The translations under genes and the position numbers were made by a program. Of a DNA stretch of 64,000 nucleotides, positions 1 to 64,000 are shown piece by piece (position 1 is the stretch's first letter; every line of letters begins with the position of its first letter). Source of the stretch: Candidatus Melainabacteria bacterium. GTDB lineage: Bacteria; Cyanobacteriota; Vampirovibrionia; Obscuribacterales; Obscuribacteraceae. The notes under the pieces were generated by a model. It saw only the letters and a program-made list of their open reading frames with translations, was not told where the DNA came from and did not search any database. Location of the stretch: NCBI GenBank assembly GCA_003242885.1, contig QKMZ01000006.1:1605563-1669562 (forward strand), in the 5' to 3' direction.

Positions 1-1
1 A

Positions 2-97
2 GCAGAATTGATACTCAAGGAGGACAGCGGGCATTTCGTTCTGCATCGCCATCTGGAAGAAGTAGTTACTACTCTGCTGGCAGAAAGCGAAACATAA
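2..97 (+). CDS. C-terminal fragment, possible alpha/beta-hydrolase
   Basis: The window opens inside a plus-strand reading frame that stops with TAA at 95-97. Only the last 31 residues are visible. The stretch DSGHFVLHRHLEEVV resembles the C-terminal segment of alpha/beta-hydrolases, where the catalytic histidine sits in a GHF-type motif just before the last helix. The stop lies directly against the stop of the convergent gene at 98. The family call rests on this short motif alone; the rest of the gene is outside the window. Confidence 0.4.
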   Translation, partial: AELILKEDSGHFVLHRHLEEVVTTLLAESET

Positions 98-1471
98 TTA
101 TTGATAGTTGGGAAACAGATCAGTATTCGGCCACTCTTTTACATTGTTCAACACTTGCCTGATCGATTTGACTGCAGTCATAGGATTGGCATCCGTGCCG
201 TCTGGAGAAGAACCTCCATTGAATAACACACAAAAATCAGTGTTGTTCGGCAAGTGAATAATTTGGCTATGTACACCGGGCTTTCCACCGTTCTTGCTGA
301 ACGTAACTCCCTGCGGGGTCATTCGCACACTATCCAAACCAAGGCCGAAGTGACTGCCATTGGGATTGTTTTTCATTGGTGGCGGTAATGGTGCAATGAG
401 TTGTTGAAACGAATCATAGGAGATGCCTTGCATGCGAGTGCCGTCAATTGCGGTGAGGAACTTCACCATGTCGACGGCCGACGCCATCCAGTTACCAAAG
501 TCTGGCATGAGTGGAACAGTGCGCTGACCACCAGGAATTACACGAGGTGGATAACCCGCGTATCGGGATGCTTGTCCACGAATAAGCCCGCGCGATTCTT
601 CGCACATGTCATGGATGCCTATTGAATTAAGCTGCTCTTGCAAATAATCTCCGTATGGTCGTTGAGCTGCGACTTCTACGACATACTTGATCAAATTCCA
701 GTCGCCATTGGCATACTTGGCTTGCGTACCAGGTTCATAATCAAGCGGTGTGGCTAGCAACACACGAATCGCTTCGGAGAACGGCAATCCATTTGGAGCG
801 AGGCGCATGACTTCATTGCCTGCTTTCACATATCCCGAGTCATCATTCCAACCTGCTGAATGGTGCAACAGTTGGCGAATAGTTATTTGGGCAACTCGCG
901 GGTCTGCGCTCATGCCGCGCACTAAGTTCGGACGACCGATGACATTGTAGAAAGTGTCATCAAGCCGAAGTTTGCCAGCCTCGACCAAACGCATTATTCC
1001 GAATGTAGAGATAGCTTTTGTGCAACTAGCTAAGTTGAACAATGTATTCGGAGTGACAGGCTCTTGAGTGCGCAAATTCGCAACGCCAAATCCTCTGGCA
1101 TAAACCAATTTTCCATTGTGGGCGACGGCCAAAGCTCCGCCAGGTACGTAATACTGCTGCAGCGTTTGATTCATGATCGCATCTAGGTCAGCAAGACTGG
1201 CTGCCCTCGGCGCAGATGCAGAAGCAACACCATCCTCTTCGTCTTCCTGTCCATAGGTGAAGTTAGAGTCTTCTGCAGTGCTTCCTGGCACAGAAGAAAT
1301 TCCCGCATCAGCCGCATCACTTTGATTGAACGGACTGCTTTGCTGCGCCCCGGAGAAGCTTCCCTGAGCAAGCGCATTCGGCAAAGTCGTCAGCAGGGCT
1401 AACGAGATCGCTGAGACCACTCCTATAAGATTGCGAAAAGCCCATCGTTCGCCTGCTTTAGCACTATGCAT
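98..1471 (-). CDS. Secreted serine hydrolase, beta-lactamase/DD-peptidase family
   Basis: The 457-residue protein has a hydrophobic segment at about residues 13-36 that looks like a signal peptide ending near ALAQ. A low-complexity acidic/serine linker (about 37-95) follows, then a beta-lactamase-fold domain (Pfam Beta-lactamase, class C/esterase VIII type). The catalytic SxxK motif is S149-C-T-K152 and the YxN motif is Y253-A-N255. Proteins of this kind are penicillin-binding-like hydrolases or esterases acting outside the cytoplasm; true beta-lactamase activity cannot be inferred. The start at 1471 places the signal peptide correctly. It is monocistronic and convergent with the gene fragment before it. 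The fold is secure, the substrate unknown. Confidence 0.85.
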   Translation of the reverse strand: MHSAKAGERWAFRNLIGVVSAISLALLTTLPNALAQGSFSGAQQSSPFNQSDAADAGISSVPGSTAEDSNFTYGQEDEEDGVASASAPRAASLADLDAIMNQTLQQYYVPGGALAVAHNGKLVYARGFGVANLRTQEPVTPNTLFNLASCTKAISTFGIMRLVEAGKLRLDDTFYNVIGRPNLVRGMSADPRVAQITIRQLLHHSAGWNDDSGYVKAGNEVMRLAPNGLPFSEAIRVLLATPLDYEPGTQAKYANGDWNLIKYVVEVAAQRPYGDYLQEQLNSIGIHDMCEESRGLIRGQASRYAGYPPRVIPGGQRTVPLMPDFGNWMASAVDMVKFLTAIDGTRMQGISYDSFQQLIAPLPPPMKNNPNGSHFGLGLDSVRMTPQGVTFSKNGGKPGVHSQIIHLPNNTDFCVLFNGGSSPDGTDANPMTAVKSIRQVLNNVKEWPNTDLFPNYQ

Positions 1472-1579
1472 TATGAATCACCCGAGAGTCCGAAAGACAG
1501 CATAGTACAGGATTAACAGATTTTACGGAACACACCTCGCCCGCCATTTAATGTAGCGGCACAGTTTTCATCAATGCAA

Positions 1580-3424
1580 TTACCTGACAGGAGGCGGAAC
1601 AAAGAAAGTAGGTGGTTTGTTGCTGTCGTTCTTCTTGCCAGAACTGCCACCACTTTGTTTACTCAATGGTGGCGGAGTAAACGTCGGCACACTCACCGCA
1701 TTCGGTGCGCGCTTTGTTTGCGAAAGCGGGGGCGGAGTGAACATTGGTGGCGGAAGTTTTTCCTTCAAAGGAGGCGGAGTAAACATCGGAGGTGCGATGT
1801 TGCTATTGTCAGGCAATTTGGGTGGAGCAAACGTAGGTGGCGGCATAAACACCACTGGTGGTCCAGCCGGCGTGGACTCCGGGTTAGGTGTGAATGTGAT
1901 CACCGGGTGCGCAGCGTAGAGTTTAGCCAGCGTCAACCTATCTCTCTTCGTTGGCAAACCGTTTTGCAATCCGTTGGAGCGAAAGTACATCAGGTCGTAG
2001 ATTGAATTCGAATGATCAAGACCAAGTGCGTGCCCAATTTCGTGCATGGTCACTGCGGCCATTTCGCCATCTTTGACATAAGCTCCTGGTATAAACGCAT
2101 CAGTGGTACGAAGCTCTACAAGCGTACTTCGAATGTTGTTATCTACAACCTCAGGCGTCGTTAACCCAGCAACTACACGTAATTCCGAACTTGCATCTAA
2201 AGCGTTTGGAGTCCAGGTGACAATGATGTCAGCCTTGCTTTTCTCCTTCGTCACTTTGTAATTGATTTTCTTGCCGGAAGCCTCGCACCAAGTGTCCATC
2301 GCTTTCAAGACGTAATTGCGAAACACGGGTTTATAACCTGGCGTATTGGTGCCTGCACTCATGTAGATCTTGATTGGCATCTGTTGGTTTGACCATGTGA
2401 ATAAATGGTCGTTCTTTTTAAGAATATCGAGATAATCAGGGAGCTTATTACTAGGGCTGTTCTGCTTCTTTTTGTCCTGCGCCAATTCCGATATCAACTG
2501 CTGAGCATTGGCGCGTTGATTGCCATCTGTCTCAAGTGTCAAATAGCGCTGCAAATACGAAATTGAATCGTCGAATTTTGCCATGTCCATATAAGCGATT
2601 GCGACGTTGTAGACCACACTGGCATCGTTAGGGTCAAACGAAAGAGCTTTCTTGCCCTCGGAAACAGCGCGAGGGTAGTTTTTAACCTTGCGATATGCAA
2701 AACAGAGATTGCCGTGGATGCAACCGGAGTTTTGAGATGGATCGGCCGTTGCTGCGATTTCAAACAGTCTTATCGCTTCCCTGTACTTTCCGGCGCTAAT
2801 ATTCTCGCAACCGTCCTTTGTGCAAGTGTAAACCTTCACGGTGTTCATCATTTGCTCCGCTTCCGCGCGTGCAGTCGCATTGGGAGCATTGATATAACGC
2901 TGAAGGCTGGATAAGCATAAGTCGTAGCGCTTCATGTCGTTATAAATGAGCGCCATGATGTAGGTCGGATAGGGATCGTTGGGATCAAGCTTTTGAGCGA
3001 GCTGAGCTTGCTTGATCGCCTCCTTCGAGTTCTTCAACTGCTGATAACTTTGCGCCAAACTGAGATGAATACGACCAGAAAAGGTAGTCGGATCGTACGC
3101 GGCTGCCTGAGATAGAGCCGATGCAGCCTGGGCGTAAGAACCGGAACGGTACAGTTCGTACCCTTGGGCGTAGAGTTTGTACGCATTGCTTTCCGCCTGA
3201 TAGTCAGCGGCGTCAGCAGGTGCATGCCAGACAATAGTCGCAAGAAATGCCAGCGAAAACGAAGCAGTAAAAACAGCAACCCAGACGTCGATAGCGAAAC
3301 GGCGACGGACTCGATTGCGATTGCACGGTTTAAGAATTAGTTTCCTTTCTTGCAAAACTACCCTTCTCAATGCTTCAAACACTGATTTTCCCAGGCTTAC
3401 CAGTTTCCTAACTAGGATTTTCAC
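1580..3424 (-). CDS. TPR protein with C-terminal matrixin-like zinc metalloprotease domain
   Basis: The 614-residue protein starts with GTG. An Arg-rich leader (1-45) is followed by one hydrophobic segment at about 47-68 ending in APADA, either an anchor or a signal peptide. TPR repeats span about 78-300. A metalloprotease domain follows with the zinc motif H461-E-x-x-H465-x-x-x-x-x-H471 and a downstream Met-turn-like DLMY (M479), typical of matrixin/metzincin peptidases. The last 100 residues (about 515-614) are proline-rich, with repeated PxFTPPPL-type units. The architecture suggests an envelope or secreted protease held in a complex by its TPRs. The true start may lie inside the Arg-rich leader. 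Domain calls are firm; the substrate is not known. Confidence 0.85.
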   Translation of the reverse strand: MKILVRKLVSLGKSVFEALRRVVLQERKLILKPCNRNRVRRRFAIDVWVAVFTASFSLAFLATIVWHAPADAADYQAESNAYKLYAQGYELYRSGSYAQAASALSQAAAYDPTTFSGRIHLSLAQSYQQLKNSKEAIKQAQLAQKLDPNDPYPTYIMALIYNDMKRYDLCLSSLQRYINAPNATARAEAEQMMNTVKVYTCTKDGCENISAGKYREAIRLFEIAATADPSQNSGCIHGNLCFAYRKVKNYPRAVSEGKKALSFDPNDASVVYNVAIAYMDMAKFDDSISYLQRYLTLETDGNQRANAQQLISELAQDKKKQNSPSNKLPDYLDILKKNDHLFTWSNQQMPIKIYMSAGTNTPGYKPVFRNYVLKAMDTWCEASGKKINYKVTKEKSKADIIVTWTPNALDASSELRVVAGLTTPEVVDNNIRSTLVELRTTDAFIPGAYVKDGEMAAVTMHEIGHALGLDHSNSIYDLMYFRSNGLQNGLPTKRDRLTLAKLYAAHPVITFTPNPESTPAGPPVVFMPPPTFAPPKLPDNSNIAPPMFTPPPLKEKLPPPMFTPPPLSQTKRAPNAVSVPTFTPPPLSKQSGGSSGKKNDSNKPPTFFVPPPVR

Positions 3425-3544
3425 TGGTACTGAGGGACTGTTTATCCTGTTTCTTAAGGTGATTTGACGGGTAGTATTACTCTTATGGTCGAAAGCCTGT
3501 GACCGCTCAGAAGCTTAAGGAATGATTGATTTCAGGGGGAGAAG

Positions 3545-4171
3545 ATGTCGCAATCCGGTGGCGCAGTTCAAGCCGCAAAGAAGAAAGGTCAGGAGATGGT
3601 GAAAGCCCTTCTCGACCTTGTGATTCTGGCGCTTTTGTTGGCAGGTGCAGGATTCGGCGGCTACTTCTGGGGCTTGCACGAAAGGCTGGCTCCGATTCAA
3701 GAAGTCCCACCCGGTACAGCAAACGCGCTGCAACCTTCCGCAGTGGCCGCAACTCCGGCACCAGTGAAAACTGTTACGGAACCAACAAAAACCGAATCTG
3801 CGACCGCGGCACCCGCAAAATCCGGAAAGACAAAGTACTGGATTACATCGTCGGGTGAAGATTACATCGGTTATTCGATTACTGTCAAAGTCAACGACAA
3901 TCCAGTCGACAGTTTCTTCGGACCAGGAAAGAACGTCGACGTCTCCCGCTACGTCAACGCCGGCAACAACGAAATTTCTTTTGAAGCGAAAGCACTCGGC
4001 AAAGAGTATGACAAACACAAAAGCGATCCCAACGCAGTGCTGACCGTGCAGTTGGTAAAAGGTCCCCACGTCCAAGACGAGTTCAAGTCATCAGATGTGC
4101 TTGTAACCTACAAACGAAATGCTTCCGAAAAGGAAGATTTCAACGACAGCGAAAACTTCACTGCGAAGTAA
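3545..4171 (+). CDS. Membrane-anchored protein with beta-rich C-terminal domain, unknown function
   Basis: The 208-residue protein has a short cytoplasmic lysine-rich N-terminus and one transmembrane helix at about 22-46 (LLDLVILALLLAGAGFGGYF region). A Pro/Thr/Ala-rich spacer (50-92) follows, then a soluble domain starting at TKYWITSSGEDYIGY that looks like a beta-sandwich. The start at 3545 follows a GGGGGAGA-type ribosome binding site. It is followed 3 nt later by another small membrane protein gene, so the two are probably co-transcribed. I do not recognise the family. Confidence 0.75.
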   Translation: MSQSGGAVQAAKKKGQEMVKALLDLVILALLLAGAGFGGYFWGLHERLAPIQEVPPGTANALQPSAVAATPAPVKTVTEPTKTESATAAPAKSGKTKYWITSSGEDYIGYSITVKVNDNPVDSFFGPGKNVDVSRYVNAGNNEISFEAKALGKEYDKHKSDPNAVLTVQLVKGPHVQDEFKSSDVLVTYKRNASEKEDFNDSENFTAK

Positions 4172-4174
4172 GCC

Positions 4175-4624
4175 ATGAAAGCCAAAGGAATTTTCATTTC
4201 AGTACTACTCGTGATTGACACTTTCTTTGTGTCATACGCAGCAGGTTTTCATAGCAGACACGTACTTGTTGTAAATCCGAAGCTACCGCCTGTGGTGCAG
4301 AAGAAAGTGGAGGCAAAACCAATCTTGCCCTCCTCACCAACTTCAAAGACTAACACCAAAGATGTACACGCGAAGGGCTCTCACGCAAAAGATGCACATG
4401 CGAAAGATGCCCACGGAAAGAAAGATTCCGCGGACAAATCTAACCGTGCCAAGTCCCACGCTGCAAAACACGACACAAAACCTGCAGACACATCTGCCAA
4501 ACCCGTGACAAAGCCAGCCGCAACATCAACGTCTAAACCGGCTGCACCAAAACCTGCCGCCAAGAAACCTGCACCGGCAAAACCAACTTCGTCGCCCGCA
4601 GCAAAAACAAGTCCTGGCGCATAA
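4175..4624 (+). CDS. Small membrane protein with histone-H1-like Lys/Ala/Pro-rich tail
   Basis: The 149-residue protein has a hydrophobic N-terminus (about 5-25) that is either an uncleaved anchor or a signal peptide. The rest is low complexity: KDAHAK-like repeats at about 63-82, then a Lys/Ala/Pro/Thr-rich tail resembling histone H1 or bacterial AlgP-like tails. It starts 3 nt after the preceding membrane protein gene and is followed by a clear terminator, so the two genes form one transcription unit. A polyanion-binding role for the basic tail is only inference. Confidence 0.7.
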   Translation: MKAKGIFISVLLVIDTFFVSYAAGFHSRHVLVVNPKLPPVVQKKVEAKPILPSSPTSKTNTKDVHAKGSHAKDAHAKDAHGKKDSADKSNRAKSHAAKHDTKPADTSAKPVTKPAATSTSKPAAPKPAAKKPAPAKPTSSPAAKTSPGA

Positions 4625-4642
4625 GTTTTAGCGCCAGAAGTA

Positions 4643-4671
4643 AAAGAGGGCGTCTTTTGAACGCCCTCTTT
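4643..4671. terminator. Bidirectional intrinsic terminator between convergent genes
   Basis: A perfect 11-bp inverted repeat (AAAGAGGGCGT at 4643-4653 and its complement at 4661-4671) has a 7-nt loop. A-rich and T-rich flanks suit termination in both directions. It lies between the plus-strand membrane protein pair and the minus-strand encapsulin operon. Confidence 0.8.
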
Positions 4672-4693
4672 CAATCTTGTCGATCTTCAGTGT

Positions 4694-5548
4694 TTAGACT
4701 TTCGACTTAATTACGCAAACAGCCGTTGGGCGTTTTACGCGAAGTACGAGTGATTCATAAACACGGAAGCGATAGTTCATGTCGCTTGGTCCGAGATATG
4801 CAATTTGCAGATCTTCTGCGACTGCGATATCGAAGTTTTGCGCGCCTGTAGAAATTACAGCGGCTGTTCCCTTCTCAATCATCGGGCTCCAGTGAATTCC
4901 GTCCAGGCAGAGCTTGCTCAACTGATCAAGTTCTAGCGCGGGCGATTCCTTAACTGGCTTGAGCAACTGTTCGTACATATCCAACGAGCAAACAAGCGCA
5001 TAGGGGAAGTGATGGTGCGCAGCGATCAACTTTGCAATCGCGGCATACACATCTTTGACCGGCTCGTTCGGAACCTTCCAATCTCCACCCTGAATTTTTT
5101 GCGAACCAGGATAGTTAAACAATCCATTGATGCCGAGCTCTTTATTACCGTTGAAGATCAAATCATCTTCAGCATCTCCAACTTGATGTGCTGCACGAAC
5201 AGCATTGGTGATGTCGATAGGAGCGTGCATGTCTTGGCTCCATTTCACATCGCGCCAATGCAACCAGAAATCTTTGTAGATAAGAGGAACGCGAACGTAT
5301 GTTTCTTTCTCGTGAGTTCCGATCGGATTTGTATCCGGTCTTCCTTCGAGATCGACTTCAGCCGGCTCATCATCTTTGATTGTTTCCAGCGGCACGCTCT
5401 CCACTCCGGCACCCAGAGGTCCGAAAAGTGCGATCAAACGACGACCTACAACAGTGCGTCGTACTTCTTGTGCAGCAGCTTGAATCATGTCTGACGCTTG
5501 TTCGTTCGTCAGAGGTAATTCAACCAGCTTTTGGTGCATCTTCCACAC
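4694..5548 (-). CDS. Encapsulin shell protein (family 1, Linocin_M18/CFP29-like)
   Basis: This is the HK97-fold protein that self-assembles into an icosahedral nanocompartment. It resembles the Thermotoga encapsulin along its length: the N-terminal PLTNEQ helix region, the VVGRRLIALFGPLGAG segment, the E-loop region with YVRVPLIYKDFWLHWRD, the helix with the AEDDLIFNG signature, GINGLFNYPG, and the C-terminal LRVKRPTAVCV strand. I place the start at a GTG (5548), because an AGGAGG sequence at 5555-5560 sits 6 nt upstream; this gives 284 residues, the normal length. An ATG at 5539 is the alternative. The binding site lies just upstream of, and abuts, the end of the cargo gene, so translation is probably coupled. 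The cargo is encoded immediately upstream. Confidence 0.93.
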   Translation of the reverse strand: MWKMHQKLVELPLTNEQASDMIQAAAQEVRRTVVGRRLIALFGPLGAGVESVPLETIKDDEPAEVDLEGRPDTNPIGTHEKETYVRVPLIYKDFWLHWRDVKWSQDMHAPIDITNAVRAAHQVGDAEDDLIFNGNKELGINGLFNYPGSQKIQGGDWKVPNEPVKDVYAAIAKLIAAHHHFPYALVCSLDMYEQLLKPVKESPALELDQLSKLCLDGIHWSPMIEKGTAAVISTGAQNFDIAVAEDLQIAYLGPSDMNYRFRVYESLVLRVKRPTAVCVIKSKV

Positions 5549-5550
5549 AG

Positions 5551-6177
5551 TTAGCCTCCTTGCGACCATAGTGGTCCGACAGTCCATTCTTTTTTGGTAG
5601 CACCACCGGTGCTGGGTTTTCCCTTTTGGTCGGAACGACCAGAACCACCGGAGTGACCCGAGTGTCCTTGCCCGGCTTGTCCAGAACCTTGCTCCGAACG
5701 CCCACCGTGCTGTTGCTTATCTTGCGATGAGGAGTATCCGCCGTGGCTACCACCACCACCGCCATGACCATGCGACGATCCGCTTGGTCTGGTTTGGTGC
5801 GTTCCAAAATTGGATACCACTCCAGGCTTGCCACCACCGTGAGGCGGTGCATCCGGACCTAACAATTCTGCTCGCCACTCAAGGTGTTCTTCCATAAAGT
5901 GATCGAGCAATTCACGTTTCAAATCAATAGACATAGCTTGTTCTTGCAGCATGCGCTGAATGAAGAAGCTGTGATCAAGCAGCTTTTGAGTCAAAAGAGT
6001 TGGACCAGCACCATGAATTTCTTCAAGCTTGGTGGTGTTTTCTTTTTCCTCTAAAAGGATATGCGCGAACATGCGCTGAGAAACATCGCCCGGTACGCCC
6101 GGATCATTGAGCACATGGAGTATGGTCTCCGTATGATCTGCGATGTTGTGAAGGATTTCGGCAAGTGGTGTAGCCAC
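5551..6177 (-). CDS. Encapsulin cargo: His/Glu-rich helical-bundle protein with C-terminal loading peptide
   Basis: The 208-residue protein has three parts. Residues 1-105 predict four helices carrying histidines and carboxylates at helix positions suited to a metal site: H10, H15, H39xxxE43, H69, H93xxxE97 and H98. This is reminiscent of hemerythrin or ferritin-like bundles, but the exact hemerythrin pattern is not complete. Residues 108-194 form a Gly/Ser/His/Gln-rich flexible linker. The C-terminus EWTVGPLWSQGG contains a TVGxL core, like known encapsulin loading peptides such as LTVGSL. The gene starts with GTG and lies directly upstream of the shell gene. An iron, oxygen or redox role is plausible by analogy; the fold family is not confirmed. 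Confidence 0.85.
   Translation of the reverse strand: MATPLAEILHNIADHTETILHVLNDPGVPGDVSQRMFAHILLEEKENTTKLEEIHGAGPTLLTQKLLDHSFFIQRMLQEQAMSIDLKRELLDHFMEEHLEWRAELLGPDAPPHGGGKPGVVSNFGTHQTRPSGSSHGHGGGGGSHGGYSSSQDKQQHGGRSEQGSGQAGQGHSGHSGGSGRSDQKGKPSTGGATKKEWTVGPLWSQGG
5555..5560 (-). promoter_or_regulatory. Strong ribosome binding site for encapsulin, abutting the cargo gene stop
   Basis: AGGAGG read on the minus strand lies at the very end of the cargo gene, next to its stop codon at 5551-5553, and 6 nt before the GTG chosen as the shell start. It decides that start over the upstream in-frame codons, which would fall inside the cargo gene. Confidence 0.75.
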
Positions 6178-6862
6178 AGCATTTCTCTCATGACGGTCCT
6201 TGCATTCTCACAGGTATTGCCAAAGCGTGTAAAGCGACGGACGGCAACCGATGGCGTTTACAAGCGACGAAGTCCGCGTATTGTCGCAACCACGCTTGCA
6301 AAACTTGTCGGAGTAGTTTGCAAGAAATGAGAATGAATTGCAATAAAGTGACAAAAACCTCCCTAAAACCAACTTTTCAATGACTTCAGACGCAACAAAC
6401 GGTTGAAAAACACTGCGATAACCATGATTTGCAAATAGGCACGCATTGCATTGTCCAGCCATTTTTGCACGCGCAACATATCTTAAACTGCGCTCCTGCA
6501 CGCGCGCCTCATCGCCACCGCACATCTTGAAAAGGTATGGACTGAACAAATCCGTATTTGAGAATGGCGCCAGTTGTCAACACCGCAAAGCCCGCCGTCA
6601 GCAAAATCGCCATCATGCATGTCGACATGCCACCACCATCTAGTCTCACGAAATTAAAGATGTTGTACGTCCTGTTTTCAACTAGTAGCATTCATCATCA
6701 GTGAAGTAGCTGCCGAAAATCTCGGCAACATCCTAATATGAATAACGCAACACCCACTTTCCCTCATGCAATGTCGGAATTACTTTGCATGCAGCAGGCG
6801 TTGCGCTAATAGATATTGAAGCCTTTGGACAAGTCAGCGTGCACTGAGCTTGTTTGTCAAAA
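6178..6862. other. Noncoding region upstream of the encapsulin operon
   Basis: About 685 nt separate the encapsulin operon from the molbindin gene, with no convincing long gene. Two inverted repeats lie 50-150 nt upstream of the cargo start: TGTAAA (6228-6233) with TTTACA (6257-6262), and CTTGCAAAACT (6295-6305) with AGTTTGCAAG (6315-6324). They could be operators or leader hairpins. A further hairpin (TGCCGA 6711-6716 with TCGGCA 6722-6727) lies downstream of the molbindin gene. One possible very small membrane peptide is listed separately. Confidence 0.5.
6509..6628 (-). CDS. Possible 39-residue single-helix membrane peptide
   Basis: An ATG at 6628 preceded by a GGTGG sequence opens a 39-codon frame. 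Its product has one hydrophobic stretch (MMAILLTAGFAVLTTGAIL) and a short charged tail. It sits alone in an otherwise gene-free interval upstream of the encapsulin operon. Nothing but composition supports it, and it may be a chance frame. Confidence 0.25.
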   Translation of the reverse strand: MSTCMMAILLTAGFAVLTTGAILKYGFVQSIPFQDVRWR

Positions 6863-7075
6863 CTATTTCTTGACCGGCAATACGTGAATTGCTTTGACGA
6901 CCAATTCAACTTCGTCGCCAATTTTCAATCCCATTTCTTCCAATGATTCTGTTGTCAGCACCGAAGCCATGTGGGAAGGACTGGTGACATCAAATTTGAC
7001 GAGCGACATGATATCGCCGTTCTTTACCGAAGTTACCTTTGCAGTGATCTTGTTTCTTGCGCCGTAACTTGCCAT
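6863..7075 (-). CDS. Molbindin-type (Mop/TOBE) oxyanion-binding protein
   Basis: The short protein (70 residues from the ATG at 7075) matches the Mop/TOBE fold: an ARNKITAKVTSVKNG opening, the MSLVKFDV strand, a HMASVLTTESLEEMGLKIGDEVELVVKA core and a short tail. Such proteins oligomerise and bind molybdate or tungstate in the cytoplasm. The ATG at 7075 is preferred over the upstream GTG because a GAGGTG site lies about 7 nt before it. No molybdate transporter is visible nearby. Confidence 0.85.
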   Translation of the reverse strand: MASYGARNKITAKVTSVKNGDIMSLVKFDVTSPSHMASVLTTESLEEMGLKIGDEVELVVKAIHVLPVKK

Positions 7076-7161
7076 GGTCAACACCTCAAGCGATTGTGGC
7101 TGTTTTAAACGGCACGCATCATATCATGCGGGAACGCAGAGCAGGTCAATAAATTTGGAGT

Positions 7162-8379
7162 CTATCGTTTTCTGCGTGGATCGATTCGATCGTCGCCCAA
7201 TCCAAGCATGGTGTCGAATGTATGAAATTTGAAACGGCTAACTAGGCGCTTGCAAAATTCGACACCACGAACGCTGTTGCCGAGTTCGTCCAGCAAAGGA
7301 GACCAAACAGTTATTCCGCCGACATTTGGAATTGCAAGCATAATCGCACCGGACACACCGCTCTTTGCAGGAATACCGACAGTAAATGCAAACTCACCGG
7401 AGAAATCATACATTCCACAAGACAACATCAGCGAGAGGCAGTTTTTCACATGTCCGGGAGAAAACACTTGCACACCGGTGAGCGGGCAGACGCCACCGTT
7501 TGCCAGAGTGGATGCGATGATCGCCATAGATTTTGTTGTTGTTTCTATCGAACAACATTGGAAATAAAACTCGAGCACATCCAACAATTCGGCGTCCGGT
7601 GGAAATGCTTTCTTTTCTCGCATGAAATAACCAAGCGCAAAATTGCGATCCGCTGTTTGACGCTCAGAGAGATAGACAGCGTTGTTAAAACCGATCTTTT
7701 GTCCGCCGGCGGCCGTCTTCCACTTCTCCATCACATAATCAAAACGGTCTGATGCAGCACCACCCTTTTTGATAAGCGCACCACACATGATGGCACCCGC
7801 ATTAATCATTGGATTGTGCGGAAGACCTTTTGCATTCAACGTCAATTCATTGAATGTCTTTCCGCTCGGTTCGCGGCCAACGTAACTATGCACGACATCT
7901 TCACCCTGCTCTTCCAAAGCAAGACAATAGGTCACTGGTTTTGAGCAAGACTGCACGCAAAAATAGTCATCGCAATCACCAACTGAAAATCTTTGACCGT
8001 CGACAGTGCAAACAGACATCGCGAATTTTTCCGGATCAACTCTTTCGAGTTGAGGAATGTAGGTCGGGAGTTTGCCCATGCGAATCGTGTTAACTTCGTC
8101 AAAAATATCGGTCAGTTCTGCCGTAAAAGCCCGGAAGTCCGGAATCGCCAGATTGTCCGTTAAAGCTTGCTCGAACAGCCCGGGCGCTTGATCGGATAAA
8201 ATTTGAAACTGCGCTTCGGAAATCTCCGAAGAACTGCCATTCAGCGCCTTAAACAGCGCTTTGACACGCGGGTCATCTTCAAGGATGCCGCTTTCTTTCA
8301 AACCCTCAAGAAGCGCCTCTCTCCTGACAATTCCTTCTTTGCTGAAAGACTTGAACAGGGTGGGCAGCGAATCGGACAT
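7162..8379 (-). CDS. glsA: Glutaminase with N-terminal EF-hand-like helical domain
   Basis: It hydrolyses glutamine to glutamate and ammonia in the cytoplasm. The C-terminal part is a serine-dependent beta-lactamase-fold glutaminase: the catalytic SxxK is S-C-S-K at about 144-147 from the chosen start, followed by SGKTFNELTLN and NPMINAGAI. An extra N-terminal region of about 95 residues (SLPTLFKSFSKEGIV onward) is helical and resembles the EF-hand-like domain of animal GLS and some cyanobacterial enzymes, making it about 100 residues longer than E. coli GlsA. The ATG at 8379 follows a GGAGG site 5 nt upstream. It is divergent from the TPR gene starting at 8403, so both promoters are squeezed into a short interval. 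Confidence 0.9.
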   Translation of the reverse strand: MSDSLPTLFKSFSKEGIVRREALLEGLKESGILEDDPRVKALFKALNGSSSEISEAQFQILSDQAPGLFEQALTDNLAIPDFRAFTAELTDIFDEVNTIRMGKLPTYIPQLERVDPEKFAMSVCTVDGQRFSVGDCDDYFCVQSCSKPVTYCLALEEQGEDVVHSYVGREPSGKTFNELTLNAKGLPHNPMINAGAIMCGALIKKGGAASDRFDYVMEKWKTAAGGQKIGFNNAVYLSERQTADRNFALGYFMREKKAFPPDAELLDVLEFYFQCCSIETTTKSMAIIASTLANGGVCPLTGVQVFSPGHVKNCLSLMLSCGMYDFSGEFAFTVGIPAKSGVSGAIMLAIPNVGGITVWSPLLDELGNSVRGVEFCKRLVSRFKFHTFDTMLGLGDDRIDPRRKR

Positions 8380-8402
8380 ATTAGCCTCCAAGATCTCCAA
8401 TT

Positions 8403-9227
8403 ATGGTATTCCAACCATCCGCCATCATCAATCGCTGTTTAAGGGTTTTCATAGCCGTTTTCGCCGCCGCATCGGTCTCGACAGGCGCAGTCATATACGC
8501 GCCCGCGTGTCAGGCTGAAGGCTTTCCGGGCAGAGGCAACCAGTACGATTGGAGTGCCGCGCTGCCGTATTACAATCTCGCCAACAAATACATGCAGCAA
8601 GAACGGTACGAAGATGCGATTAAGAAATATCATGAAGCGATTGGACGCTATGAGTATGACCCGGATTTCTTCAACAACCTCGGCGTAGCGCTGCGCAAGG
8701 TCGAGAATTTCGAAGCTGCCGAACAAGCATTTAAATCTGCGGCGGCGCTGAATGCGAAAGACTGGATGAGCTGGAGTAACCTTGCAAATTCATACCTGAA
8801 GCAAGATCGGCTGGAAGATACTATCAAAGCGTTCGAGCAATCGCTCAAGTGCAATCCACCACCGGAAGAAAAGCAAGCGATACTCAAAGACATTGCCGAC
8901 ATAAAGAAGATCTTGAGCGTTCGCAGCGGAGGTGTTGAACCACCGCCAAGCAACACTCCACCAGCAAAAATTATCAGTGGAAAAGCAGGCTCGAAAGCAA
9001 AAAGCACAACAAAGCCGACATCTGCCACAACTACAGCAAAGGGAGCGAGTGCAACTGGTCGCACCAATTCAAACTTTGCACCTGCTGGTCAAGCAAAACT
9101 TGCGCCGCAGCCAAATACTTCAATTCCTGGTCCATCAGGATTGGTAAAACAGCGAGCACGTGAGGCTGCCATTCCAAAACAAAACGAAGAATTGAAGGGC
9201 ACAGGTTGGGAAGAAGTAGCGAAATAG
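8403..9227 (+). CDS. Secreted TPR protein
   Basis: The 274-residue protein has a signal peptide (about 10-38, ending near ACQAEG) and three TPR units at about 52-155 (YYNLANKYMQQERYEDAIKK, FFNNLGVALRKVENFEAAEQ, WSNLANSYLKQDRLEDTIKA). A Pro/Ser/Thr/Lys-rich disordered tail follows from about 175. It probably acts as an extracytoplasmic scaffold. It starts close to the divergent glutaminase gene and ends 25 nt before the Nudix gene, which may be co-transcribed. The specific role is unknown. Confidence 0.8.
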   Translation: MVFQPSAIINRCLRVFIAVFAAASVSTGAVIYAPACQAEGFPGRGNQYDWSAALPYYNLANKYMQQERYEDAIKKYHEAIGRYEYDPDFFNNLGVALRKVENFEAAEQAFKSAAALNAKDWMSWSNLANSYLKQDRLEDTIKAFEQSLKCNPPPEEKQAILKDIADIKKILSVRSGGVEPPPSNTPPAKIISGKAGSKAKSTTKPTSATTTAKGASATGRTNSNFAPAGQAKLAPQPNTSIPGPSGLVKQRAREAAIPKQNEELKGTGWEEVAK

Positions 9228-9252
9228 AACTGAGCGGAACAAGCGAAATATT

Positions 9253-9825
9253 ATGACGGAAACAAGCAAAACAGCGACTGTAGACGAATCAAATCCGTGG
9301 ACGACCAACGGAACGCGGCAGATTTATGAGAATCCATGGCTGCGTATTCGAGAGGATTCGGTTGTTCAACCTGACGGCAAGCCCGGCATTTATGGCGTCG
9401 TGCACTTTCGAAACAGAGCAATTGGTGCAATTCCAATCGACGACGAAGGCTATACATATTTAGTCGGACAGTATCGTTATCCGCTCGGAATCTACTCCTG
9501 GGAAATACCGGAAGGCGGATGCCCCGAGGGTGAAAACAATTTGGAAGCCGCAAAGCGAGAGCTGTTGGAAGAAACCGGTTTGACAGCATCGCACTGGGAA
9601 TTGCTGGGGACTTCTCACTTATCGAATTCAGCAACCGATGAAGTTGCATTTTTGTATCTGGCCCAGGGTTTGAAGCAAGGACCGGCCCAACCTGAAGGAA
9701 CTGAAAGGTTGAGCTTAAAGCGGGTGCCGTTTGAGACAGCCGTGGAGATGGTGATGGGCGGCGCGATCACGGACGCAATGTCAATGTTGGCGATCTTATT
9801 GTTGGCAAGAAAGCTGAAGAAATAA
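9253..9825 (+). CDS. Nudix hydrolase, ADP-ribose pyrophosphatase-like
   Basis: The 190-residue enzyme carries a perfect Nudix box, GX5EX7RELLEETGL, from G88 to L110, binding the catalytic Mg2+. The surrounding sequence (QYRYPLGIYSWEIPEGG and the following strand) fits the ADP-ribose/ADP-sugar pyrophosphatase branch (NudF-like), which cleaves ADP-ribose to AMP and ribose-5-phosphate. It follows the TPR gene closely. Confidence 0.85.
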   Translation: MTETSKTATVDESNPWTTNGTRQIYENPWLRIREDSVVQPDGKPGIYGVVHFRNRAIGAIPIDDEGYTYLVGQYRYPLGIYSWEIPEGGCPEGENNLEAAKRELLEETGLTASHWELLGTSHLSNSATDEVAFLYLAQGLKQGPAQPEGTERLSLKRVPFETAVEMVMGGAITDAMSMLAILLLARKLKK

Positions 9826-9988
9826 GCGCTTGAAATGTGCCAAAAATGGCAAGCTTTTTGACGGCTAAACCCCGGCAATGCTCGGCTTGCAACAAAGCTT
9901 GACATCTTTCATGTTTTAAAGATGCTTTTGGAGTAAGATGTTTTGGCGCTCGAAGAAGCGCTTCATTTCCCCGTCGGGAGCAATTATC

Positions 9989-11362
9989 ATGTCTCAGGAT
10001 CTAAAGAAAGCCCAATCAAAATCCAAAGATGTTTTGGATCTGATTGCAAAGCAAACGCTCTCAGAGAGTGAGCGTAAGCAGGTAACGGAAGATTCAGTTC
10101 AATATTGGAAAGAACACGTCAACGAAGGCTTTTTGCAATATCGCAAATCAGTCAGCACTGATTACACCGCAGTCGAATGGGAAGATGAAGGTGCTGTTTT
10201 CCGCGACATCCACGGAAAAGAATTCTTGGACATGCTCGGCGGCTTTGGCATTTACAGCGTCGGTCACAGACATCCGGTTGTAGTGAAAGCTGTGCGTGAT
10301 CAACTCGACAAACAAGCTATTCATTCACAAGAACTCATCGATCCATTGCGCACCTATCTTGCGCACTTGGTCGCACTGATAACACCAGGCGATCTTAAGT
10401 ATGCGTTTTTCACCAACTCAGGAACCGAATCTATAGAAGGTTGTTTGAAGATGGCAATGCTTGCTACAGGCAGGCATCATTTTATCGGCACCATCGGTGG
10501 TTTCCATGGCAAGAGCCTGGGATCACTTGGTGGCACATCGAAAGCTGTATTTAGAGAACCATTTTTACCGTTGTTGAACTGGTCTCACGTTCCATTCGGC
10601 GACTTGCAAGCTCTGAAAGTGATCATGGAAAGCTGTGACTTTTCAGGTGATCGCGTGGCAGCATTTGTTGTCGAACCGATTCAAGGCGAAGGTGGTATTA
10701 ACGTCGCCCCGCCAGGATATTTGAAGGCTGCAAGAGAACTTTGCGACAAATATGGCGCCATGTTGATCTTTGACGAAATTCAATGCGGCATGGGTAGAAC
10801 CGGCAAAATGTTCTACTGCGAATACGATGACGTAACACCGGATTTGATGGCATTAGGCAAAGGTTTTGGCGGTGGTGTTATGCCAATTGGAGCATGTGTC
10901 GGCACCGAGAAAACCTGGGCTAAATATATCGAAAATCCATTCCTTCATACAACAACGTTTGGTGGCAACCCGATGGCATGTGCCGCGGCAATTGCAACTA
11001 TTTCAGTTCTACTCAATGAAGGTTTAGTGGATCAGGCGAAGGAAAAGGGCGATTACATGTTGCCAAAACTCAACGACATCGCCAAGAAGTATCCGAAGGT
11101 AATGAGTGGTGCACGCGGTGTCGGGTTGATGCTCGGCATGGAATTCACTAACAATGATCTTGGATACGCTGTTGCTAAAGAATTATTCGGACGCAATATC
11201 CTAATTTCCGGAACATATATTAACGCTCGCGTTTTACGCATAGAACCGCCACTGGTGATCACTTACGAGCAAATCGATCACTTCTTGAAAATGCTTGAAG
11301 AGTCACTTCAGGCAGTCACAAAGGAACATCAGCTCGGTGAAGTCGTCGGAAGCAAAGCGTAG
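9989..11362 (+). CDS. patA: Putrescine aminotransferase (class III PLP aminotransferase)
   Basis: It transfers the amino group of putrescine to 2-oxoglutarate, giving 4-aminobutanal/pyrroline. The sequence parallels E. coli PatA/YgjG throughout: YWKEHVNEGFLQYRKS, LGGFGIYSVGHRHPVVV, HSQELIDPLRTYLA, FFTNSGTES, GFHGKSLGSL, EPIQGEGGI, FDEIQCGMGRTGKMF, then the PLP-lysine segment ALGKGFGGGVMPIGA and FLHTTTFGGNP. I chose the ATG at 9989, with a GGGAG 8 nt upstream; an ATG at 9938 with GGAG upstream is also possible and adds 17 residues. A flavin oxidase with similarity to gamma-glutamylputrescine oxidases lies 4 kb away. Confidence 0.88.
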   Translation: MSQDLKKAQSKSKDVLDLIAKQTLSESERKQVTEDSVQYWKEHVNEGFLQYRKSVSTDYTAVEWEDEGAVFRDIHGKEFLDMLGGFGIYSVGHRHPVVVKAVRDQLDKQAIHSQELIDPLRTYLAHLVALITPGDLKYAFFTNSGTESIEGCLKMAMLATGRHHFIGTIGGFHGKSLGSLGGTSKAVFREPFLPLLNWSHVPFGDLQALKVIMESCDFSGDRVAAFVVEPIQGEGGINVAPPGYLKAARELCDKYGAMLIFDEIQCGMGRTGKMFYCEYDDVTPDLMALGKGFGGGVMPIGACVGTEKTWAKYIENPFLHTTTFGGNPMACAAAIATISVLLNEGLVDQAKEKGDYMLPKLNDIAKKYPKVMSGARGVGLMLGMEFTNNDLGYAVAKELFGRNILISGTYINARVLRIEPPLVITYEQIDHFLKMLEESLQAVTKEHQLGEVVGSKA

Positions 11363-11419
11363 AGACGACAATAGACCAGATAAAATGGTGCATGTAACCG
11401 CGCCAAGAGGCTGAAGACA

Positions 11420-12469
11420 ATGAAGATAATTGCCGCGCTAGACGGATCACAACATTCGAGCGCCACTCTCAACTTCTTGCTTTCATATCATTGGCCGGCC
11501 GGCACATGGATAAAGTTAGTCCACGTTTTGCCTTGCGAACGTGGACTAATGAAGTATGTTATGCATGCTTTCGGCAAAGAAAACGAATGCGATACGGAAA
11601 ACGTTTCTCTAATTCTGGCGGGTGTTGCTGAAGAGCTCACCCGACAAATGCCAAACGTTTCAGTAAGCGCAGAAGTTTTAGCCGGAGATCCCGTTGATTC
11701 AATATTGTCCTTTGCAGGTACATTCCATCCTGATTTGATGGTGACTGGCTGCCGCAAGAAAACCGCAGTCGACACCTTTTTATTGGGCAGCGTTTCACAG
11801 AAACTTCTCGAAGGCATGTCGTGCCCAGTTGCAATTGTGCGTGGCGACTCTGCACCGCTTGACGCTGATAAAGGATCAAATGTCCTTGTCGCGATCGATG
11901 ACTCCGAGCACAGCGCTGCCGCAGTTGAGTGGTTGCAGTGGCAAGAGTGGATGAAGCAGTCCCACATTGCTCTGCTTTCTGTCACTGAGCCATTACATCA
12001 TTCTGCTATGGATGGCGTGAAGGCGGCATCCGACAACTTACTTACGTATCAGACTGACAAGATGCTCATCGAAAGTCTTTTGGATAAGTGGGGGACATTC
12101 CTTCAACAAGGCGGCAATGCACGCGAAATTACGCGAGGCACCGTAGATGGTATTCCGACAGAAACCATTTTGAAGGGAGCACACAACTGGCCCGCCAATT
12201 TGATCATCATGGGCGCACAAGGACGAACAGGAATAGCCAAGTTCGTGCTTGGAAGTGTCTCGCAGCACATATCAACTCATGCCGACTGTACGGTATTAAT
12301 CGTCAAAGGAATGGAATCAAAATACTACGATTTTGAGCGTACAAAGATACTCGACTCGATGGTGTTGGACGATATTGCGGCTGAAAAGACAAAACCAGGA
12401 CCAAGCGGAGTTCCCGCCACGAATTGGACAGGCTCCAGCGGACACGTGCCACCCACCGGTTTGTTTTAA
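11420..12469 (+). CDS. Tandem universal stress protein (two UspA domains)
   Basis: The 349-residue protein has two UspA folds, about 1-145 and 155-295. Each ends in an ATP-binding type G-x2-G-x9-G-S motif region: GCRKKTAVDTFLLGSVSQ in the first (its second G replaced by K) and GAQGRTGIAKFVLGSVSQ in the second. The second copy has the full motif and probably binds ATP; the first looks degenerate. A 50-residue Pro/Gly-rich tail follows. It is cytoplasmic and stress-related by family. It is preceded by patA, with a 57-nt gap. Confidence 0.88.
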   Translation: MKIIAALDGSQHSSATLNFLLSYHWPAGTWIKLVHVLPCERGLMKYVMHAFGKENECDTENVSLILAGVAEELTRQMPNVSVSAEVLAGDPVDSILSFAGTFHPDLMVTGCRKKTAVDTFLLGSVSQKLLEGMSCPVAIVRGDSAPLDADKGSNVLVAIDDSEHSAAAVEWLQWQEWMKQSHIALLSVTEPLHHSAMDGVKAASDNLLTYQTDKMLIESLLDKWGTFLQQGGNAREITRGTVDGIPTETILKGAHNWPANLIIMGAQGRTGIAKFVLGSVSQHISTHADCTVLIVKGMESKYYDFERTKILDSMVLDDIAAEKTKPGPSGVPATNWTGSSGHVPPTGLF

Positions 12470-12555
12470 CTAGATACGGAAACCGCATGCGTACTTAGGT
12501 GTAGGGGTGGTATAAATACCGCCCGGAGCCAACTGGAAACCGGCGTTCCGAATAC

Positions 12556-13824
12556 TTAGTGGTTGTTTCTCACTCGGCGTGCAAACTTATCCGCGTGTCC
12601 TCTGTGTCGGCGATTGATGTCGACAACAGTTGATTGTGTTGCCGGCAGTGAGAAAACGTTCAAATCAGAATTGTCTTGCTTCGCAACTGCATTGCCAGCA
12701 AATATTTGAGCAAGAATATCAGCCGCATACTCGCACTCTTCATACGAGTTCAAAGAAGAAGCCGAGATGCGAGCAGAACCCATACCTTGCGTTTGAGAAT
12801 ATCCAAGCTGTTTCAGCACATGTGACGGATGACCACTGGAGCAGGCAGAAACGCTAGAGATGCAAATTCCAGCATCACTTGCGGCGTTAACGAGTTCCTC
12901 ACCAATCGCATCAGCAACAATTACACTGACGTGTCCAGGAATTCTCTTTTCTGGATCGAGCGCACCAGTCAAAGTGATGTTTGGAATGGCGGAGAATTTT
13001 TCCACAAATAATTTTTGAATCGAGCGCAGATGTTCATAGTTCGATTCATACTCGAGCAAAGCTGTTTCGGCGGCGGCCCCTAATGCCACCACGTTTGCAA
13101 CTGACTCAGTTCCTGGAAAGAGTCCTCTTTCTTGACCGCCACCAAAAACGATTGGAAGCAATTCCACACCTTCTCGAACATAAAGTGCACCAATTCCTTT
13201 GGGTGAGTGAAGTTTGTGTCCAGTGATAGATAGCGTATCGACCGGAGTTCTCGCTACGTCGATTTTCAATTTCCCTGCGGCCTGAACCGCATCAGTATGA
13301 AAAAAGATGCCGTGCTCTTTTGCAAGTTTTGCAAGTTCTTCGATTGGCTGAATAGTGCCAACTTCATTGTTAGCCCACATAATGGAGAGTATGCTGGTTT
13401 CTTCAGTAATCAACTCGCGAACTTGATCAACACTGATAAAGCCTTCAGCATCGACTTCAAGAATGTCGACTTTCCAACCGCGCGACGCTAAATGTTTCGC
13501 AGGTCCAAGCGCTGAAGAATGTTCAATGCTTGTAGTAATCAGATGCCTACCAAACCCGTGCTCTTCTACATAACGTGCACGTCCTAGGAGGCTGGCATTA
13601 TTGCTGTAAGTTCCGCTCGGGGTGAAATAAATTTCGTGAGGCTTAGCGCCGATGAGTTCTGCTACTTGCTTGCGTGCTTTGTTGATCGCTTGCTTCGACT
13701 GCTGACCGAGAGTATGGATCGAACCAGGATTTCCAAACGCATCTCTTAAATATGGAAGCGCCGCTTCAAAAACCTCTTCGCTAACGGGAGTGGTGGCGCT
13801 GTTGTCCAAATAGATCTTCGACAT
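12556..13824 (-). CDS. Cysteine desulfurase (NifS/IscS family)
   Basis: The PLP enzyme takes sulfur from cysteine for Fe-S clusters and thio-cofactors. Visible signatures are the LDNSATTP start, H102 in IEHSS, the PLP lysine K204 in SITGHKLHSPKG, and the catalytic cysteine C328 in SVSACSSGHPSHVL. The 422-residue length includes an unusual C-terminal extension after about 375 ending in an Arg/His-rich stretch (RRHRGHADKFARR). The extra tail may dock a partner. No IscU or SUF gene adjoins it. It is upstream of nothing on its own strand within 300 nt. Confidence 0.9.
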   Translation of the reverse strand: MSKIYLDNSATTPVSEEVFEAALPYLRDAFGNPGSIHTLGQQSKQAINKARKQVAELIGAKPHEIYFTPSGTYSNNASLLGRARYVEEHGFGRHLITTSIEHSSALGPAKHLASRGWKVDILEVDAEGFISVDQVRELITEETSILSIMWANNEVGTIQPIEELAKLAKEHGIFFHTDAVQAAGKLKIDVARTPVDTLSITGHKLHSPKGIGALYVREGVELLPIVFGGGQERGLFPGTESVANVVALGAAAETALLEYESNYEHLRSIQKLFVEKFSAIPNITLTGALDPEKRIPGHVSVIVADAIGEELVNAASDAGICISSVSACSSGHPSHVLKQLGYSQTQGMGSARISASSLNSYEECEYAADILAQIFAGNAVAKQDNSDLNVFSLPATQSTVVDINRRHRGHADKFARRVRNNH

Positions 13825-14174
13825 CGGTTTTCCTTATTAGTATCGAGTTCAGCCGAACTGAAATCTCACCATCAATGTTGACCAAATCAATCAACTTTGT
13901 CCCATATTGACACGAGAAGGGCAGAGAATCAATTATTGACTTCTCAATTTATGAAAATTTCGTCGAATCTAAACACTCCTCAGCGCTTGACTACACGATG
14001 GAGACAGACACCTATGAGGCATATCGATTCAGGACGCCGCGCTTGACAATAACAAAAATGCCAACGGAATCTCCATAAAGGAACAGAGAGAAATCCGTTT
14101 CCAGCTAATCAATCAAATAGATAACACTCGAAGAGAGAGCAGGCGAAGTGAATATGATCAACTAGAGATCAAAC
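13825..14174. other. Intergenic interval with a possible gene remnant
   Basis: No intact gene is seen. A plus-strand open frame without a start codon, from 14018 to the TAG at 14261-14263, would encode a polar segment containing DNNKNANGISIKEQRE, which looks like a slightly short EF-hand/dockerin-type loop followed by a charged helix. A 26-codon ATG frame (13998-14078) overlaps it in another phase. This could be a decayed gene overlapping the end of the minus-strand oxidase gene, or chance. Confidence 0.3.
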
Positions 14175-15530
14175 TCAACTCGAGAATCCAATTCCCATTT
14201 TGTCTAGAATACGCAATAGAATGCTGGGGCTCCCGCCAGCATCGACTCTTTGAAGTGACTTAGTAACCGCGTTAACGGACATGCCCCTAATTGGTTCTGG
14301 CGGATAGGGAAATGGTTTATCTGTCACCATTTTTAGTGTCAACAATTCGCTATCTCTCGCAAGCGCAAGATGCGCCATTATTTTTCCGGCAAGACGAGTG
14401 GTGCCAATTCCGTGTCCGGTATATCCGAGTCCGTAGATTACCCTGCCCCCGTGAAGTGTTCCGAAGAACGGAGTCAAGCGTGTGGTGGAAGCGATCGGTC
14501 CTCCCCACCCGTAAGGGAATTGCATTCCGCTTAAATATGGGAAGTGTTTTGCAAAACTTTCTCTGAGCGTTTTATAGTGGTGTTCGGAGTGATCGCAAGA
14601 AGCATCCACTTTGTTTGGTGGATAATAAACAGCTTCACTAGTTCCCCACAGAATTCGGTCGTCAGCGGTCAGACGATAGTAATTGAAGAATGTTCTTCCG
14701 TCGACCATGCCCTGCCGGTGGTGCCAGCGAATTTGATCTTTCTGCTCAGTGGTTAAAGGATCTGTAACCAGAATATAGTCATACAGCGGTATAAATCTCC
14801 ACAATAATTCCGGCAGCAAATGATGCGTATACGCATCGGTAGCCATGATCACTTTCTTTGCTCGAATTTCTCCTCGCTCGCAATGCAACAAGCCTTCGCC
14901 TACTTCACGAACGCGCGTACTCTCATAAAGCACGACTCCAAGCCTCTTCATTTCAGAAACAATGCGATCAACCAACTTTATCGGATTGAGAATGCCACCA
15001 CCTGGAACAAACAATCCACCAAGATACAAAGGTGAATTCACTTCGTCCTGTATCTCTTCTTGGTTGAGCATTCGATAGCCGCTTAATCCAATGTCATTTG
15101 CAACTTCGAGATTGTGCTTGCAATCTTCGAGATGCCCGGCTTTCAGAGCAACTTGCAATTGCCCAGATCTTTCAAAATCGCAATCTACGGCAAACTCTTC
15201 CATCTCGGTGATGTTCTGCATCCCGATTTTCGCCAATCTTTCTGCTTCTGGTTTTCCAAAATGCGAAATCGCCAGAGCGTGAGAGTGATCGATCGAATTG
15301 CTCACGATGCCTGCGTTTCTGCCGCTCGCGCCATAACCTGCCACAGAGCTTTCAACAACCACGACATGAGCGCTCGGCTCCAATTGTTTCAAAAATAAAG
15401 CGGTCCACAAACCGGTGAATCCGCCGCCTACAACTGCGTAGTCTGCATCGACCTTCTCGGATAAAGGAGCGGACGGCGTATAACCCTGGCGCGACGCCAG
15501 CCAATAGCAAGATTGCTCAACCGGTAGCAT
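14175..15530 (-). CDS. FAD-dependent oxidoreductase (DAO family), gamma-glutamylputrescine oxidase-like
   Basis: The 451-residue flavoprotein has the Rossmann FAD motif in YAVVGGGFTGLWTALFL (about 31-47), the DAO-family GASGRNAGIVS segment, and the C-terminal YGLGYTGHGIGTTRLAGK FAD-binding block. Overall it resembles PuuB/YurR-type amine oxidases that oxidise amines to aldehyde, ammonia and H2O2. The nearby putrescine aminotransferase fits polyamine use, but other secondary amines are possible substrates. Confidence 0.82.
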   Translation of the reverse strand: MLPVEQSCYWLASRQGYTPSAPLSEKVDADYAVVGGGFTGLWTALFLKQLEPSAHVVVVESSVAGYGASGRNAGIVSNSIDHSHALAISHFGKPEAERLAKIGMQNITEMEEFAVDCDFERSGQLQVALKAGHLEDCKHNLEVANDIGLSGYRMLNQEEIQDEVNSPLYLGGLFVPGGGILNPIKLVDRIVSEMKRLGVVLYESTRVREVGEGLLHCERGEIRAKKVIMATDAYTHHLLPELLWRFIPLYDYILVTDPLTTEQKDQIRWHHRQGMVDGRTFFNYYRLTADDRILWGTSEAVYYPPNKVDASCDHSEHHYKTLRESFAKHFPYLSGMQFPYGWGGPIASTTRLTPFFGTLHGGRVIYGLGYTGHGIGTTRLAGKIMAHLALARDSELLTLKMVTDKPFPYPPEPIRGMSVNAVTKSLQRVDAGGSPSILLRILDKMGIGFSS

Positions 15531-15683
15531 GAGGGGAGTCTATCACGAGACAAGGCGAAAACAGCCGCCGAAAGAGTACAATAATCGGCTATTCTATGAG
15601 CCGCGCCGGGCAATGCCGCCGGCGCAAGACATCGCAGATGTCCCTATTTCCGCTTCCGCGTTGAGATTGAGGTAATTGCAAGA

Positions 15684-16733
15684 ATGTTCCACAAGGGCCC
15701 GTCTTCTTTCGTCAAGGCAGTAACCACAGTTTTGTCCGCCGCCATAATTGTCAGTTTGCCAATGTGGAGCCCGGCATCCGGCTGCGAACAGCCTAACAGT
15801 ACAGAAGCTAGCAAAGCATTAAGCCGCTGGAGAGACAACAAACTAAAGCAAGGAATTCTTGACTTCATAGGTCGCGTCACAGATCCACACAGCAAAGACT
15901 TTGTGCCACCAGAAGATAGAGTGGCAGTATTCGACAACGATGGCACATTGCTTTGCGAAAAACCTGCGTTTATTCAAGTAATTTTTGCGCGCGACAGTGC
16001 AGTTGAAAGACAAGGCGATCATCCGGAATGGAAGAACGATGAAGCGATCAAACCGTTCCTCACCAAAGATGACAATGCGATTGCTGGTCTCCGCGGTGCG
16101 GAAGCAACTAAGTTGATCGCGGCGACACAAAACGGCATGAGTTCAGAGGAATTGCCATCACTCGCAAGCAAGTGGATTACTGATGCAAAACACAAAAGAT
16201 TCAATCGTCCATTTGTACAATTGAAATACGAACCGATGATTGAATTGCTTTCGTACTTGCGTTCTAAAGGCTTCAAGACTTACATTTGTTCTGGTGCTGG
16301 TGCAGACTTCATTCGTCTCTATTCCAAAGACTCATATGGAATACCAGGCGAGCAAGTAATTGGCAGCAGTTTGAAGCGCGAATTCACTCAAAAAGATGGT
16401 CGCTCGGCAGTAGTCAGTCGTCCTGTTCTGCACGTGTATAACGTGGGTCCGCACAAGCCGATCATGATTGATGAACATATCGGCAAACGTCCACTCATTG
16501 CAGTAGGCAATTCAGATGGTGACATCGAGATGCTCACTTATTGCACTGATAGAAAGGGACCATCGCTCGGCATTCTGTTGCATCATGACGATGAACAGCG
16601 TGAATACAAGTATGACAAAGGCGCAGAGAAAGCACTGAAACTAGCAAGCGAACGTGGCTGGACAGTCGTTAGCATCAAAGACGACTTTGAGAATGTCTTT
16701 GCTGCCGACAATAAAGACACTGAAGCGAAATAA
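15684..16733 (+). CDS. Secreted HAD-superfamily phosphatase
   Basis: The 349-residue protein has an N-terminal signal sequence (about 8-32), possibly a lipoprotein signal because PASGC ends near C34. The HAD domain shows motif I as D84-N-D86-G-T88, a motif II serine in FKTYICSGAGADF, and motif IV in AVGNSDGDIEML. A secreted HAD phosphatase of this class would release phosphate from organic esters outside the cytoplasmic membrane. This fits the phosphate-storing gene content (PPK2 at 56.7 kb), but that link is inference. Confidence 0.82.
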   Translation: MFHKGPSSFVKAVTTVLSAAIIVSLPMWSPASGCEQPNSTEASKALSRWRDNKLKQGILDFIGRVTDPHSKDFVPPEDRVAVFDNDGTLLCEKPAFIQVIFARDSAVERQGDHPEWKNDEAIKPFLTKDDNAIAGLRGAEATKLIAATQNGMSSEELPSLASKWITDAKHKRFNRPFVQLKYEPMIELLSYLRSKGFKTYICSGAGADFIRLYSKDSYGIPGEQVIGSSLKREFTQKDGRSAVVSRPVLHVYNVGPHKPIMIDEHIGKRPLIAVGNSDGDIEMLTYCTDRKGPSLGILLHHDDEQREYKYDKGAEKALKLASERGWTVVSIKDDFENVFAADNKDTEAK

Positions 16734-16736
16734 GTC

Positions 16737-17630
16737 TTACGAGTGCTTCAGTCGCTGCATCTGTTCTTTTGCAACTTTCAATATCTCGTTCTTCTGCGGT
16801 GAGTCTGAAGCCTGCGACATGACTTCGATCGTCTTGCGATAGTTTTCCTTGGCCTGACGGTAGTTCATTTGCTGGAAGTATATGTTCGCGTTACCGAAAT
16901 ACGCAGCGCCCAATTGCGTCTGGACTTGCGCTACATACTGTCCACTTTGCGCCGACATCGCATTTGCCATCAGCCCTTTCTTCGGCTTCTTCAGATTCTC
17001 AACAGCTCGTCCGAGCGTTGTAATTGTGCGATCATTCCAAATGAGAGCGTTTTTCATATCGCTTTCCATCTGATACGCGAACGATGCAATTGCGCAAGTC
17101 GGACCAAGAGTTTGATCGTTCTTGTCCGTACTACCGTTAAGTTGCCATTCTGCTTCAGCAACTTCAGCAGCTTCCTTGTACTTTCCACGCGATGCAAGAC
17201 TTTGCGCTAATACCATGCTTGCCCAAGCTGAGCCAGACGGCATGATTTTCTGCATCTTCTGCGCCTTACGACTGATGTCTTCCATCGACTGCCAGGCATT
17301 AAGCTTTCCAGCCAGCAGCACGGAGCCTAGAACGGCTAACCATGCCAGTGAGCGAGCAACAATGAAAGTAAAGGCGAGAGCAACGGTCATCCAAATACAC
17401 GTCGCCCAATCGAGCGGATGCGCGTTCAACGCCTGTATGAACTTGGTGACGGAAAACGCAGTGCCACCGACGAGCAATAATCCTGCCAGCGCCTCAGCAG
17501 AATAAAAGAGAAGCATCGCGTACTTATCGCCTTGCTCATTGCTCGGCGCAGTATTCACCGGGGGCGCTTGCATGTCCCCACCCAACTTCTTAACTCTCTG
17601 TTTCTCGCGGTTCTTTGTCATTTGCGGCAC
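16737..17630 (-). CDS. Two-TM protein with TPR domain
   Basis: The 297-residue protein has two hydrophobic helices (roughly residues 40-62 and 75-105 from the chosen start) followed by TPR-like helices up to the C-terminus (SAWASMVLAQSLASRGKYKEAAEVAE and QLGAAYFGNANIYFQQMNYRQAKENY). The start is put at a GTG (17630) because an AGGAGC site lies 6 nt upstream; the open frame extends 37 codons further with no site. The TPR part probably faces the cytoplasm or periplasm as an adaptor. It is convergent with the HAD gene (3-nt gap). Confidence 0.75.
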   Translation of the reverse strand: MPQMTKNREKQRVKKLGGDMQAPPVNTAPSNEQGDKYAMLLFYSAEALAGLLLVGGTAFSVTKFIQALNAHPLDWATCIWMTVALAFTFIVARSLAWLAVLGSVLLAGKLNAWQSMEDISRKAQKMQKIMPSGSAWASMVLAQSLASRGKYKEAAEVAEAEWQLNGSTDKNDQTLGPTCAIASFAYQMESDMKNALIWNDRTITTLGRAVENLKKPKKGLMANAMSAQSGQYVAQVQTQLGAAYFGNANIYFQQMNYRQAKENYRKTIEVMSQASDSPQKNEILKVAKEQMQRLKHS

Positions 17631-17859
17631 GAATTTGCTCCTAGCAGATCCTATATATACAGTTTCGCAAACTAAGAGCCATATTTGCCCAGTTATAAAG
17701 AGTCTTTCAACAATCCGAAAAACTGCCCCAATCCACGGCACAATCGCCGTCGCCCTTATGGGCGCGGGTTCCTAAAGCATCTCTCAGGGAAAATTCGCCA
17801 AAAGAAGACGCCGGAATGGCTTAGACTTCCCTAATAGAGACCCGCGGTGAGACAAGAAC

Positions 17860-18714
17860 TTGCCGGACCAACCTTCGAAGACACCACTAAAATCGCCCAA
17901 AATTGCCGTAATTGGTACGGCTTCGCGCGACACGATTCACTCCGAGGTGAATGGTGAGCGCAGCACATTCCACACAGTGGGCGGCTCTGGGCTATATACG
18001 GCGCTAGCCTCGAATGTTTCCGGCGGTCGCGTGACGCTCATGGCTCCGCAGCCGGACACCTTTACCGAACCTTTCTTGCGCGTTTCACGATTGATTACCT
18101 GGAAGGGTCCGCAGGTCCGTGAGGCTGACCTTCCGCGCCTGGAAATCATTCACCACGGCGATGGACGCGCCACGCTTCTGACCGCTGATTGGGGTGCCGA
18201 GGCGGAATTGACGCCCGACAAAATTACCGGACCGCTAGATGAATTCGATGTCGTACACATCGCGGCGCTTAGTTCTGCGGTGAAACAGAAGGAAATGCTC
18301 GATCGAGTGCGCTCGCTTGGTGCAAAGACAGTCTCATGCGGAACCTATTTTCAATTGGTGAAAACAGCACCAGATATAGTGCACGAACTGGTTCAAAACT
18401 GCGATTACTTTTTCATGAATCTCAACGAGTTCCAGACACTCTATCAGGGCGGGTTGCCTGAAAGCGGACGCAGAAAAGCTCTTTTCGTAACTGAGAACAA
18501 GGGCGGTTGCTCCATCTACAGCCAGGGTGAGGCATGGAAACTGCCGACAGAAGAAGTACAAGAGATAGATCCAACAGGAGCTGGCGATACCTTTTGCGGA
18601 GCAACAGTCACCGCAATGGCAGCTGGTCTTGACGCCACGGACGCAGCACTCGAAGGGATGATGCTCGCAGCGATCTGCGTCAAATCGCCAGGTCCTCAAT
18701 TCATGATTGGGTAA
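17860..18714 (+). CDS. PfkB-family sugar/nucleoside kinase
   Basis: The 284-residue kinase has the N-terminal TVGGSGLYTA glycine motif and the C-terminal PfkB signature DPTGAGDTFCG at about 237-247, with the catalytic base D243. It starts with TTG after a GGTGAG sequence. At the C-terminus the usual ATP-loop region is present, so the enzyme looks complete. The substrate cannot be told from sequence alone. Neighbours give no pathway. Confidence 0.82.
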   Translation: MPDQPSKTPLKSPKIAVIGTASRDTIHSEVNGERSTFHTVGGSGLYTALASNVSGGRVTLMAPQPDTFTEPFLRVSRLITWKGPQVREADLPRLEIIHHGDGRATLLTADWGAEAELTPDKITGPLDEFDVVHIAALSSAVKQKEMLDRVRSLGAKTVSCGTYFQLVKTAPDIVHELVQNCDYFFMNLNEFQTLYQGGLPESGRRKALFVTENKGGCSIYSQGEAWKLPTEEVQEIDPTGAGDTFCGATVTAMAAGLDATDAALEGMMLAAICVKSPGPQFMIG

Positions 18715-19104
18715 TCTTGGGCTCAGCTTGGCGAACTGTTTTTTCCTAGCCCCTAGTTGTCCTTATTTGTCCTAGTTGTTCGCTTGAGCTTGATTTTCGC
18801 GTTCACGGTCTCTTCACACCCTATTTGATACTCTCTTCGCATGGACCTCATCTTCCCCGTATAAATCAACCGAAAAGCGTAGCAGCGCCGGAAGCAGCAC
18901 ACACATTGCTGCGGGCTGTCTGCATCCCGACACTGCATCGGCTTACGCTTGGAAGAACCAAAACCTGTAGCAAGGGACACACTGCGTCGAGCTTCGGCTC
19001 GGCGCCGTGGCTATTTTCAGGGAATTTCCCAGCAAACTTTACAGCCAAATTTCAACGAATGCAGACGCCGGACACGCCTATTTGACTTGAGTTGAAGTGC
19101 TTTT
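18715..19104. other. Intergenic region, no supported gene
   Basis: This 390-nt stretch lies between convergent genes. It contains short T-rich CTAGTTGTCC repeats near 18745-18780 and a UUCG-type hairpin (CGAGC TTCG GCTCG, 18988-19001). Open frames here have no ribosome binding sites or recognisable products. Confidence 0.5.
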
Positions 19105-19686
19105 CTAAATTTGGCGCGTAGACGCCCATTTTTCCTGGGCGACTGGATGGAAGCTCTCAAGCATCTCTACGAGTTGCTCGGCTTCATCCGACACGATGAT
19201 CATTTCGCGATGACGCTGAGGAACAAAGCCCTGCTCGACCTGGTAATCCATGAATTCAATCAGTTTGTCGTAATAACCAGCAACGTTGAAAAGACCAAAG
19301 GGCTTTTTGTGAATACCCAGCTGTGCCCAGGTAATTACTTCAAACAGCTCTTCCAATGTGCCAAATCCGCCGGGCATCGCGATAAAACCATCGGAAAGCT
19401 CGCTCATTTGAGCCTTTCGTTCATGCATTGTTTGAACAATCTTGAGCTCGGTCAGCCCCTGGTGGGCGACTTCCTTATCCGCCAAGCATCGCGGAATAAT
19501 GCCTATCGCCTTAGCGCCGGCTGACATTGCGGCATCAGCGACTATTCCCATCAGTCCGACATGGCCGCCGCCATAAACCAAGTCAATGTTCTTTTTTGCC
19601 AGGACCAAACCCAATTCACGCGCGCCAACGGCGTATTCCTGTTTTACACCTGACGACGATCCGCAAAATACACAGACTCTCTGCAT
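19105..19686 (-). CDS. LOG family protein (cytokinin riboside 5'-monophosphate phosphoribohydrolase)
   Basis: The 193-residue protein starts with VCVFCGSSSG, carries DLVYGGGHVGLMG, and has the LOG/TIGR00730 signature PGGFGTLEE at 105-113 with R90 in MHERKAQM. These enzymes hydrolyse AMP-type nucleotides to the base and ribose-5-phosphate. In bacteria many are annotated wrongly as lysine decarboxylases. Length is standard. Confidence 0.9.
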   Translation of the reverse strand: MQRVCVFCGSSSGVKQEYAVGARELGLVLAKKNIDLVYGGGHVGLMGIVADAAMSAGAKAIGIIPRCLADKEVAHQGLTELKIVQTMHERKAQMSELSDGFIAMPGGFGTLEELFEVITWAQLGIHKKPFGLFNVAGYYDKLIEFMDYQVEQGFVPQRHREMIIVSDEAEQLVEMLESFHPVAQEKWASTRQI

Positions 19687-19959
19687 CCGGCTCAGCCCCT
19701 ATACCCCTCGCCAATGGTCAAGCGGGGTTTCTTCGAAATTGTCTTACTCTAGAATTTTATCAACCGGGTGCCCCAAAATGACCACCGGCAGCCAAAATTG
19801 AAACCCTTTGAAAGGAAACGCAAAGGTGGGTCGGGCAAGGATTTGCGACGAAAATGCGCTAAAACCGCCCCCTCTCATGATCTGAATTCGAGAAGATGGT
19901 ATCAATCTATCCACAATATAGTCATTGATATTTCGAGCAACAGGATACGGGGGTCGAAG

Positions 19960-21003
19960 ATGGTTACGGCGACTACAAAGACAGAAATCGAACACGCAGC
20001 CTTTGAGTTGCCCAGCTTTTCAATCGACGCAATTAGAGCGGCGAAGCGAGTCACCCCGGCGCTAGGTCCGACCGATGTACTTGTCAGGATGAGAGCCGCA
20101 TCGCTTAATTACCGCGATATCCTTGTCGCCCTTGGCGTCTACAACAAAGGCATTCCGCTTCCAAGAATTCCTCTTTCTGACGGCGCAGGCGAAATTGTCG
20201 AAATCGGCTCATCCGTCACACGCTTTAAGGTTGGCGACCGAGTTTCACCAAATTTCTTTGCAGACTGGTTGTCTGGTCCTATCAATGCGACCGTGAAATC
20301 TTCGGATCTCGGTGGCACCAAAGATGGTGTCTTGCGCGAATATGCTGTTTTCAACGAAAGATCAGTAGTTCGCATTCCGGAGCATCTGAGCTTCCAAGAA
20401 GCGGCAACGCTCCCTTGTGCCGCGCTGACAGCATGGAACGGTTTGATCGAAAATGGTGGATTGCGCGCTGGTGAAACAGTTCTTGTGATGGGTACAGGAG
20501 GTGTTTCTGTCTTCGCTCTCCAATTAGCGATCATGAGTGGTGCAGAGGTTATTGCTACCACCAGCAGCGATGAGAAGATGAAGCGCCTTCAAAAGATGGG
20601 CGCCTCTCACGTCATCAACTACAAGAAAACACCGGACTGGGAAAAGGAAGTAATCAAATACACATGCGGTCGCGGAGTAGACCACGTTGTCGAAATCGGC
20701 GGCGCAGGTACACTGGCGAAGTCGGCTGTATCAGTCAAAGTGGGCGGACACATCAGCTTGATCGGTGTCCTTGCAGATGCAAAACAAAAGTCGGACTTCG
20801 AAATTTCACTATTGATGAAAGCAGTAAAGCTGCAGGGTGTTTTTGTCGGATCTGTAGAAATGTACGAACGCATGAATGCAGCCATCGCATTACACAAATT
20901 GAAACCAGTCATCGACAAAACCTTCAAAGCATCGCAAATTGTCGAAGCATTGAAATATCAACAAAGTGGCGCACACTTCGGCAAAATTGTAGTCACCATT
21001 TAA
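19960..21003 (+). CDS. Zinc-independent MDR alcohol dehydrogenase / quinone oxidoreductase-like
   Basis: The medium-chain dehydrogenase/reductase is about 347 residues from the ATG at 19960, chosen because the family begins here; the open frame runs 64 codons upstream without homologous-looking sequence. It shows the N-terminal GroES-like domain (VLVRMRAASLNYRDILVALG), SDGAGEIVEIG, and the NADP Rossmann motif VLVMGTGGVSVFALQLA. It probably reduces quinones or aldehydes using NADPH. The usual zinc-binding cysteines are absent (LNYRD instead of a CHxD motif). Confidence 0.85.
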   Translation: MVTATTKTEIEHAAFELPSFSIDAIRAAKRVTPALGPTDVLVRMRAASLNYRDILVALGVYNKGIPLPRIPLSDGAGEIVEIGSSVTRFKVGDRVSPNFFADWLSGPINATVKSSDLGGTKDGVLREYAVFNERSVVRIPEHLSFQEAATLPCAALTAWNGLIENGGLRAGETVLVMGTGGVSVFALQLAIMSGAEVIATTSSDEKMKRLQKMGASHVINYKKTPDWEKEVIKYTCGRGVDHVVEIGGAGTLAKSAVSVKVGGHISLIGVLADAKQKSDFEISLLMKAVKLQGVFVGSVEMYERMNAAIALHKLKPVIDKTFKASQIVEALKYQQSGAHFGKIVVTI

Positions 21004-21006
21004 GAC

Positions 21007-21032
21007 TGCAGGCGAGCCGCCTGCGCTCCCAG
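21007..21032. repeat. Dispersed intergenic hairpin repeat, copy 1
   Basis: GCAGGCG (21008-21014) and CGCCTGC (21018-21024) form a 7-bp stem with an AGC loop, followed by GCTCCCAGG. Its reverse complement matches the element at 28299-28324 with only two compensating differences in the stem, keeping the base pairing. It lies between convergent genes and could also help termination. Confidence 0.6.
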
Positions 21033-21033
21033 G

Positions 21034-22017
21034 CTACCTGTTTAAATAGCTGATCGAAACTTCGGGGTTGCCTTGCGCCGTAGCACCACCAGCGATGACA
21101 GTAATTTTGGCATTGCCGGTCGGCATGTTAGGAACAATTGCGTTGATTATCTGCGGACTCGACGAAACTACGGGTGCAGGGTAGCGTCCTATATAAACTC
21201 GATTTTCCTGTGGCGTAGCGGAAAAGCCACTGCCTCTAATTGAGATGGTTTGACCCGGCAGAAGACTCACCGGATTTACAGAAGTAACCTTCGGCGATGG
21301 CAAAACTTCCATCTGAAGCACATTGCTGCGCATCGATTGAATACCGACATACAAAGGAAACTGCCCTTCGGGCATATTCGGCGGCACATAGACGCGCAAC
21401 ATTCTGCCATTGGACTCAATTACTTGAAGTGGCGCGGGACCCAGAACCACTTCATTCTCTGATGGGCGGACGCTAAAGCCCATACCCGAAAGAACCAACT
21501 GTGCACCTGCCATAGTGACACGTGGATTCAACTTAGAAAGTTGTGGTGCACCAATCGATCGCAGTTCCCAAAAAAACTGCGCGCCTTGCCTGCCGACACC
21601 TTCTAGATGTATTCGGTTTCGCCCTGGAGCCAGCTGCGACGTCAAATCAACATAGACTTGAGCGCTGTTTAAAAAAGAATTTTCATCGCACAACAGCCGA
21701 CCAAACTCCGAAGCGCCAGATTGCAAGTTGGTGTCACTGCCACCTTGCTGCAAAAACATTCGCATCCAGCTAAAGCCAGCAGCGTTGATCGAACCGTTCG
21801 TCAAAACGAGCGCAAGAGGTTTGTTTGCATATTCGCGCGAAAGTTCAATCGCATCATCAAACGACTGAATGGATGCGCCACCATTCGCCGTATACGGACC
21901 TCCCGACGATATCACCACGCGGGGCAACTTCTTCAAGTCTTGCGCGTCGGCTGAAACGCCGGGAGTCGTAAACGTACAGATTAAGCAAACCAGGATAGCG
22001 AGGAATTGTTTCCCCAC
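21034..22017 (-). CDS. Secreted IPT/TIG-domain protein
   Basis: The 327-residue protein has a signal peptide (about 1-24), an N-terminal domain of unknown type, and two IPT/TIG immunoglobulin-like repeats at about 157-240 and 243-325. Each begins PxVTxxxPxxxxxGxxLxLxGxGF-like (PRVTMAGAQLVLSGMGFS and NPVSLLPGQTISIRGSGFS). These repeats are common in cell-surface or secreted proteins. It is 9 nt from, and probably co-transcribed with, the coiled-coil protein upstream on the same strand. Confidence 0.8.
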   Translation of the reverse strand: MGKQFLAILVCLICTFTTPGVSADAQDLKKLPRVVISSGGPYTANGGASIQSFDDAIELSREYANKPLALVLTNGSINAAGFSWMRMFLQQGGSDTNLQSGASEFGRLLCDENSFLNSAQVYVDLTSQLAPGRNRIHLEGVGRQGAQFFWELRSIGAPQLSKLNPRVTMAGAQLVLSGMGFSVRPSENEVVLGPAPLQVIESNGRMLRVYVPPNMPEGQFPLYVGIQSMRSNVLQMEVLPSPKVTSVNPVSLLPGQTISIRGSGFSATPQENRVYIGRYPAPVVSSSPQIINAIVPNMPTGNAKITVIAGGATAQGNPEVSISYLNR

Positions 22018-22026
22018 GTCTTATTC

Positions 22027-22671
22027 CTAATATCCGCCGAACAACTGCTGTCCGCCGTTGAATCCCATACCGCCCATGTTGTAGTTTGCACCACCACCAC
22101 GCGGCGGATACCACGAAGCTGCTCCCATTTCGGTTTGCATTTCGTTGAAATAATTCATCGACATTTGTTGTTTGAACTTCGTATCAGAACGAGCATCATT
22201 GGCAGCTTCTCTAACAGCGCCAATATCGTTGCTCATGTTTGCCATTGTCGTCTGCTGTGTTTGTTCCAGTCTGGCAATTCTGGCTTGCAAGCTGCGGATG
22301 ATTTGCAAATCGCGAGCACGCTGTGCTTGGTCTGCCTGCAGCCATCTGCGCAGAGTTTGAACTTGCGTATCGGCGTCTGCCTTCTTGGCGCCTTTGAGTT
22401 TTTCGACTTCAGCAATTCTTTTTTCTGCGTATAAGCGATATTGCTGATTTTTTGCAGCGTCCATATTAGCTACATTCTCAGCGCTCTGCTCTTGCATTTC
22501 GAGGTCTCGCAGTTGAGACTCGTTGAGGCGGAGCATGTCACCATCGTCGCTGAAAGCGGCTTGGTCAGCTTGTGTTTCGCCTTGGGCATAAGCGGACAAC
22601 GTTATCGCGCAGGTACTTGCCAGTGCCAAAGAGAAGCTGGTTGCCAGCAATTTTGTAAATGAGAAGCGCAT
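22027..22671 (-). CDS. Secreted coiled-coil protein, unknown function
   Basis: The ATG at 22671 has AAGGAG 8 nt upstream and opens directly into a signal peptide (MRFSFTKLLATSFSLALAS, cleavage near AYAQG). The mature 190 residues are charged helices (coiled coil at about 45-165) followed by a Gly/Asn/Tyr-rich tail with GGGANYNMGGMG. The open frame extends 84 codons further upstream but without a binding site. It looks like an envelope protein; no family is recognised. Confidence 0.75.
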   Translation of the reverse strand: MRFSFTKLLATSFSLALASTCAITLSAYAQGETQADQAAFSDDGDMLRLNESQLRDLEMQEQSAENVANMDAAKNQQYRLYAEKRIAEVEKLKGAKKADADTQVQTLRRWLQADQAQRARDLQIIRSLQARIARLEQTQQTTMANMSNDIGAVREAANDARSDTKFKQQMSMNYFNEMQTEMGAASWYPPRGGGANYNMGGMGFNGGQQLFGGY

Positions 22672-22942
22672 ACTAATTACTCCTTGAATCTCGGCGTTTA
22701 ATCTTCTTGCCGCCTTCGGTGTCACATTATCCCATTTGTGCGGCGTGTTCTGTGTTTCCAGGTTGGTCTTTGTTGTAATTACAGTATTAACTCTCAAGGC
22801 TGAGGGATTTGTGAGGACGGAAAACGCCCCCCCTGACAAGGCGATTCTGTAGCTTTTTATCGGTAAAAATAGCCGGAAAGCTCCAAAGCTGGTACGCTTT
22901 ACGGCCTGATATGTGTCGGTCAATTTTCAAGGTGCAGTCACT

Positions 22943-23548
22943 ATGACACTCAACCATAAATTTGCTTCTCTACTTCTCGCCGTTTCCTTCGGAGCAGCCG
23001 CGCTTTCACTGCCGGCTGGCGCTGAAAACGCTCCAAATGTGCCACTCTCCATGGAAGAAATCCAGGCGAAGCGCAAGGAAGCTCGCGAAACGCTAATGGT
23101 TCCTTCACTCGAAGGTATTCGTGGTATTGCCTACCGCGTCGTGGGATATAAGAATTACGAACCGCTCGAAACTGAACTGGGCGGCATCTTGAAACAAACC
23201 GGGGTGCCACTTTTTGTCGCCACCAATCTGAAACCTGGTGACTCCCCTGTGGACGCCATCCTGCAAATCACCTTCTATAAAACGGCAAGTCACACAATCG
23301 CTGAACTCTCGGTGAGACAATGGGTCAGCCTCTTGCGCGATCCTAAGTCCAAAGTCCAAGCAGTCACCTACAGTGACAAAGTCTTCCTGGCAGCTCACGA
23401 ACCTAAAGAAGCTGTGACGCAGCTGGGACAAGACTTTACTCGCGACTTCTTGAAGGCAAATGCCGGAAAGTCTACTGCCAAGGAAGGCAAGGGCAACAAG
23501 CGCGAAGCTTCTGACAGCAAGAAAGAGAAGAAAAGCGCCAAGAAATAG
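22943..23548 (+). CDS. Secreted protein of unknown function with basic tail
   Basis: The 201-residue protein starts at the ATG 22943 (AAGGTG 8 nt upstream) with a signal peptide ending near LPAGAEN. A compact domain (about 30-165) with GIAYRVVGYKNYEPLE and LGQDFTRDFLK follows, then a Lys/Ser/Glu-rich tail (KKEKKSAKK). The layout resembles periplasmic proteins of unknown function in which conserved hydrophobic strands alternate with helices. It is divergent from the coiled-coil gene and ends at a terminator. Confidence 0.7.
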   Translation: MTLNHKFASLLLAVSFGAAALSLPAGAENAPNVPLSMEEIQAKRKEARETLMVPSLEGIRGIAYRVVGYKNYEPLETELGGILKQTGVPLFVATNLKPGDSPVDAILQITFYKTASHTIAELSVRQWVSLLRDPKSKVQAVTYSDKVFLAAHEPKEAVTQLGQDFTRDFLKANAGKSTAKEGKGNKREASDSKKEKKSAKK

Positions 23549-23581
23549 CGCCGAGCCCTGCGGCTCAACTTAAGCAATTAG

Positions 23582-23620
23582 CATTGGGTGGGCTTTAACC
23601 GGTTCACCCAATGTTCTTTT
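23582..23620 (+). terminator. Intrinsic terminator
   Basis: CATTGGGTG (23582-23590) pairs with CACCCAATG (23605-23613), 9 bp, followed by TTCTTTT. It ends the secreted protein gene before the ABC transporter operon. Confidence 0.75.
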
Positions 23621-23698
23621 CTACTTAATAGAATGAGAAGCGTGTACTAACAGCTAACAGAAGCAACAAATAAAAGACGAGAATAAGTCGAAAGGCGA

Positions 23699-24388
23699 AT
23701 GGCGGGATCTGACATCTTAATTTCATTGGACCGAGTGTCAAAGTGCTACAAAGCTCACAACATTGATGCCGTGAGAGATGTGTCGATTGACATCCGCGCC
23801 GGCGAGTTCGTGGCAATTATGGGACCAAGCGGTTGCGGCAAAAGCACCTTGCTCAACCTCATTGGCGCCATCGATCGACCTGATTCGGGCACTGTTGTTT
23901 TTGACGGACAAACTGTAAATCAACTCGACGACGAAGCATTGACGCGGATACGCGGCGAGAAAATCGGGTTCGTTTTTCAATCATTCAATCTCTTGCCGAC
24001 ATTCTCTGTGATGGAAAACATCATGGTGCCGATCGAACTCAACAAGAGCAAGGTTCAATCCGCTGAAAAACGGGCGAAAGAACTTTTGCAAAAAGTCGGG
24101 CTTGAAAGCAGAGCGCACTTCTTTCCCTCGCAATTATCGGGCGGTGAGATGCAGCGAGTGGCTATCGCTCGTGCATTGATTCACGAACCACGCCTTCTGG
24201 TGGCAGACGAGCCAACCGGTAATTTAGATACGCAAAATGGTGAAAACATTTTGCAGCTAATCAAAGAATTCAATCGCGATTTCAAACTGGCGATCATCAT
24301 GGCGACACACAGTAAAGAGGCTAGCCAAACGGCTGATCGACTGCTGCAAATGCGCGACGGTACTCTGGTATCAAGTGAGAGCAATTAG
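23699..24388 (+). CDS. ABC transporter ATP-binding protein (LolD/MacB type)
   Basis: The 229-residue ATPase has Walker A GPSGCGKST (42-50), Q-loop FVFQSFNLLPTF, the LSGGEMQRVAIARAL signature, and Walker B LLVADEPTGNLD. The signature and length place it in the LolD/MacB branch, which drives mechanotransmission through FtsX-type permeases. It is followed 2 nt later by the permease gene, so they form one complex. Confidence 0.92.
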   Translation: MAGSDILISLDRVSKCYKAHNIDAVRDVSIDIRAGEFVAIMGPSGCGKSTLLNLIGAIDRPDSGTVVFDGQTVNQLDDEALTRIRGEKIGFVFQSFNLLPTFSVMENIMVPIELNKSKVQSAEKRAKELLQKVGLESRAHFFPSQLSGGEMQRVAIARALIHEPRLLVADEPTGNLDTQNGENILQLIKEFNRDFKLAIIMATHSKEASQTADRLLQMRDGTLVSSESN

Positions 24389-24390
24389 CC

Positions 24391-27063
24391 ATGTCCGCTT
24401 TGCGCCTCTTTTATGCATTTGTCATTCGAGATTTGATCTCCAGTTGGCGCCGGACAGCCATCACTGTCACTGGTATCGCCCTTGGTGTTTGCGTTTTTCT
24501 GGCGATTAGCCTGGCAAACGAAACGGCTTTGGGAGAATTTAAAGAAACTGTCGACCTGGTTTCTGGTAAGGCGAATCTGGAGATTCGTCCATCAGCAGGA
24601 AATTACATCGATCAGTCGCTGCTCGCCACACTGGCGCCGCTGGGCCGAGAAGGCGTGGTTTATACTCCTCTGCTGCAAGCTAATGCTATTGCTGTAGGTG
24701 GTGACAATCCTCTAGTCCAAGTCAATGGCATCGACACGCTAGCTCCGGCAGAATTCGTTCAAACCAAAACAGAAAACTCCGACAAAGAAGAATCATCTGC
24801 TTCAAAAGATGCACGACTTTCGACGAGCGGCCAGCCTCCAGAAAAAACGGCTAGTGGGAGCCAGAATGGCGCAAATGCGGATGGAAAAAGCAACACATCA
24901 AATTCACTTATCGAATTTGGAACAGCCCTCATTGGAGAAAAACTCGCTGAGGATTTGAAACTTGAAAAGGGCAGCGAACTGGCATTATCTGTCAATGACA
25001 AGATAGTAAAACTGGACGTCATCGGAGTTCTTAAATCAAAAGGACTTGGAAAATCCTTCAACGGCCAAGTTGTTGTCGTTGATTTGGTAACGGCTCAAGA
25101 CCTCTTCGAGTTGCCGGGAAAAATCACGCAAGTAGAACTCATAGTTCCGGAAGCCATATACGCAGATGTCCAAGAACATTTGTCGAAAAACATTACCCAA
25201 GCGGTCACTGTCGACACTCCTTCGGCGCGGGCGCGCACTGTGGAAAAAATGACTCGTTCATTTCAATACAATTTGACCGCTCTTGCATTCATCGCTCTGA
25301 TTGTAGGCATGTTTCTCATCTACAACACGATGACAATTTCGATTGTTAGGCGTCGAGAAGAGATCGGCATCTTAAGAACACTGGGTGCGAACAAATGGAA
25401 GATCGCAACCCTCTTTCTATCTGAAGCGTTGTTTTTCGGTATTGCCGGTTCATTACTAGGCGTCGCCGCCGGAGTAATGTTATCCGACAGCGCGCTGACA
25501 GCAATAGCAGGGACTATTGAGCATTTTTATTTCAGCCATCCCCTGGGCTCTTCGAATATTGATCCGATGACTCTTCTAAAAGCATTCGGTATTGGAGTCG
25601 CGTTAACGATAATCGCTTCGATTCCACCTATCTTCGAAGCGACCTCAGTTGCTCCGGCAGAAGCGGCTCGCAAAGGCTCTTACGAATCGAGAATTGTGCA
25701 TTCAACAAGAGGTCTGCTTGTCGCAGGCGTTATTGTTTATCTGCTAGGTGGTTTGGCCACATTCGCAAAACCTATTGGAGGGTTTCCATTCTTTGGATAC
25801 GCTGCTGCATTCGCGGCAATTATCGGAACCGCCTTTATCACACCATTCGCACTCAACCTCGCGTTTACTGCCGTCAACAAAAACAGACCAATAAAGTCAC
25901 TTCTGGGAGTCGAGGGGACCATTTCGTTGCGTGCGCTTGGTGGCGCGCCCGGTAGAACTGCTGTCGCGGTAGCAAGCCTCATGGTCGGCATCTCAATGAT
26001 GATCAGTCTTGCCATAATGATTTCTAGTTTTCGCAGCACGGTAGTAGCGTGGGTAGAGCAAACCCTGAAAGCCGACTTATATATTCAGTCTCAATCTCGC
26101 GCCGAGGGGAATCGCGAAGGAAAGATCGACTCCAAAACGGCTGAAATAATCCGAGACGTGCCAGGTGTTGCAGCAGTGGATGGTTTTGTAGAACATCGCA
26201 CAATGGTTAATGGAGAACCTGTGCTTGTCGGCGCTGGCGATTTTGACGTATTGAAGAAATACGGTCGCCTCAGACTGGTAAACGGTCAGAAAGGAAGTGC
26301 TCTCATCGCTGCGATGGGTGCGGATGACTGCGTTATCTCGGAGACATTTTCTGTCCGCCGCGGTATCAGTATTGGTGACATTATCGAAATTCCGACCTTA
26401 CACGGTTTGCTACCACTGAAGGTGGCAGGAGTCTATTACGATTACTCAAGTGATTTGGGATACATCATCATCGACCGTAAACAATACCTGAAGAATTTCA
26501 GTGATACCAAGCTAACAAGTATCGCGGTTTTCCTTGCGCCGAATGCAGATGCAGAAGTAGTCCGCAAAGATTGTCTTGCCAGGCTGAAAGGTAATTCATT
26601 GGTTCTGATTCGAAACAATCAGGAATTGCGAACAGAAGCAATGCGTGTGTTTGACAGGACATTTTCAGTCACGTATGCACTGCACACGATTGCAATAGCG
26701 GTGGCATTGCTTTCAGTTATGAACGCACTTCTTGCACTGACTCATGAATCGCGAAGAGAGTTTGCCATCCTTCGTTACTTAGGCGCGACACGCGCTCAAT
26801 TAAGAAAAGTGGTGCTATCTCAGGCAGTCATTCTCGGAGCATGTGGAAGTATCGCAGGCATTTGCGTTGGCTATGTACTGTCACTACTGCTGGTGAATGT
26901 CATCAACAGGCAATCGTTTGGATGGACAATTCAGATGATGATTCCATGGGACTTTATTCTTCAATCGTCCGCGCTTGTAATCGTCGCCGCCTTAGCAGCA
27001 GGTATTATCCCGGCCAATGAAGCGGGACGGACAAAAGCGGCAGAATTTATCAGAAGTGAGTAG
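24391..27063 (+). CDS. FtsX-like ABC permease with two permease modules
   Basis: The 890-residue membrane protein has an N-terminal TM helix (about 15-33), a MacB_PCD-like periplasmic domain including a Ser/Lys/Asn-rich insert (about 125-175), three TM helices around 300-420, and a second half with another TM/periplasmic/TM arrangement (TM near 450-530, periplasmic 555-735, TM 765-880). It is the double-FtsX layout, with YNTMTISIVRRREEIGILRTLG and LLALTHESRREFAILRYLG motifs in each half. It works with the ATPase just upstream; the likely cargo is a lipid, lipoprotein or exported compound rather than a nutrient. Confidence 0.9.
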   Translation: MSALRLFYAFVIRDLISSWRRTAITVTGIALGVCVFLAISLANETALGEFKETVDLVSGKANLEIRPSAGNYIDQSLLATLAPLGREGVVYTPLLQANAIAVGGDNPLVQVNGIDTLAPAEFVQTKTENSDKEESSASKDARLSTSGQPPEKTASGSQNGANADGKSNTSNSLIEFGTALIGEKLAEDLKLEKGSELALSVNDKIVKLDVIGVLKSKGLGKSFNGQVVVVDLVTAQDLFELPGKITQVELIVPEAIYADVQEHLSKNITQAVTVDTPSARARTVEKMTRSFQYNLTALAFIALIVGMFLIYNTMTISIVRRREEIGILRTLGANKWKIATLFLSEALFFGIAGSLLGVAAGVMLSDSALTAIAGTIEHFYFSHPLGSSNIDPMTLLKAFGIGVALTIIASIPPIFEATSVAPAEAARKGSYESRIVHSTRGLLVAGVIVYLLGGLATFAKPIGGFPFFGYAAAFAAIIGTAFITPFALNLAFTAVNKNRPIKSLLGVEGTISLRALGGAPGRTAVAVASLMVGISMMISLAIMISSFRSTVVAWVEQTLKADLYIQSQSRAEGNREGKIDSKTAEIIRDVPGVAAVDGFVEHRTMVNGEPVLVGAGDFDVLKKYGRLRLVNGQKGSALIAAMGADDCVISETFSVRRGISIGDIIEIPTLHGLLPLKVAGVYYDYSSDLGYIIIDRKQYLKNFSDTKLTSIAVFLAPNADAEVVRKDCLARLKGNSLVLIRNNQELRTEAMRVFDRTFSVTYALHTIAIAVALLSVMNALLALTHESRREFAILRYLGATRAQLRKVVLSQAVILGACGSIAGICVGYVLSLLLVNVINRQSFGWTIQMMIPWDFILQSSALVIVAALAAGIIPANEAGRTKAAEFIRSE

Positions 27064-27080
27064 GATGAAGGTGGCTCAAA

Positions 27081-28250
27081 GTGGAACGTAAAATGTTTTC
27101 CCATAAACCAAATTCGATGTACGCAAAAACGCTCCTGCTTGGAAGTCTCGCAGCAGCTACCCTTGCCCTTCCGTTTCTCACCGTTTGCGGTCCAATCGCC
27201 CAAGCCGAAGAGATAGACAAGTTTTACAAAAAAGCATTGCCAGGCTACAAATTCGCCTTTCCGCGAGACCATGCATCGCACGAAGACTTCAAAACGGAAT
27301 GGTGGTACTACACCGGGCATCTGAGAAGCGAAGACGGGAAGAGATATGGATACGAATTGACCTTTTTCAGAAGTGGAGTATCGCCTTCAGAGAAAAGTCA
27401 GGTAAAAAGTAAGGAACGGTCAAACGTTTATCTCGCACACTTCGCAGTGAGCGATATCAACAACAAGAAATTCCACTTCTTCGAGAAACTCACGCGAAGT
27501 GGCCTCTCTCTTGGCACAGCCAGCAGCTCTGTACTGCACATATACAACGATGGCTGGCGGGTGGACGAAGCCGGAGACAATATGATGCTCAGTGCCGATG
27601 CAGAAAAAACGGGAATCAAATTACTTCTGAGTTCTAAAAAACCTCCTGTCATTCACGGCAAAGATGGTGTCAGCCAAAAAGCAGATTGTGTCGGTTGTGC
27701 CTCGCATTACTATTCACTGACGCGTATGGACACTAAGGGATTGCTGTTCATCGACGGAACGGAGAAACGCGTCACTGGCACTTCCTGGATGGATCACGAG
27801 TTTGGTTCAAATCAATTAACAGAAGAGCAAATTGGATGGGATTGGTACAGCCTGCAACTGAGCGACAATACGGAACTCATGCTATATATCATGCGCAAGA
27901 AAGATGGAAGCATCGACAAGAACTCCAGCGGCACCATCATTGGTGCGGACGGAAAGACAGAGCACTTGGCTCTTTCACAATTCAAAATTCGCTCCAAATC
28001 AAAATGGCTTAGCCCGAAAAGCAAAGGCAACTATCCACTGAATTGGGAAGTGGAGATTCCCTCGAAACAAATCAAGTTGCAGGTCACTGCAGACTTCAGC
28101 GATCAAGAGCTGGTAACAAAACGCTCAACAGACGTCACCTATTGGGAAGGTGCATCAAGCATTACGGGCACTAAAATGGGCAAACCTATTTCAGGCGAAG
28201 GATATGTAGAGATGACTGGATATTCGGAGACTTTTAAGAAGAAGATTTAG
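27081..28250 (+). CDS. Secreted AttH/CrtC-like (lipocalin-like) protein
   Basis: The 389-residue protein begins with GTG after AAGGTGG (an ATG 12 nt later is possible). It has an N-terminal hydrophobic signal region (about 13-40) and a double lipocalin-like domain with the family landmark EWWYYTGHLRSEDGKRYGYELTFF split across about 72-96, and TGTSWMDHEFGSNQ. Members neighbour FtsX-type ABC transporters, as in the Agrobacterium att cluster, and here the gene follows that pair directly. A role in handling an exported lipid is inference. Confidence 0.85.
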   Translation: MERKMFSHKPNSMYAKTLLLGSLAAATLALPFLTVCGPIAQAEEIDKFYKKALPGYKFAFPRDHASHEDFKTEWWYYTGHLRSEDGKRYGYELTFFRSGVSPSEKSQVKSKERSNVYLAHFAVSDINNKKFHFFEKLTRSGLSLGTASSSVLHIYNDGWRVDEAGDNMMLSADAEKTGIKLLLSSKKPPVIHGKDGVSQKADCVGCASHYYSLTRMDTKGLLFIDGTEKRVTGTSWMDHEFGSNQLTEEQIGWDWYSLQLSDNTELMLYIMRKKDGSIDKNSSGTIIGADGKTEHLALSQFKIRSKSKWLSPKSKGNYPLNWEVEIPSKQIKLQVTADFSDQELVTKRSTDVTYWEGASSITGTKMGKPISGEGYVEMTGYSETFKKKI

Positions 28251-28298
28251 GGAGGCCGAAACGGAGACGGCCGGAGCGCCGCTTCCACCTGACACTTC

Positions 28299-28324
28299 TG
28301 GGAGCGCCGGCGGCTCGCCGGCAT
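28299..28324. repeat. Dispersed intergenic hairpin repeat, copy 2
   Basis: GCCGGCG (28306-28312), loop GCT, CGCCGGC (28316-28322), preceded by TGGGAGC. It is the same unit as 21007-21032 in the opposite orientation, with paired changes that keep the stem. It sits in the 100-nt gap between the AttH-like gene and the metallo-hydrolase gene. Confidence 0.6.
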
Positions 28325-28353
28325 CTTACAAGATCGCATGCTCCCAGCATCCC

Positions 28354-29094
28354 ATGATGACTAAGGTTTTGCATTTGATTAAACCATCGGTAATCACCAT
28401 CCAACCCGATAAGCTGTGGCAAATCACTTTACGATTTCCACCGGTCATTGGGATGGAAACCAACTGCTGGCTGTTGAATGGCGAACAAGGTCTAACTCTA
28501 ATTGACTGTGGTTGTTCATCGCACGGCGAAGAAATAATAACTGCCAGTCGTGCTCTCGGAGAGATAAAACGAATCATCATCACACATGGACATCCAGATC
28601 ATGCAGGTGCAGCGGCGGCAATTTCAAGAGCGCTAAACATACCTGTCTTCGCACATGAAGAAGAGATCTGCTTTCTAAAAGGTACTAAGACCGTTAGCGC
28701 TGAGGCTGGCTCTCTAATATGCAAATGCATTTTGTGGATCGGTGATAGAACAGGTTTCGTTATTCCAAAAGTTGAAAACTGTTTACCATTGCAGGATCAA
28801 GAAGAAATCGCAGGGATAAAGATTCTCTACACCCCGGGACACACACCGGGCAGTATTAGTTTGTTCGACACCACAACTCGCGCGCTTTTTTGTGGCGACA
28901 ACTTACATACGATGTTTCGTAAACCAGTTATGGGACATGAGTGGTTCACTCTGGATAAATCTACAAGAGATGGCTGTCTTCGAAAGTATCAGAACCTTGA
29001 TGTCACACGTTTACTGGCTGGTCACGGAAAGCCCTATGAGTCGGGAGCCTTGCCGAAAGAGCTGAAAGATATAATGGACAAAACACTTAGGTAA
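28354..29094 (+). CDS. Metallo-beta-lactamase-fold hydrolase
   Basis: The 246-residue protein has the metal-binding HxHxDH motif as H78-G-H80-P-D82-H83, the upstream LNGEQGLTLIDCG strand, H at TPGHTPGSISLFD and GDNLH (about 165-195), and a late H in LLAGHGKPY. It is complete for a binuclear zinc hydrolase of the glyoxalase II-like group. The substrate is unknown. It is followed 2 nt later by the frameshifted zinc-ribbon gene. Confidence 0.88.
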   Translation: MMTKVLHLIKPSVITIQPDKLWQITLRFPPVIGMETNCWLLNGEQGLTLIDCGCSSHGEEIITASRALGEIKRIIITHGHPDHAGAAAAISRALNIPVFAHEEEICFLKGTKTVSAEAGSLICKCILWIGDRTGFVIPKVENCLPLQDQEEIAGIKILYTPGHTPGSISLFDTTTRALFCGDNLHTMFRKPVMGHEWFTLDKSTRDGCLRKYQNLDVTRLLAGHGKPYESGALPKELKDIMDKTLR

Positions 29095-29096
29095 AT

Positions 29097-29457
29097 TTGA
29101 AAAAAATGAAGAGTCCATATTCAAAAGTCATCATCATTTCAATCCTTGTCGTCAACACCATTCTCGGTGGTTACCTTCTGATGCACGACATTAACAACAA
29201 AAGCGGTGACTTAAATACTGAAATTCAGAGATACGAGGAAATTCAAAGACGTGTCCTTGATAGCAACTGCCCAAAGTGTGGCGGACAGTTTGAAAATGGC
29301 TTTTTGCTTGATAGATCGAGATCATCAATTCATGTCACAACTTGGGTTCAAGGCAGCCCAAAAGTAGACGGCGCCCGGTGTCAACGAAGAGCCCGCTTCA
29401 CCTGTTGTGACCAAGCGCTGCAAGGCATGCGGCTTTTTAGAATCATACGCAAAATAG
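29097..29457 (+). pseudogene. Frameshifted membrane-anchored zinc-ribbon protein (DUF6487-like)
   Basis: The frame starts at TTG 29097 (or ATG 29106), has one TM segment (about 9-27), and a first zinc-ribbon half with CPKCGGQF and GFLLDRSRSS, then WVQGSPKVDG. After about 29365-29380 it runs out of phase. The other half of the zinc ribbon, TKRCKACGFLESYAK, is present one frame later and stops at 29455-29457. Together the two frames give a complete CxxC...CxxC protein. In the original frame translation continues to 29468 with an unlikely tail. The shift is by one base in a GC-rich run, so it may be a recent mutation or a sequencing error. Confidence 0.65.
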
Positions 29458-29521
29458 GTGTCACGTAGGGCGACACCATGCGTCGCCCGTTTTGGCTGCA
29501 ATGCGACTTCACGAAAGTAAT

Positions 29522-29592
29522 CTCCGAGAGATGGATTCGAACCACCGTTCCAACGTTCAAAGCGTCGTGTCCTACCATTAGACGACCTCGGA
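29522..29592 (-). tRNA. tRNA-Gln (TTG), left copy
   Basis: It folds as a complete cloverleaf: acceptor TCCGAGG with TCTCGGA (one G-T pair at the base), anticodon stem CGACG/CGTTG with loop CTTTGAA (anticodon TTG), and T-loop TTCGAAT. It differs from the copy at 40232 by one acceptor base, which is still paired as a wobble. It marks the left end of the element. Confidence 0.88.
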
Positions 29593-29598
29593 TTATGG

Positions 29599-29640
29599 TG
29601 CCCGGCAGTGGATTTGAACCACTAACCTCTTGTTTCTAAG
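29599..29640 (-). repeat. 3' half of a tRNA, candidate attachment-site remnant
   Basis: This stretch matches the 3' half (acceptor, T-arm, anticodon loop) of the UAG-anticodon tRNA at 40403-40476, with 38 of 42 positions identical, and stops abruptly at the anticodon loop. Tyrosine integrases commonly leave such half-tRNA copies at one element end. The upstream half here is unrelated and forms its own hairpin (GCAGGAGGTTCCGAACCTGC). Confidence 0.65.
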
Positions 29641-29809
29641 GCAGGAGGTTCCGAACCTGCTTGAGTTTGACGAAACCAGCATAAGCCTGCTTCTCCTTTA
29701 CTAGCAGGAGTTTCCAGTCCTCTTTTAACCGGACTGATCTTGCCTAGTTTGACCAATCTAGCCTATTATGTTCCTACTAGGTTTTTACTAACGTTTGAGG
29801 CTTGATGGT

Positions 29810-31114
29810 GTGATTGTCGTGAAAAAGAAGAAACTCACAAACACTCTTGTTTCGTCCCTCCCATATCCGGCAAAGGGTGAACAACAAAAATATTACTGGG
29901 ATGCAGATCTTCCAGGATTTGGTGTTCGAGTCTCTCCTGGAACAAAAACCTTCTTTTGCGAGAGCAGAGTCGCGGGGAAAACAGTAAGAACCAGCCTAGG
30001 GAACACCAAAATTCTGTCAGCTGAAGAAGCTCGCAAGAGAGCAAAAGCAACACTAGGACAGATGGCCTCCGGTCTGAATCCAAACGCTCAGAAGAAGGAC
30101 GAGAAAGCGAAGTCAATCACCTTGCGCGAAGCGTGGCTGAAGTTAAAAGAGTCGCGACAACATTTGTACAGTCCTGCTACCGTCAAGGTCTACGAATGGG
30201 CACTCAGTCTATGTTTTCCTGATTGGCTAGATAAATCCATAGTTTTGATTACCAAAGACATGATCGAAAAGAGACATAGAATGATTTCGGAGCGCGTTGG
30301 TCCTCATTCGGCGGCTGATGGATCAAAAGCCTTGGCAAACCAAGGAATGAGGGTACTTAGAACAATTTTCAATTTCGCAATCGACACTTACGAAGATTCT
30401 GAAGGTAGATCGCTAATCCCGCAGAATCCTGTGCGGAGGCTCAAAGGGCAGTGGAATCGCATTGACTCCAGGCACGGATGCTTGAGGAAGGATGAGCTTA
30501 AACCATGGTTAGATGCAGTGGAGAAACTCTCAAGCGATGCCATTCGCGACCACTTGATTCTGTGCCTGTTTACGGGTCTGAGACGAAATGAAGCAGCTAA
30601 GCTTCGCTGGGACGAAGTCGATCTAAAACGTGGCACACTAACTTTTGCCAGCAGTCGCATGAAAAACAATCAGCCTCATCAAATCCCCGTTAGTGATTAC
30701 ATTCTGGAGCTGCTAAAACGCCGAGACGTTGCCAAAAAGACGGATGCAATTTACGTATTCCCTGGTCAGCGAGGGAATTCTGGACACATGATCGAGAATA
30801 TGGCATCTGTCAGGAAAGTAAGAGATCTGTCAAAAGTAAACTTCACAACGCACGACCTGCGTCGGACTTTTCTCACATTTGGTGAACAACTGGGGATTGA
30901 AAGACCCACACTTAAGCGCCTGGCAAGCCACACAGTTGGCGCCGATATCACAGAGAGATATATCCAGGCAGAGACAGAGCGCTTACGCATACCTGTGCAA
31001 TTAATTGCCGATTATATTTTGGAAGCCTCGGAGAGGCGCCCAGCCAAGAAAAACACGGTCAGGACAAAGACGTCAAGGCGCACTGCGAGCGGCGACAAGT
31101 TAGTGGCGCTATAG
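29810..31114 (+). CDS. Tyrosine integrase, P4-type (first of two)
   Basis: The product is 434 residues from a GTG at 29810 (GAGG 9 nt upstream); the open frame starts at TTG 29795. An N-terminal DUF4102-like arm-binding domain contains YYWDADLPGFGVRVSPGTKTF and the LGNTKILSAEEARKRA helix. The C-terminal catalytic domain has the first Arg in LFTGLRRNEAAKLRW, HxxR in TTHDLRRTF, a further His in LASHTVG, and the nucleophile Tyr in TERYIQAE. It lies next to the left tRNA repeats, the normal place for an integrase, and should catalyse site-specific integration at a tRNA. Confidence 0.92.
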   Translation: MIVVKKKKLTNTLVSSLPYPAKGEQQKYYWDADLPGFGVRVSPGTKTFFCESRVAGKTVRTSLGNTKILSAEEARKRAKATLGQMASGLNPNAQKKDEKAKSITLREAWLKLKESRQHLYSPATVKVYEWALSLCFPDWLDKSIVLITKDMIEKRHRMISERVGPHSAADGSKALANQGMRVLRTIFNFAIDTYEDSEGRSLIPQNPVRRLKGQWNRIDSRHGCLRKDELKPWLDAVEKLSSDAIRDHLILCLFTGLRRNEAAKLRWDEVDLKRGTLTFASSRMKNNQPHQIPVSDYILELLKRRDVAKKTDAIYVFPGQRGNSGHMIENMASVRKVRDLSKVNFTTHDLRRTFLTFGEQLGIERPTLKRLASHTVGADITERYIQAETERLRIPVQLIADYILEASERRPAKKNTVRTKTSRRTASGDKLVAL

Positions 31115-31286
31115 GTACCAACTCCGCTGGGTTTGTACTGAATCCGCCAAAGTTGCACTATATATGGTGGCTTGACGGAACGCTCTGGGCGACTGTTATC
31201 ATCTTGAGTCATTGGTCAACTTGCCGGGGCGCTGAGCCTCTGCTTTTGACTTTCCTTTTCGCCACACATCTGATGAGGTCAAGAAT

Positions 31287-32597
31287 ATGGCAGAGAGTAA
31301 AGGACTGCGCTTTTACATGAGGGATGACCTTGTAGCGCAGCTTTCAGCGATGCAGAAGCGAGTGCTTTATCAAGATGATGCGATTCCAGCACTTCGCTTG
31401 ATCGTGAATCCATCTGGTCGGCGTTGCTGGTTCTTCTACAAGTCAATCAATGGAAAGCCGACAAAGCTAAAGCTCGGTGAGTTTCCGCACTTGACCACGC
31501 AAGAGGCACGGGAAATCATCCTGTTAATGCTCAAAGAGGTTCAGCTTGGAGAACCACCGAAGAGTATTCGACCAAAAGCACTTATGAAACGAATTCCACG
31601 TTATCGGGAGGTCTTCAATCTCTACGTTCGAGACTATCTGAAAGTCCACAAAAGAGACAAAGAGTGGATCGAAGCTGAGCAGTCTTTCAATCGCTGTCAC
31701 CAAGATTTCGCGGAAAAACGCATTTCAGATATCACCAGATCGGAGCTTCAAGCCTGGATTAATCGGCTCGGCACGGAAAGAGGAAACCAGACAGCAAACC
31801 GGGAATTTAACCGCCTTCAGGCTGCCATCCATTACGGCGAAAAGATGGGACTCTACAAGCTCGAAAGTGATCCCACAAAGCACATTCAAAGATTCCCTGA
31901 TGTTCGTAGAACCAGATATTTGAGCCAAGAGGAAACACTCAGGCTATTGGAAGTGCTGAAGACCAGAAGCGACTATCAGCGAGACATCGTGATGCTTGCA
32001 CTCTTCACCGCGGCGCGAAAGGGGAACATCTTGGCGGCTCAATGGAACGAAATAGATCTGGATAATCGAATCTGGCGGATACCGGCCCACAAGTCTAAGA
32101 GTGGCAATGAGCTGGTACTGGCACTTACAGAAAGCGCTGTTAGCCTTCTTGTGCGTCGCAAGATCGCCGTTTCGAGCAGTCCCTGGGTGTTTCCATCCTT
32201 GCCGGACATTTGCGGGCGTAAAAGCGCATCTGGACACATTGAAAATTTCAATAAAGCTTGGCGGGAGATTTGCGCCGAAGCTGGACTTGATGATGTTCAC
32301 TTCCACGATTTGCGACACAGTGTCGCTTCTTGGTTGGGTGCCCAGGGCGTCAATGCTTTCACCATCATGGATGTCTTGGGGCATTCAACCATTGCCACCA
32401 CGGTGAGATACACACACCTGAATCAAGACGTTTCCAGAGCGGCGCTTGAGGCTGCGCACCAAAAACTGATGGTCGAGCCACTCGGCGCCCTGGAGCTGGT
32501 CAAGGATGATGAAGCATCGCGTGTTATCTTGTTCGACAAATTCGTAAAGAGACGCACAAGTCGCACGCAGTCTGAATTAGGAGATCTTGAATCATGA
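31287..32597 (+). CDS. Tyrosine integrase (second of two)
   Basis: The 436-residue recombinase has an N-terminal DUF4102-like part (LRLIVNPSGRRCWFFYKSI and LKLGEFPHLTTQEAR), a core-binding helical domain (about 110-200), and a catalytic domain with Arg in LFTAARKGNILAAQW, HDLRHSVASWLG, LGHSTIATTVRY and Tyr in RYTHL. It starts at an ATG with TGAGGT 7 nt upstream. It is only distantly similar to the integrase upstream, so the two probably use different sites. Confidence 0.92.
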   Translation: MAESKGLRFYMRDDLVAQLSAMQKRVLYQDDAIPALRLIVNPSGRRCWFFYKSINGKPTKLKLGEFPHLTTQEAREIILLMLKEVQLGEPPKSIRPKALMKRIPRYREVFNLYVRDYLKVHKRDKEWIEAEQSFNRCHQDFAEKRISDITRSELQAWINRLGTERGNQTANREFNRLQAAIHYGEKMGLYKLESDPTKHIQRFPDVRRTRYLSQEETLRLLEVLKTRSDYQRDIVMLALFTAARKGNILAAQWNEIDLDNRIWRIPAHKSKSGNELVLALTESAVSLLVRRKIAVSSSPWVFPSLPDICGRKSASGHIENFNKAWREICAEAGLDDVHFHDLRHSVASWLGAQGVNAFTIMDVLGHSTIATTVRYTHLNQDVSRAALEAAHQKLMVEPLGALELVKDDEASRVILFDKFVKRRTSRTQSELGDLES

Positions 32598-32857
32598 CTT
32601 TTTCGGAGCGGCGCCGCCTTGCCATTGCTCTTGATGAGCTGTCTAAAAAAGCATGGGAGAAGCGTGAGCAATCCTATGCGGCTAAGGACAAGCTGCAAGC
32701 GGTCAGACTGAGAAGAGAGAGTGACGCGCTAGACAAAGAATGGGAAGAGCTTGAACAGCATCTCCATCTGCTGGACGGCAAAGTCTTCGCGATAGACTCC
32801 AAGACTCTACGAATCCGCCGCGTCAAGCCCGGAGAACTTAACCCCCTGCCACTGTAG
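32594..32857 (+). CDS. Small coiled-coil protein, unknown function
   Basis: The 87-residue protein is highly charged and helical (RRRLAIALDELSKKAWEKRE, LRRESDALDKEWEEL). It overlaps the integrase stop by 4 nt (ATGA), so it is translated with it. An accessory role in recombination is possible, from context only. Confidence 0.6.
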   Translation: MTFSERRRLAIALDELSKKAWEKREQSYAAKDKLQAVRLRRESDALDKEWEELEQHLHLLDGKVFAIDSKTLRIRRVKPGELNPLPL

Positions 32858-32936
32858 GTGGTGACATATTTCGAAGACCGGGGGTACCCCCCGCCCAGCC
32901 TGGCGAGCGCCTCCCCCGTATCGCCTCTCCGAAATT

Positions 32937-33884
32937 TTATGGAATTTCTATAAGGGGACGTTTCGTCCAACCGCTCAGGTGCGCTTCATCGATTGAGAGA
33001 ATTCCGCTTTTTGAAAACCCTCGGCAGTGAAGGTGGTATGGCAATTCCACTGAAGCCCTGGGTTCTCTCTTTATGGTGCCGGTCGCTAACTTCATCCAAA
33101 CTTGCGGATGAAAAACAGTATCCGACTTCGCCTCGCAAGCCAAAAAGTACGGAGGTCCTTCATAGATCCAGGAATCAAATTTACCAAGTGAACCACTAGC
33201 GGGAGAGAGATTTAGTGTAAGCGCCTTAAGAGAGACTTCGAATTGAGCCAGGACATTTTCCGCAGACATGCGACCGTCGTTTTGTACTTCCAAATCAAAA
33301 TTCACCTCAGAGTCTGAAACACTCACAATTCTGATCCCGAGTTTGAGAGATGGTTTCGCGCTCCTTCCGAACCTGTCAGAAACCATCCAAGTTGGCATTT
33401 TCAGAAAGGACGAGCCGGAGCGGTAGTAGAAAGCTTTGTCCTGAGCTTGATGTGGGATGCTTTCACCCTTTGGCACGTAGGTAAACGCAAATCCTTTGTC
33501 TGAGCCCTCTTCCACTTCTAAACTCTCATGCCTGACGCCGATGATGCTTCCATCAACTATTTCAGGGCTCCTAGCGTTGAGATCTGAGAGAAGGTGCTTC
33601 AGTCTCGTTATTGGTTTCAATTCTTTGATGCAGTCTGGTTCATCGCTTCCCTTGGTTCGCCTGCAATCAACGCCCCAGACAATGACACCACCGCCGGAGT
33701 TAGCGAATCCGCTCAGTGCCTTAGAAAGATTTCGAATGTCGTCCTTGACCATTGGTGCTTGATCATCTTTGACTGTTTTGTAGTCAATCAATTCGGTTTC
33801 TATGCGTTTTTCATCGCGCACCTGGCACAAAAACTGATAGCCACCCTTTACAAAATTCTCAAAGATTTGCTCAGCTGAATCCAT
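32937..33884 (-). CDS. AlbA_2 (Schlafen-like) domain protein A
   Basis: The product is 315 residues from the ATG at 33884 (GGAGG 8 nt upstream; the frame is open for 7 more codons). The N-terminal part matches AlbA_2/Schlafen-type domains: an ExxxDYK motif (ETELIDYKTVK), an LSKALSGFANSGGGVIVWGVD segment and a YVPKGESIPHQAQDKAFYYRSG strand. The C-terminal half (about 180-300) is beta-rich and unassigned. It is downstream of, and 24 nt from, a second AlbA_2 gene. Such domains occur in nucleases and regulators, so an RNA-cleaving or regulatory role is possible but unproven. Confidence 0.75.
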   Translation of the reverse strand: MDSAEQIFENFVKGGYQFLCQVRDEKRIETELIDYKTVKDDQAPMVKDDIRNLSKALSGFANSGGGVIVWGVDCRRTKGSDEPDCIKELKPITRLKHLLSDLNARSPEIVDGSIIGVRHESLEVEEGSDKGFAFTYVPKGESIPHQAQDKAFYYRSGSSFLKMPTWMVSDRFGRSAKPSLKLGIRIVSVSDSEVNFDLEVQNDGRMSAENVLAQFEVSLKALTLNLSPASGSLGKFDSWIYEGPPYFLACEAKSDTVFHPQVWMKLATGTIKREPRASVELPYHLHCRGFSKSGILSIDEAHLSGWTKRPLIEIP

Positions 33885-33908
33885 CCGCTGATCCTCCGAA
33901 CGCAAGAC

Positions 33909-35099
33909 CTATTTCTGTAATGGTTTATAAATGCCATTTTGATAGTTTGGTGATCCTTTCCACCCTGCACTATTCCAAAGTGCGTCAAAGACTGATTTAA
34001 GCAGGATTGGTATGTCGTCCGCTTCAGACCACTCTCTCACCCACACCGCTGGTAGTGGCAAATGGTTTTCCAAGATCTTCTCTCCGTTTGAACCGGTTTC
34101 CCATGCCAATGCCTCCGAGGAAAACGAATAACCCGAGACGCCATTTAAGACGACTTTTATAAATATTGGTGGCGGCACATCAAGGGCCTTAAGTCCCAAC
34201 AGATATCCTTTAACGGCTTTGATTATTGTCTTCTCTAACCCGACTTGTGTGAATTCCGTACGTTCTTCGATTTGGTTTTGGTCTATTGCTTCAATCCGTC
34301 CACTTCGATAGACCTTTGCATAGTCTAATAACTGACCGTTGTCACCAAAGGTTCCGCGATGAGTCAAAAATCCCTCAGCGACAAAACGCCCAGTGTTTTC
34401 GCTTGAACCAATAGGTTGGAAGTACGGAACTTGCATTGCTATCGCTTCAACATCCAATGAATTCCCATCGTCGAGCGATGAGAGCGGAACAACAAAAATC
34501 ATTAGCCGTTTTGCATCAATGTACAGGGACCCATCAAGTGGATTTTTGATTAGTGCGCTCTTGATCCTTTCGTTAATCCACTCATTTATTTTGTCCGTGT
34601 AACTAGAAGAGAAAAGGACCGCTGCGCGAATCTCTTCAATACTCATGTCGATTTTTCCAGCCCCATGACGAATTACGAATCTGCGTGATTTGACGACTCG
34701 GTGAGGCATGTTGAAGCTGCGCAACACCTTGAGCGCTATTAGTGAATTACCGTTGGAAAGCTTGACCGGATGTAGCTTCACGCCTATGAGATTGGGCTCA
34801 ATGCCTGCCCTCAATACTTGAGTCATTCGAAGAGTCGTATCTTCAACTTCTGCATTTGGAATACCAGTCAGGCTCGTAATGAAGCCGCCTCCAGATTCCG
34901 CTGCACCGTAAATAATCAGCCCGCCGCTCCCATTTGCCATTGAGCAAACGTCGAGGCGAAATTCTTCCTTCTCTGGATCGGTAGTACCTGGCGGCACTTG
35001 CTTAAAGTCGAGGTGAACTGATTCCACAGTTTGCTCCGCAATCAGCTGATTGAGGTCGTCCTCGTCAATGTCATCTAGATTTTTCTGAAAAAGCCACAT
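33909..35099 (-). CDS. AlbA_2 (Schlafen-like) domain protein B
   Basis: The 396-residue protein opens with an AlbA_2 domain: ESVHLDFKQVPPG (ExxxDFK motif), then VCSMANGSGGLIIYGAAE, the same glycine-rich turn as in the downstream gene. A second, larger region (about 190-390) has no recognised fold. Together with gene A it forms a two-gene unit on the minus strand inside the mobile element. The pair may be an accessory or defence module. Confidence 0.75.
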   Translation of the reverse strand: MWLFQKNLDDIDEDDLNQLIAEQTVESVHLDFKQVPPGTTDPEKEEFRLDVCSMANGSGGLIIYGAAESGGGFITSLTGIPNAEVEDTTLRMTQVLRAGIEPNLIGVKLHPVKLSNGNSLIALKVLRSFNMPHRVVKSRRFVIRHGAGKIDMSIEEIRAAVLFSSSYTDKINEWINERIKSALIKNPLDGSLYIDAKRLMIFVVPLSSLDDGNSLDVEAIAMQVPYFQPIGSSENTGRFVAEGFLTHRGTFGDNGQLLDYAKVYRSGRIEAIDQNQIEERTEFTQVGLEKTIIKAVKGYLLGLKALDVPPPIFIKVVLNGVSGYSFSSEALAWETGSNGEKILENHLPLPAVWVREWSEADDIPILLKSVFDALWNSAGWKGSPNYQNGIYKPLQK

Positions 35100-35302
35100 G
35101 CAAAAGCGCCCTATCGCGTCGGAGAAGCAGTATATCGCCCTCCCCGTGTCAACCGAAATGGCCGCCCAGGCATGCCAAGTGGCGCCAAACGAAGTCCCTA
35201 TCTAAACTTCGAGCGTTTTGTTGGCGCAGTTAAGCATGTCTTACCAAACGAAAAACATTGGCAACACGCGATAGGATCAGAATTTTAGGGGCGGGAACAG
35301 AC

Positions 35303-36349
35303 GTGAAGTTTTTTGAGCAAGAGGCAAACAGCTTGAACCAGATGATGTTAAAGCTAGACCAATTGAGTAAATATTCCGCAAAAGAACTAGCGCAAAAAGT
35401 TGTATCAACAGGCGATTCGAGTGGAGAAGAAGCGTTTTTTGATTTCGTAATTTCTGCTGCCAAAGAAGCAAAAACAATGCATCTAACTCCTGGAGTTGGA
35501 AACGCATTGCACAGTGCTAATTCTTCACTAGATCCCGTAATTGCTTGTTTTCAGAGAATTGGAAAACTTGACCCCGCATTGAACGATAGTCAAAAACAAA
35601 ACCTCGTTGCAGAGACAAGAGATAGGTTTAAGGAGTCGTATCCCACGCTCGTTGCGCTGAGAGGATATGGGCTATCCAAAAGTGCCTTACAGAATGCTGC
35701 CAAACGGATCGCTGACGCTGCTGACAATTGCAACTCTCAGATTGAGGCAATTGGAAAGGACAGAGAGGAAATTGAAAAGTGGCACTCCGATAAAATGCAG
35801 CTCTTTGACGCAAACTTGAAAGAGCTGGGAAATGAAATAGATAAGGTAAAAGATCTCATCTCCAAGCTCGGGGTTGCAACCTATGCTGCACGTTTCGAGG
35901 AAGAATCTAAGGAGCACGAAAAGGAATCGCGTCTATGGCTCGATAGACTAAAGGCTTGTGCTTGGATCTTTCTTGTCGCATCGGGCCTTGTGCTCTTTGT
36001 TGAATATGCACAGCCTCACGCCGGCGACGGAATAGTTTCATGGTTCTCATCGACCGCTTCTCGTTTGGTAATTCTTTCGCTGCCTTCAATCGGTCTGTTT
36101 TTATGTATGCGGAATTACGCCGCATGCAGGCACAATTACATAGTTAATAAACATCGACAAAATGCTCTATCCACCTTTCATCTGTTTCAAGCCGCAGCGA
36201 CCGACGAAGAGACAAAGAAAGCCGTCATGCTTCAGTCCCTTCAGGCGATCTTCTCACCCCAAAGCAGCGGGTATCTGAAGTCGGCAGCAGATAGCCAACC
36301 CAGCTCACAGTTCATTGAATTAATCAATAAGACGGTCAAGGATCACTAA
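35303..36349 (+). CDS. Coiled-coil protein with two C-terminal-half TM helices
   Basis: The frame is open from TTG 35258; a GTG at 35303 gives 348 residues and is my preferred start, though neither has a strong binding site. It has an all-helical N-terminal part (about 1-175), a long charged coiled coil (about 165-215), two hydrophobic helices (about 216-238 and 250-275), and a conserved-looking C-terminal block (NKHRQNALSTFHLFQ and SLQAIFSPQSSGY). I do not recognise a named family. It is divergent from the AlbA_2 pair and faces the iterons, inside the accessory part of the element. Confidence 0.7.
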   Translation: MKFFEQEANSLNQMMLKLDQLSKYSAKELAQKVVSTGDSSGEEAFFDFVISAAKEAKTMHLTPGVGNALHSANSSLDPVIACFQRIGKLDPALNDSQKQNLVAETRDRFKESYPTLVALRGYGLSKSALQNAAKRIADAADNCNSQIEAIGKDREEIEKWHSDKMQLFDANLKELGNEIDKVKDLISKLGVATYAARFEEESKEHEKESRLWLDRLKACAWIFLVASGLVLFVEYAQPHAGDGIVSWFSSTASRLVILSLPSIGLFLCMRNYAACRHNYIVNKHRQNALSTFHLFQAAATDEETKKAVMLQSLQAIFSPQSSGYLKSAADSQPSSQFIELINKTVKDH

Positions 36350-36363
36350 AGTAAGCCAGCTCT

Positions 36364-36529
36364 TGCGTCACCTGCGTTAACTGAAGACAGGGTCCGCCTC
36401 TTAAGCTGTTCTGCTTCGTCCACAGGTGCGTCACTAGCTCGTCACAGATTGTGACGCACCAGTGACGCACCTGTGACACAGAAAAACGCCGCAAACGATC
36501 CACCTGCTTGGTGCGACGCATGTGACGCA
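36364..36529. repeat. Iteron cluster, candidate replication origin
   Basis: Six or seven copies of a (T)GTGACGCA(CC) unit lie within 170 nt in both orientations: TGCGTCAC at 36364-36371, GGTGCGTCAC at 36425-36434, GTGACGCACC at 36451-36460 and 36462-36471, TGTGACACA at 36472-36480, TGCGACGCA at 36512-36520 and TGTGACGCA at 36521-36529. They end just before the 3' end of the primase-helicase gene, a common place for an origin recognised by a satellite replication protein. Confidence 0.7.
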
Positions 36530-36533
36530 AAAA

Positions 36534-38930
36534 TCACGGCACCCTTATGGTTATCATCCGATGTTCGCGCGTCCTTGACCATTCAACAGTGCATCCTGCT
36601 TTTCGCAAGGCGGGCGCAAGCCTTCTCAGTTGGTCGCTTAGCTGTTTTGGGTTTTTCGGGAAGTTGGGAGCATCAATGTCTTCCGGCTTCACTAGTCTTC
36701 TGAGAATATTGGTGGCGGTGTCATAAGTCTCACCTCCCTTAAAGCACCTGATAATGGCTTGCGCCAATGCAGATGTTTCAAGCATGTCGTCATTTACTTC
36801 CTGCCTCATCCTTACGTATGCCTCATACACTTGCCCTGGTTCCATCTGTAACGCCGGTTCAGCCGCCGTTGCCCATGTCAAAAAATCAGCCATGCGCACC
36901 TGCTTTTCGAGCGTCACCGTATCCACGAAAGACAGTGCAGCGCTAATAGCATCAAGCAAGGACCCAAGCACACCAGCATGAATGCGATTGAATTTTGCTT
37001 CTAAGCTCTTTTCTGTTTGTCGTTTCTCATCACTTATAGCGGACAGTTTCAGAGAGATCACGCGGTCGTTAAAGTCGTCTCGTGAGGTCGGCTCGTCAAT
37101 ACCATTAATCAAAATTGGGCGATGAGTTTCAAACGTGGTTTCTTCACGGTTGCTGTACAGCTCCCTAGTGCTTATTCCGGTTCCGGACGCGACACGACAA
37201 CAAACGTCGCTGAGCCAATTGGGCAAACCGGACAGATTGTCGTAGGCAAGAACATAGCTGTTTTCTGCTGCGATCGCCAGGTCCCGCTCGTCCTTTGGTG
37301 CAGCTCGCAAAGGCGCATCGACGGGATCAATCAACTGCTTTATTGTGCGTGCCATGAAAGTTTTTCCGGTGCCCTGTTCACCGGTCAAAACGAGAATTGG
37401 AAAGGCTCCGCATGGAGGCTGAAAGATGCTCAGGAGCCAAGAAGACAGGAGAGTCTTTTGATGATCAGTATCAAGATTTAGTAGCTCGAAGAGTGAAGGT
37501 AAGTTGCCGCCGCGCACTGGAATTGGTAGCTCTCTTAGAGTTTTCCCTCGAATAAATCTGATTTGGCACTCTGAACAGTCAATCACTCTCCAACCACTCT
37601 CAGAAATCTCGACTACTTGCTTCTGCTTGTTCGCCAGGTCCAAAAAGATCTTGCCGTCCCGGTGAGCAATACGAACTTCTGGTTTCTCCTCTTTTCCCCT
37701 GAACTTCGCAATACCAGAGAGAGTGCCAATGCATTCCTTGATTGCTTCGCGTCCAGGAGAGGCGGCGATCTCCTCAAAATACCTGAAGCACAACCAATCC
37801 GAAAATGATTTGGATTCAAGCGGTAGGTGTTCAACGATGCTCTGCTCCCGTGGAATGGTTGCATATGCGTTGCCTTCAGCGTCATGCCATAACTCGATTC
37901 CGTGCGTGCATTCAAGTAGGAGATCTTTCTGAGATCTCTTCTTGCCGCCTTGGAGGTCTGGCGCATTTTCACAATGTTTTTCTGATCTCGGTCCTTCAGA
38001 CTCCTTGACCACCTTTCGTGACTCCCACTGTTTTGCGGATTTGATTTTTGCTGTAAAGTCGGCGCGAGTGCCACCAGCCTTGATAAAGTCTGTCGAGTCT
38101 TTGTGATCGTTGAACATAAGCAGCTTTACGGGCTTGAACTTATGCACCTGCACGCAATACTCTTGCGCTTTCTTTAGCCCTGGCTCTTTCTTGTTTCCTT
38201 TGACCAGGTCGTTGTCAGCGACAAAAATGATCCCCGGCGCGCCTTCCAGGTCGGCGTTCCAGTCGTCGTTCCAGTGATCAGAAACTCCACCGCATGAGAA
38301 CGCTGCATACTTCAGATGCTCGACAACATTGTCTGCATCTTTTTCGCCTTCGACATGCACGACCGGACGCCCTTCGGCTGCGGCTTTACAAGCGACATCC
38401 CAATTGTAGGGGTCCATTTTAAGACCCCTCCAGGACGGTTTGATCTTGCCGCCCTCAATTCGGAAGCGTCGGAAATCTTTCGGCGCGAAGCGCATCTTGA
38501 AGGCATACGGGGTACCGTCTTTGCGACGATAGACGTATAGCTTTTCCATGATCGGCTCTGCTCTATCTTCAGGCCACTTGAATGGAAACACGCCCCATTG
38601 TTCAACGGTGATGTACTTCCAGACCATGCCGTCAGCGTCCGGCGCTTGCGCTTTTTTAGGAAAATTTACGCCCTTGGCGCTAAACCATTCCTTCAATTGT
38701 TGATACGTGCTGCACTTAGCGAAACAGTGCATCAGAAGACCCTTGTCGCCTACACCTATGCTGAGTGACTTCGTATTAGTGTCGTCATGGAGAGGGCAAA
38801 ATGCCGTGTATCCTTTGCTCTCCGATCCGCTCGGCTTTAGACTGCTTGAGCGCAGCACGCCTACAATTTCTTGGAGGAGCTGAGCGGCGACAAAGTTGCC
38901 ACCACTGGTAGTTTGTTCTATATTGTTCAT
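36534..38930 (-). CDS. Primase-helicase with CHC2 zinc finger, TOPRIM and AAA+/SF3-like ATPase
   Basis: The 798-residue replication protein has an N-terminal zinc-finger primase segment (CPLHDD ... HCFAKC, about 45-80), a TOPRIM-like part with VVHVEGEKDADNV (about 190-203) and IIFVADNDLVK, a middle linker, and a C-terminal helicase with Walker A GEQGTGKTF (about 530-538), VLAYDNLSG as Walker B and an arginine region in DDFNDRVISLKL. The ATG at 38930 has GAGG upstream. It would prime and unwind element DNA at the iterons that adjoin its 3' end. Confidence 0.9.
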   Translation of the reverse strand: MNNIEQTTSGGNFVAAQLLQEIVGVLRSSSLKPSGSESKGYTAFCPLHDDTNTKSLSIGVGDKGLLMHCFAKCSTYQQLKEWFSAKGVNFPKKAQAPDADGMVWKYITVEQWGVFPFKWPEDRAEPIMEKLYVYRRKDGTPYAFKMRFAPKDFRRFRIEGGKIKPSWRGLKMDPYNWDVACKAAAEGRPVVHVEGEKDADNVVEHLKYAAFSCGGVSDHWNDDWNADLEGAPGIIFVADNDLVKGNKKEPGLKKAQEYCVQVHKFKPVKLLMFNDHKDSTDFIKAGGTRADFTAKIKSAKQWESRKVVKESEGPRSEKHCENAPDLQGGKKRSQKDLLLECTHGIELWHDAEGNAYATIPREQSIVEHLPLESKSFSDWLCFRYFEEIAASPGREAIKECIGTLSGIAKFRGKEEKPEVRIAHRDGKIFLDLANKQKQVVEISESGWRVIDCSECQIRFIRGKTLRELPIPVRGGNLPSLFELLNLDTDHQKTLLSSWLLSIFQPPCGAFPILVLTGEQGTGKTFMARTIKQLIDPVDAPLRAAPKDERDLAIAAENSYVLAYDNLSGLPNWLSDVCCRVASGTGISTRELYSNREETTFETHRPILINGIDEPTSRDDFNDRVISLKLSAISDEKRQTEKSLEAKFNRIHAGVLGSLLDAISAALSFVDTVTLEKQVRMADFLTWATAAEPALQMEPGQVYEAYVRMRQEVNDDMLETSALAQAIIRCFKGGETYDTATNILRRLVKPEDIDAPNFPKNPKQLSDQLRRLAPALRKAGCTVEWSRTREHRMITIRVP

Positions 38931-39008
38931 GTTAAGCCTCTAGCCGCCCCCGGTTCTTCTCTCCTGGGGGCGGAATTGTATTAGTGTGATTTCGATGACG
39001 GTATTTGA

Positions 39009-39326
39009 TTAGGCATTCGGTCGTGATCGCGTCTTGACACCATTCAGTGCGTAGTCGAAATAGCGCTTGGGATCACGATTGCGAAAGTAAATTGCCATGA
39101 GCGCGTTTTCCACTTGCATGCGCAGCCAGTCATCCTCGGCAGCGTACTCTTCTCCTTCGAAGGAAATTCCGCGCACACTAAGCGCTTCTACGATGCAGGC
39201 GATGAACGGCTTGCCGTCAATTTTCACGTGCAAAGATCCTTGCTTGAAAATTCCTGGACCTAAGCGCTCGAACTTCTCAAGGACTTCGCATTTGATGACT
39301 TCTATTCGCGGTAGCGGTCTAATCAT
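39009..39326 (-). CDS. Unknown small element protein
   Basis: The 105-residue protein starts at 39326, where ATGA overlaps the stop of the excisionase-like gene; a GGAGGT site lies about 7 nt upstream. It is mixed alpha/beta (IRPLPRIEVIKCEVLEKFER, IDGKPFIACIVEALSVRG) with a basic C-terminus. No family is recognised. It is co-transcribed with the excisionase-like gene, upstream of the primase-helicase. Confidence 0.65.
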   Translation of the reverse strand: MIRPLPRIEVIKCEVLEKFERLGPGIFKQGSLHVKIDGKPFIACIVEALSVRGISFEGEEYAAEDDWLRMQVENALMAIYFRNRDPKRYFDYALNGVKTRSRPNA

Positions 39327-39535
39327 TGGCTGACCTCCGTTGATTGTTCGGAGATCCAAGCTAGCAATTGGCGCCTGTCATAACGCACAAGCCGACCCAA
39401 CTTAAATGATGGGGGTCCAACCTTTCTATTAGTCCACCTCTCCAAGGTTGATTCCTTGCAGTTGAGGATGTCGGCTACTTGCTTTCTAGTTAGCAGATCG
39501 AATGATTGTTCAGAATCTGTATTCGGTGTATTCAT
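39323..39535 (-). CDS. Excisionase/AlpA-like HTH DNA-binding protein
   Basis: The 70-residue protein is a MerR-like (HTH_17) winged helix: LLTRKQVADILNCKESTLERW, then GPPSFKLGRLVRYDRRQLLAWI, where the wing RLVRYDRRQL is typical of excisionases and AlpA regulators. It probably controls excision direction or the replication operon. It is translationally coupled to the gene behind it. Confidence 0.88.
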   Translation of the reverse strand: MNTPNTDSEQSFDLLTRKQVADILNCKESTLERWTNRKVGPPSFKLGRLVRYDRRQLLAWISEQSTEVSQ

Positions 39536-39817
39536 AAAATTACTCTTCTAGTTTTCTAGGTGTTGCGCCTGTTGTTCGATCTGCCTTGCCTTGTAGGAAA
39601 GAAACTAGCAACTAAAGAGTCCAAAACAGTCTCAATCTGGCTACGTGCAAAAGAAAGGCTAGAAACCAACCAGTTCTGCCATTAGCGGGATTGAGTGCTC
39701 TTTTGTCCTATGAATCGATTGGATTAGTTTGTAGGCGGAAAACCGCTTACTTAGTTAGATTCAGAGATTTCAATTGGTAAGTGAGCCATTGTTCTTTTGA
39801 AAAAAAGAATTCTGGAT
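39536..39817. other. Regulatory gap upstream of the excisionase-primase operon
   Basis: This 282-nt region carries the leader of the minus-strand operon. It holds a CTAGTTTTCTAG inverted repeat near 39549-39560, and related CTAG/ACTAGC sequences near 39604, that could be operators or arm-type integrase sites. No gene is seen. Confidence 0.4.
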
Positions 39818-40132
39818 TTAATCTTTCTGATTCATAGACGCAGCCATAAATCGTTTGTGATGCGATCTTTGAAACCGGCTAAGGAATGGTCTGACATCAA
39901 TTGGTGTCACTTTCAGAGCTTTGAAAGCAGCTTCAACCGCGTCTAGCGGATAGTACCACCTACCATTTATATAGATCGTCCGATGCCTAATTTGCTCTAG
40001 AACACGATCAGGGTTGCTACCACTAGCGATGGCATATCGTCTCAGGGTTGCTTCGTTTAAGTGAATTCCTTGGGGGCGCATGTTAGGGGATTGGCTCATG
40101 GTGGGTGGAGAAAAGCGTACTCTTTCTCTCAT
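39818..40132 (-). CDS. Possible DNA-binding protein near the right element end
   Basis: The frame is open from TTG 40156; an ATG at 40132 gives 104 residues and ATG 40099 gives 93. The product has a helix-turn-helix-like stretch (LNEATLRRYAIASGSNPDRVLEQI) followed by a wing-like strand (RTIYINGRWYYPLDAVEAAF), similar in layout to small phage regulators. No firm family match. It ends at the element side of the right tRNA-Gln copy. Confidence 0.5.
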   Translation of the reverse strand: MRERVRFSPPTMSQSPNMRPQGIHLNEATLRRYAIASGSNPDRVLEQIRHRTIYINGRWYYPLDAVEAAFKALKVTPIDVRPFLSRFQRSHHKRFMAASMNQKD

Positions 40133-40231
40133 ATACTCGATTCGAATGTTAGTCAACTTTTCACGTGGAAATTAAGAGGATGGCATATCCAATACAGATG
40201 TCCTTCGCGTGCGACACTCAAAAGAAAGTTT

Positions 40232-40302
40232 CTCCGAGGGATGGATTCGAACCACCGTTCCAACGTTCAAAGCGTCGTGTCCTACCATTAGACGACCTCG
40301 GA
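40232..40302 (-). tRNA. tRNA-Gln (TTG), right copy
   Basis: It is the same cloverleaf as the left copy but with a fully Watson-Crick acceptor stem (TCCGAGG/CCTCGGA), anticodon TTG in loop CTTTGAA and T-loop TTCGAAT. It forms the right boundary of the element and the first gene of a tRNA array. If the element entered the 3' end of this tRNA, this copy is the reconstituted one. Confidence 0.9.
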
Positions 40303-40402
40303 ATATCCGTCTTGAAATCAAAGCGATTGATTTAGGACGGTCGAATTTCTCCATTGTGCCTAATAGGTGCCTACTAGGTTAATTTCGAAACCCTATAAAC
40401 TC

Positions 40403-40476
40403 TGCCCGGCGGTGGATTCGAACCACCAACCTCTTGCTTCTAAGACAAGCGTCTCTGCCGATTGGACTACCCGGGC
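40403..40476 (-). tRNA. Class I tRNA with UAG anticodon (Leu-like codon specificity)
   Basis: Acceptor GCCCGGG/GCCGGGC (mismatch at the 7-66 pair), D-stem GTC/GAC, anticodon stem CTTGT/GCAAG with loop CTTAGAA (anticodon TAG), variable region only 5 nt, T-arm GGTGG TTCGAAT CCACC. A leucine tRNA normally has a long variable arm, so its identity is uncertain. Its 3' half is duplicated at 29599-29640. Confidence 0.7.
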
Positions 40477-40479
40477 ATA

Positions 40480-40565
40480 TGGTGGGAGCGGCTGGATTTG
40501 CACCAGCGAAGCCTTGCGGCGACTGCTTTACAGGCAGGTGGCTTTGTCTACTCACCCACACTCCC
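40480..40565 (-). tRNA. tRNA-Tyr (GTA), long variable arm, CCA encoded
   Basis: Acceptor GGGAGTG/CGCTCCC, anticodon loop CTGTAAA (GTA), a long class II variable arm (CGCCGCAAGGC) and T-loop TGCAAAT. The 3' ACCA is present in the DNA. Typical bacterial tRNA-Tyr. Confidence 0.9.
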
Positions 40566-40774
40566 AAATTGTTCTTGAAAGTTCCTTTTGAGGAGGGCAC
40601 GAGCAACGCGCCCCTACGCTCAGGTGGAATACTGTCTCTGTAAGATCCGCGTACAATGCGCGACTACACTATATTGCTGCATTCGGCGCACGGAATGCGT
40701 CTTTACGACTCCTTCTACAATCGCATCATCAGTTTTCCGGCGTGTGCAACACACCCCTACGCTTAGACAGTTGG

Positions 40775-40846
40775 TCTGGGCGGGACGTGCTGCCCGTCCG
40801 GCCTCTCGCTTCCAAAACGAGCGCTCTGCTGCTGAGCTACGCCCAG
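40775..40846 (-). tRNA. tRNA-Pro (TGG) with aberrant D- and T-loops
   Basis: All four stems pair: acceptor CTGGGCG/CGCCCAG, D-stem GCTC/GAGC, anticodon stem CTCGT/GCGAG with loop TTTGGAA (anticodon TGG), T-stem GGACG/CGTCC. However, the T-loop is GGCAGCA rather than a TTCRANN form, and the D-loop AGCAGCA lacks the usual adjacent GG. The two loops share GCAGCA. The elbow contact would be non-standard, so it may be a specialised or decaying tRNA. Confidence 0.65.
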
Positions 40847-40852
40847 AAATGG

Positions 40853-40925
40853 GGGATTGGATGGGAATCGAACCCATGTCTTCGGTCTCACAAACCAATG
40901 TCCTAGCCGCTGGACGACCTATCCC
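40853..40925 (-). tRNA. tRNA-His (GTG) with encoded G-1
   Basis: The anticodon loop TTGTGAG (GTG) sits on stem TTGGT/ACCGA, with D-stem GTCC/GGAC and T-loop TTCGATT. The G at 40925 can act as G-1 and pairs with C73 at 40853, the histidine identity element. One A-A mismatch lies in the acceptor stem. Confidence 0.88.
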
Positions 40926-40929
40926 ATGG

Positions 40930-41002
40930 CGATGCTGGGGGGAATTGAACCCCCGGCATCTGCGCTGACAACGCAGCACTCTGTCCACTGAGTTACAGCA
41001 CC
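40930..41002 (-). tRNA. tRNA-Asp (GTC)
   Basis: Acceptor GGTGCTG/CAGCATC, anticodon stem CTGCG/CGCAG with loop TTGTCAG (anticodon GTC), T-loop TTCAATT, discriminator G. It is the most upstream tRNA of the minus-strand array. Confidence 0.9.
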
Positions 41003-41662
41003 ACGTGCTCACTTCCGCTTTCGCGGAAGCAAACTCCCAAGTTAGTGCAAAAGCTGAAAACGCTACGAATGTTGCTGCTGCTACGTAGAACAGCGCATCG
41101 AATGCGAAAAAGCATGCTGCGAACGAGCAAAACGCTGCAACGCCCGCAATGTGCGCGGCAATTGCTCGAATGTTGGCGTTTGAAAACTTAGCTAAAAAGT
41201 CGATGTTGAAGATAAAGATATTCATGATCGTGCACTACTCCTAAATTTGCTTCCAGCACAAGATGCAGCCCCTGCGGCTGCTTTCTATAATCTTGTTGTT
41301 GGAGGAGTGTGCGGAACACGTCGATCACCTTTGGTTATCTTTTCTCTTCGAGCACAGACCTATTAGAGATTTATAGAGATCTGTACTGACGAATGAGGCG
41401 GCACATTGCCGCCCGTCTTTTCAGTCTATACACCGCCATCCGTTTTTGTCAACGGGGAATTTCCTCATCGCCTGCACAGCGAGCGGCTTTATATCTAGAT
41501 CTTAGGACTACATTACCTGTATGAGCTGAGATGCAAATTCAGATCACTAACTAATTGAATCTTCTCACTTCAAAATGTTCCCCGATTTGAACTGCATTGT
41601 TCAAGAGAGAGAAGCGGTATCGAGGGATTTGGACTTGCTAGAAGTGGTCCTACAAAACAAGG
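41003..41662. other. Upstream region of the tRNA array, no supported gene
   Basis: This holds the promoter side of the minus-strand tRNA array. An open frame from 41225 would give a hydrophobic peptide but runs straight through tRNA-Asp, so I do not call it. Hairpins are seen at GCAGCC/GGCTGC (about 41262-41277) followed by TTTCT, and GGCGGC (41397-41402) with GCCGCC (41408-41413) followed by CGTCTTTTC; both look like plus-strand terminators. Confidence 0.4.
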
Positions 41663-42841
41663 TTACTTTGAAACCTTCACCGAGACCTTTTTCAGCGCTT
41701 GGTCAAAATCATCAATTAGATCTTCTGTTGCTTCGATGCCCGTGGAAAAACGAATCAGAGAATCACTGATACCGATGCTCTTTCTATCGGCTTTACTAAG
41801 TCCAAGGTGCGAAGTAGTTGCGGGTCGAGTGATCAAACTCTCTACGCCCCCAAGACTGGGTGCAGAAATCGGATATTGCAATGCTTTGAGAAATTGATCC
41901 GCAATCGCAGGATTTTCTTCCTTCAGTTCAAAGCTAAGCATGCCACCAAAACCATCGAACCATTTCGCAGCACGCGCATGCGCCGGGTGGCTTTCCAAGC
42001 CCGGGTAATTTACTTTGCCAATTGCAGAATGTTTTTCCAAGTACTGTGCGATTTTCAGTGCACTTTCATTTTGATGCCTAACTCTAAGTGCGAGCGTTTT
42101 CATACCTCTATGCAAGAGAAAGGCAGCATGAGGGTCCATGGTGCCACCAAAATGATTTAGTTTTCTCGTGATGTTTTTCACCAATGTCGCTTTACCGATA
42201 CAGGCACCGCCGACAATATCAGAGTGCCCATTCAAATATTTGGTGCAACTATGCACTGAAAGATCAAAACCCATTTCTGCTGGTCGAAAATTGATCGGGC
42301 TGGCGAATGTATTATCGACGATTGAAATTATCTTGTGGTCGCGTGCAAAGTCGACTACTGCAGCGAGTTCTGGAACATCCAAGAGAGGATTGGCAATGGT
42401 CTCAACATAGATAGCTTTTGTCTCTTTTCGAATTTTCTTTTCCCATGATGCGGGATCACTTGCGTCGATGAAATCGTGCTCAATGCCCAAAGCAGGGAGA
42501 TCTTTGGTGACGAAATCATGAGTGCCACCATAGAGGCAATCTTGAAGCAAAATGTGATCGCCCTTGCTGAGAATACTGAGCAGCGCAGTCGAGATTGCAG
42601 CCATTCCGCTCGCGGCAACCATCCCAGCTTCCGCCCCTTCAATTGCTGCGAGTTTTTCTCCCAGAACAATATGATTAGGTGTATTGTTGAGCCGAATGTA
42701 GCGAATGTCGTGATAATTATCTTCGCCACCATACTCGTAAGTGGCAGACTGAAAGATTGGCAAGTTGACTGCGCCTGCAACACGTGGGCGCAACTCTCCA
42801 GCGTGAATCAACTTTGTTTCGACTCTCTTTGAGCTGGTCAC
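41663..42841 (-). CDS. Trans-sulfuration PLP enzyme (cystathionine gamma-synthase/lyase family)
   Basis: The 392-residue enzyme of the Cys/Met metabolism PLP family has the PLP lysine K201 in SVHSCTKYLNGHSDIVGG, FQSATYEYGG near the N-terminus, ASGMAAIST, VETIANPLLDVPEL and VESLITRPATTSH near the C-terminus. It could be a cystathionine beta-lyase, gamma-lyase or gamma-synthase; the exact step cannot be told by sequence alone. It is monocistronic. Confidence 0.88.
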   Translation of the reverse strand: MTSSKRVETKLIHAGELRPRVAGAVNLPIFQSATYEYGGEDNYHDIRYIRLNNTPNHIVLGEKLAAIEGAEAGMVAASGMAAISTALLSILSKGDHILLQDCLYGGTHDFVTKDLPALGIEHDFIDASDPASWEKKIRKETKAIYVETIANPLLDVPELAAVVDFARDHKIISIVDNTFASPINFRPAEMGFDLSVHSCTKYLNGHSDIVGGACIGKATLVKNITRKLNHFGGTMDPHAAFLLHRGMKTLALRVRHQNESALKIAQYLEKHSAIGKVNYPGLESHPAHARAAKWFDGFGGMLSFELKEENPAIADQFLKALQYPISAPSLGGVESLITRPATTSHLGLSKADRKSIGISDSLIRFSTGIEATEDLIDDFDQALKKVSVKVSK

Positions 42842-42917
42842 GAAATTCTCTCCTAAGTTGAAAGGGCGATGCCGTGCACCGCCCTGCTATTTTAAACTGA
42901 CTCCTAAACGAGAGTCA

Positions 42918-44183
42918 CTACTTGCCTTTCTTGATCTGCCCTTTCACAGAAGGACGGGCAATCGGAGCAGCCGGCTTGCCGCCTTTGCTGTGTTCGATAG
43001 TCCTGCGCTCGATTTCGAGCAGATCGTACTCTTGTCTCAATCGACCAAACATACCTGCGATTTCACGCTCGCGGCGATCACGCTCTCCCGATTTCACAAC
43101 AAGTGCGTCAGCGGTGCCCTGCATATTCTCCAACTCACGCAATCGCCCCTCTTCTTGACGAAGCTGACCTTCTGCGCGTAAAGCGCGCATTTGGTCGCTT
43201 CTCAGTTGTCCAGCGATACTATTCGCCTCTGCGACACTACCAGCCATAGGTGGGCACAACCTGGGTGGCGGAATGTTATTGAGGTGATACGCGGTGCAAT
43301 GCATCTCGTACTTCTTATGCAGATCATCAAAAGCGGCTCGTGCTGCGTGACACTCGCCAATTTGCGATTTGAACAGATTGTAGTGCTTGTTGTAATCCGC
43401 CGCGTGAATTTTGAACTGCTCGACATCAATGTTGTACTGACGCATTGCTTGCTGCAGTTGAGGACCTTTCAATCTGATCAATGGAATGTTCGGCATCGTA
43501 TTAGTTTGCAAGGTCGACGCACGCCCCGTAAGCTTTTCGTCTTTATCTCCACCTTTTGCATCTCCGGGTTTTGCATCTCCGGGCTTACCATCACCAGGCT
43601 CTGCGTCTCCGGACTTTGCGTCGCCTGATTGCGCCGCGCCGGGTGTGACTGTTGCGTTGGTCGGTGTCCCAGGCGGCGGCGTTGTCGACGCATCATCCGT
43701 GGTACCAGCACTTTTTTCGCCTGGCGCAGCAGGTGCCGGCAAATCGCTTGTGGTTTTTGTCTGCGTAGATGGCTTATTATCAGCGGTTGGTTGTTGTGCA
43801 ATCAAAATGAGCTGTTCTGCTTTCAGCTTTGCTGCTTCGCCTTGAAGTTTGTGCGCTTCTTTCTGAAGTCTTTCTGCTTCTGCAATCTGAGCATTCATCC
43901 TCGTGCTCAGTTGACGCCCTTTCAAAACAAAAGCATTCGCAGCGTCCTTGATTTCCCGTGCGGTTTCAAGTCGACCTGGCTGCAGTTTGCGATAAGTCTC
44001 GTCATCTAGTGCGGCACCGACCGCAGATGCCTTCGAGCAGCAGCTATGGGATGTTGCATTCGTTGATTGAGTTCGACACGTTGGATGCATCTCATGGCTA
44101 GAACTCATTGCCGCCAAAGACAGCCCCATCGCCAAGGGTGGCGCAAGAAGCATCGACAAAGCGACAGCCGGCATTCTTTTCAT
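42918..44183 (-). CDS. Secreted coiled-coil protein with GDAKPGD repeats
   Basis: The product is 421 residues from ATG 44183 (the frame is open for 5 codons more). It has a signal peptide (MKRMPAVALSMLLAPP region), a Cys-rich stretch near the mature N-terminus (HSCCSKAS), coiled coil at about 95-125, a low-complexity zone with tandem GDAKPGD/GDGKPGD units (about 185-220), then a second long coiled coil to the basic C-terminus. It looks like an envelope structural protein; no family is recognised. Confidence 0.75.
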   Translation of the reverse strand: MKRMPAVALSMLLAPPLAMGLSLAAMSSSHEMHPTCRTQSTNATSHSCCSKASAVGAALDDETYRKLQPGRLETAREIKDAANAFVLKGRQLSTRMNAQIAEAERLQKEAHKLQGEAAKLKAEQLILIAQQPTADNKPSTQTKTTSDLPAPAAPGEKSAGTTDDASTTPPPGTPTNATVTPGAAQSGDAKSGDAEPGDGKPGDAKPGDAKGGDKDEKLTGRASTLQTNTMPNIPLIRLKGPQLQQAMRQYNIDVEQFKIHAADYNKHYNLFKSQIGECHAARAAFDDLHKKYEMHCTAYHLNNIPPPRLCPPMAGSVAEANSIAGQLRSDQMRALRAEGQLRQEEGRLRELENMQGTADALVVKSGERDRREREIAGMFGRLRQEYDLLEIERRTIEHSKGGKPAAPIARPSVKGQIKKGK

Positions 44184-44262
44184 TGTCACGTTCTCCATAG
44201 GCGCAGCTCTATTTAGTGAATTGAATCATGTTGGTAAGCTATTTTGCACCTCCAGGCGCAAG

Positions 44263-45267
44263 TTACCAATCGCCAAAATGATGATAAGCACGCGGGTCCC
44301 GACGTACAACTGGCTTCGCCGGAGGCACCGCCTTGAAATGCGCTTTGCTCGGAGTCGCAAACCCCATGCCATTGAGCGCAGCTCGTATCGGATTGGCAGA
44401 CTTCAAATTAAGGTCCGACAACAGTCCCGCCCTCGCTCGAAGTTCCAGCGGCTTGTCCTCGCCAGGCACGTCGTCTCGTTCAGGAGAGCCATAAAACCGT
44501 ACGTACAGGTTTGTCCCGAGCGCCCGCAATTTGGCATTGCCGGGTTTATTGCTGGGATCCGCAATGAGCAATTTGAGATTGTTGGCTGACTTTTGAATTT
44601 CGGCGGCCCGCCGTACCCCTTCCATGCGCGCCAGTGCGGCTTCTCGCATGGCATCATTGCGATGCCAACTGTTCTGGATATAGCTTCGACCGCTGACTTC
44701 CTCATCGGGTCGGTAATACCAACGCCTGTAGCGATTAGGGTTGGTTTCAACCCGCATATTCAACCTTTCGGCGGCAAGCCGCATACGCTCGGTCGCAGTC
44801 CGCTCGGAGGCTGTGCGAATCCGACTTTTGGCATCAGCCGATTGCGCATTTAACAGGCGCAGCGCCTGCTGGACAATCATTGGGTCATCGGCAACAACTT
44901 TGCGGCGCTCTCTATCCGTGGCGAGGTCCAATACAGCCTGCTTTGCCAGGCGCCCTTCTTTGCTGAAGGGGTTGAGGCGAAAGCAATACTCGAATTCAGC
45001 CTTTGCAGCCTCATACTCGCGCAACTGCTCAAGCGTACGAGCTAAGTAGAAGTGCGGCTTCCAATTCATCGGATCCTTCGCGCAGGCCTCTTCGAAGCAC
45101 ATGGCTGCGGTATGGAATCGCTTGTAGTAATACTGCTCGACGCCTTCCTCCAGTGCTCCTGCAATAGCTCGAGGAATAGCAATGAATGCTGCCAGACAAA
45201 CCATGAGCGTTACGCAGATAATGCGCAGCGCAGTCACAGATTTCTTCATTTCCGACCGGAGAGGCAC
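44263..45267 (-). CDS. Secreted TPR protein
   Basis: The 334-residue protein has a signal/anchor helix at about 13-36 and two TPR-like units (EEGVEQYYYKRFHTAAMCFE and PHFYLARTLEQLREYEAAKA). A charged helical middle rich in Arg/Glu (about 130-230) and an uncharacterised C-terminus follow. It is part of the many TPR/coiled-coil envelope proteins of this region and is divergent from the ABC transporter gene. Confidence 0.78.
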   Translation of the reverse strand: MPLRSEMKKSVTALRIICVTLMVCLAAFIAIPRAIAGALEEGVEQYYYKRFHTAAMCFEEACAKDPMNWKPHFYLARTLEQLREYEAAKAEFEYCFRLNPFSKEGRLAKQAVLDLATDRERRKVVADDPMIVQQALRLLNAQSADAKSRIRTASERTATERMRLAAERLNMRVETNPNRYRRWYYRPDEEVSGRSYIQNSWHRNDAMREAALARMEGVRRAAEIQKSANNLKLLIADPSNKPGNAKLRALGTNLYVRFYGSPERDDVPGEDKPLELRARAGLLSDLNLKSANPIRAALNGMGFATPSKAHFKAVPPAKPVVRRDPRAYHHFGDW

Positions 45268-45447
45268 GCAGACTCCAGGTTTGAGGATATTTCCAGATAT
45301 ATTACCTTAATTCATACCACCAATCTTGACAACTTAATGTTTTGAATCTGATAACACTTGCCGCAACGGAAAAAGCGGCAAATCTGAGTGAAAACGGATA
45401 ATAATGAGTGGTTGTTGCTTGCTTATAGCTGTTGCCCAGGTTTTTTG

Positions 45448-47259
45448 ATGTTTAGCGGCGTTCCTCCTGTACATCTGATGTGGTCGAACATGTTCGACCC
45501 AAAACGTCCAAAGGTTGAAAAAGCTGTCGACTGGAAGCGCCTCGGGCGTCTATTCCTGCCATATTGGAAACAAGAAGCAATAGTCATCGGCTGCATCACT
45601 CTAGTTGCGTTGCTAGGACTTTTGCCGCCTGTCCTGACAATGAACCTTATAGATAAAGCCATTCCTTCCGGCAACTTCCAGTCGGTGGTCGTAATCGTTG
45701 GAGCTATGGCAGCTGCAGCGCTTGTCTCGGCTGGAATCAGTGCGCTACAGGGTTATATGAATTCGTTTGTCGGCGAAAGCATAATGCGCGACTTGCGTAT
45801 TCAGCTGATGACGCACATGCACAAAATGCCGCTCGATTTCTTCACGAGCACGAAAACCGGTGAAGTCATCAACCGCGTCACCAATGATGTCGACAGTATA
45901 GACGGCTTAGTGTCAGGGACATTGGTAATGATACTGATTAATATCTCAGTGATCATCACAACCCTTGTCACGATCTTTTTACTTGATTGGCGACTGTCTT
46001 TGATGTCACTGGTAGTGCTTCCATTTATGGTCGCCCCACTCTGGCCGGTTGGTCGTCGCATGTACGAGATTCGAAAAGCAACACGCGAAAAACGCGATGA
46101 AATGCAGGCAATCGGGCAAGAGACTCTATCCGTTTCTGGAATTGTTTTGCTCAAATCCTTTAACCGCGAAATATTCGAACACGATCGGTATCATCGTCTC
46201 GGTACTGACTTGATGAAGTCCGAAATCAAACTAGCGATGGTCGGTCGCTGGTTTATGGCGCTGATTAGTGCGATGGTGATATTGGGGCCAGCGTGCATCT
46301 GGTTATACGGCGGGTGGTTGTGCATTCATTCTGGTATCACGGTGGGCTTGGTCGTAACTTTCGTCTCACTGCTGAGTCGACTGTACACGCCCGTTGCATC
46401 ACTTGCCGGAGTGCAAATTCAGGTGATGAGCGCACTTGCTGTTTTCGAGCGCATCTTCGACTATCTCGACATGGAAGAAGAAAAGGATGATTCAAGTTTA
46501 CCGAGACTGAGAGCCGACGCCGGAGAGATTCGTTTTGATCATGTGAGCTTTGCCTATCCCAATGGCAGACAGGCAATTGTTGATGTTTCTTTCTTGGCTA
46601 AACCAGGACAGATGCTTGCGCTTGTTGGTCCGTCCGGCGCAGGCAAAACAACCCTGAGCATGCTCCTTCCGCGCTTCTACATACAGCAAGAAGGCAGCAT
46701 CACAATAGACGGACAAGACGTGCGCAATGTAAGGCTTTCTTCGCTGCGTGAAAACATTGGTATCGTCACACAAGAGACGTACCTGTTCCATGACACGATA
46801 TTCAACAATCTTGTGTATGCTCGTCCAACTGCGACAAAAGAAGAAGTGATATCAGCTTGTAAGGCTGCGAACATTCACGGTTTCATCGAAAAATTGGAAA
46901 ACGGATACGATACTACAGTTGGTGAACGCGGTCACAAACTAAGTGGAGGCGAGCGCCAACGGTTGGCCATCGCGCGCGTATTGCTCAAGAATCCTCATAT
47001 ATTGATTCTGGATGAGGCGACGTCATCGTTGGACTCAGAAAATGAAGCATTGATACAAGAAGCGCTGACTCCACTCATAAAAGGGCGCACCAGCTTGGTT
47101 ATTGCTCACAGGCTGTCGACCATCATTCAGGCGGATCTGATTTTGGTTATAGACGATGGTCGAATTGCCGAAATGGGCACTCATGAAGAATTGATCCAAA
47201 AAGATGGGCTCTATAACCGCTTGTACAAAACTCAATTCCGGGAAACCGCTGCCGTGTGA
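45448..47259 (+). CDS. ABC exporter, fused permease-ATPase (MsbA-like)
   Basis: The product is 603 residues from ATG 45448 (AGG 7 nt upstream; the frame is open from GTG 45388). An N-terminal six-helix ABC_membrane domain (about 45-310) includes TGEVINRVTNDVDSID, followed by an ATPase with Walker A GPSGAGKTT, LSGGERQRLAIARVL and LILDEATSSLDSE. It is a homodimeric exporter for a lipid or drug; the substrate is unclear. No paired half-transporter adjoins it. Confidence 0.9.
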   Translation: MFSGVPPVHLMWSNMFDPKRPKVEKAVDWKRLGRLFLPYWKQEAIVIGCITLVALLGLLPPVLTMNLIDKAIPSGNFQSVVVIVGAMAAAALVSAGISALQGYMNSFVGESIMRDLRIQLMTHMHKMPLDFFTSTKTGEVINRVTNDVDSIDGLVSGTLVMILINISVIITTLVTIFLLDWRLSLMSLVVLPFMVAPLWPVGRRMYEIRKATREKRDEMQAIGQETLSVSGIVLLKSFNREIFEHDRYHRLGTDLMKSEIKLAMVGRWFMALISAMVILGPACIWLYGGWLCIHSGITVGLVVTFVSLLSRLYTPVASLAGVQIQVMSALAVFERIFDYLDMEEEKDDSSLPRLRADAGEIRFDHVSFAYPNGRQAIVDVSFLAKPGQMLALVGPSGAGKTTLSMLLPRFYIQQEGSITIDGQDVRNVRLSSLRENIGIVTQETYLFHDTIFNNLVYARPTATKEEVISACKAANIHGFIEKLENGYDTTVGERGHKLSGGERQRLAIARVLLKNPHILILDEATSSLDSENEALIQEALTPLIKGRTSLVIAHRLSTIIQADLILVIDDGRIAEMGTHEELIQKDGLYNRLYKTQFRETAAV

Positions 47260-47343
47260 AGCTGGTTCACGCATTGTTCATTAACTAGATGTACTAACAT
47301 ATAGGATGGCCAATTAGCGGCATCTATAGTTCGGAGGTGCGTG

Positions 47344-48237
47344 ATGAAACTCGCAATTACAGGGTCTACGGGGCTCGTAGGCAAAAAAATTACGGCCGAG
47401 TTGAAAGCAGCTGGGCATCAAGTAGTCAAGCTCGTCCGTAAGGTTAGCAATTCAGAGAATGAGTTCTCGTGGAATCCCGACACCGATAAAATCGATGCAA
47501 AAGCTTTTGAAGGCGTAGATGCAGTTATTCACCTCGCGGGTGAAAGCATTGCGTCCAAGCGTTGGTCTTCAGAACAGAAAATGAAGATCAAGCAAAGTCG
47601 AGTCAAAGGCACCAAACTAATCGCCAGCACTCTTGCTGCAATGGACAATCCACCACGTGTTCTCGTCAGTGCATCAGCGATTGGCTTTTACGGTGATCGT
47701 GGTGCAGAATTGCTCACAGAAGAGAGCACAACCGGAGAAGGATTTCTGGCCGCAGTCTGCCGCGAGTGGGAAGATGCCACGCGCGACGCAGAGTCCAAGG
47801 GGCTGCGCGTAGTGCACGCTAGGCTGGGAGTGGTGCTCAGCAAAGAAGGTGGCGCGCTCAAGATGATGTTGCCACCATTTCTTATGGGAGCCGGTGGTCC
47901 GCTCGGAGATGGAAAGCAATATATGAGTTGGATCGATCTAGATGACGCAGCAAAAGCATTCATATATTTAGCGACAGAAGCAAATACCAGCGGTGCTGTG
48001 AATTTAGTAGCACCAAATCCGGAGACAAATGCAAACTTCACAAAGACGCTCGCAAAGGTCATTCATCGCCCGGCATTTTTCCCAGTACCAACATTTGGTG
48101 TCAAAGCTCTCTTTGGCGAAATGGGCGAAGAATTGCTTCTTTCCAGCAACCGTGTAAGTGCAAATAAGCTGGTAAATTCCGGCTTTAAGTTTACTTACCC
48201 CGATCTGGAATCAGCGTTGAAACACGAGTTAAATTAG
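47344..48237 (+). CDS. TIGR01777-family NAD(P)-dependent epimerase (SDR39U1-like)
   Basis: The 297-residue protein starts with LAITGSTGLVGKKIT (Rossmann GxxGxxG form) and carries INLAGESI-type VIHLAGESIASKRWS, SASAIGFYGDRG and LGVVLSKEGGALKMMLPPF, all family hallmarks. The ATG at 47344 follows GGAGG 6 nt upstream. The reaction is unknown. It precedes the LOV kinase by 19 nt, so they may share a transcript. Confidence 0.9.
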   Translation: MKLAITGSTGLVGKKITAELKAAGHQVVKLVRKVSNSENEFSWNPDTDKIDAKAFEGVDAVIHLAGESIASKRWSSEQKMKIKQSRVKGTKLIASTLAAMDNPPRVLVSASAIGFYGDRGAELLTEESTTGEGFLAAVCREWEDATRDAESKGLRVVHARLGVVLSKEGGALKMMLPPFLMGAGGPLGDGKQYMSWIDLDDAAKAFIYLATEANTSGAVNLVAPNPETNANFTKTLAKVIHRPAFFPVPTFGVKALFGEMGEELLLSSNRVSANKLVNSGFKFTYPDLESALKHELN

Positions 48238-48256
48238 GTCAAAGCACGAAAAGAAC

Positions 48257-49435
48257 GTGCAAACGATAGAGAAGATAAAAACACAAACAGGATTACTTCA
48301 CGTGCCCGAAGACAACGGTGAATTGAAAGCAAAAACGTCCAACGAAAATAGTCACACCGACTTTTTGCCAGGACGGAAAGATCATTTGCCACTGTTGTTT
48401 CGCGCCGTGGAGTGTGCGAGAAACGGAATTGTAATAACCGATCCTCTGCGCACTGATAATCCGATTATCTACGCAAATCCCGCATTCTCTCAATTGACTG
48501 GTTATGGGTCCGAACAAATAATCGGGCGCAACTGCAGATTCTTGCAACGTGACGACCGAGAACAAGTTGCAGTTAAAGAAGTGCGTGAGGCTATCAGCAA
48601 AGAAATGCCTATCACGACCATTTTGAGAAACTACAAAAGAAACGGAGCACTCTTTTGGAACGAACTAACAATCTCGCCAGTGAAAGACGAAAACGGACGA
48701 GTAATCAACTTTGTCGGCGTACAAAACGATGTAACAGCACGCATTGATTCAGAAAAAAGAGTGCAAGAATTTTACTCAGTTATCTCACATGAGCTGCGCA
48801 CACCACTTTCATCAATTCATGGTGCGCTTACTGCAATTGAAGACGGGACTGCGGGAAAAGTCAATGCGCAAGTGATGCGCTTGGTGCGAATTGCCGTCGA
48901 TAATTCCACCAGGCTAATGCGGTTAATAAACGACATTCTGGATTGGAAAAAGCTAGAGGCCGGGAAGTTCAAACTCAGCCTGGCGACTTTCGATCCAGCA
49001 CAGGCAGTCGAATCTGCCATCAACGAACTTCAAGCAACAGCAGAAGCAAAAGGCATTGTGCTTGAGCCACGGATAATGACACATCACGATCTTTTCGCTG
49101 ATCAAGATCGCATCATTCAAGTACTGAGCAATTTGACAGCAAACGCGATCAAATATTCGTCTCCAAACAGCCGCGTTATCATCACCTTGGAAGCTCCAGC
49201 GACTGATACCATTCGTTTTTCAGTAAGTGATAGGGGACCAGGCATTGCCAGCGAGCAAATGGATAAACTGTTCGTTCGCTTTCAACAGCTAGATTCATCC
49301 GATACGAGAAAGAAAGGAGGCTCTGGACTGGGGCTGGCTATCTGTAAAGCAATTGTCGAATTGCACGGCGGCAATATAGGCGTTTCGAGCGTTGTCGGCG
49401 AAGGTTCATCATTCTGGTTCGAAATCTTCGGATAA
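48257..49435 (+). CDS. LOV-domain sensor histidine kinase (blue-light receptor)
   Basis: The 392-residue protein has a LOV/PAS domain at about 48-160 with the photoactive signature GRNCRFLQ (adduct cysteine C93), and the flavin-contacting N125 (RNYKRNG), N135 (FWNELTI) and Q156 (FVGVQNDV), all as in plant LOV domains. A HisKA domain (H178 in SHELRTPLSS) and HATPase_c (NLTANAIKY, DRGPGIAS, GGSGLGLAICKAI) follow. No TM segment, so cytoplasmic. It should autophosphorylate in response to blue light or redox. An OmpR-type regulator lies convergently downstream. Confidence 0.92.
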   Translation: MQTIEKIKTQTGLLHVPEDNGELKAKTSNENSHTDFLPGRKDHLPLLFRAVECARNGIVITDPLRTDNPIIYANPAFSQLTGYGSEQIIGRNCRFLQRDDREQVAVKEVREAISKEMPITTILRNYKRNGALFWNELTISPVKDENGRVINFVGVQNDVTARIDSEKRVQEFYSVISHELRTPLSSIHGALTAIEDGTAGKVNAQVMRLVRIAVDNSTRLMRLINDILDWKKLEAGKFKLSLATFDPAQAVESAINELQATAEAKGIVLEPRIMTHHDLFADQDRIIQVLSNLTANAIKYSSPNSRVIITLEAPATDTIRFSVSDRGPGIASEQMDKLFVRFQQLDSSDTRKKGGSGLGLAICKAIVELHGGNIGVSSVVGEGSSFWFEIFG

Positions 49436-49440
49436 ATTCA

Positions 49441-49494
49441 AGCTTGGTTCGAGATTTTCATGTGCTTTGAAGACTTCGAATTTCGAACCAAGCT
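49441..49494. terminator. Long inverted repeat between convergent genes
   Basis: A perfect 12-bp inverted repeat (AGCTTGGTTCGA at 49441-49452 and its complement at 49483-49494) has a 30-nt loop that includes a GAAGACTTCGAA palindrome. It separates the LOV kinase and the response regulator, so it probably terminates both transcripts. Confidence 0.55.
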
Positions 49495-49502
49495 ATCAAA
49501 CT

Positions 49503-50207
49503 TTAGGAGATGTCCGGGGTTTCGCTAACAGCGCCTTCAATCCTCATGAGATATCCGCGATTACGAACGTTCTCAATGAAAGATTCTCTGTCCGAACTGT
49601 CAATTGAGCGTCGCAAGAGTTTGATATGCGTACGCACCGTATCTGGTGAAGCAGTAGAATCATCCATCCAAACACGGTCTAGAATGGCTTCAGGACTAAA
49701 GACCTGGTTAGGATGACGCATGAAAAACTCCAACATGCTGTAGACCTTTGGGCGCAGCTTCAGAGGTTTTCCATCCTTGAGAACAGTGCAACTGACAGGG
49801 TCCAACTCCAGATCGCCGGCGCGCAAAATCGTTTGCGCCATTGACTGTGGTCTGCGCAAAAGCGCACGCACCCGCGCGAGAAGCTCACGAGCGTGAAAGG
49901 GTTTTGTCAAATAGTCATCAGCGCCAAGGTCAAGAGCTTTTTCTTTATCATCAACGGTAGTCTTCGCCGTCAACATAAGAACAGGTGTTTTGCCACCACT
50001 CTCCCGAAAGGCTTTTAATACATCAACTCCACTGACATCCGGCATCATCCAATCGAGAATTATCAGATCATATTTGTATGCACGCAGCATTGGCAGCGCG
50101 TCTTTGCCTCCACTTAGAGCCTTCACAGAATGCCCTTTGTTAGAGAGTGTGATGCGCAAAACCTCAGACAGATCGGCGTCATCTTCGACTACAAGAATCT
50201 TGGCCAT
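49503..50207 (-). CDS. OmpR/PhoB-family response regulator
   Basis: The 234-residue regulator has a receiver domain with phospho-acceptor D52 (LIILDWMMPD), T/S and K switch residues (LMLTAKT, YLTKPFHARELL), and a C-terminal winged helix (about 130-225, LRPKVYSMLEFFMRHPNQVFS). It is the likely partner of the convergent LOV histidine kinase, but kinase and regulator are not co-transcribed, so this is inference. Confidence 0.92.
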   Translation of the reverse strand: MAKILVVEDDADLSEVLRITLSNKGHSVKALSGGKDALPMLRAYKYDLIILDWMMPDVSGVDVLKAFRESGGKTPVLMLTAKTTVDDKEKALDLGADDYLTKPFHARELLARVRALLRRPQSMAQTILRAGDLELDPVSCTVLKDGKPLKLRPKVYSMLEFFMRHPNQVFSPEAILDRVWMDDSTASPDTVRTHIKLLRRSIDSSDRESFIENVRNRGYLMRIEGAVSETPDIS

Positions 50208-50397
50208 ACTTTATTTTACAGCGAGGAGGAAAACGATGCGGATTTCACCGGCAGAAAAGAGTCAAAAGACCGCAAATAAAGACTGGGATTGTGTTCACAT
50301 CCTGTTCACGGAAAAGGTTTAACTTGGAAAAGGGCGCCCCCGGCCAAACAGTCATGAGAATTGACAGCATAGTACCTCGGCAGAGACTGATACAGTT

Positions 50398-51693
50398 ATG
50401 AACATACGGACATCCAAAACAAATCAACCTACTCATGCGGTTATTATCGGCGCCGGACTGTCTGGACTGGCTTGCGCATATCACCTTAAGAAAGCCGGCA
50501 TAGACTTTACAGTCTTGGAGGCATCTGATGGTGTAGGCGGCAGAGTTCGCTCGGATATGGTCAATGGGTTTGTGCTGGACCGTGGGTTTCAAGTTTTGCT
50601 GACCGCTTATCCTGAAGCGCGCGAATTGCTTGATTACGACAAGCTCAAATTGAAATCATTCATACCTGGTGCGATGGTGCGTTTTAACGGGGAGTTTCAT
50701 ACAGTTGCAGACCCTTGGCGCCGTCCGTCCGATTGCCTAAAATCTGTTCTCAATCCGATTGGAACGCTCAAAGACAAATTGCTGATCGGCAAGCTGCGGC
50801 AAAATGTCACGGCTGGTTCTCTAAAAGGTCTCTACGAGAGAAAAGAACAGAGCACCTTAGAGCGACTTAGACAATTCGGCTTTTCGAATAACATAATAGA
50901 CTGCTTCTTCCGCCCATTTTTCGGCGGCGTTTTCTTCGATAAAACACTCAGCACATCAAGCAAAATGTTCGACTTCACATTTCGTATGTTCGCAACTGGC
51001 GATACGACAATACCGACCGGTGGCATGGGTGCCATCTCAAATCAACTCGCTGAAAAAATTGGAATTTCCAAAATTCACCTTAACTGCAGGGTATCGGAAA
51101 TAGATGGCACCTCGATAACACTTGAAGATGGTGCGGTAATTCAAACAGATGCTGTTGTCGTCGCAACAGAAGGTCCAGAATCGGCAAGACTATTGAAGAA
51201 ACCGATGCTGGAACAAATGCGATCCGTGCGATGTTTGTACTTTGCTGCGGATAATGCACCGCTCAACACACCAGTACTGGTGCTCAACGGCGAAGGATCA
51301 GAACTGATAAATAATCTATGCATACCGAGCAATGTAAATGAATCATATGCACCTGCAGGCAAACATTTGATTAGTGTCAGCGTAGTTGGTCGTGACGACC
51401 TTCCGGAAGACGGCTTACTCAAGGCAGTAATCTCGCAATTAGAGTCCTGGTTCGGAAAGGATGTACAGAATTGGACGCACCTGCGCACTTACAATATCAA
51501 GCTGGGCTTGCCGGATTATTCAATTCAAGCTCTGGGCGAAGTGGAAAAGCCGGCAAGAATTGAAAAAGGCACGTATGTATGCGGAGATCACCGAGACACA
51601 GCCTCAATTCAAGGTGCATTTTCCTCCGGCAGGCGGGCCGCACAGGCTTTGATTGAAGACTTTGAAGCGACACTTAAAACAGTAGCCAGTTAA
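50398..51693 (+). CDS. FAD-dependent amine oxidase / desaturase-like protein
   Basis: The 431-residue flavoprotein has the FAD dinucleotide motif AVIIGAGLSGLACAYHL, then VLEASDGVGGRVRS, and a C-terminal FAD-binding block near VCGDHRDTASIQGAFSSGRRAAQ. It belongs to the NAD(P)-binding Rossmann/amino-oxidase superfamily that includes phytoene desaturase-like and protoporphyrinogen oxidase-like enzymes. The substrate is open. Confidence 0.85.
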   Translation: MNIRTSKTNQPTHAVIIGAGLSGLACAYHLKKAGIDFTVLEASDGVGGRVRSDMVNGFVLDRGFQVLLTAYPEARELLDYDKLKLKSFIPGAMVRFNGEFHTVADPWRRPSDCLKSVLNPIGTLKDKLLIGKLRQNVTAGSLKGLYERKEQSTLERLRQFGFSNNIIDCFFRPFFGGVFFDKTLSTSSKMFDFTFRMFATGDTTIPTGGMGAISNQLAEKIGISKIHLNCRVSEIDGTSITLEDGAVIQTDAVVVATEGPESARLLKKPMLEQMRSVRCLYFAADNAPLNTPVLVLNGEGSELINNLCIPSNVNESYAPAGKHLISVSVVGRDDLPEDGLLKAVISQLESWFGKDVQNWTHLRTYNIKLGLPDYSIQALGEVEKPARIEKGTYVCGDHRDTASIQGAFSSGRRAAQALIEDFEATLKTVAS

Positions 51694-51739
51694 TGTTGAA
51701 ATCTGCGATGATCTAGCCATCTTAGATGGAGTTTCTTCA

Positions 51740-52318
51740 ATGATCAGTCTTAAAAGCCTTTCGCTGCCTCTGCTTGCTTCAATTTTGTTGCTAAGCAACG
51801 TGGCACCTTCAGCCGGCGCCAAAGAGGAATCCAAGGTGAAAGAAACAAAGTCTCACGCGGTTAGGGTGGGCGACACAGCCCCCGATTTTTCTCTTAAATC
51901 CGGCGAAGGAAAGACAGTCAATCTCGCCGATTTCAAAGGCAAGAAATCCGTCGTACTTTTCTTTTATCCAAAGGACGAAACTTCAGTTTGCACAAAAGAA
52001 GCATGTGCATTTCGCGATCAATTTCAAGTATTCAAAGATCTTGGAGCCGAAGTCATTGGTGTGAGCTCTGATTCGGAAGAATCGCACAAAGGCTTTGCCG
52101 AACACCATAAATTGCCTTATACACTGCTGTCCGATGATGGTGGCAAGTTGAGAAAAGTATATGGTGTTCCTTCGACGATGGGCGTGATTCCAGGGCGAGT
52201 TACATATGTGATCGACAAGAATGGCATCGTCAAACACGTATTCAATTCTCAAATGGAAGGAGAGAAGCACGTAACTGAAGCGATTGCCACCCTGAAGAAG
52301 ATTTCTTCGGCCAATTAA
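51740..52318 (+). CDS. Exported peroxiredoxin (PrxQ/BCP type)
   Basis: The 192-residue protein has a signal peptide (about 1-27), then AhpC/TSA fold with the peroxidatic cysteine C84 and resolving cysteine C89 in SVCTKEACAFRD, the PrxQ spacing. It removes hydroperoxides outside the cytoplasm. It is followed by a convergent TonB-like gene. Confidence 0.9.
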   Translation: MISLKSLSLPLLASILLLSNVAPSAGAKEESKVKETKSHAVRVGDTAPDFSLKSGEGKTVNLADFKGKKSVVLFFYPKDETSVCTKEACAFRDQFQVFKDLGAEVIGVSSDSEESHKGFAEHHKLPYTLLSDDGGKLRKVYGVPSTMGVIPGRVTYVIDKNGIVKHVFNSQMEGEKHVTEAIATLKKISSAN

Positions 52319-52327
52319 GCGATTAAT

Positions 52328-53200
52328 CTAGTTGGAAATCGTCTGTGCCTCGATACCGTACGATGTGAACTGATCACTGGTTTCGTCGGCACCAAGCACG
52401 TTGTAGTTAAAAGAAAATTCGACATCTACCTTTTCATCGGAACCTTTCGGTAGCGGTCTGAATGGCTGTGCATTTTTCACAGCTTTCAGAGCGGCTTCAT
52501 CTGAAAGTTTCGTTGAGGAATGAGAGATGATCTTGAGTTCGGAAACTTGTCCATCACGCGAAACTTTGAAGGCAACTGTGGCATGTTCACTTTCGCTGCA
52601 TTTGGGTGGAAACCACGAACGCTTGACTCGTTTTTCCAGATCGTTCATCCAAGGTTGGTAATCGATGTCACCACGAACATTATCCACAGGCTCGGCAGCT
52701 GCGGCAGGTTCGGCAGCAACAGGTTCTGAAGCAACCTCCACCGGTGTGAATTCCGGCATTCTGCAAATCGCTCGATCACTTAGATAGTTCCAGATAACCG
52801 ATTTGCCAAACATAGCCTGTTCGCATCCAGAGAACTCGTTGACACGAGCGGTACTGGTCGCATCGGCCTCATTGTAAGTGAAGACGCAAAGACCAAAGGT
52901 GGCAACATAAAGAAGAATCGGAAGCGGCAAGATCAGTCCGATTCGGTGAATCATTTTTTGCGCGCCGAGACTGAGCACTCCGACAGAGCTGCCGACAAGG
53001 AATTTGTCTTTTTTCACTACGTTGATTAGTGAAATGAGATGCAGCGCGAGGTAACCAAACGCAGGTAAGAGAATCATTGTAGAAAGAAAGTTCACACCAC
53101 CATAGCTTGCAAGCATCCAGACAAGACTGCAAGCGGAAAGTGTGAAATAGACAAATCTGAGAATATGCGCGAACGGATTCTTCGAACGACCATTGACCAT
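52328..53200 (-). CDS. Membrane protein with TonB-like C-terminal domain
   Basis: The 290-residue protein has several hydrophobic segments in the N-terminal 130 residues (about four helices), a Pro/Ala/Glu-rich linker with EPVAAEPAAAAEP (about 155-175), and a TonB C-terminal domain (PWMNDLEKRVKRSWFPPK, AFKVSRDGQVSELKI, DEAALKAVKNAQPFRPLP). Compared with canonical TonB it has extra N-terminal helices. No ExbB/ExbD or receptor gene is near. Confidence 0.8.
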   Translation of the reverse strand: MVNGRSKNPFAHILRFVYFTLSACSLVWMLASYGGVNFLSTMILLPAFGYLALHLISLINVVKKDKFLVGSSVGVLSLGAQKMIHRIGLILPLPILLYVATFGLCVFTYNEADATSTARVNEFSGCEQAMFGKSVIWNYLSDRAICRMPEFTPVEVASEPVAAEPAAAAEPVDNVRGDIDYQPWMNDLEKRVKRSWFPPKCSESEHATVAFKVSRDGQVSELKIISHSSTKLSDEAALKAVKNAQPFRPLPKGSDEKVDVEFSFNYNVLGADETSDQFTSYGIEAQTISN

Positions 53201-53312
53201 GGCTGCTCTCCTACGGCGTGACTGTAGTAACCAAACGAATTACAGATTCCTATTACCTATTTTTGAATTTGAGACATGCAAAAACCACAGGAAAAACCCC
53301 TGGATCTTTGGA

Positions 53313-54671
53313 TTAATTCAAACTCTCATCCGGCGGAAAGAACATATTCATCGCAGTCTTATCGCCTTTCAGCGCGGCAAGAAATTTTAGATTCTGCTCG
53401 GTGGCGGCGAGGTCTTCGTGTCCATCAGGTAACAGTGCGCGTTTTATAGACAGACTGCGAGTGAAATACTGCGCCGATTGATTGGCATCTTTCATCTTTA
53501 AGCTGTTGGTTCCAAGAAAGTCCAGAATGTGCGCGGCACGAAGGCTATGTTTGCCGAATTCGGATTCAGCTATTTCCAGGGCTTGAAGCAAGTAAACATG
53601 CGCCTTTTCGTATTGATTGTCGACTTGCAGACTATGTGCGTGCAGGAGCAGGTTTTGCGTGCCGGAATTGCCTTCCATGCTCAGCTTCTTCAATATCAAA
53701 GCTTGGGCACGTTCTTCCAGCTCCATCGCTTCCTTTATGCGACGCTGAACCTTATATACGGTAGAAAGATTGTAGACGTGAATGATCAGTGCGGGATTGG
53801 AAGCGCCCAAAGCATTTTCAAGGATGGAGAGTGCACGCTCGAACAGGGGAGCGGCTTGATCGAATTTTTCGAGTTCCAGGTAATATCCGCCGAGATTGTT
53901 GATTGCAACTGCCAGATGATGGTGCTCCTCGCCAAGACTTTTCGTCCAAATTTGAATAGCCCGCTCCAATAGCTGTTGGACCTTTTCGGGGCGATTATTC
54001 CTTCGATTGACCTCGGCAAGGTTGACCAGACTGTAACCCACCTCGGGATGTTCAACACCCAAAGTTGCCTCGCGAATTGAAAGCGCATCAGCATGAGCTT
54101 TCTCAGCATCATCGAGGCGATCGGTCCTTTGGTACAACGCGCCCAGATTGTCGAGCGTTTCAGCGTATGCGGCGTCTTTCTCGCCGACCGACTTCCGGCG
54201 CATGGTCAGCGCCTTAAGGTAAAACTCCAGGGCTTTGGCATCTTCGCCGCGGCTCCATTCGAGAAGTCCCAGATCGTTGAAGGACTCGGCCATGTCCGCA
54301 TGATTCTCGTCCAGCTTGGCCTTGCGAATCGAAAGTGCTTCTTGCAGGGCTTTTTCAGCATCATCAAAACGGGCTTGCTCAATGTAGACCAGCCCCAATT
54401 CTTCCAGTGCATTGGCTTTCGAGACATCGCAATCGGTGTCTGACGCAAGCAGAGTATCCAAAGCAGCCTTCAGCGCCGTCTCAGCATTTTCATATCGCCC
54501 GAGTCGCCGAAGGGTTCGCCCTTGATCCGCAGCACAAGCAAGCTTCTCTAGAACGGACGCACCGGTGCGCGCCATCTCTTCAGCAGCAAGCGTGTATTCA
54601 TCATTGGCTTCGAGATAACGCCCGGCAGCATAAGCAGCCTTGCCTCTCTCATGAGCGCTTGTGTTGGGCAT
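53313..54671 (-). CDS. Kinesin-light-chain-like TPR protein
   Basis: The 452-residue protein is made of about eight TPR_12-type repeats (GKAAYAAGRYLEANDEYTLA, ALEELGLVYIEQARFDDAEKA, SFNDLGLLEWSRGEDAKALEF, TLDNLGALYQRTDRLDDAEKA and so on). No signal peptide or TM segment, so probably a cytoplasmic scaffold. Confidence 0.85.
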   Translation of the reverse strand: MPNTSAHERGKAAYAAGRYLEANDEYTLAAEEMARTGASVLEKLACAADQGRTLRRLGRYENAETALKAALDTLLASDTDCDVSKANALEELGLVYIEQARFDDAEKALQEALSIRKAKLDENHADMAESFNDLGLLEWSRGEDAKALEFYLKALTMRRKSVGEKDAAYAETLDNLGALYQRTDRLDDAEKAHADALSIREATLGVEHPEVGYSLVNLAEVNRRNNRPEKVQQLLERAIQIWTKSLGEEHHHLAVAINNLGGYYLELEKFDQAAPLFERALSILENALGASNPALIIHVYNLSTVYKVQRRIKEAMELEERAQALILKKLSMEGNSGTQNLLLHAHSLQVDNQYEKAHVYLLQALEIAESEFGKHSLRAAHILDFLGTNSLKMKDANQSAQYFTRSLSIKRALLPDGHEDLAATEQNLKFLAALKGDKTAMNMFFPPDESLN

Positions 54672-54900
54672 TTGGGATCACTGAACTGGTTAAAATCCAC
54701 TATATCAGGACATTTCAGGGCGTCGTCACCCGTCGGGCGAAAAGCTTGTCCGGCTCGTGTTTCGGACGAACATAGAATTTGACTCGCAAAAGGTGAAGAG
54801 GATTAAGGATTAACCATCGCTTCGTAGATTCCCCACTGACGGCAGGTGGTGAGCTGAGATATTGTTAAGCATCCCTTGCAGCACAATTTGAGGTCCCGCC

Positions 54901-55437
54901 ATGAGCGAAGCTGATAACGCAGCCATAGCCTTGTTCGACAAGGCGAAGGGTGATGACATTGTCACCCACCGGGAAGCCAAAGACCTTATCAAAGACGTCC
55001 AACTAGAAGACTGGCAGGCAATCGCCAAGAAATATACAGTCGACGACAGCCTCTATGGAACCAGACGGGGAGCCTTTGTCGAAGAGAAAGAAGACGAATT
55101 CATTATCCACAACAACGAGCAAGACCTGCGTGCCAAAAGCATCTTCAACGGATTGAAGAGCTTGGGAGTCGGGGCTGGAATGACGGTAGGCGGCTGGGCA
55201 GGCTACAGTTTGCTCGGTAAATATGTCCTTTCGGGCGGCAGTCCATACTCAAAACTCGTCGGATTGGGCGTCGGCGTACTTTCAGGTTACATACACAACA
55301 AGATGACCGGACCGGAAATCGAAGAGACCAAGGCACAACCGGATGTGCACATCCCAAAAACGTCATTGAGCTCTCGAATTCAGACCAGTAGCCTGATGCC
55401 TGAAAACCTTAACTTCCGCAAAGTCGCCCAGGCTTAA
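54901..55437 (+). CDS. Unknown protein with glycine-rich hydrophobic segments
   Basis: The 178-residue protein has a charged helical N-terminal part (about 1-80) and two glycine-rich hydrophobic stretches at about 85-105 and 115-135 (LGVGAGMTVGGWAGYSLLGKY, LVGLGVGVLSGYIHNKM), reminiscent of glycine-zipper membrane segments. A polar tail follows. It has its own terminator. Function unknown. Confidence 0.65.
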   Translation: MSEADNAAIALFDKAKGDDIVTHREAKDLIKDVQLEDWQAIAKKYTVDDSLYGTRRGAFVEEKEDEFIIHNNEQDLRAKSIFNGLKSLGVGAGMTVGGWAGYSLLGKYVLSGGSPYSKLVGLGVGVLSGYIHNKMTGPEIEETKAQPDVHIPKTSLSSRIQTSSLMPENLNFRKVAQA

Positions 55438-55463
55438 AAATTCGGAAGCTTGAGCAAATTTTT

Positions 55464-55490
55464 GCGGTCCTTATATAAAGGACCGCATTT
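55464..55490 (+). terminator. Intrinsic terminator
   Basis: GCGGTCCTT (55464-55472), loop ATATA, AAGGACCGC (55478-55486) followed by ATTTCGCTTT. It closes the glycine-rich gene and lies 215 nt upstream of fabH. Confidence 0.8.
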
Positions 55491-55702
55491 CGCTTTATGC
55501 AGCGCCGGTCAGGCAAATAGGAGCAATTTACCGCCAAAACAAGAAACGTTTGCCATGCGGGCTTGTGAAGTCGGCTTCGCAAAGTGATTAAAAGGTCAGG
55601 GCTGATCCCCTAAAATAGATGACCCAGTTGCTTAACGGGCACTTACTTTGCTGCGCCGAGCAACCCTTTCAAAGAGCCTAATAAAGCGTTCCGAGGTAAG
55701 AA

Positions 55703-56716
55703 ATGGCGCCTGCTTTAAAGAGTCCATACGCTGCAAAAATCGTCTCAATCGGAACTGCCGTTCCACCTGGTCTGTTAACGAACAACGACCTGGAGAAAAT
55801 GGTCGATACTACCGACCAATGGATAACGGAAAGAACCGGCATCAAACAGCGACACCTTGCCGATAAGGGCATTGCCACTTCTGATTTAGCTGCAGAAGCT
55901 GCAATTCAAGCTATCGAAAAGGCTGGACTCAAACCAACCGATATCGAGCTTATCATCGTTGCCACCATAACACCGGATATGATACTGCCGGCAACTGCTT
56001 GCCTGGTGCAAGACAAAATCGGCGCCACTGGTGCCTGGGGCTTCGACATTTCAATCGCGTGCTCTGGCTTCCTGTACGCATTACAAATTGCTTGCCAATT
56101 CGTCACCACCGGCGCGCACAAGAATGTACTTGTAATCGGTCTCGACGTCATGTCGTCAATCATTGATTACACTGACCGTACCACCTGCATCATATTTGGT
56201 GATGGTGGCGGCGCGGCTGTTGTACAGCGCACCGAAGATGGTGAAACCCCAGGCATGATCGACTACATCTATGAAGTCGACGGCTCCGGCGGACCGGCTC
56301 TCTGCCTGCCAGGCGGTGGCAGCCGCAATCCGGCCAGTGCGGACACTTTAGAAAAAAGAATGCACTTTGTCCATCAAGACGGACAAGTCGTATTCAAATT
56401 CGCCACCAGAAAAATGTCCGAGTTGTGTTTAAAACTGCTCGAGCGCAACGGACTGACAGGCAAAGACGTCGACCTGTTTGTCCCTCACCAAGCCAATCTT
56501 CGCATCATCAACTACTCTGCAGAACGTATCGGTCTGGACATGGACAAGGTTGTGGTCAACATCGATGAGTACGGCAACACTACAGCAGGAACCCTTCCGC
56601 TTGCCTTGCAATCAGCGCTGACTGATGGACGATTGAAGAAGGGCTCGCTGGTATTGTTCGCATCAGTGGGAGCAGGATTCAGTGCTGGTGCAGCTTTGAT
56701 GCGCTGGTCCTATTGA
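55703..56716 (+). CDS. fabH: 3-oxoacyl-ACP synthase III
   Basis: It starts fatty-acid synthesis by condensing acetyl-CoA with malonyl-ACP. The 337-residue protein has the full catalytic triad: C120 in SIACSGFLYAL, H261 in VPHQANLRI and N291 in EYGNTTAGT. Start at 55703 follows GAGGT. The gene is upstream of ppk2 with a 44-nt gap. Confidence 0.93.
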   Translation: MAPALKSPYAAKIVSIGTAVPPGLLTNNDLEKMVDTTDQWITERTGIKQRHLADKGIATSDLAAEAAIQAIEKAGLKPTDIELIIVATITPDMILPATACLVQDKIGATGAWGFDISIACSGFLYALQIACQFVTTGAHKNVLVIGLDVMSSIIDYTDRTTCIIFGDGGGAAVVQRTEDGETPGMIDYIYEVDGSGGPALCLPGGGSRNPASADTLEKRMHFVHQDGQVVFKFATRKMSELCLKLLERNGLTGKDVDLFVPHQANLRIINYSAERIGLDMDKVVVNIDEYGNTTAGTLPLALQSALTDGRLKKGSLVLFASVGAGFSAGAALMRWSY

Positions 56717-56760
56717 CGCAGCAGACTCATAAACAATCAGAAACTTGAGGAATTGAAGCG

Positions 56761-57654
56761 ATGAAAAAGGGCGAAGAGCAGAAACTCCTCAAAAAGATTC
56801 AAGTACCGCCCGGCAAAAAAATCTCGCTCAATAAAGACTACGATCCGAGTTATCGACCGGAAAGTCTCAACAAAGTAAATGCTCGCGAGATGCTCTCTGA
56901 CGGCATTGTCGAACTTGCGGAACTGCAGGACAAATTGTATGCGCAAGACATCTACGGTTTGCTCGTAATTATTCAAGCGATGGATGCTGCAGGGAAAGAT
57001 GGCACCATCAAACACGTAATGTCTGGTTTGAATCCTCAAGGCTGCCAGGTGACGAGTTTCAAACCACCTTCTGATGAAGAGCTCGATCACGACTATCTAT
57101 GGCGCTGCTCGAAAGCTCTCCCGGAGAAAGGCCGCATCGGTATCTTTAATCGTTCTTATTACGAAGAAGTGTTGATTGCTCGTGTCCATCCCGAATTAAT
57201 CGTGCGACAGAAATTGCCGCCGACCACCAATTTGAAAAACCTCTGGAAGCAACGTTTTGAGCAAATCAATAACTTCGAGAAGTATCTAGTCGAAAACGGC
57301 ATCATAGTGCTGAAGATCTTCCTGCACGTTTCAAAGGAAGAACAACTGAAGCGCTTCTTAGAGCGCATAGACAAGCCGGAGAAAAATTGGAAGTTCGCGA
57401 TGAGCGATGTATCGGAGCGCGAACACTGGAAGCAATACATTCAAGCTTATGACGAAGCACTGAGTGCGACCAGCACCACATGGGCGCCGTGGCATATAGT
57501 CCCGGCAGACTACAAACCATTTACACGTCTTGTGGTGGCACACCTGGTCGGCAACACATTGCGTGGCCTGGACCTTGCGTATCCAACGGTGGACAAAGCG
57601 CGGAAGCTGAAACTGCAAGAAGCCCGCAAAATTCTTGAAGCAGAAAACTTCTAG
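56761..57654 (+). CDS. ppk2: Polyphosphate kinase 2
   Basis: The 297-residue enzyme transfers phosphate between polyphosphate and nucleotides. The Walker A form AMDAAGKDG (73-81) is followed by a lid region (KPPSDEELDHDYLWR) and Walker B-like GRIGIFNRSYYEEV (124-137), all PPK2 hallmarks. It is a single-domain enzyme about the length of class I/III members. Fits an organism that stores polyphosphate. Activity direction cannot be told from sequence. Confidence 0.92.
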   Translation: MKKGEEQKLLKKIQVPPGKKISLNKDYDPSYRPESLNKVNAREMLSDGIVELAELQDKLYAQDIYGLLVIIQAMDAAGKDGTIKHVMSGLNPQGCQVTSFKPPSDEELDHDYLWRCSKALPEKGRIGIFNRSYYEEVLIARVHPELIVRQKLPPTTNLKNLWKQRFEQINNFEKYLVENGIIVLKIFLHVSKEEQLKRFLERIDKPEKNWKFAMSDVSEREHWKQYIQAYDEALSATSTTWAPWHIVPADYKPFTRLVVAHLVGNTLRGLDLAYPTVDKARKLKLQEARKILEAENF

Positions 57655-57728
57655 GACAGAGAAGCGCTGCGCTGCACGAACACTCAGCGAATTAGCTGTC
57701 ACAGAGAAAACTTCTTAGTACCCTGAAA

Positions 57729-57806
57729 CTACTGAGGCAGGAAATTCCGAAGCATAGCTACCAAGAACAATGTGTAGATGCCTACAAACATAATCTGCTT
57801 CTTCAT
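57729..57806 (-). CDS. Possible 25-residue single-TM protein
   Basis: An ATG at 57806, preceded by an AAGG-containing sequence, opens a 25-codon frame. Its product is a short Lys-Lys start, one hydrophobic helix (IMFVGIYTLFLVAML) and an RNFLPQ tail. The composition suits a small membrane protein. It lies in the 355-nt gap between ppk2 and the methyltransferase gene. No homology could be checked. Confidence 0.4.
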   Translation of the reverse strand: MKKQIMFVGIYTLFLVAMLRNFLPQ

Positions 57807-58009
57807 TTTTACCTTCTTTGCCGCACTACCGGGCTTGCCTATATGATTTGAGACCCGGAGTTCGGTCGTGGGGTTCCCGAAAGACTAGTAAGGACGTCGC
57901 GCCTCTTAAAGGATGACCCGAGAAGGGACGTCTGTTTTATTAGTATGGAGCAAGCGACTGAAATTTCCGTGAAAGCGCCAAGTCACCAATCAGGACCGGT
58001 TCTTCAAGC
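57807..58009. other. Possibly structured leader upstream of the methyltransferase gene
   Basis: This gap contains paired GGACGTC-type sequences (57892-57898 and 57927-57933) and GGTTCCCGAAAGACTAGT between about 57870 and 57890, followed by GTTTTATTAG. It may be a structured 5' leader or terminator; no known riboswitch is recognised. Confidence 0.35.
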
Positions 58010-58846
58010 ATGACAAATCAGAACAACCTTAAAAATCAAACCTTCAAGGAATTCGAGCATGAAGGCTGGCAAGCCGTGGCCGGCGGCTACCATGACCATT
58101 TTGGCTCTCTGACGCGCCAAACCATAGAGCCCATGCTCAATTCGCTCGGAGCAAGCGGGCAAAATCAAGGCTGCCAACTTCTGGATATCGCGACCGGGCC
58201 AGGATATGTAGCCGAAGCCGCCCGCCAGAGAGGATATATAGTCACGGCTGTTGACTTCTCAAATGAAATGGTCGAGCGCGCCAAGAAGCTTTACTCAGGC
58301 ATAGATTTTCAAGAAGGAGACGCAGAAGCGCTCACTTTTCCGGACCAGAGCTTCGATTTCCTGACAATGAATTTCGGACTTTTACATTTGGAACAGCCGG
58401 AAAATGCGTTAAAGGAAGCTTTTAGGGTGACAAAACCGGGCGGGAAATTCGCCCTCACCGTTTGGTCGACGCCTGATAAAGCAGTTGCCTTCAAGCGTGT
58501 GGTCGATTCCGTCAATCAGCATGGGGATTCTAGTGTGCCAATCCCGGTAGGTCCGCCTTTCTTCCGGTTTTCAGACCACGCTGAGATGCGAAAGTCCTTA
58601 CTAGAGGCTGGTTTTAAATCGGTTGAATTGAATGAAATCAAAATGACTTGGGTCTTGAAAAGGGAAGAAGACCTCTTTTACGCATTCTTCACCGGCACGC
58701 CAAGAACCGGTGGACTGTTACGAGCTCAGGAAGAGGAGAAGCTGTCCGCGATAAAAACAGCCGTTGCCGCCTGTGCCGCTGAATACAGGGATGCTGGCGA
58801 GGTCAAGATACCGATGTCATCAGTATTGGCGACAGCGACTGCTTGA
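58010..58846 (+). CDS. Class I SAM-dependent methyltransferase
   Basis: The 278-residue protein carries motif I DIATGPGYVAEAA (about 61-73), VDFSNEMVERAKK, GDAEALTFPDQSFDFLTMNFGLLH and FRVTKPGGKFALTVW. This is the UbiE/COQ5-like Methyltransf_11 layout for small-molecule methylation. The substrate is unknown. Confidence 0.88.
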   Translation: MTNQNNLKNQTFKEFEHEGWQAVAGGYHDHFGSLTRQTIEPMLNSLGASGQNQGCQLLDIATGPGYVAEAARQRGYIVTAVDFSNEMVERAKKLYSGIDFQEGDAEALTFPDQSFDFLTMNFGLLHLEQPENALKEAFRVTKPGGKFALTVWSTPDKAVAFKRVVDSVNQHGDSSVPIPVGPPFFRFSDHAEMRKSLLEAGFKSVELNEIKMTWVLKREEDLFYAFFTGTPRTGGLLRAQEEEKLSAIKTAVAACAAEYRDAGEVKIPMSSVLATATA

Positions 58847-58941
58847 CGTGACTTCTTATTACGGCAAAACACGCCAATTCCACTATTGGCGCGGCTTACA
58901 TGCGAAAATAAGCCGCATTGGAAATTTAGAGAGATGAAAGA

Positions 58942-60861
58942 GTGTCTACAAAAGAGCTAAAGGATTCAGAACCAATCATCACAGACTTCGATTTGCATCT
59001 GTTTGGTGAGGGGACCAACTACAAAATCTACGAAAAGATGGGCGCGCACAAAGCGACCGTCAACGGAAAAGAAGGCACGCACTTTGCTGTCTGGGCGCCA
59101 AATGCCAAAGCTGTTTCCGTCATAGGCGACTTCAACAAATGGGATCCGTCCGCCAACAAAATGTCGGTGATGAGCGGCTCAGGAGTTTGGACTCTATTCA
59201 TTCCAGGCTTGCTGGAAGGCACGCTGTACAAATATCACATCTCCTCGGATGCAATCGGCAGTGCAGAGAAGATTGATCCGTTTGGCTTCTTCAACGAAGT
59301 CAGACCGAAAACAGCATCGATCGTTTACGACCTCGACAAATATAAATGGAACGATGAAAAATGGGTGAAGGAGCGCAAGAAGCGCAACGGACTTGATGCT
59401 CCAATCTCAATTTACGAAGTGCACCTCGGCTCATGGATGTTGGTGCCTGAAGAAGAAAACCGCTGGCTGACCTACCGAGAACTCGCCGACAAGCTCGTCG
59501 CATACCTGGAAAACACCGGCTTCACGCACGTCGAATTTTTACCGGTTGCAGAGCACCCGCTCGATATGTCTTGGGGTTATCAAATCACCGGCTACTTTGC
59601 CGCCACCAGCAGATTCGGAACGCCCGAAGATTTCATGTTCTTAGTCGACAAACTGCACCAGGCCGGAATTGGCGTGATACTCGACTGGGTACCGGCACAT
59701 TTCCCGAAAGACGGACATGGGCTGGGACTTTTCGATGGCTCACATCTCTATGAACACGCCGACCCGCGTCAGGGCATGCACCACGAGTGGGGCACATACG
59801 TATTCAATTTCGGGCGTCACGAAGTAAGAAACTTCCTCATCAGCAATGCACTTTTCTGGTTCGACAAGTATCACATCGATGGGCTGAGGGTCGATGCGGT
59901 GGCATCGATGCTCTATCTTAATTACGCTCGCAAAGACGGCGAATGGGTCGCTAACGATTTTGGCGGCAGAGAAAACCTCGAAGCCATTTCACTGCTGCGT
60001 ACGCTGAATGAAGTCGTTTACAGCAAATACGATCATGCGCTGATGATTGCCGAAGAATCGACAGCCTGGCCGCAAGTGGCAAGACCAACGTATTTAGGTG
60101 GTCTCGGTTTTGGTCTCAAGTGGGACATGGGCTGGATGAACGACACGCTCAAGTACATGGCGCTCGATCCTATTTATCGCCGTTATCACCACAACAATCT
60201 TACTTTCCGCGGTCTTTATCAGTTTTCAGAAAACTTCGTTATGCCGCTTTCTCACGATGAAGTCGTGCACGGCAAGTGCTCTTTGCTGAACAAGATGCCC
60301 GGCGACCACTGGCAAAAATTTGCCAATCTGCGTCTTTTGCTGGGCTATCAATGGACTTTGCCCGGCAAGAAATTGCTCTTTATGGGCGGCGAATTCGGAC
60401 AATGGATCGAGTGGAATGACGCTCAAAGCCTAGATTGGCACCTGCTCGAATACCCGCTGCACGCAGGAATGCAACGTTGGGTGTCTGACCTCAATCGCGT
60501 TTACAAAGAAAATCCGGCGCTGTTTGAACTCGACTGCGACCCTCGCGGTTTTTCTTGGATTGACTGCCAAGATCACGATCAGTGCATCCTTGCCTATTCC
60601 AGACAAGGGCAAGAACCTGGTGAAACAGTTGTAGTCGCTTGCAATTTCACACCCGTGCCACGCTATAACTACCGCATAGGCGTGCAGTCACATGCCTTCT
60701 ATCGCGAAATACTCAACAGCGATGCCTCTGATTATGGTGGCAGCGGTCTGGGCAATTTCGGCGGATTGCATAGTGACGAGTGGCAGCACCACGGTCATCC
60801 TTATTCAATCTCAATCACGTTGCCACCACTTTCAATGGTTGTTCTAAAGGCAGACAAATAA
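58942..60861 (+). CDS. glgB: 1,4-alpha-glucan branching enzyme
   Basis: The 639-residue GH13 enzyme introduces alpha-1,6 branches into glycogen. It starts with GTG at 58942. It has an N-terminal CBM48-like domain (HFAVWAPNAKAVSVIGDFNKW), then the catalytic barrel: VAEHPLDMSWGYQ, GLRVDAVASM (nucleophile Asp), IAEESTAWP (acid/base Glu), and LSHDEVVHGK. A C-terminal all-beta domain follows. Length fits the shorter GlgB form. Likely glycogen storage. Confidence 0.93.
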   Translation: MSTKELKDSEPIITDFDLHLFGEGTNYKIYEKMGAHKATVNGKEGTHFAVWAPNAKAVSVIGDFNKWDPSANKMSVMSGSGVWTLFIPGLLEGTLYKYHISSDAIGSAEKIDPFGFFNEVRPKTASIVYDLDKYKWNDEKWVKERKKRNGLDAPISIYEVHLGSWMLVPEEENRWLTYRELADKLVAYLENTGFTHVEFLPVAEHPLDMSWGYQITGYFAATSRFGTPEDFMFLVDKLHQAGIGVILDWVPAHFPKDGHGLGLFDGSHLYEHADPRQGMHHEWGTYVFNFGRHEVRNFLISNALFWFDKYHIDGLRVDAVASMLYLNYARKDGEWVANDFGGRENLEAISLLRTLNEVVYSKYDHALMIAEESTAWPQVARPTYLGGLGFGLKWDMGWMNDTLKYMALDPIYRRYHHNNLTFRGLYQFSENFVMPLSHDEVVHGKCSLLNKMPGDHWQKFANLRLLLGYQWTLPGKKLLFMGGEFGQWIEWNDAQSLDWHLLEYPLHAGMQRWVSDLNRVYKENPALFELDCDPRGFSWIDCQDHDQCILAYSRQGQEPGETVVVACNFTPVPRYNYRIGVQSHAFYREILNSDASDYGGSGLGNFGGLHSDEWQHHGHPYSISITLPPLSMVVLKADK

Positions 60862-60897
60862 GCGCCGCAAGCGCTTCTCAAGGGAGGTCAGCATCTT

Positions 60898-62532
60898 ATG
60901 TCCGCAAGTGTGAGCAGCATTTTCCAACTCGGAAATGACACTACTCAATACAAAAATTTGGGCAAAGACGGAATTTCCGAAGAGACTTTTCAAGGCAAAA
61001 AGGTCTTGGTGGTCAAGCCGGAAGTTTTGACAAAACTTGCGAAACAGGCTTTCACGGATGTCTCCCACTTACTGCGCACCAGTCACCTGGAAATGCTCAA
61101 GAGCATTCTTGATGACAAAGAAGCGTCGGACAACGATAAGTTTGTCGCGCTCGAACTGTTGAAAAACGCCAGCATCGCGGCTGGTGGCACACTGCCGATG
61201 TGCCAGGACACAGGCACGGCGATCGTGATGGCCCACAAAGGAGAACAAGTCTTCACCGGAGCAGACGATGCGCAGGCGCTGTCCGAGGGGGTTAAGAAAA
61301 CATACAATGAGTGCAATCTTCGATACAGCCAGATGGCGCCGATAACCATGTATCAGGAGTCCAATACCGGCAGCAATTTACCGGCGCAAATTGAAATCTA
61401 TTCTGATCCGGGCGACAAATACGAGTTTCTCTTCATAGCAAAAGGCGGCGGGTCGGCAAACAAAACCTATCTGTATCAAGAAACAAAATCAGTGCTCAAC
61501 ACTGAATCTTTGAAGAAACTGCTCACCGAAAAAATCGCAGGGCTAGGCACATCGGCTTGCCCTCCGTATCACCTCGCCGTCGTAATCGGCGGACTTTCGG
61601 CAGAGATGACTTTGAAAACAGTCAAACTTGCCAGCACACATTATCTAGACACACTGCCCACCGAAGGTGATAAGACAGGACGCGCATTCCGCGATATACA
61701 GCTTGAAAAAGAGATCCTCGAAATCACACGCAACCTCGGCATCGGCGCTCAATTCGGCGGCAAGTATTTCTGCCATGACGTGCGCGTTGTTCGCTTGCCA
61801 CGCCACGGCGCCAGTCTTCCCATCGGTCTGGGTGTATCGTGCAGCGCAGACAGACAAATTCTCGCCCGCATAGACAAAGACGGCGTCTGGCTCGAACAGC
61901 TCGAAACAGATCCGGCCCGTTTCCTTCCAGAGACAGAAGAGAAAGATCTCCCCGATCAGTCTCTCAGAGTCGACCTCAGCGAATCAATGGAAGAAATTCG
62001 CAAAAAGCTTTCCGGCAAGCCGCCAGGCACTCGCCTTTTGCTGACCGGAACTATGCTCGTTGCGCGCGACATCGCTCACGCAAAATGGAAGGAAGTCATT
62101 GAATCAGGCAAAGAATTGCCGGATTACATTTACAAGCATCCCATCTATTACGCTGGCCCGGCTAAAACTCCCGAAGGTTATGCTTCAGGTTCTTTCGGAC
62201 CGACAACAGCAGGACGCATGGATTCATATGCTGACTTACTGATGTCCAGAGGTGCAAGCTTGATTACTCTGGCGAAAGGTAATAGAGGCAAAAACGTTCG
62301 CGAAGCCTGTGGCAGATGGGGCGGCTTCTATTTGGGCACTATTGGTGGTGCAGCTGCCCGATTGGCACAAGACTCGATCAAGAAAGTCGAAACCATCGAC
62401 TATCCTGAGTTGGGAATGGAAGCTGTATTTAAGATCGAAATAGAAGACTTTCCGGCATTCATCGTCATCAACGACAAAGGTGATGACTTCTTTGCAGAAG
62501 TTTTGGAGCGTCACGTTTCGCTAGCCAAATAG
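60898..62532 (+). CDS. fumA: Fumarate hydratase class I (4Fe-4S)
   Basis: The 544-residue protein combines the alpha-like domain ([23 protein letters not shown]) and the beta-like domain ([25 protein letters not shown]) of the class I fumarase family, which uses an iron-sulfur cluster. It interconverts fumarate and malate in the TCA cycle. Cysteine candidates for the cluster are in [16 protein letters not shown] and the CHDVRV region. It follows glgB and is 4 nt from the kinase gene. Confidence 0.92.
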
Positions 62533-62536
62533 CGCA

Positions 62537-64000
62537 ATGACCGACTGGAATGCTTCTGATCGGCAAGAGGTAACTTCCGGCACTGAGTTGGTTGCCGCAG
62601 ACGGCAGCGCCTATTTCGCAAAAGATTCGATCGTTCTCGAACGTTACCAAGTTCTCGGGCTGCTAGGCAAAGGCGGCATGGGCAGTGTCTTTCACATTCG
62701 CCATGTCGAATCAGGAGCTGAATTCGCTCTCAAGGTCCTATCAAAACAATCCGACGAGACGTCCTGGCGACGCTTCGATAACGAAGCGAAAGCAGCCAGC
62801 CGCATGGACCATCCCAATCTGATCAAGGTTCATGAATCAGGGCTTCTACCTGATGGGCAGCCATTTTTCATTATGGAAATTGTGAAGGGCGAAACGCTAG
62901 CTGACCTGATTAGGAAGGCCGGGCGCTTGCCTCTGCCAAATGTCATCAAGATTTTTATTCAGGTTGGATTTGCGCTCTCATATGCACACGAAAACGGTGT
63001 CATCCATCGAGATCTCAAACCAAGCAATATCATGATTTCAAAGGATGAAGGCGGTTCTCTAATAAGCGCTGTCAAAGTCGTAGATTTAGGCATTGCAAAA
63101 CTCACCGGCATTGATGAATTCAACCAACAGACACTTACCAGAACCGGCGAAATCTTTGGCAGCCCCCTCTACATGAGCCCTGAGCAATGCCTGGGAATTC
63201 CGGTCGATACAAGAACTGATCTCTATTCCCTCGGTTGCACGATGTTCGAAGCTTTGACAGGAGCGCCGCCAATCATTGGTGAGAATGCTTTATCAACGAT
63301 GATGAAGCATCAAACGGAAACGCCGCCTTCCTTGAAAGAAGCTTCGATGGGGATTTCATTTCCAACAGAAATTGAAAAACTCGTTGCAAGATTGCTCGAG
63401 AAAGATCCAGAAAAGCGGTATCAAAACGCTCAGCTACTAACGCACGACTTGGTTCAAATAGATCAATTATTCACCGAAAGCGGATACCCTAATGATTCGA
63501 CATCATTCAAAACGGCACCTAAGACGCTCGTTGCGCAAGTCTCCAATAAAGTCTTGCTCTGGCAAAACATAGCAATGGCCATATTCGCCCTAGGAGCATT
63601 CTTGCTAGGGTTTGCTACAAGCAAAATATTTGCACCTCCACCAACAAGCGCCGCCGTGCCGGACAAAAAGGCATTCGAGAGCGCTTGGACATCTCCTCAT
63701 CCTGAAGAAACGCTGCCGCCTTTAAAAGTATCGCAAGAGCCATTTTCGAAAATTAGTTCGGACGGAAAGACCCGAATCTTCACCTTTCCCAATGATCCTG
63801 CAGACCCGATCGGCAGGATCAATATTGGTCGCCCGTTCTTCCAAGTTGCACTGGGACGCATGAGTTTGCCGAAAAGCGCACCTGTGCTTTTCCAACTCTC
63901 ACCGAGGCACATGCAGTCTCCGGACACTCTCAATCGATTCGCAGATGATGATATTACAATGCTCGAGCTAATCGACGAGTTTCAGTCAAACCCGAGTGTG
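62537..64000 (+). CDS. PknB-like Ser/Thr protein kinase, cut by the window end
   Basis: The frame from ATG 62537 is open to base 64000 (488 codons) and continues beyond. The kinase domain spans about 37-300, with the glycine loop LLGKGGMGSV, K66 in FALKVL, HRDLKPSN, DLGIAK in place of the usual DFG, and GSPLYMSPEQ. One TM helix is at about 341-360 (IAMAIFALGAFLLGFA), then an extracytoplasmic part of unknown fold. The single-TM layout with a sensor domain is typical of bacterial Hanks-type kinases. No ribosome binding site is clear; it may be coupled to fumA. Confidence 0.9.
   Translation, partial: MTDWNASDRQEVTSGTELVAADGSAYFAKDSIVLERYQVLGLLGKGGMGSVFHIRHVESGAEFALKVLSKQSDETSWRRFDNEAKAASRMDHPNLIKVHESGLLPDGQPFFIMEIVKGETLADLIRKAGRLPLPNVIKIFIQVGFALSYAHENGVIHRDLKPSNIMISKDEGGSLISAVKVVDLGIAKLTGIDEFNQQTLTRTGEIFGSPLYMSPEQCLGIPVDTRTDLYSLGCTMFEALTGAPPIIGENALSTMMKHQTETPPSLKEASMGISFPTEIEKLVARLLEKDPEKRYQNAQLLTHDLVQIDQLFTESGYPNDSTSFKTAPKTLVAQVSNKVLLWQNIAMAIFALGAFLLGFATSKIFAPPPTSAAVPDKKAFESAWTSPHPEETLPPLKVSQEPFSKISSDGKTRIFTFPNDPADPIGRINIGRPFFQVALGRMSLPKSAPVLFQLSPRHMQSPDTLNRFADDDITMLELIDEFQSNPSV

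Follow-up and report, generated by a model that had tools for sequence, protein, structure and literature searches.

A small number of enzyme classes account for the known cargos of family 1 encapsulins (PMC8346489). The metal centers of EncFtn and IMEF are formed between subunits (PMC11202242, PMC6668986), and encapsulated Bfr-like (Flp+Flp) cargos have been reported in some Firmicutes, Aquificae, Chloroflexi, and Cyanobacteria (PMC8346489, PMC11202242). Among the papers searched, none linked encapsulin to Melainabacteria or Obscuribacter. The operon reported here resembles the IMEF system of Quasibacillus thermotolerans (shell, 6nj8; cargo, 6n63) in having two components and a shell of a related large-shell clade by sequence, and the cargos share a four-helix bundle (here predicted), an unusual set of His and Glu residues, a flexible linker, and a TVGSL-type end peptide. 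It differs in that it belongs to a different phylum, its cargo gives no PF24309 match and is approximately half disordered linker, and the tail reads WTVGPLW instead of TVGSLIQ. M. xanthus EncA with EncB and EncC is also similar, since its shell is about equally close, its cargos have a TVGSL-type tail, and helical hairpin units occur in both systems. However, the EncFtn of EncB and EncC is one hairpin with an ExxH motif that forms decamers, whereas the present cargo appears to consist of two fused hairpins without ExxH, and sister lineages were found to have EncFtn as a cargo of its own, distinct from the present one. The actinobacterial family 1 hemerythrin cargos have four helices (predicted in our cargo), conserved His residues, and HxxxE spacing in common with our cargo, which nevertheless matches neither the hemerythrin model nor the hemerythrin profile. 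The Flp+Flp cargos likewise show duplicated helical units, a C-terminal loading peptide, and one phylum in common, but they comprise two full four-helix bundles, while one of approximately 105 residues is predicted here. We consider the following account of the locus fairly probable: a family 1 encapsulin operon of two genes, whose four-helix His/Glu cargo, docked by its tail, oxidizes or stores iron.

The sequence-only reading had placed a shell gene and a cargo gene in the window, i.e., the whole 64,000-nucleotide stretch of DNA that was analyzed, and both were found at the positions given, on the minus strand and with GTG starts. The shell gene (4694–5548) encodes 284 amino acids, and the cargo gene (5551–6177), which adjoins it on the same strand with a 2-nt gap, encodes 208. 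The cargo stop codon TAA occupies 5551–5553, and the shell GTG begins two bases downstream. In a gene-junction alignment, the shell start GTGTGGAA was identical in 11/11 loci from several genera, and CAAGGAGG, which contains the Shine–Dalgarno sequence just ahead of the cargo stop, was nucleotide-identical in 11/11 loci, with synonymous variation in the codons before it. These identities support both the coordinates and the translational coupling claimed in the earlier reading. The shell is coupled to the cargo through its Shine–Dalgarno sequence AAGGAGG (5555–5561, minus strand), which lies within the last cargo codons (QGG) and thus overlaps the cargo end.

Approximately 300 bp upstream of the cargo gene (6178–6487) are kept across the genus and include a near-invariant block, TTTTTGTCACTTTATTGCAA, at 6338–6357. 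No Rfam family was found in this region, Rfam having given tRNAs only, and no clear Fur box was detected upstream of the operon, where no site scored above shuffled sequence for the window. This conserved stretch may be a regulatory region or a leader RNA. Farther upstream, a stand-alone, molbindin-like TOBE-domain protein of 70 residues is encoded at about 6865–7075 (minus strand). Two genus-conserved genes on the plus strand (4175–4624 and 3545–4171) are convergent with the operon and have no Pfam match; one of them encodes a membrane-anchored-looking protein rich in Lys, Ala, Pro, and His.

When the shell was searched against encapsulin families, as had been proposed, it matched PF04454 with 188 bits (E = 1.7e-55; Pfam cut-off 24.3) and NF041155 (encap_f1) with 220.4 bits (NCBIfam cut-off 100), both far above the cut-offs. 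These profile matches identify the 4694–5548 protein as a shell of the known encapsulin family 1, and the earlier assignment is hence retained. The closest solved shells were 6nj8 (T = 4, Quasibacillus; E = 3.8e-60) and M. xanthus EncA (T = 3; E = 6.8e-59), whereas T. maritima-type T = 1 shells matched far more weakly (~1e-10), which suggests that the particle belongs to the larger T = 3/T = 4 class. An HK97 fold is implied by the E-values of ~1e-59 to solved shells; the AlphaFold model of the shell, with 11 close sequences, had a pLDDT of 37. As the HK97 fold is common to encapsulins and phage capsids, and PHROGs returned a weak, partial match (35 bits) to a major head protein, the shell might be taken for the major capsid protein of a prophage. 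The probability of this is negligible, because the encapsulin models scored 188–220 bits while the Pfam capsid model PF09950 remained at 25.7 bits, under its cut-off of 26.8. Moreover, phage genes were not seen near the operon, the sole integrative element found in the window lies 23 kb off at 29.5–40.3 kb, and the cargo was not found in the 2.9 million viral contigs searched; searches of plasmid and viral collections gave no relatives. Hence, the shell does not fall with HK97 capsids inside a prophage, a possibility that the sequence-only reading had raised. The integrative element (29522–40303) is located between two tRNA-Gln copies with an identical 63-bp stretch, which are likely the attachment sites. 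It encodes two tyrosine recombinases (29795–31114 and 31287–32597) and a large, unassigned protein (36534–38930) that by eye looks like a primase/helicase.

The cargo comprises a predicted four-helix bundle of approximately 105 residues with two related hairpins and invariant His and Glu (residues 1–106; 5860–6177, minus strand), a Gly/Ser/His-rich linker of variable length (residues 107–197; 5587–5859, minus strand), and the tail WTVGPLWSQGG. AlphaFold2 modeled the bundle with a mean pLDDT of 94.5, and helices were assigned to residues 4–24, 30–57, 61–78, and 84–106. Comparison between hairpin 1 (helices A and B) and hairpin 2 (helices C and D) gave an hhalign score of 35.6, compared with a maximum of 18.0 for shuffled controls and with 13.9 for reversed ones. 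By this comparison, the bundle is an internally duplicated helical hairpin. Residues invariant over all groups include H10, N11, H15, H39, E43, E44, H69, H93, E96, E97, H98, and E100, among which the pseudo-repeated set H15/H39xxxE43/H69/H93xxxE97 shows the spacing of hemerythrin-type ligands. The model and these residues describe a small four-helix protein that is probably metal-binding. In the monomer, the two His/Glu half-sites are located ~15 Å apart along the bundle according to a crude estimate from helix boundaries, so that the metal site may form between subunits. A second subunit may then complete each half-site, in the manner of the EncFtn and IMEF centers.

The cargo had no family match in Pfam, NCBIfam, or PHROG, and none meaningful was obtained in Pfam or NCBIfam for any member of its family. 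PDB sequence searches with the cargo and its profile gave chance matches only, and a PDB fold search with the model gave no match at E 0.001. The matches that appeared in the fold search were generic bundles, including the designed single-chain di-iron protein 2hz8 (TM 0.61) and a flagellar chaperone, and were set aside as fold-level resemblance.

In the main functional rival to iron storage, the cargo would be a hemerythrin-like di-iron protein of the HHE/YtfE type that binds or detoxifies O2, NO, or peroxide without mineralizing iron. With one invariant His in each of helices A and C and an invariant HxxxE in each of helices B and D, the cargo does show HHE-type spacing, and family 1 encapsulins with hemerythrin cargos are known (PMC8346489). 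However, no member of the cargo family matched PF01814 in Pfam, the 50 best PDB fold matches listed for the cargo included no hemerythrin, and the estimated axial offset of the half-sites exceeds the span of a single di-iron center. Hemerythrin homology was further rejected on comparing the cargo profile with 24 hemerythrin-like domains from relatives, as the score of 15.2 was below that of the shuffled control (23.2), with a probability of 0.9%. We therefore regard a hemerythrin-like identity as unlikely, and equally so the stress-protection compartment that it implies, of the kind proposed for actinobacterial hemerythrin encapsulins. Hemerythrin-domain proteins themselves number four in the present genome (e.g., C15:169582-170022) and up to six in its relatives.

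The main evolutionary rival, which is compatible with an iron role, is that the cargo is a duplicated and diverged EncFtn, i.e., a distant member of the known ferritin-like class, and not of a new family, made of two fused hairpins with metal sites between subunits. The relation between the bundle halves (35.6 versus a shuffled maximum of 18.0) agrees with this, as does a weak similarity of hairpin 1 to EncFtn around HxxxEEKE (hhalign 22.4, shuffled maximum 16.1, probability 35%); EncFtn is in addition the neighboring cargo in related lineages. Against it, the similarity of hairpin 2 to EncFtn was not above shuffles, and the EncFtn ligands, Glu in helix 1 and ExxH in helix 2, are not conserved, the aligned place being ExxN or ExxS. 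Two genomes also hold both proteins in one cell, which would make them at least old paralogues. A duplicated EncFtn is hence a possible origin, which we hold only tentatively. PF22277 (EncFtn) was unmatched in 13/13 members of the cargo family tested, and no member matched PF24309 (IMEF) in Pfam. As judged from its sequence, the cargo is not EncFtn, IMEF, or hemerythrin.

A genome-neighborhood search had been proposed for conserved pairing, and the pairing proved strict. PF04454 was detected in 16/289 genomes of the class, 14 of which belong to the family of the present genome, and a single-sequence search plus a profile search of 382 class genomes located the cargo in exactly the same 14, adjoining the shell in each. 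No cargo without a shell was found by the profile search of the 382 class genomes, and the one genus member without shell and cargo has a genome that is 64% complete. The 14 shells with a cargo were grouped into one clade by a branch with 100/99 support, and cargo and shell are conserved together in six or more genera of non-photosynthetic relatives of cyanobacteria. These relatives are mostly metagenome-assembled, and the profile searches covered Cyanobacteriota; a scan of all prokaryote species used main-group short peptide patterns, which would miss diverged members. One relative (L014/L043) carries a frameshift after TLLTQK that splits the cargo gene, and its shell is intact; the frameshift may be either an assembly error or a real loss.

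Two further cargo relatives, in another class, emerged when 292 genomes of the phylum were searched with the profile (E about 5e-21). Their ends, LTVGSLIGL and TVGSLLGPAS, contain the canonical TVGSL. In both genomes, the shell gene is on a different contig from the cargo-domain gene and is directly followed by a gene for a short ferritin-like cargo ending in LTVGSMMG or LTVGSLLG. The LTVGSMMG-ending protein is a true EncFtn by Pfam (PF22277, 37 bits, cut-off 27) and is closest to M. xanthus EncB. Given this arrangement, the new protein appears to be encoded in trans as a second cargo, and the other-class genomes likely carry two-cargo encapsulins. In two other families of the class to which the present genome belongs, shells occur with short EncFtn/IMEF-like cargos carrying TVGSL, the Pfam matches of which were weak and below cut-off. 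No EncFtn was found in the present genome, where the sole PF00210 match is a Dps-like protein, so that in Obscuribacteraceae the new protein is the only cargo.

The loading peptide assigned to the cargo, WTVGPLW (residues 198–204; 5566–5586, minus strand), ends in TVGPLW, a variant of TVGxL. It was conserved as WTVGP(L/M)W in 11/11 full-length main-group sequences, and its codons changed synonymously while the residues stayed, which indicates selection on the protein. The codon pattern ACNGTNGGNCCNYTNTGG, corresponding to TVGP(L/F)W, occurs twice in the 6.7-Mb genome. Since the second copy lies inside a transporter, that of the cargo is the only one at a C-terminus, and no second cargo with a TVGP(L/F)W tail was found in the genome. 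The earlier claim that the gene upstream of the shell ends in a TVGxL-type loading peptide is thus borne out for WTVGP(L/M)W. It does not extend to the conserved QG(G/D) end, which is mostly a ribosome site because it overlaps the shell Shine–Dalgarno sequence; the QGG after WTVGPLW is explained by this overlap and is not to be counted as loading peptide. The tail was conserved in 10/10 full-length main-group relatives from other genomes, in keeping with its expected retention alongside the shell, and two divergent relatives (L004 and L016), in which the cargo is encoded after the shell, end in LSLGSLR. The linker between domain and tail has 91 residues here (31% G, 16% S, and 9% H) and is unalignable among main-group relatives, in which it ranges from 22 to 120 residues.

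That the upstream gene is a conserved operon neighbor with another role, resembling a cargo in its tail by coincidence, might be argued from the departure of this tail from the TVGSL consensus (P for S, and W after L) and from the part of its conservation that stems from the shell Shine–Dalgarno sequence. This is highly improbable, as WTVGP(L/M)W survives synonymous codon changes in 11 loci, the homologous domains of the other class, encoded on another contig than the shell, carry canonical TVGSL ends, and the cargos of the reversed-order operons end in LSLGSLR.

Asp38 of the Klebsiella shell bridges a basic residue after the targeting motif (PMC10960027). This numbering was placed on the shell motif by our own alignment, in which EncA (tail TVGSLRR) and the L004 shell (tail LSLGSLR) have Asp at the corresponding position, the shells paired with TVGPLW have Ala or Ser, and the other-class shells (tails TVGSLLG/TVGSMMG) have His. 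The related L016 shell is truncated at that site. The comparison comprises few independent cases, and its direction fits a TVGPLW tail that would occupy the usual pocket but form no salt bridge there. The TVGPLW tail together with the Ala/Ser docking change would be a second loading code, of possible use for engineering.

For the cargo as an iron-oxidizing or iron-storing passenger, we infer cargo loading, particle size, metal binding, and iron chemistry as follows. The shell protein would self-assemble with icosahedral symmetry, and the resulting container would probably fall in the larger T = 3/T = 4 class. During assembly, the C-terminal WTVGPLW of the cargo would dock in the inner targeting-peptide pocket of the shell. 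The flexible Gly/Ser/His linker would then tether the small bundle within the lumen. The bundle, presumably born by fusing two helical hairpins and lined with conserved His and Glu, most likely binds iron, oxidizes Fe(II), and nucleates the mineral to be stored there, so that the cargo would serve these bacteria as EncFtn or IMEF does elsewhere. Iron oxidation or storage is preferred because, in a large-shell encapsulin, the cargo fills the slot of EncFtn and has many conserved His and Glu residues, and because searches of the present genome gave no EncFtn and, for PF00210, a single Dps-like match. It is also favored by the origin of the nearest solved shells in iron-storing systems (PMC6668986), and by the EncFtn-like cargos in other families of the class and in the other class. 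The iron role is weakened by the absence of ExxH, with ExxN at the aligned place, and by the weakness of the similarity to EncFtn. Further points against it are that no PDB fold match reached E 0.001, that the half-sites are by estimate ~15 Å apart in the monomer, and that no Fur-box-like site was prominent upstream. Taken together, the cargo most likely oxidizes or stores iron.

The passenger seems to represent a new cargo type, which may take the place of the usual encapsulated ferritin. The suggestion of a new nanocompartment type applies to the cargo, whose family is new, and not to the shell, whose family was already known. We give about an even chance to a fuller proposal, in which fused-hairpin four-helix metalloproteins, distinct from EncFtn, IMEF, and hemerythrin, form a new cargo class that started as an extra cargo in trans beside EncFtn. 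In Obscuribacteraceae, it would later have become the only cargo, and the loading peptide, the docking residue of the shell, and the ribosome site would have been adjusted jointly. The two genomes that hold both kinds of cargo represent a natural case of cargo exchange. If true, a cargo with no Pfam or NCBIfam family would add a class to those known, together with a minimal metal-bundle design of ~105 residues. In the present genome, which has no EncFtn and only the Dps-like protein for PF00210, the compartment may be the main iron store.

Follow-up and report, generated by a model that had tools for sequence, protein, structure and literature searches.

An encapsulin shell gene and its neighbour

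The window analysed here, a stretch of 64,000 nucleotides, belongs to a genome of 6.73 Mb whose named near relatives, metagenome assemblies with the labels Candidatus Obscuribacterales or Melainabacteria, are non-photosynthetic bacteria related to cyanobacteria. On its minus strand, a gene for a protein of 208 residues is followed by the gene for a family-1 encapsulin shell. The features to which we refer below are:

5551..6177, minus: cargo gene, 208 amino acids, GTG start (from the ORF list; relatives in other genomes, single copy in its own genome)
4694..5539, minus: family-1 encapsulin shell gene, with the likelier start (220 bits with NF041155, whose cut-off is 100 bits; 188 bits with PF04454)
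5854..6177, minus: four-helix domain, residues 1-108, two hairpin copies at an offset of 54 (AlphaFold; duplication tests)
6133..6135, minus: His15, helix 1, predicted ligand, counterpart of YtfE H84 and, internally, of His69 (invariant; YtfE ligands from PMC9268430)
6049..6063, minus: His39-x3-Glu43, helix 2, predicted ligands, counterpart of YtfE H129xxxE133 (invariant)
5971..5973, minus: His69, helix 3, predicted ligand, counterpart of YtfE H160 (invariant)
5887..5901, minus: His93-x3-Glu97, helix 4, predicted ligands, counterpart of YtfE H204xxxE208 (invariant)
5587..5853, minus: Gly/Ser/His-rich linker of about 90 residues with 8 His (linkers of relatives, 15-120 residues)
5554..5586, minus: predicted cargo-loading peptide WTVGPLWSQGG (C-terminal conservation; TVGSL-type motif, PMC8346489)

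The shell ORF in full extends over 4694-5587 on the minus strand; a likelier start than the ORF limit at 5587 is the ATG at position 5539, some 11 bases past the stop codon of the cargo gene. In the order Obscuribacterales the shell was found in 14 of 53 genomes and the cargo in the identical 14, with neither of them in the other 39, and in all 14 the two genes are neighbours on the same contig and strand. The chance of obtaining the identical set by random draw is 4e-13 per genome and 6e-6 per genus, the latter being the fairer figure because genomes within one genus are not independent. Across 386 genomes of the phylum, the cargo appeared in 3, all of them among the 8 that have the shell. 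Furthermore, when 13 loci were compared, cargo and shell were the sole genes common to all and the remaining neighbours were genus-specific; the cargo gene precedes the shell gene in 11 of them and follows it in two (L042 and L043). In the genomes of the deep relatives L045 and L046 the shell lies on a different contig from the cargo, and the gene after it encodes an EncFtn-type protein (PF22277 match) with a loading peptide of its own. In these genomes our cargo would therefore be an additional one, not linked to the shell. No relatives of the cargo were found on viral contigs or plasmids, and the plasmid search with the shell returned only two Paracoccus records.

Two other observations concern the surroundings of the gene. 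In a genome of the same genus the cargo frame is in two overlapping pieces (L027 and L030, on contig C405 of G043), probably by an assembly frameshift. In addition, a small ORF upstream of the cargo gene (6856-7077, minus, ASYGARNKITAKVTSVKNGDIMSLVKFDV...), found in this position only within the genus, resembles a Mop/TOBE molybdate-binding domain.

The C-terminus of the protein points in the same direction as the gene pairing. TVGSL is a described encapsulin targeting motif (PMC8346489), and the near relatives end in WTVGP[LM]W[SNP]QG, with variants such as WTVGPMWNQGG; L028 and L029 end in LSLGSLRG, and the two deepest relatives, L045 and L046, in PTVGSLLG and LTVGSLIG, respectively. Gene pairing and loading peptide together support the assignment of the 208-residue protein as an encapsulin cargo. 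Between the domain and the peptide lies the linker, whose length the earlier note had considered unusual. This is correct with respect to encapsulated ferritin-like (EncFtn) cargos, with linkers of 10-40 residues (PMC11202242) against about 91 here, but it is not a property of the whole family, in which linkers vary from 15 to 120 residues: 22-120 in the other near relatives and 15-19 in the four that are most distant. A long linker is a trait of a lineage and not a constant of the family. The largest number of His in a linker is 22 in 120 residues (L025), and the long His-rich form may act as a metal buffer.

The four-helix domain and its predicted metal site

The AlphaFold model, obtained with 16 relatives, presents helices at residues 4-24, 30-57, 61-78 and 84-106 (pLDDT 93.1, pTM 0.85) and bears out the four-helix bundle that the earlier note had predicted in the N-terminal 105 residues. 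Comparison of the domain with itself indicates that a single helical hairpin was duplicated in tandem, the copies lying 54 residues apart. At this offset the self-similarity without gaps reaches 43.8, against a permutation maximum of 14.5±2.8 and a top value of 27.8 in 200 shuffles, and HHalign joins hairpin 1 with hairpin 2 at a probability of 94% (Z 10). With this offset D14-H15 corresponds to D68-H69, and H39xxxE43 to H93xxxE97. A hemerythrin control family submitted to the same test gave a weaker signal, 23.8 against 16.0±2.6. Both the apparent duplication and the role of H15 and H69 in completing the predicted ligand pattern are new relative to the earlier note.

In 15 full-length relatives, with identity down to about 31%, the residues invariant in 15 of 15 are I8, L9, H10, N11, H15, H39, E43, E44, L51, P59, H69, S70, L86, L91, H93, E96, E97, H98, E100 and G201. 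The earlier note had singled out H39xxxE43 and H93xxxE97 and had proposed the alignment of relatives as a check; both motifs are there, all four residues belong to the invariant set, and the claim did not fall for lack of conservation. In YtfE of Escherichia coli, H84 and H204 hold one iron, H129 and H160 hold the other, and E133 and E208 bridge them (PMC9268430). As the ligands of the cargo come in the same order, we propose the pairing of H15 with H93 and of H39 with H69, with E43 and E97 as bridges, and we consider it probable that the domain bears a dinuclear metal site.

In the helical-wheel analysis H15, E43 and H69 deviate from the hydrophobic face by at most 55 degrees, E97 by 77, H39 by -95 and H93 by -117. 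The predicted position of H39 and H93 at the helix flanks neither proves nor excludes one shared site. The spread in ligand height, counted from the helix limits, is 10 residues in the cargo and 11 in the HHE control, and because the two are similar this rough count does not argue against a shared site. Other residues have to be kept in mind as well. E44 and H98, which are internal equivalents of each other, point inward (45 and 23 degrees, respectively) and are rival candidates for the ligand role. Furthermore, H10, N11, E44, E96, H98 and E100 are as invariant as the proposed ligands, so the true ligand set could differ from the one given here.

Relation to known families and possible origins

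The search for known families gave chance matches only, both in the Pfam, NCBIfam and PHROG scans of the cargo and its relatives and in the PDB sequence and profile searches with the cargo. In particular, no DyP peroxidase model of Pfam or NCBIfam matches the cargo; PF01814 (hemerythrin-like) matches none of 16 members, nor L028, L029, L045 or L046; PF22277 (EncFtn-like) does not match the family; and the PDB profile search at E<=10 did not retrieve the solved IMEF structure 6n63. The statement of the earlier note that the domain is not a clean ferritin-like or hemerythrin protein is in agreement with the searches of Pfam, NCBIfam, PHROGs and PDB sequences, none of which assigned the cargo confidently to a known class. 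Its broader proposal of a new helical metal-binding family survives in part. The family itself, unmatched and with invariant His and Glu, is well supported by these searches as a new encapsulin cargo family, but a new fold or a new metal chemistry is not supported, in view of the ligand order shared with YtfE/RIC and of a weak profile resemblance to EncFtn.

The comparison of models was less informative. Foldseek against the PDB and viral libraries gave nothing with E below 0.001 for the cargo model, a result that is not decisive for such short bundles because the HHE control also had none below this value. The best rows of VIA-align (designed bundles, Z 11.7; FliS, 10.7; the designed di-iron protein DFsc, 10.4 and 9.3) fall inside the noise that the tool states for helical bundles. 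In the open-licence literature searched we found neither a description of this cargo nor a paper on encapsulins in Melainabacteria. According to a large encapsulin survey, hemerythrin cargos occur in Actinobacteria and Proteobacteria only, some Cyanobacteria have Bfr cargos, and 90 systems are unassigned (PMC8346489).

Several related proteins were observed during these searches. In deep Cyanobacteriota lineages (L057, L058, L130 and L131) the gene after the shell codes for an EncB/EncC-like ferritin cargo with a TVGS[LM][LM]G peptide, and at another shell locus of the phylum (L132, in G065) there is a ferritin-like looking protein of about 290 residues that ends in SPLSWTVGSLKE, apparently another type of encapsulin cargo. 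EncFtn-like hairpin proteins of about 105-120 residues (families f3/f6; L141, L144 and L149) are present in genomes of the same class that have no shell match. Obscuribacterales genomes also contain several PF01814 hemerythrin-like proteins each, of RIC and HHE types (L047-L050, L060-L109), and none of the pattern-tested loci has the classical HxxxH of oxygen-carrying hemerythrins.

With respect to origin, one possibility is that the cargo goes back to an EncFtn-type ancestor whose hairpin was duplicated and fused. The four-helix dimer of EncFtn would then have been turned into a single chain, the HxxxE that EncFtn has on its surface (H57/E61 in R. rubrum) would have become the conserved metal site, and the ExxH ferroxidase ligands would have been lost. 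We regard this descent as possible but rather doubtful; it concerns origin and is compatible with the functional reading given below. The ferroxidase centre of EncFtn forms between the two hairpins of two chains, with H57, E61 and E64 binding metal on the outer surface (PMC5012862), and in sister lineages EncFtn cargos accompany the shells. HHalign places MFAHILLEEKENTTKL of the cargo on FFQHLAAEEKEHVSEA of EncB, which pairs H39 with H57, E43 with E61, E44 with E62 and N47 with H65; the register of hairpin 2 on EncB is the same as that of hairpin 1. These alignments, however, stay below significance, with a probability of 18-24% in the case of hairpin 1 and of 4-8% in that of hairpin 2 (Z 3.1-5.3), and PF22277, as said, has no match to the cargo. 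The column-permutation Z is inflated, because shuffling destroys helical periodicity, and the comparison of twelve hairpin profiles (EncFtn core and broad, two HHE, two RIC, and six ferritin/Dps halves) is the fairer control. In it hairpin 1 matched EncFtn best of the twelve, with a score of 20 and Z 5 against 15.7 for the runner-up, and with hairpin 2 (Z 3-4) EncFtn shared first place with Bfr helices A-B; the resemblance to the EncFtn profile is a lead only. Judged by its defining feature the cargo is not an EncFtn, as the E / ExxH ferroxidase ligands are absent from both hairpins: the place of E62 is occupied by E44/H98 and that of H65 by N47/W101, and E32 falls near H15/H69.

A different possibility is that the cargo is a very diverged hemerythrin-like protein of HHE/RIC type, whose di-iron site would bind or destroy O2, NO or peroxide inside the shell, as in the hemerythrin cargos of Actinobacteria. 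Such cargos are known (PMC8346489), and mycobacterial hemerythrin-like proteins act as catalases or NO peroxidases (PMC8913304). The cargo has its ligands in the order H / HxxxE / H / HxxxE, like YtfE (PMC9268430) and like the HHE paralogues in the same genomes, whose invariant residues are D9H10, H45xxxE49, E70H71 and H105xxxE109. We nevertheless consider this relationship unlikely. No cargo member matches PF01814, although this model recognises far more than a hundred further loci in these genomes; in the twelve-profile run the cargo hairpins reached Z 2.5 or less against the HHE and RIC hairpins; and HHalign of the whole cargo domain against HHE, RIC or YtfE gave no signal. There was no hemerythrin in the VIA-align top 50 of the cargo model, whereas the HHE control (L049), modelled in the same manner, found 6q09 (Z 14.2) and 2awc (Z 13.9). 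Moreover, the ligands inside each hairpin are 24 residues apart in the cargo and 34-35 in the HHE paralogues.

A third proposal is a separate cargo class in which an encapsulin-associated ferritin hairpin was duplicated and fused, gave up its ExxH and acquired a di-metal centre of HxxxE and His, so that a hemerythrin/RIC-like site would have been reached convergently. We also hold this to be unlikely.

Proposed function and comparison with known cargos

The explanation that we prefer as a whole, and to which we would give about an even chance, is that of an encapsulin nanocompartment with a duplicated-hairpin cargo whose dinuclear iron site serves the oxidation and storage of Fe(II). According to it, the gene pair would produce the nanocompartment with the 208-residue protein as cargo, and WTVGPLWSQGG, on its flexible linker, would draw this cargo into the shell. 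The two tandemly duplicated helix-turn-helix hairpins would pack into the four-helix bundle, each of them supplying one His from its first helix and one HxxxE from its second. The resulting four His and two Glu would form a symmetric dinuclear site in the core, with H15/H93 at one metal, H39/H69 at the other and E43 and E97 as bridges, as the comparison with YtfE suggests. Iron would be the most likely metal, and the most likely task the oxidation of Fe(II) with O2 or H2O2, the ferric iron being kept in the shell as iron storage and peroxide protection, while the His-rich linker would be an extra, weak metal sink.

The role in iron storage is based on analogy and gene content. The first rank of EncFtn among the twelve profiles with hairpin 1, and its place near the top with hairpin 2, speaks for the handling of iron. 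The genome itself has no EncFtn match and encodes one PF00210 protein, which looks Dps-like by sequence. In an exploratory tally the mean number of PF00210 proteins per genome was 1.4 in shell-bearing and 2.3 in shell-free genomes. A short bacterioferritin-like class of PF00210 (L119, L121, L124, L126-L129) is present in 32 of 39 shell-free Obscuribacterales genomes and in 1 of 14 shell-bearing ones (by genus, 16 of 19 and 1 of 6; P 0.006), in a post hoc tally that assigned the class from the length of the match and that includes several incomplete genomes. It gives no more than a hint of a ferritin being replaced by the compartment. Taken together with the partnership of the shell with EncFtn in the deep relatives, the tally favours iron oxidation and storage over O2 or NO chemistry, although we would place a chiefly iron-storing role at slightly under an even chance.

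That the domain is not a redox enzyme at all, its His and Glu binding zinc or serving the structure and the cargo being a structural or metal-buffering filler with a His-rich linker, would agree with the excess of invariant polar residues over what six ligands require and with linkers of up to 22 His, but we find it quite improbable: paired HxxxE with pseudo-twofold symmetry are typical of di-iron proteins, and the five relatives with short linkers of 15-22 residues (L024, L028, L029, L045 and L046) keep every conserved residue of the domain, which argues that it is the domain that matters and not the linker.

The known classes of family-1 cargo are few and mostly iron or peroxide enzymes, and a cargo unseen by the libraries, which comes with its shell in every genome where it occurs, adds a class in the non-photosynthetic sister group of cyanobacteria. 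With invariant His and Glu that look like a two-metal, probably iron, site, the cargo may carry out an iron or oxygen chemistry not yet seen in encapsulins. The visible duplication of the hairpin, in addition, offers a test case for the way in which single-chain four-helix di-metal proteins may arise from hairpin dimers such as EncFtn. The cargo is small and self-contained, so its metal content, loading and activity are directly testable.

Among the known systems, the Firmicutes IMEF cargo is likewise a four-helix monomer without ExxH that is loaded into an encapsulin and has a His/Glu metal site (loading and site being predicted in our cargo), but the IMEF site lies between two monomers (PMC11202242); this distinction was made from the description and from the PDB search for 6n63. 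The hemerythrin cargo of Actinobacteria (PF01814) shares the helical bundle with a His/Glu pattern, the position beside a family-1 shell and the C-terminal loading peptide; our cargo differs from it, on the basis of its description, in the lack of a PF01814 match, in the shorter hairpins and in a phylum unreported for that class (PMC8346489). With YtfE/RIC it has in common the four-helix bundle and the order of ligands; its second and third ligand His are 30 residues apart, against 31 in YtfE, the acidic D68 immediately precedes the third His as E159 does in YtfE, and the second His of the classical HxxxH is missing, as in RIC (PMC9268430). In contrast to YtfE/RIC, it has no ScdA_N domain, its within-hairpin ligand spacing is about 20 residues shorter, there is no sequence or profile similarity, and it carries an encapsulin loading peptide. 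Finally, it resembles EncFtn/EncB/EncC (PF22277) in being an encapsulin cargo with a TVGSL-type peptide, in the hairpin with H-xxx-E-E-K-E in its helix 2 and in the weak profile match, but it is a single chain with two hairpins where EncFtn has one, E32, E62 and H65 are replaced, and PF22277 does not recognise it.
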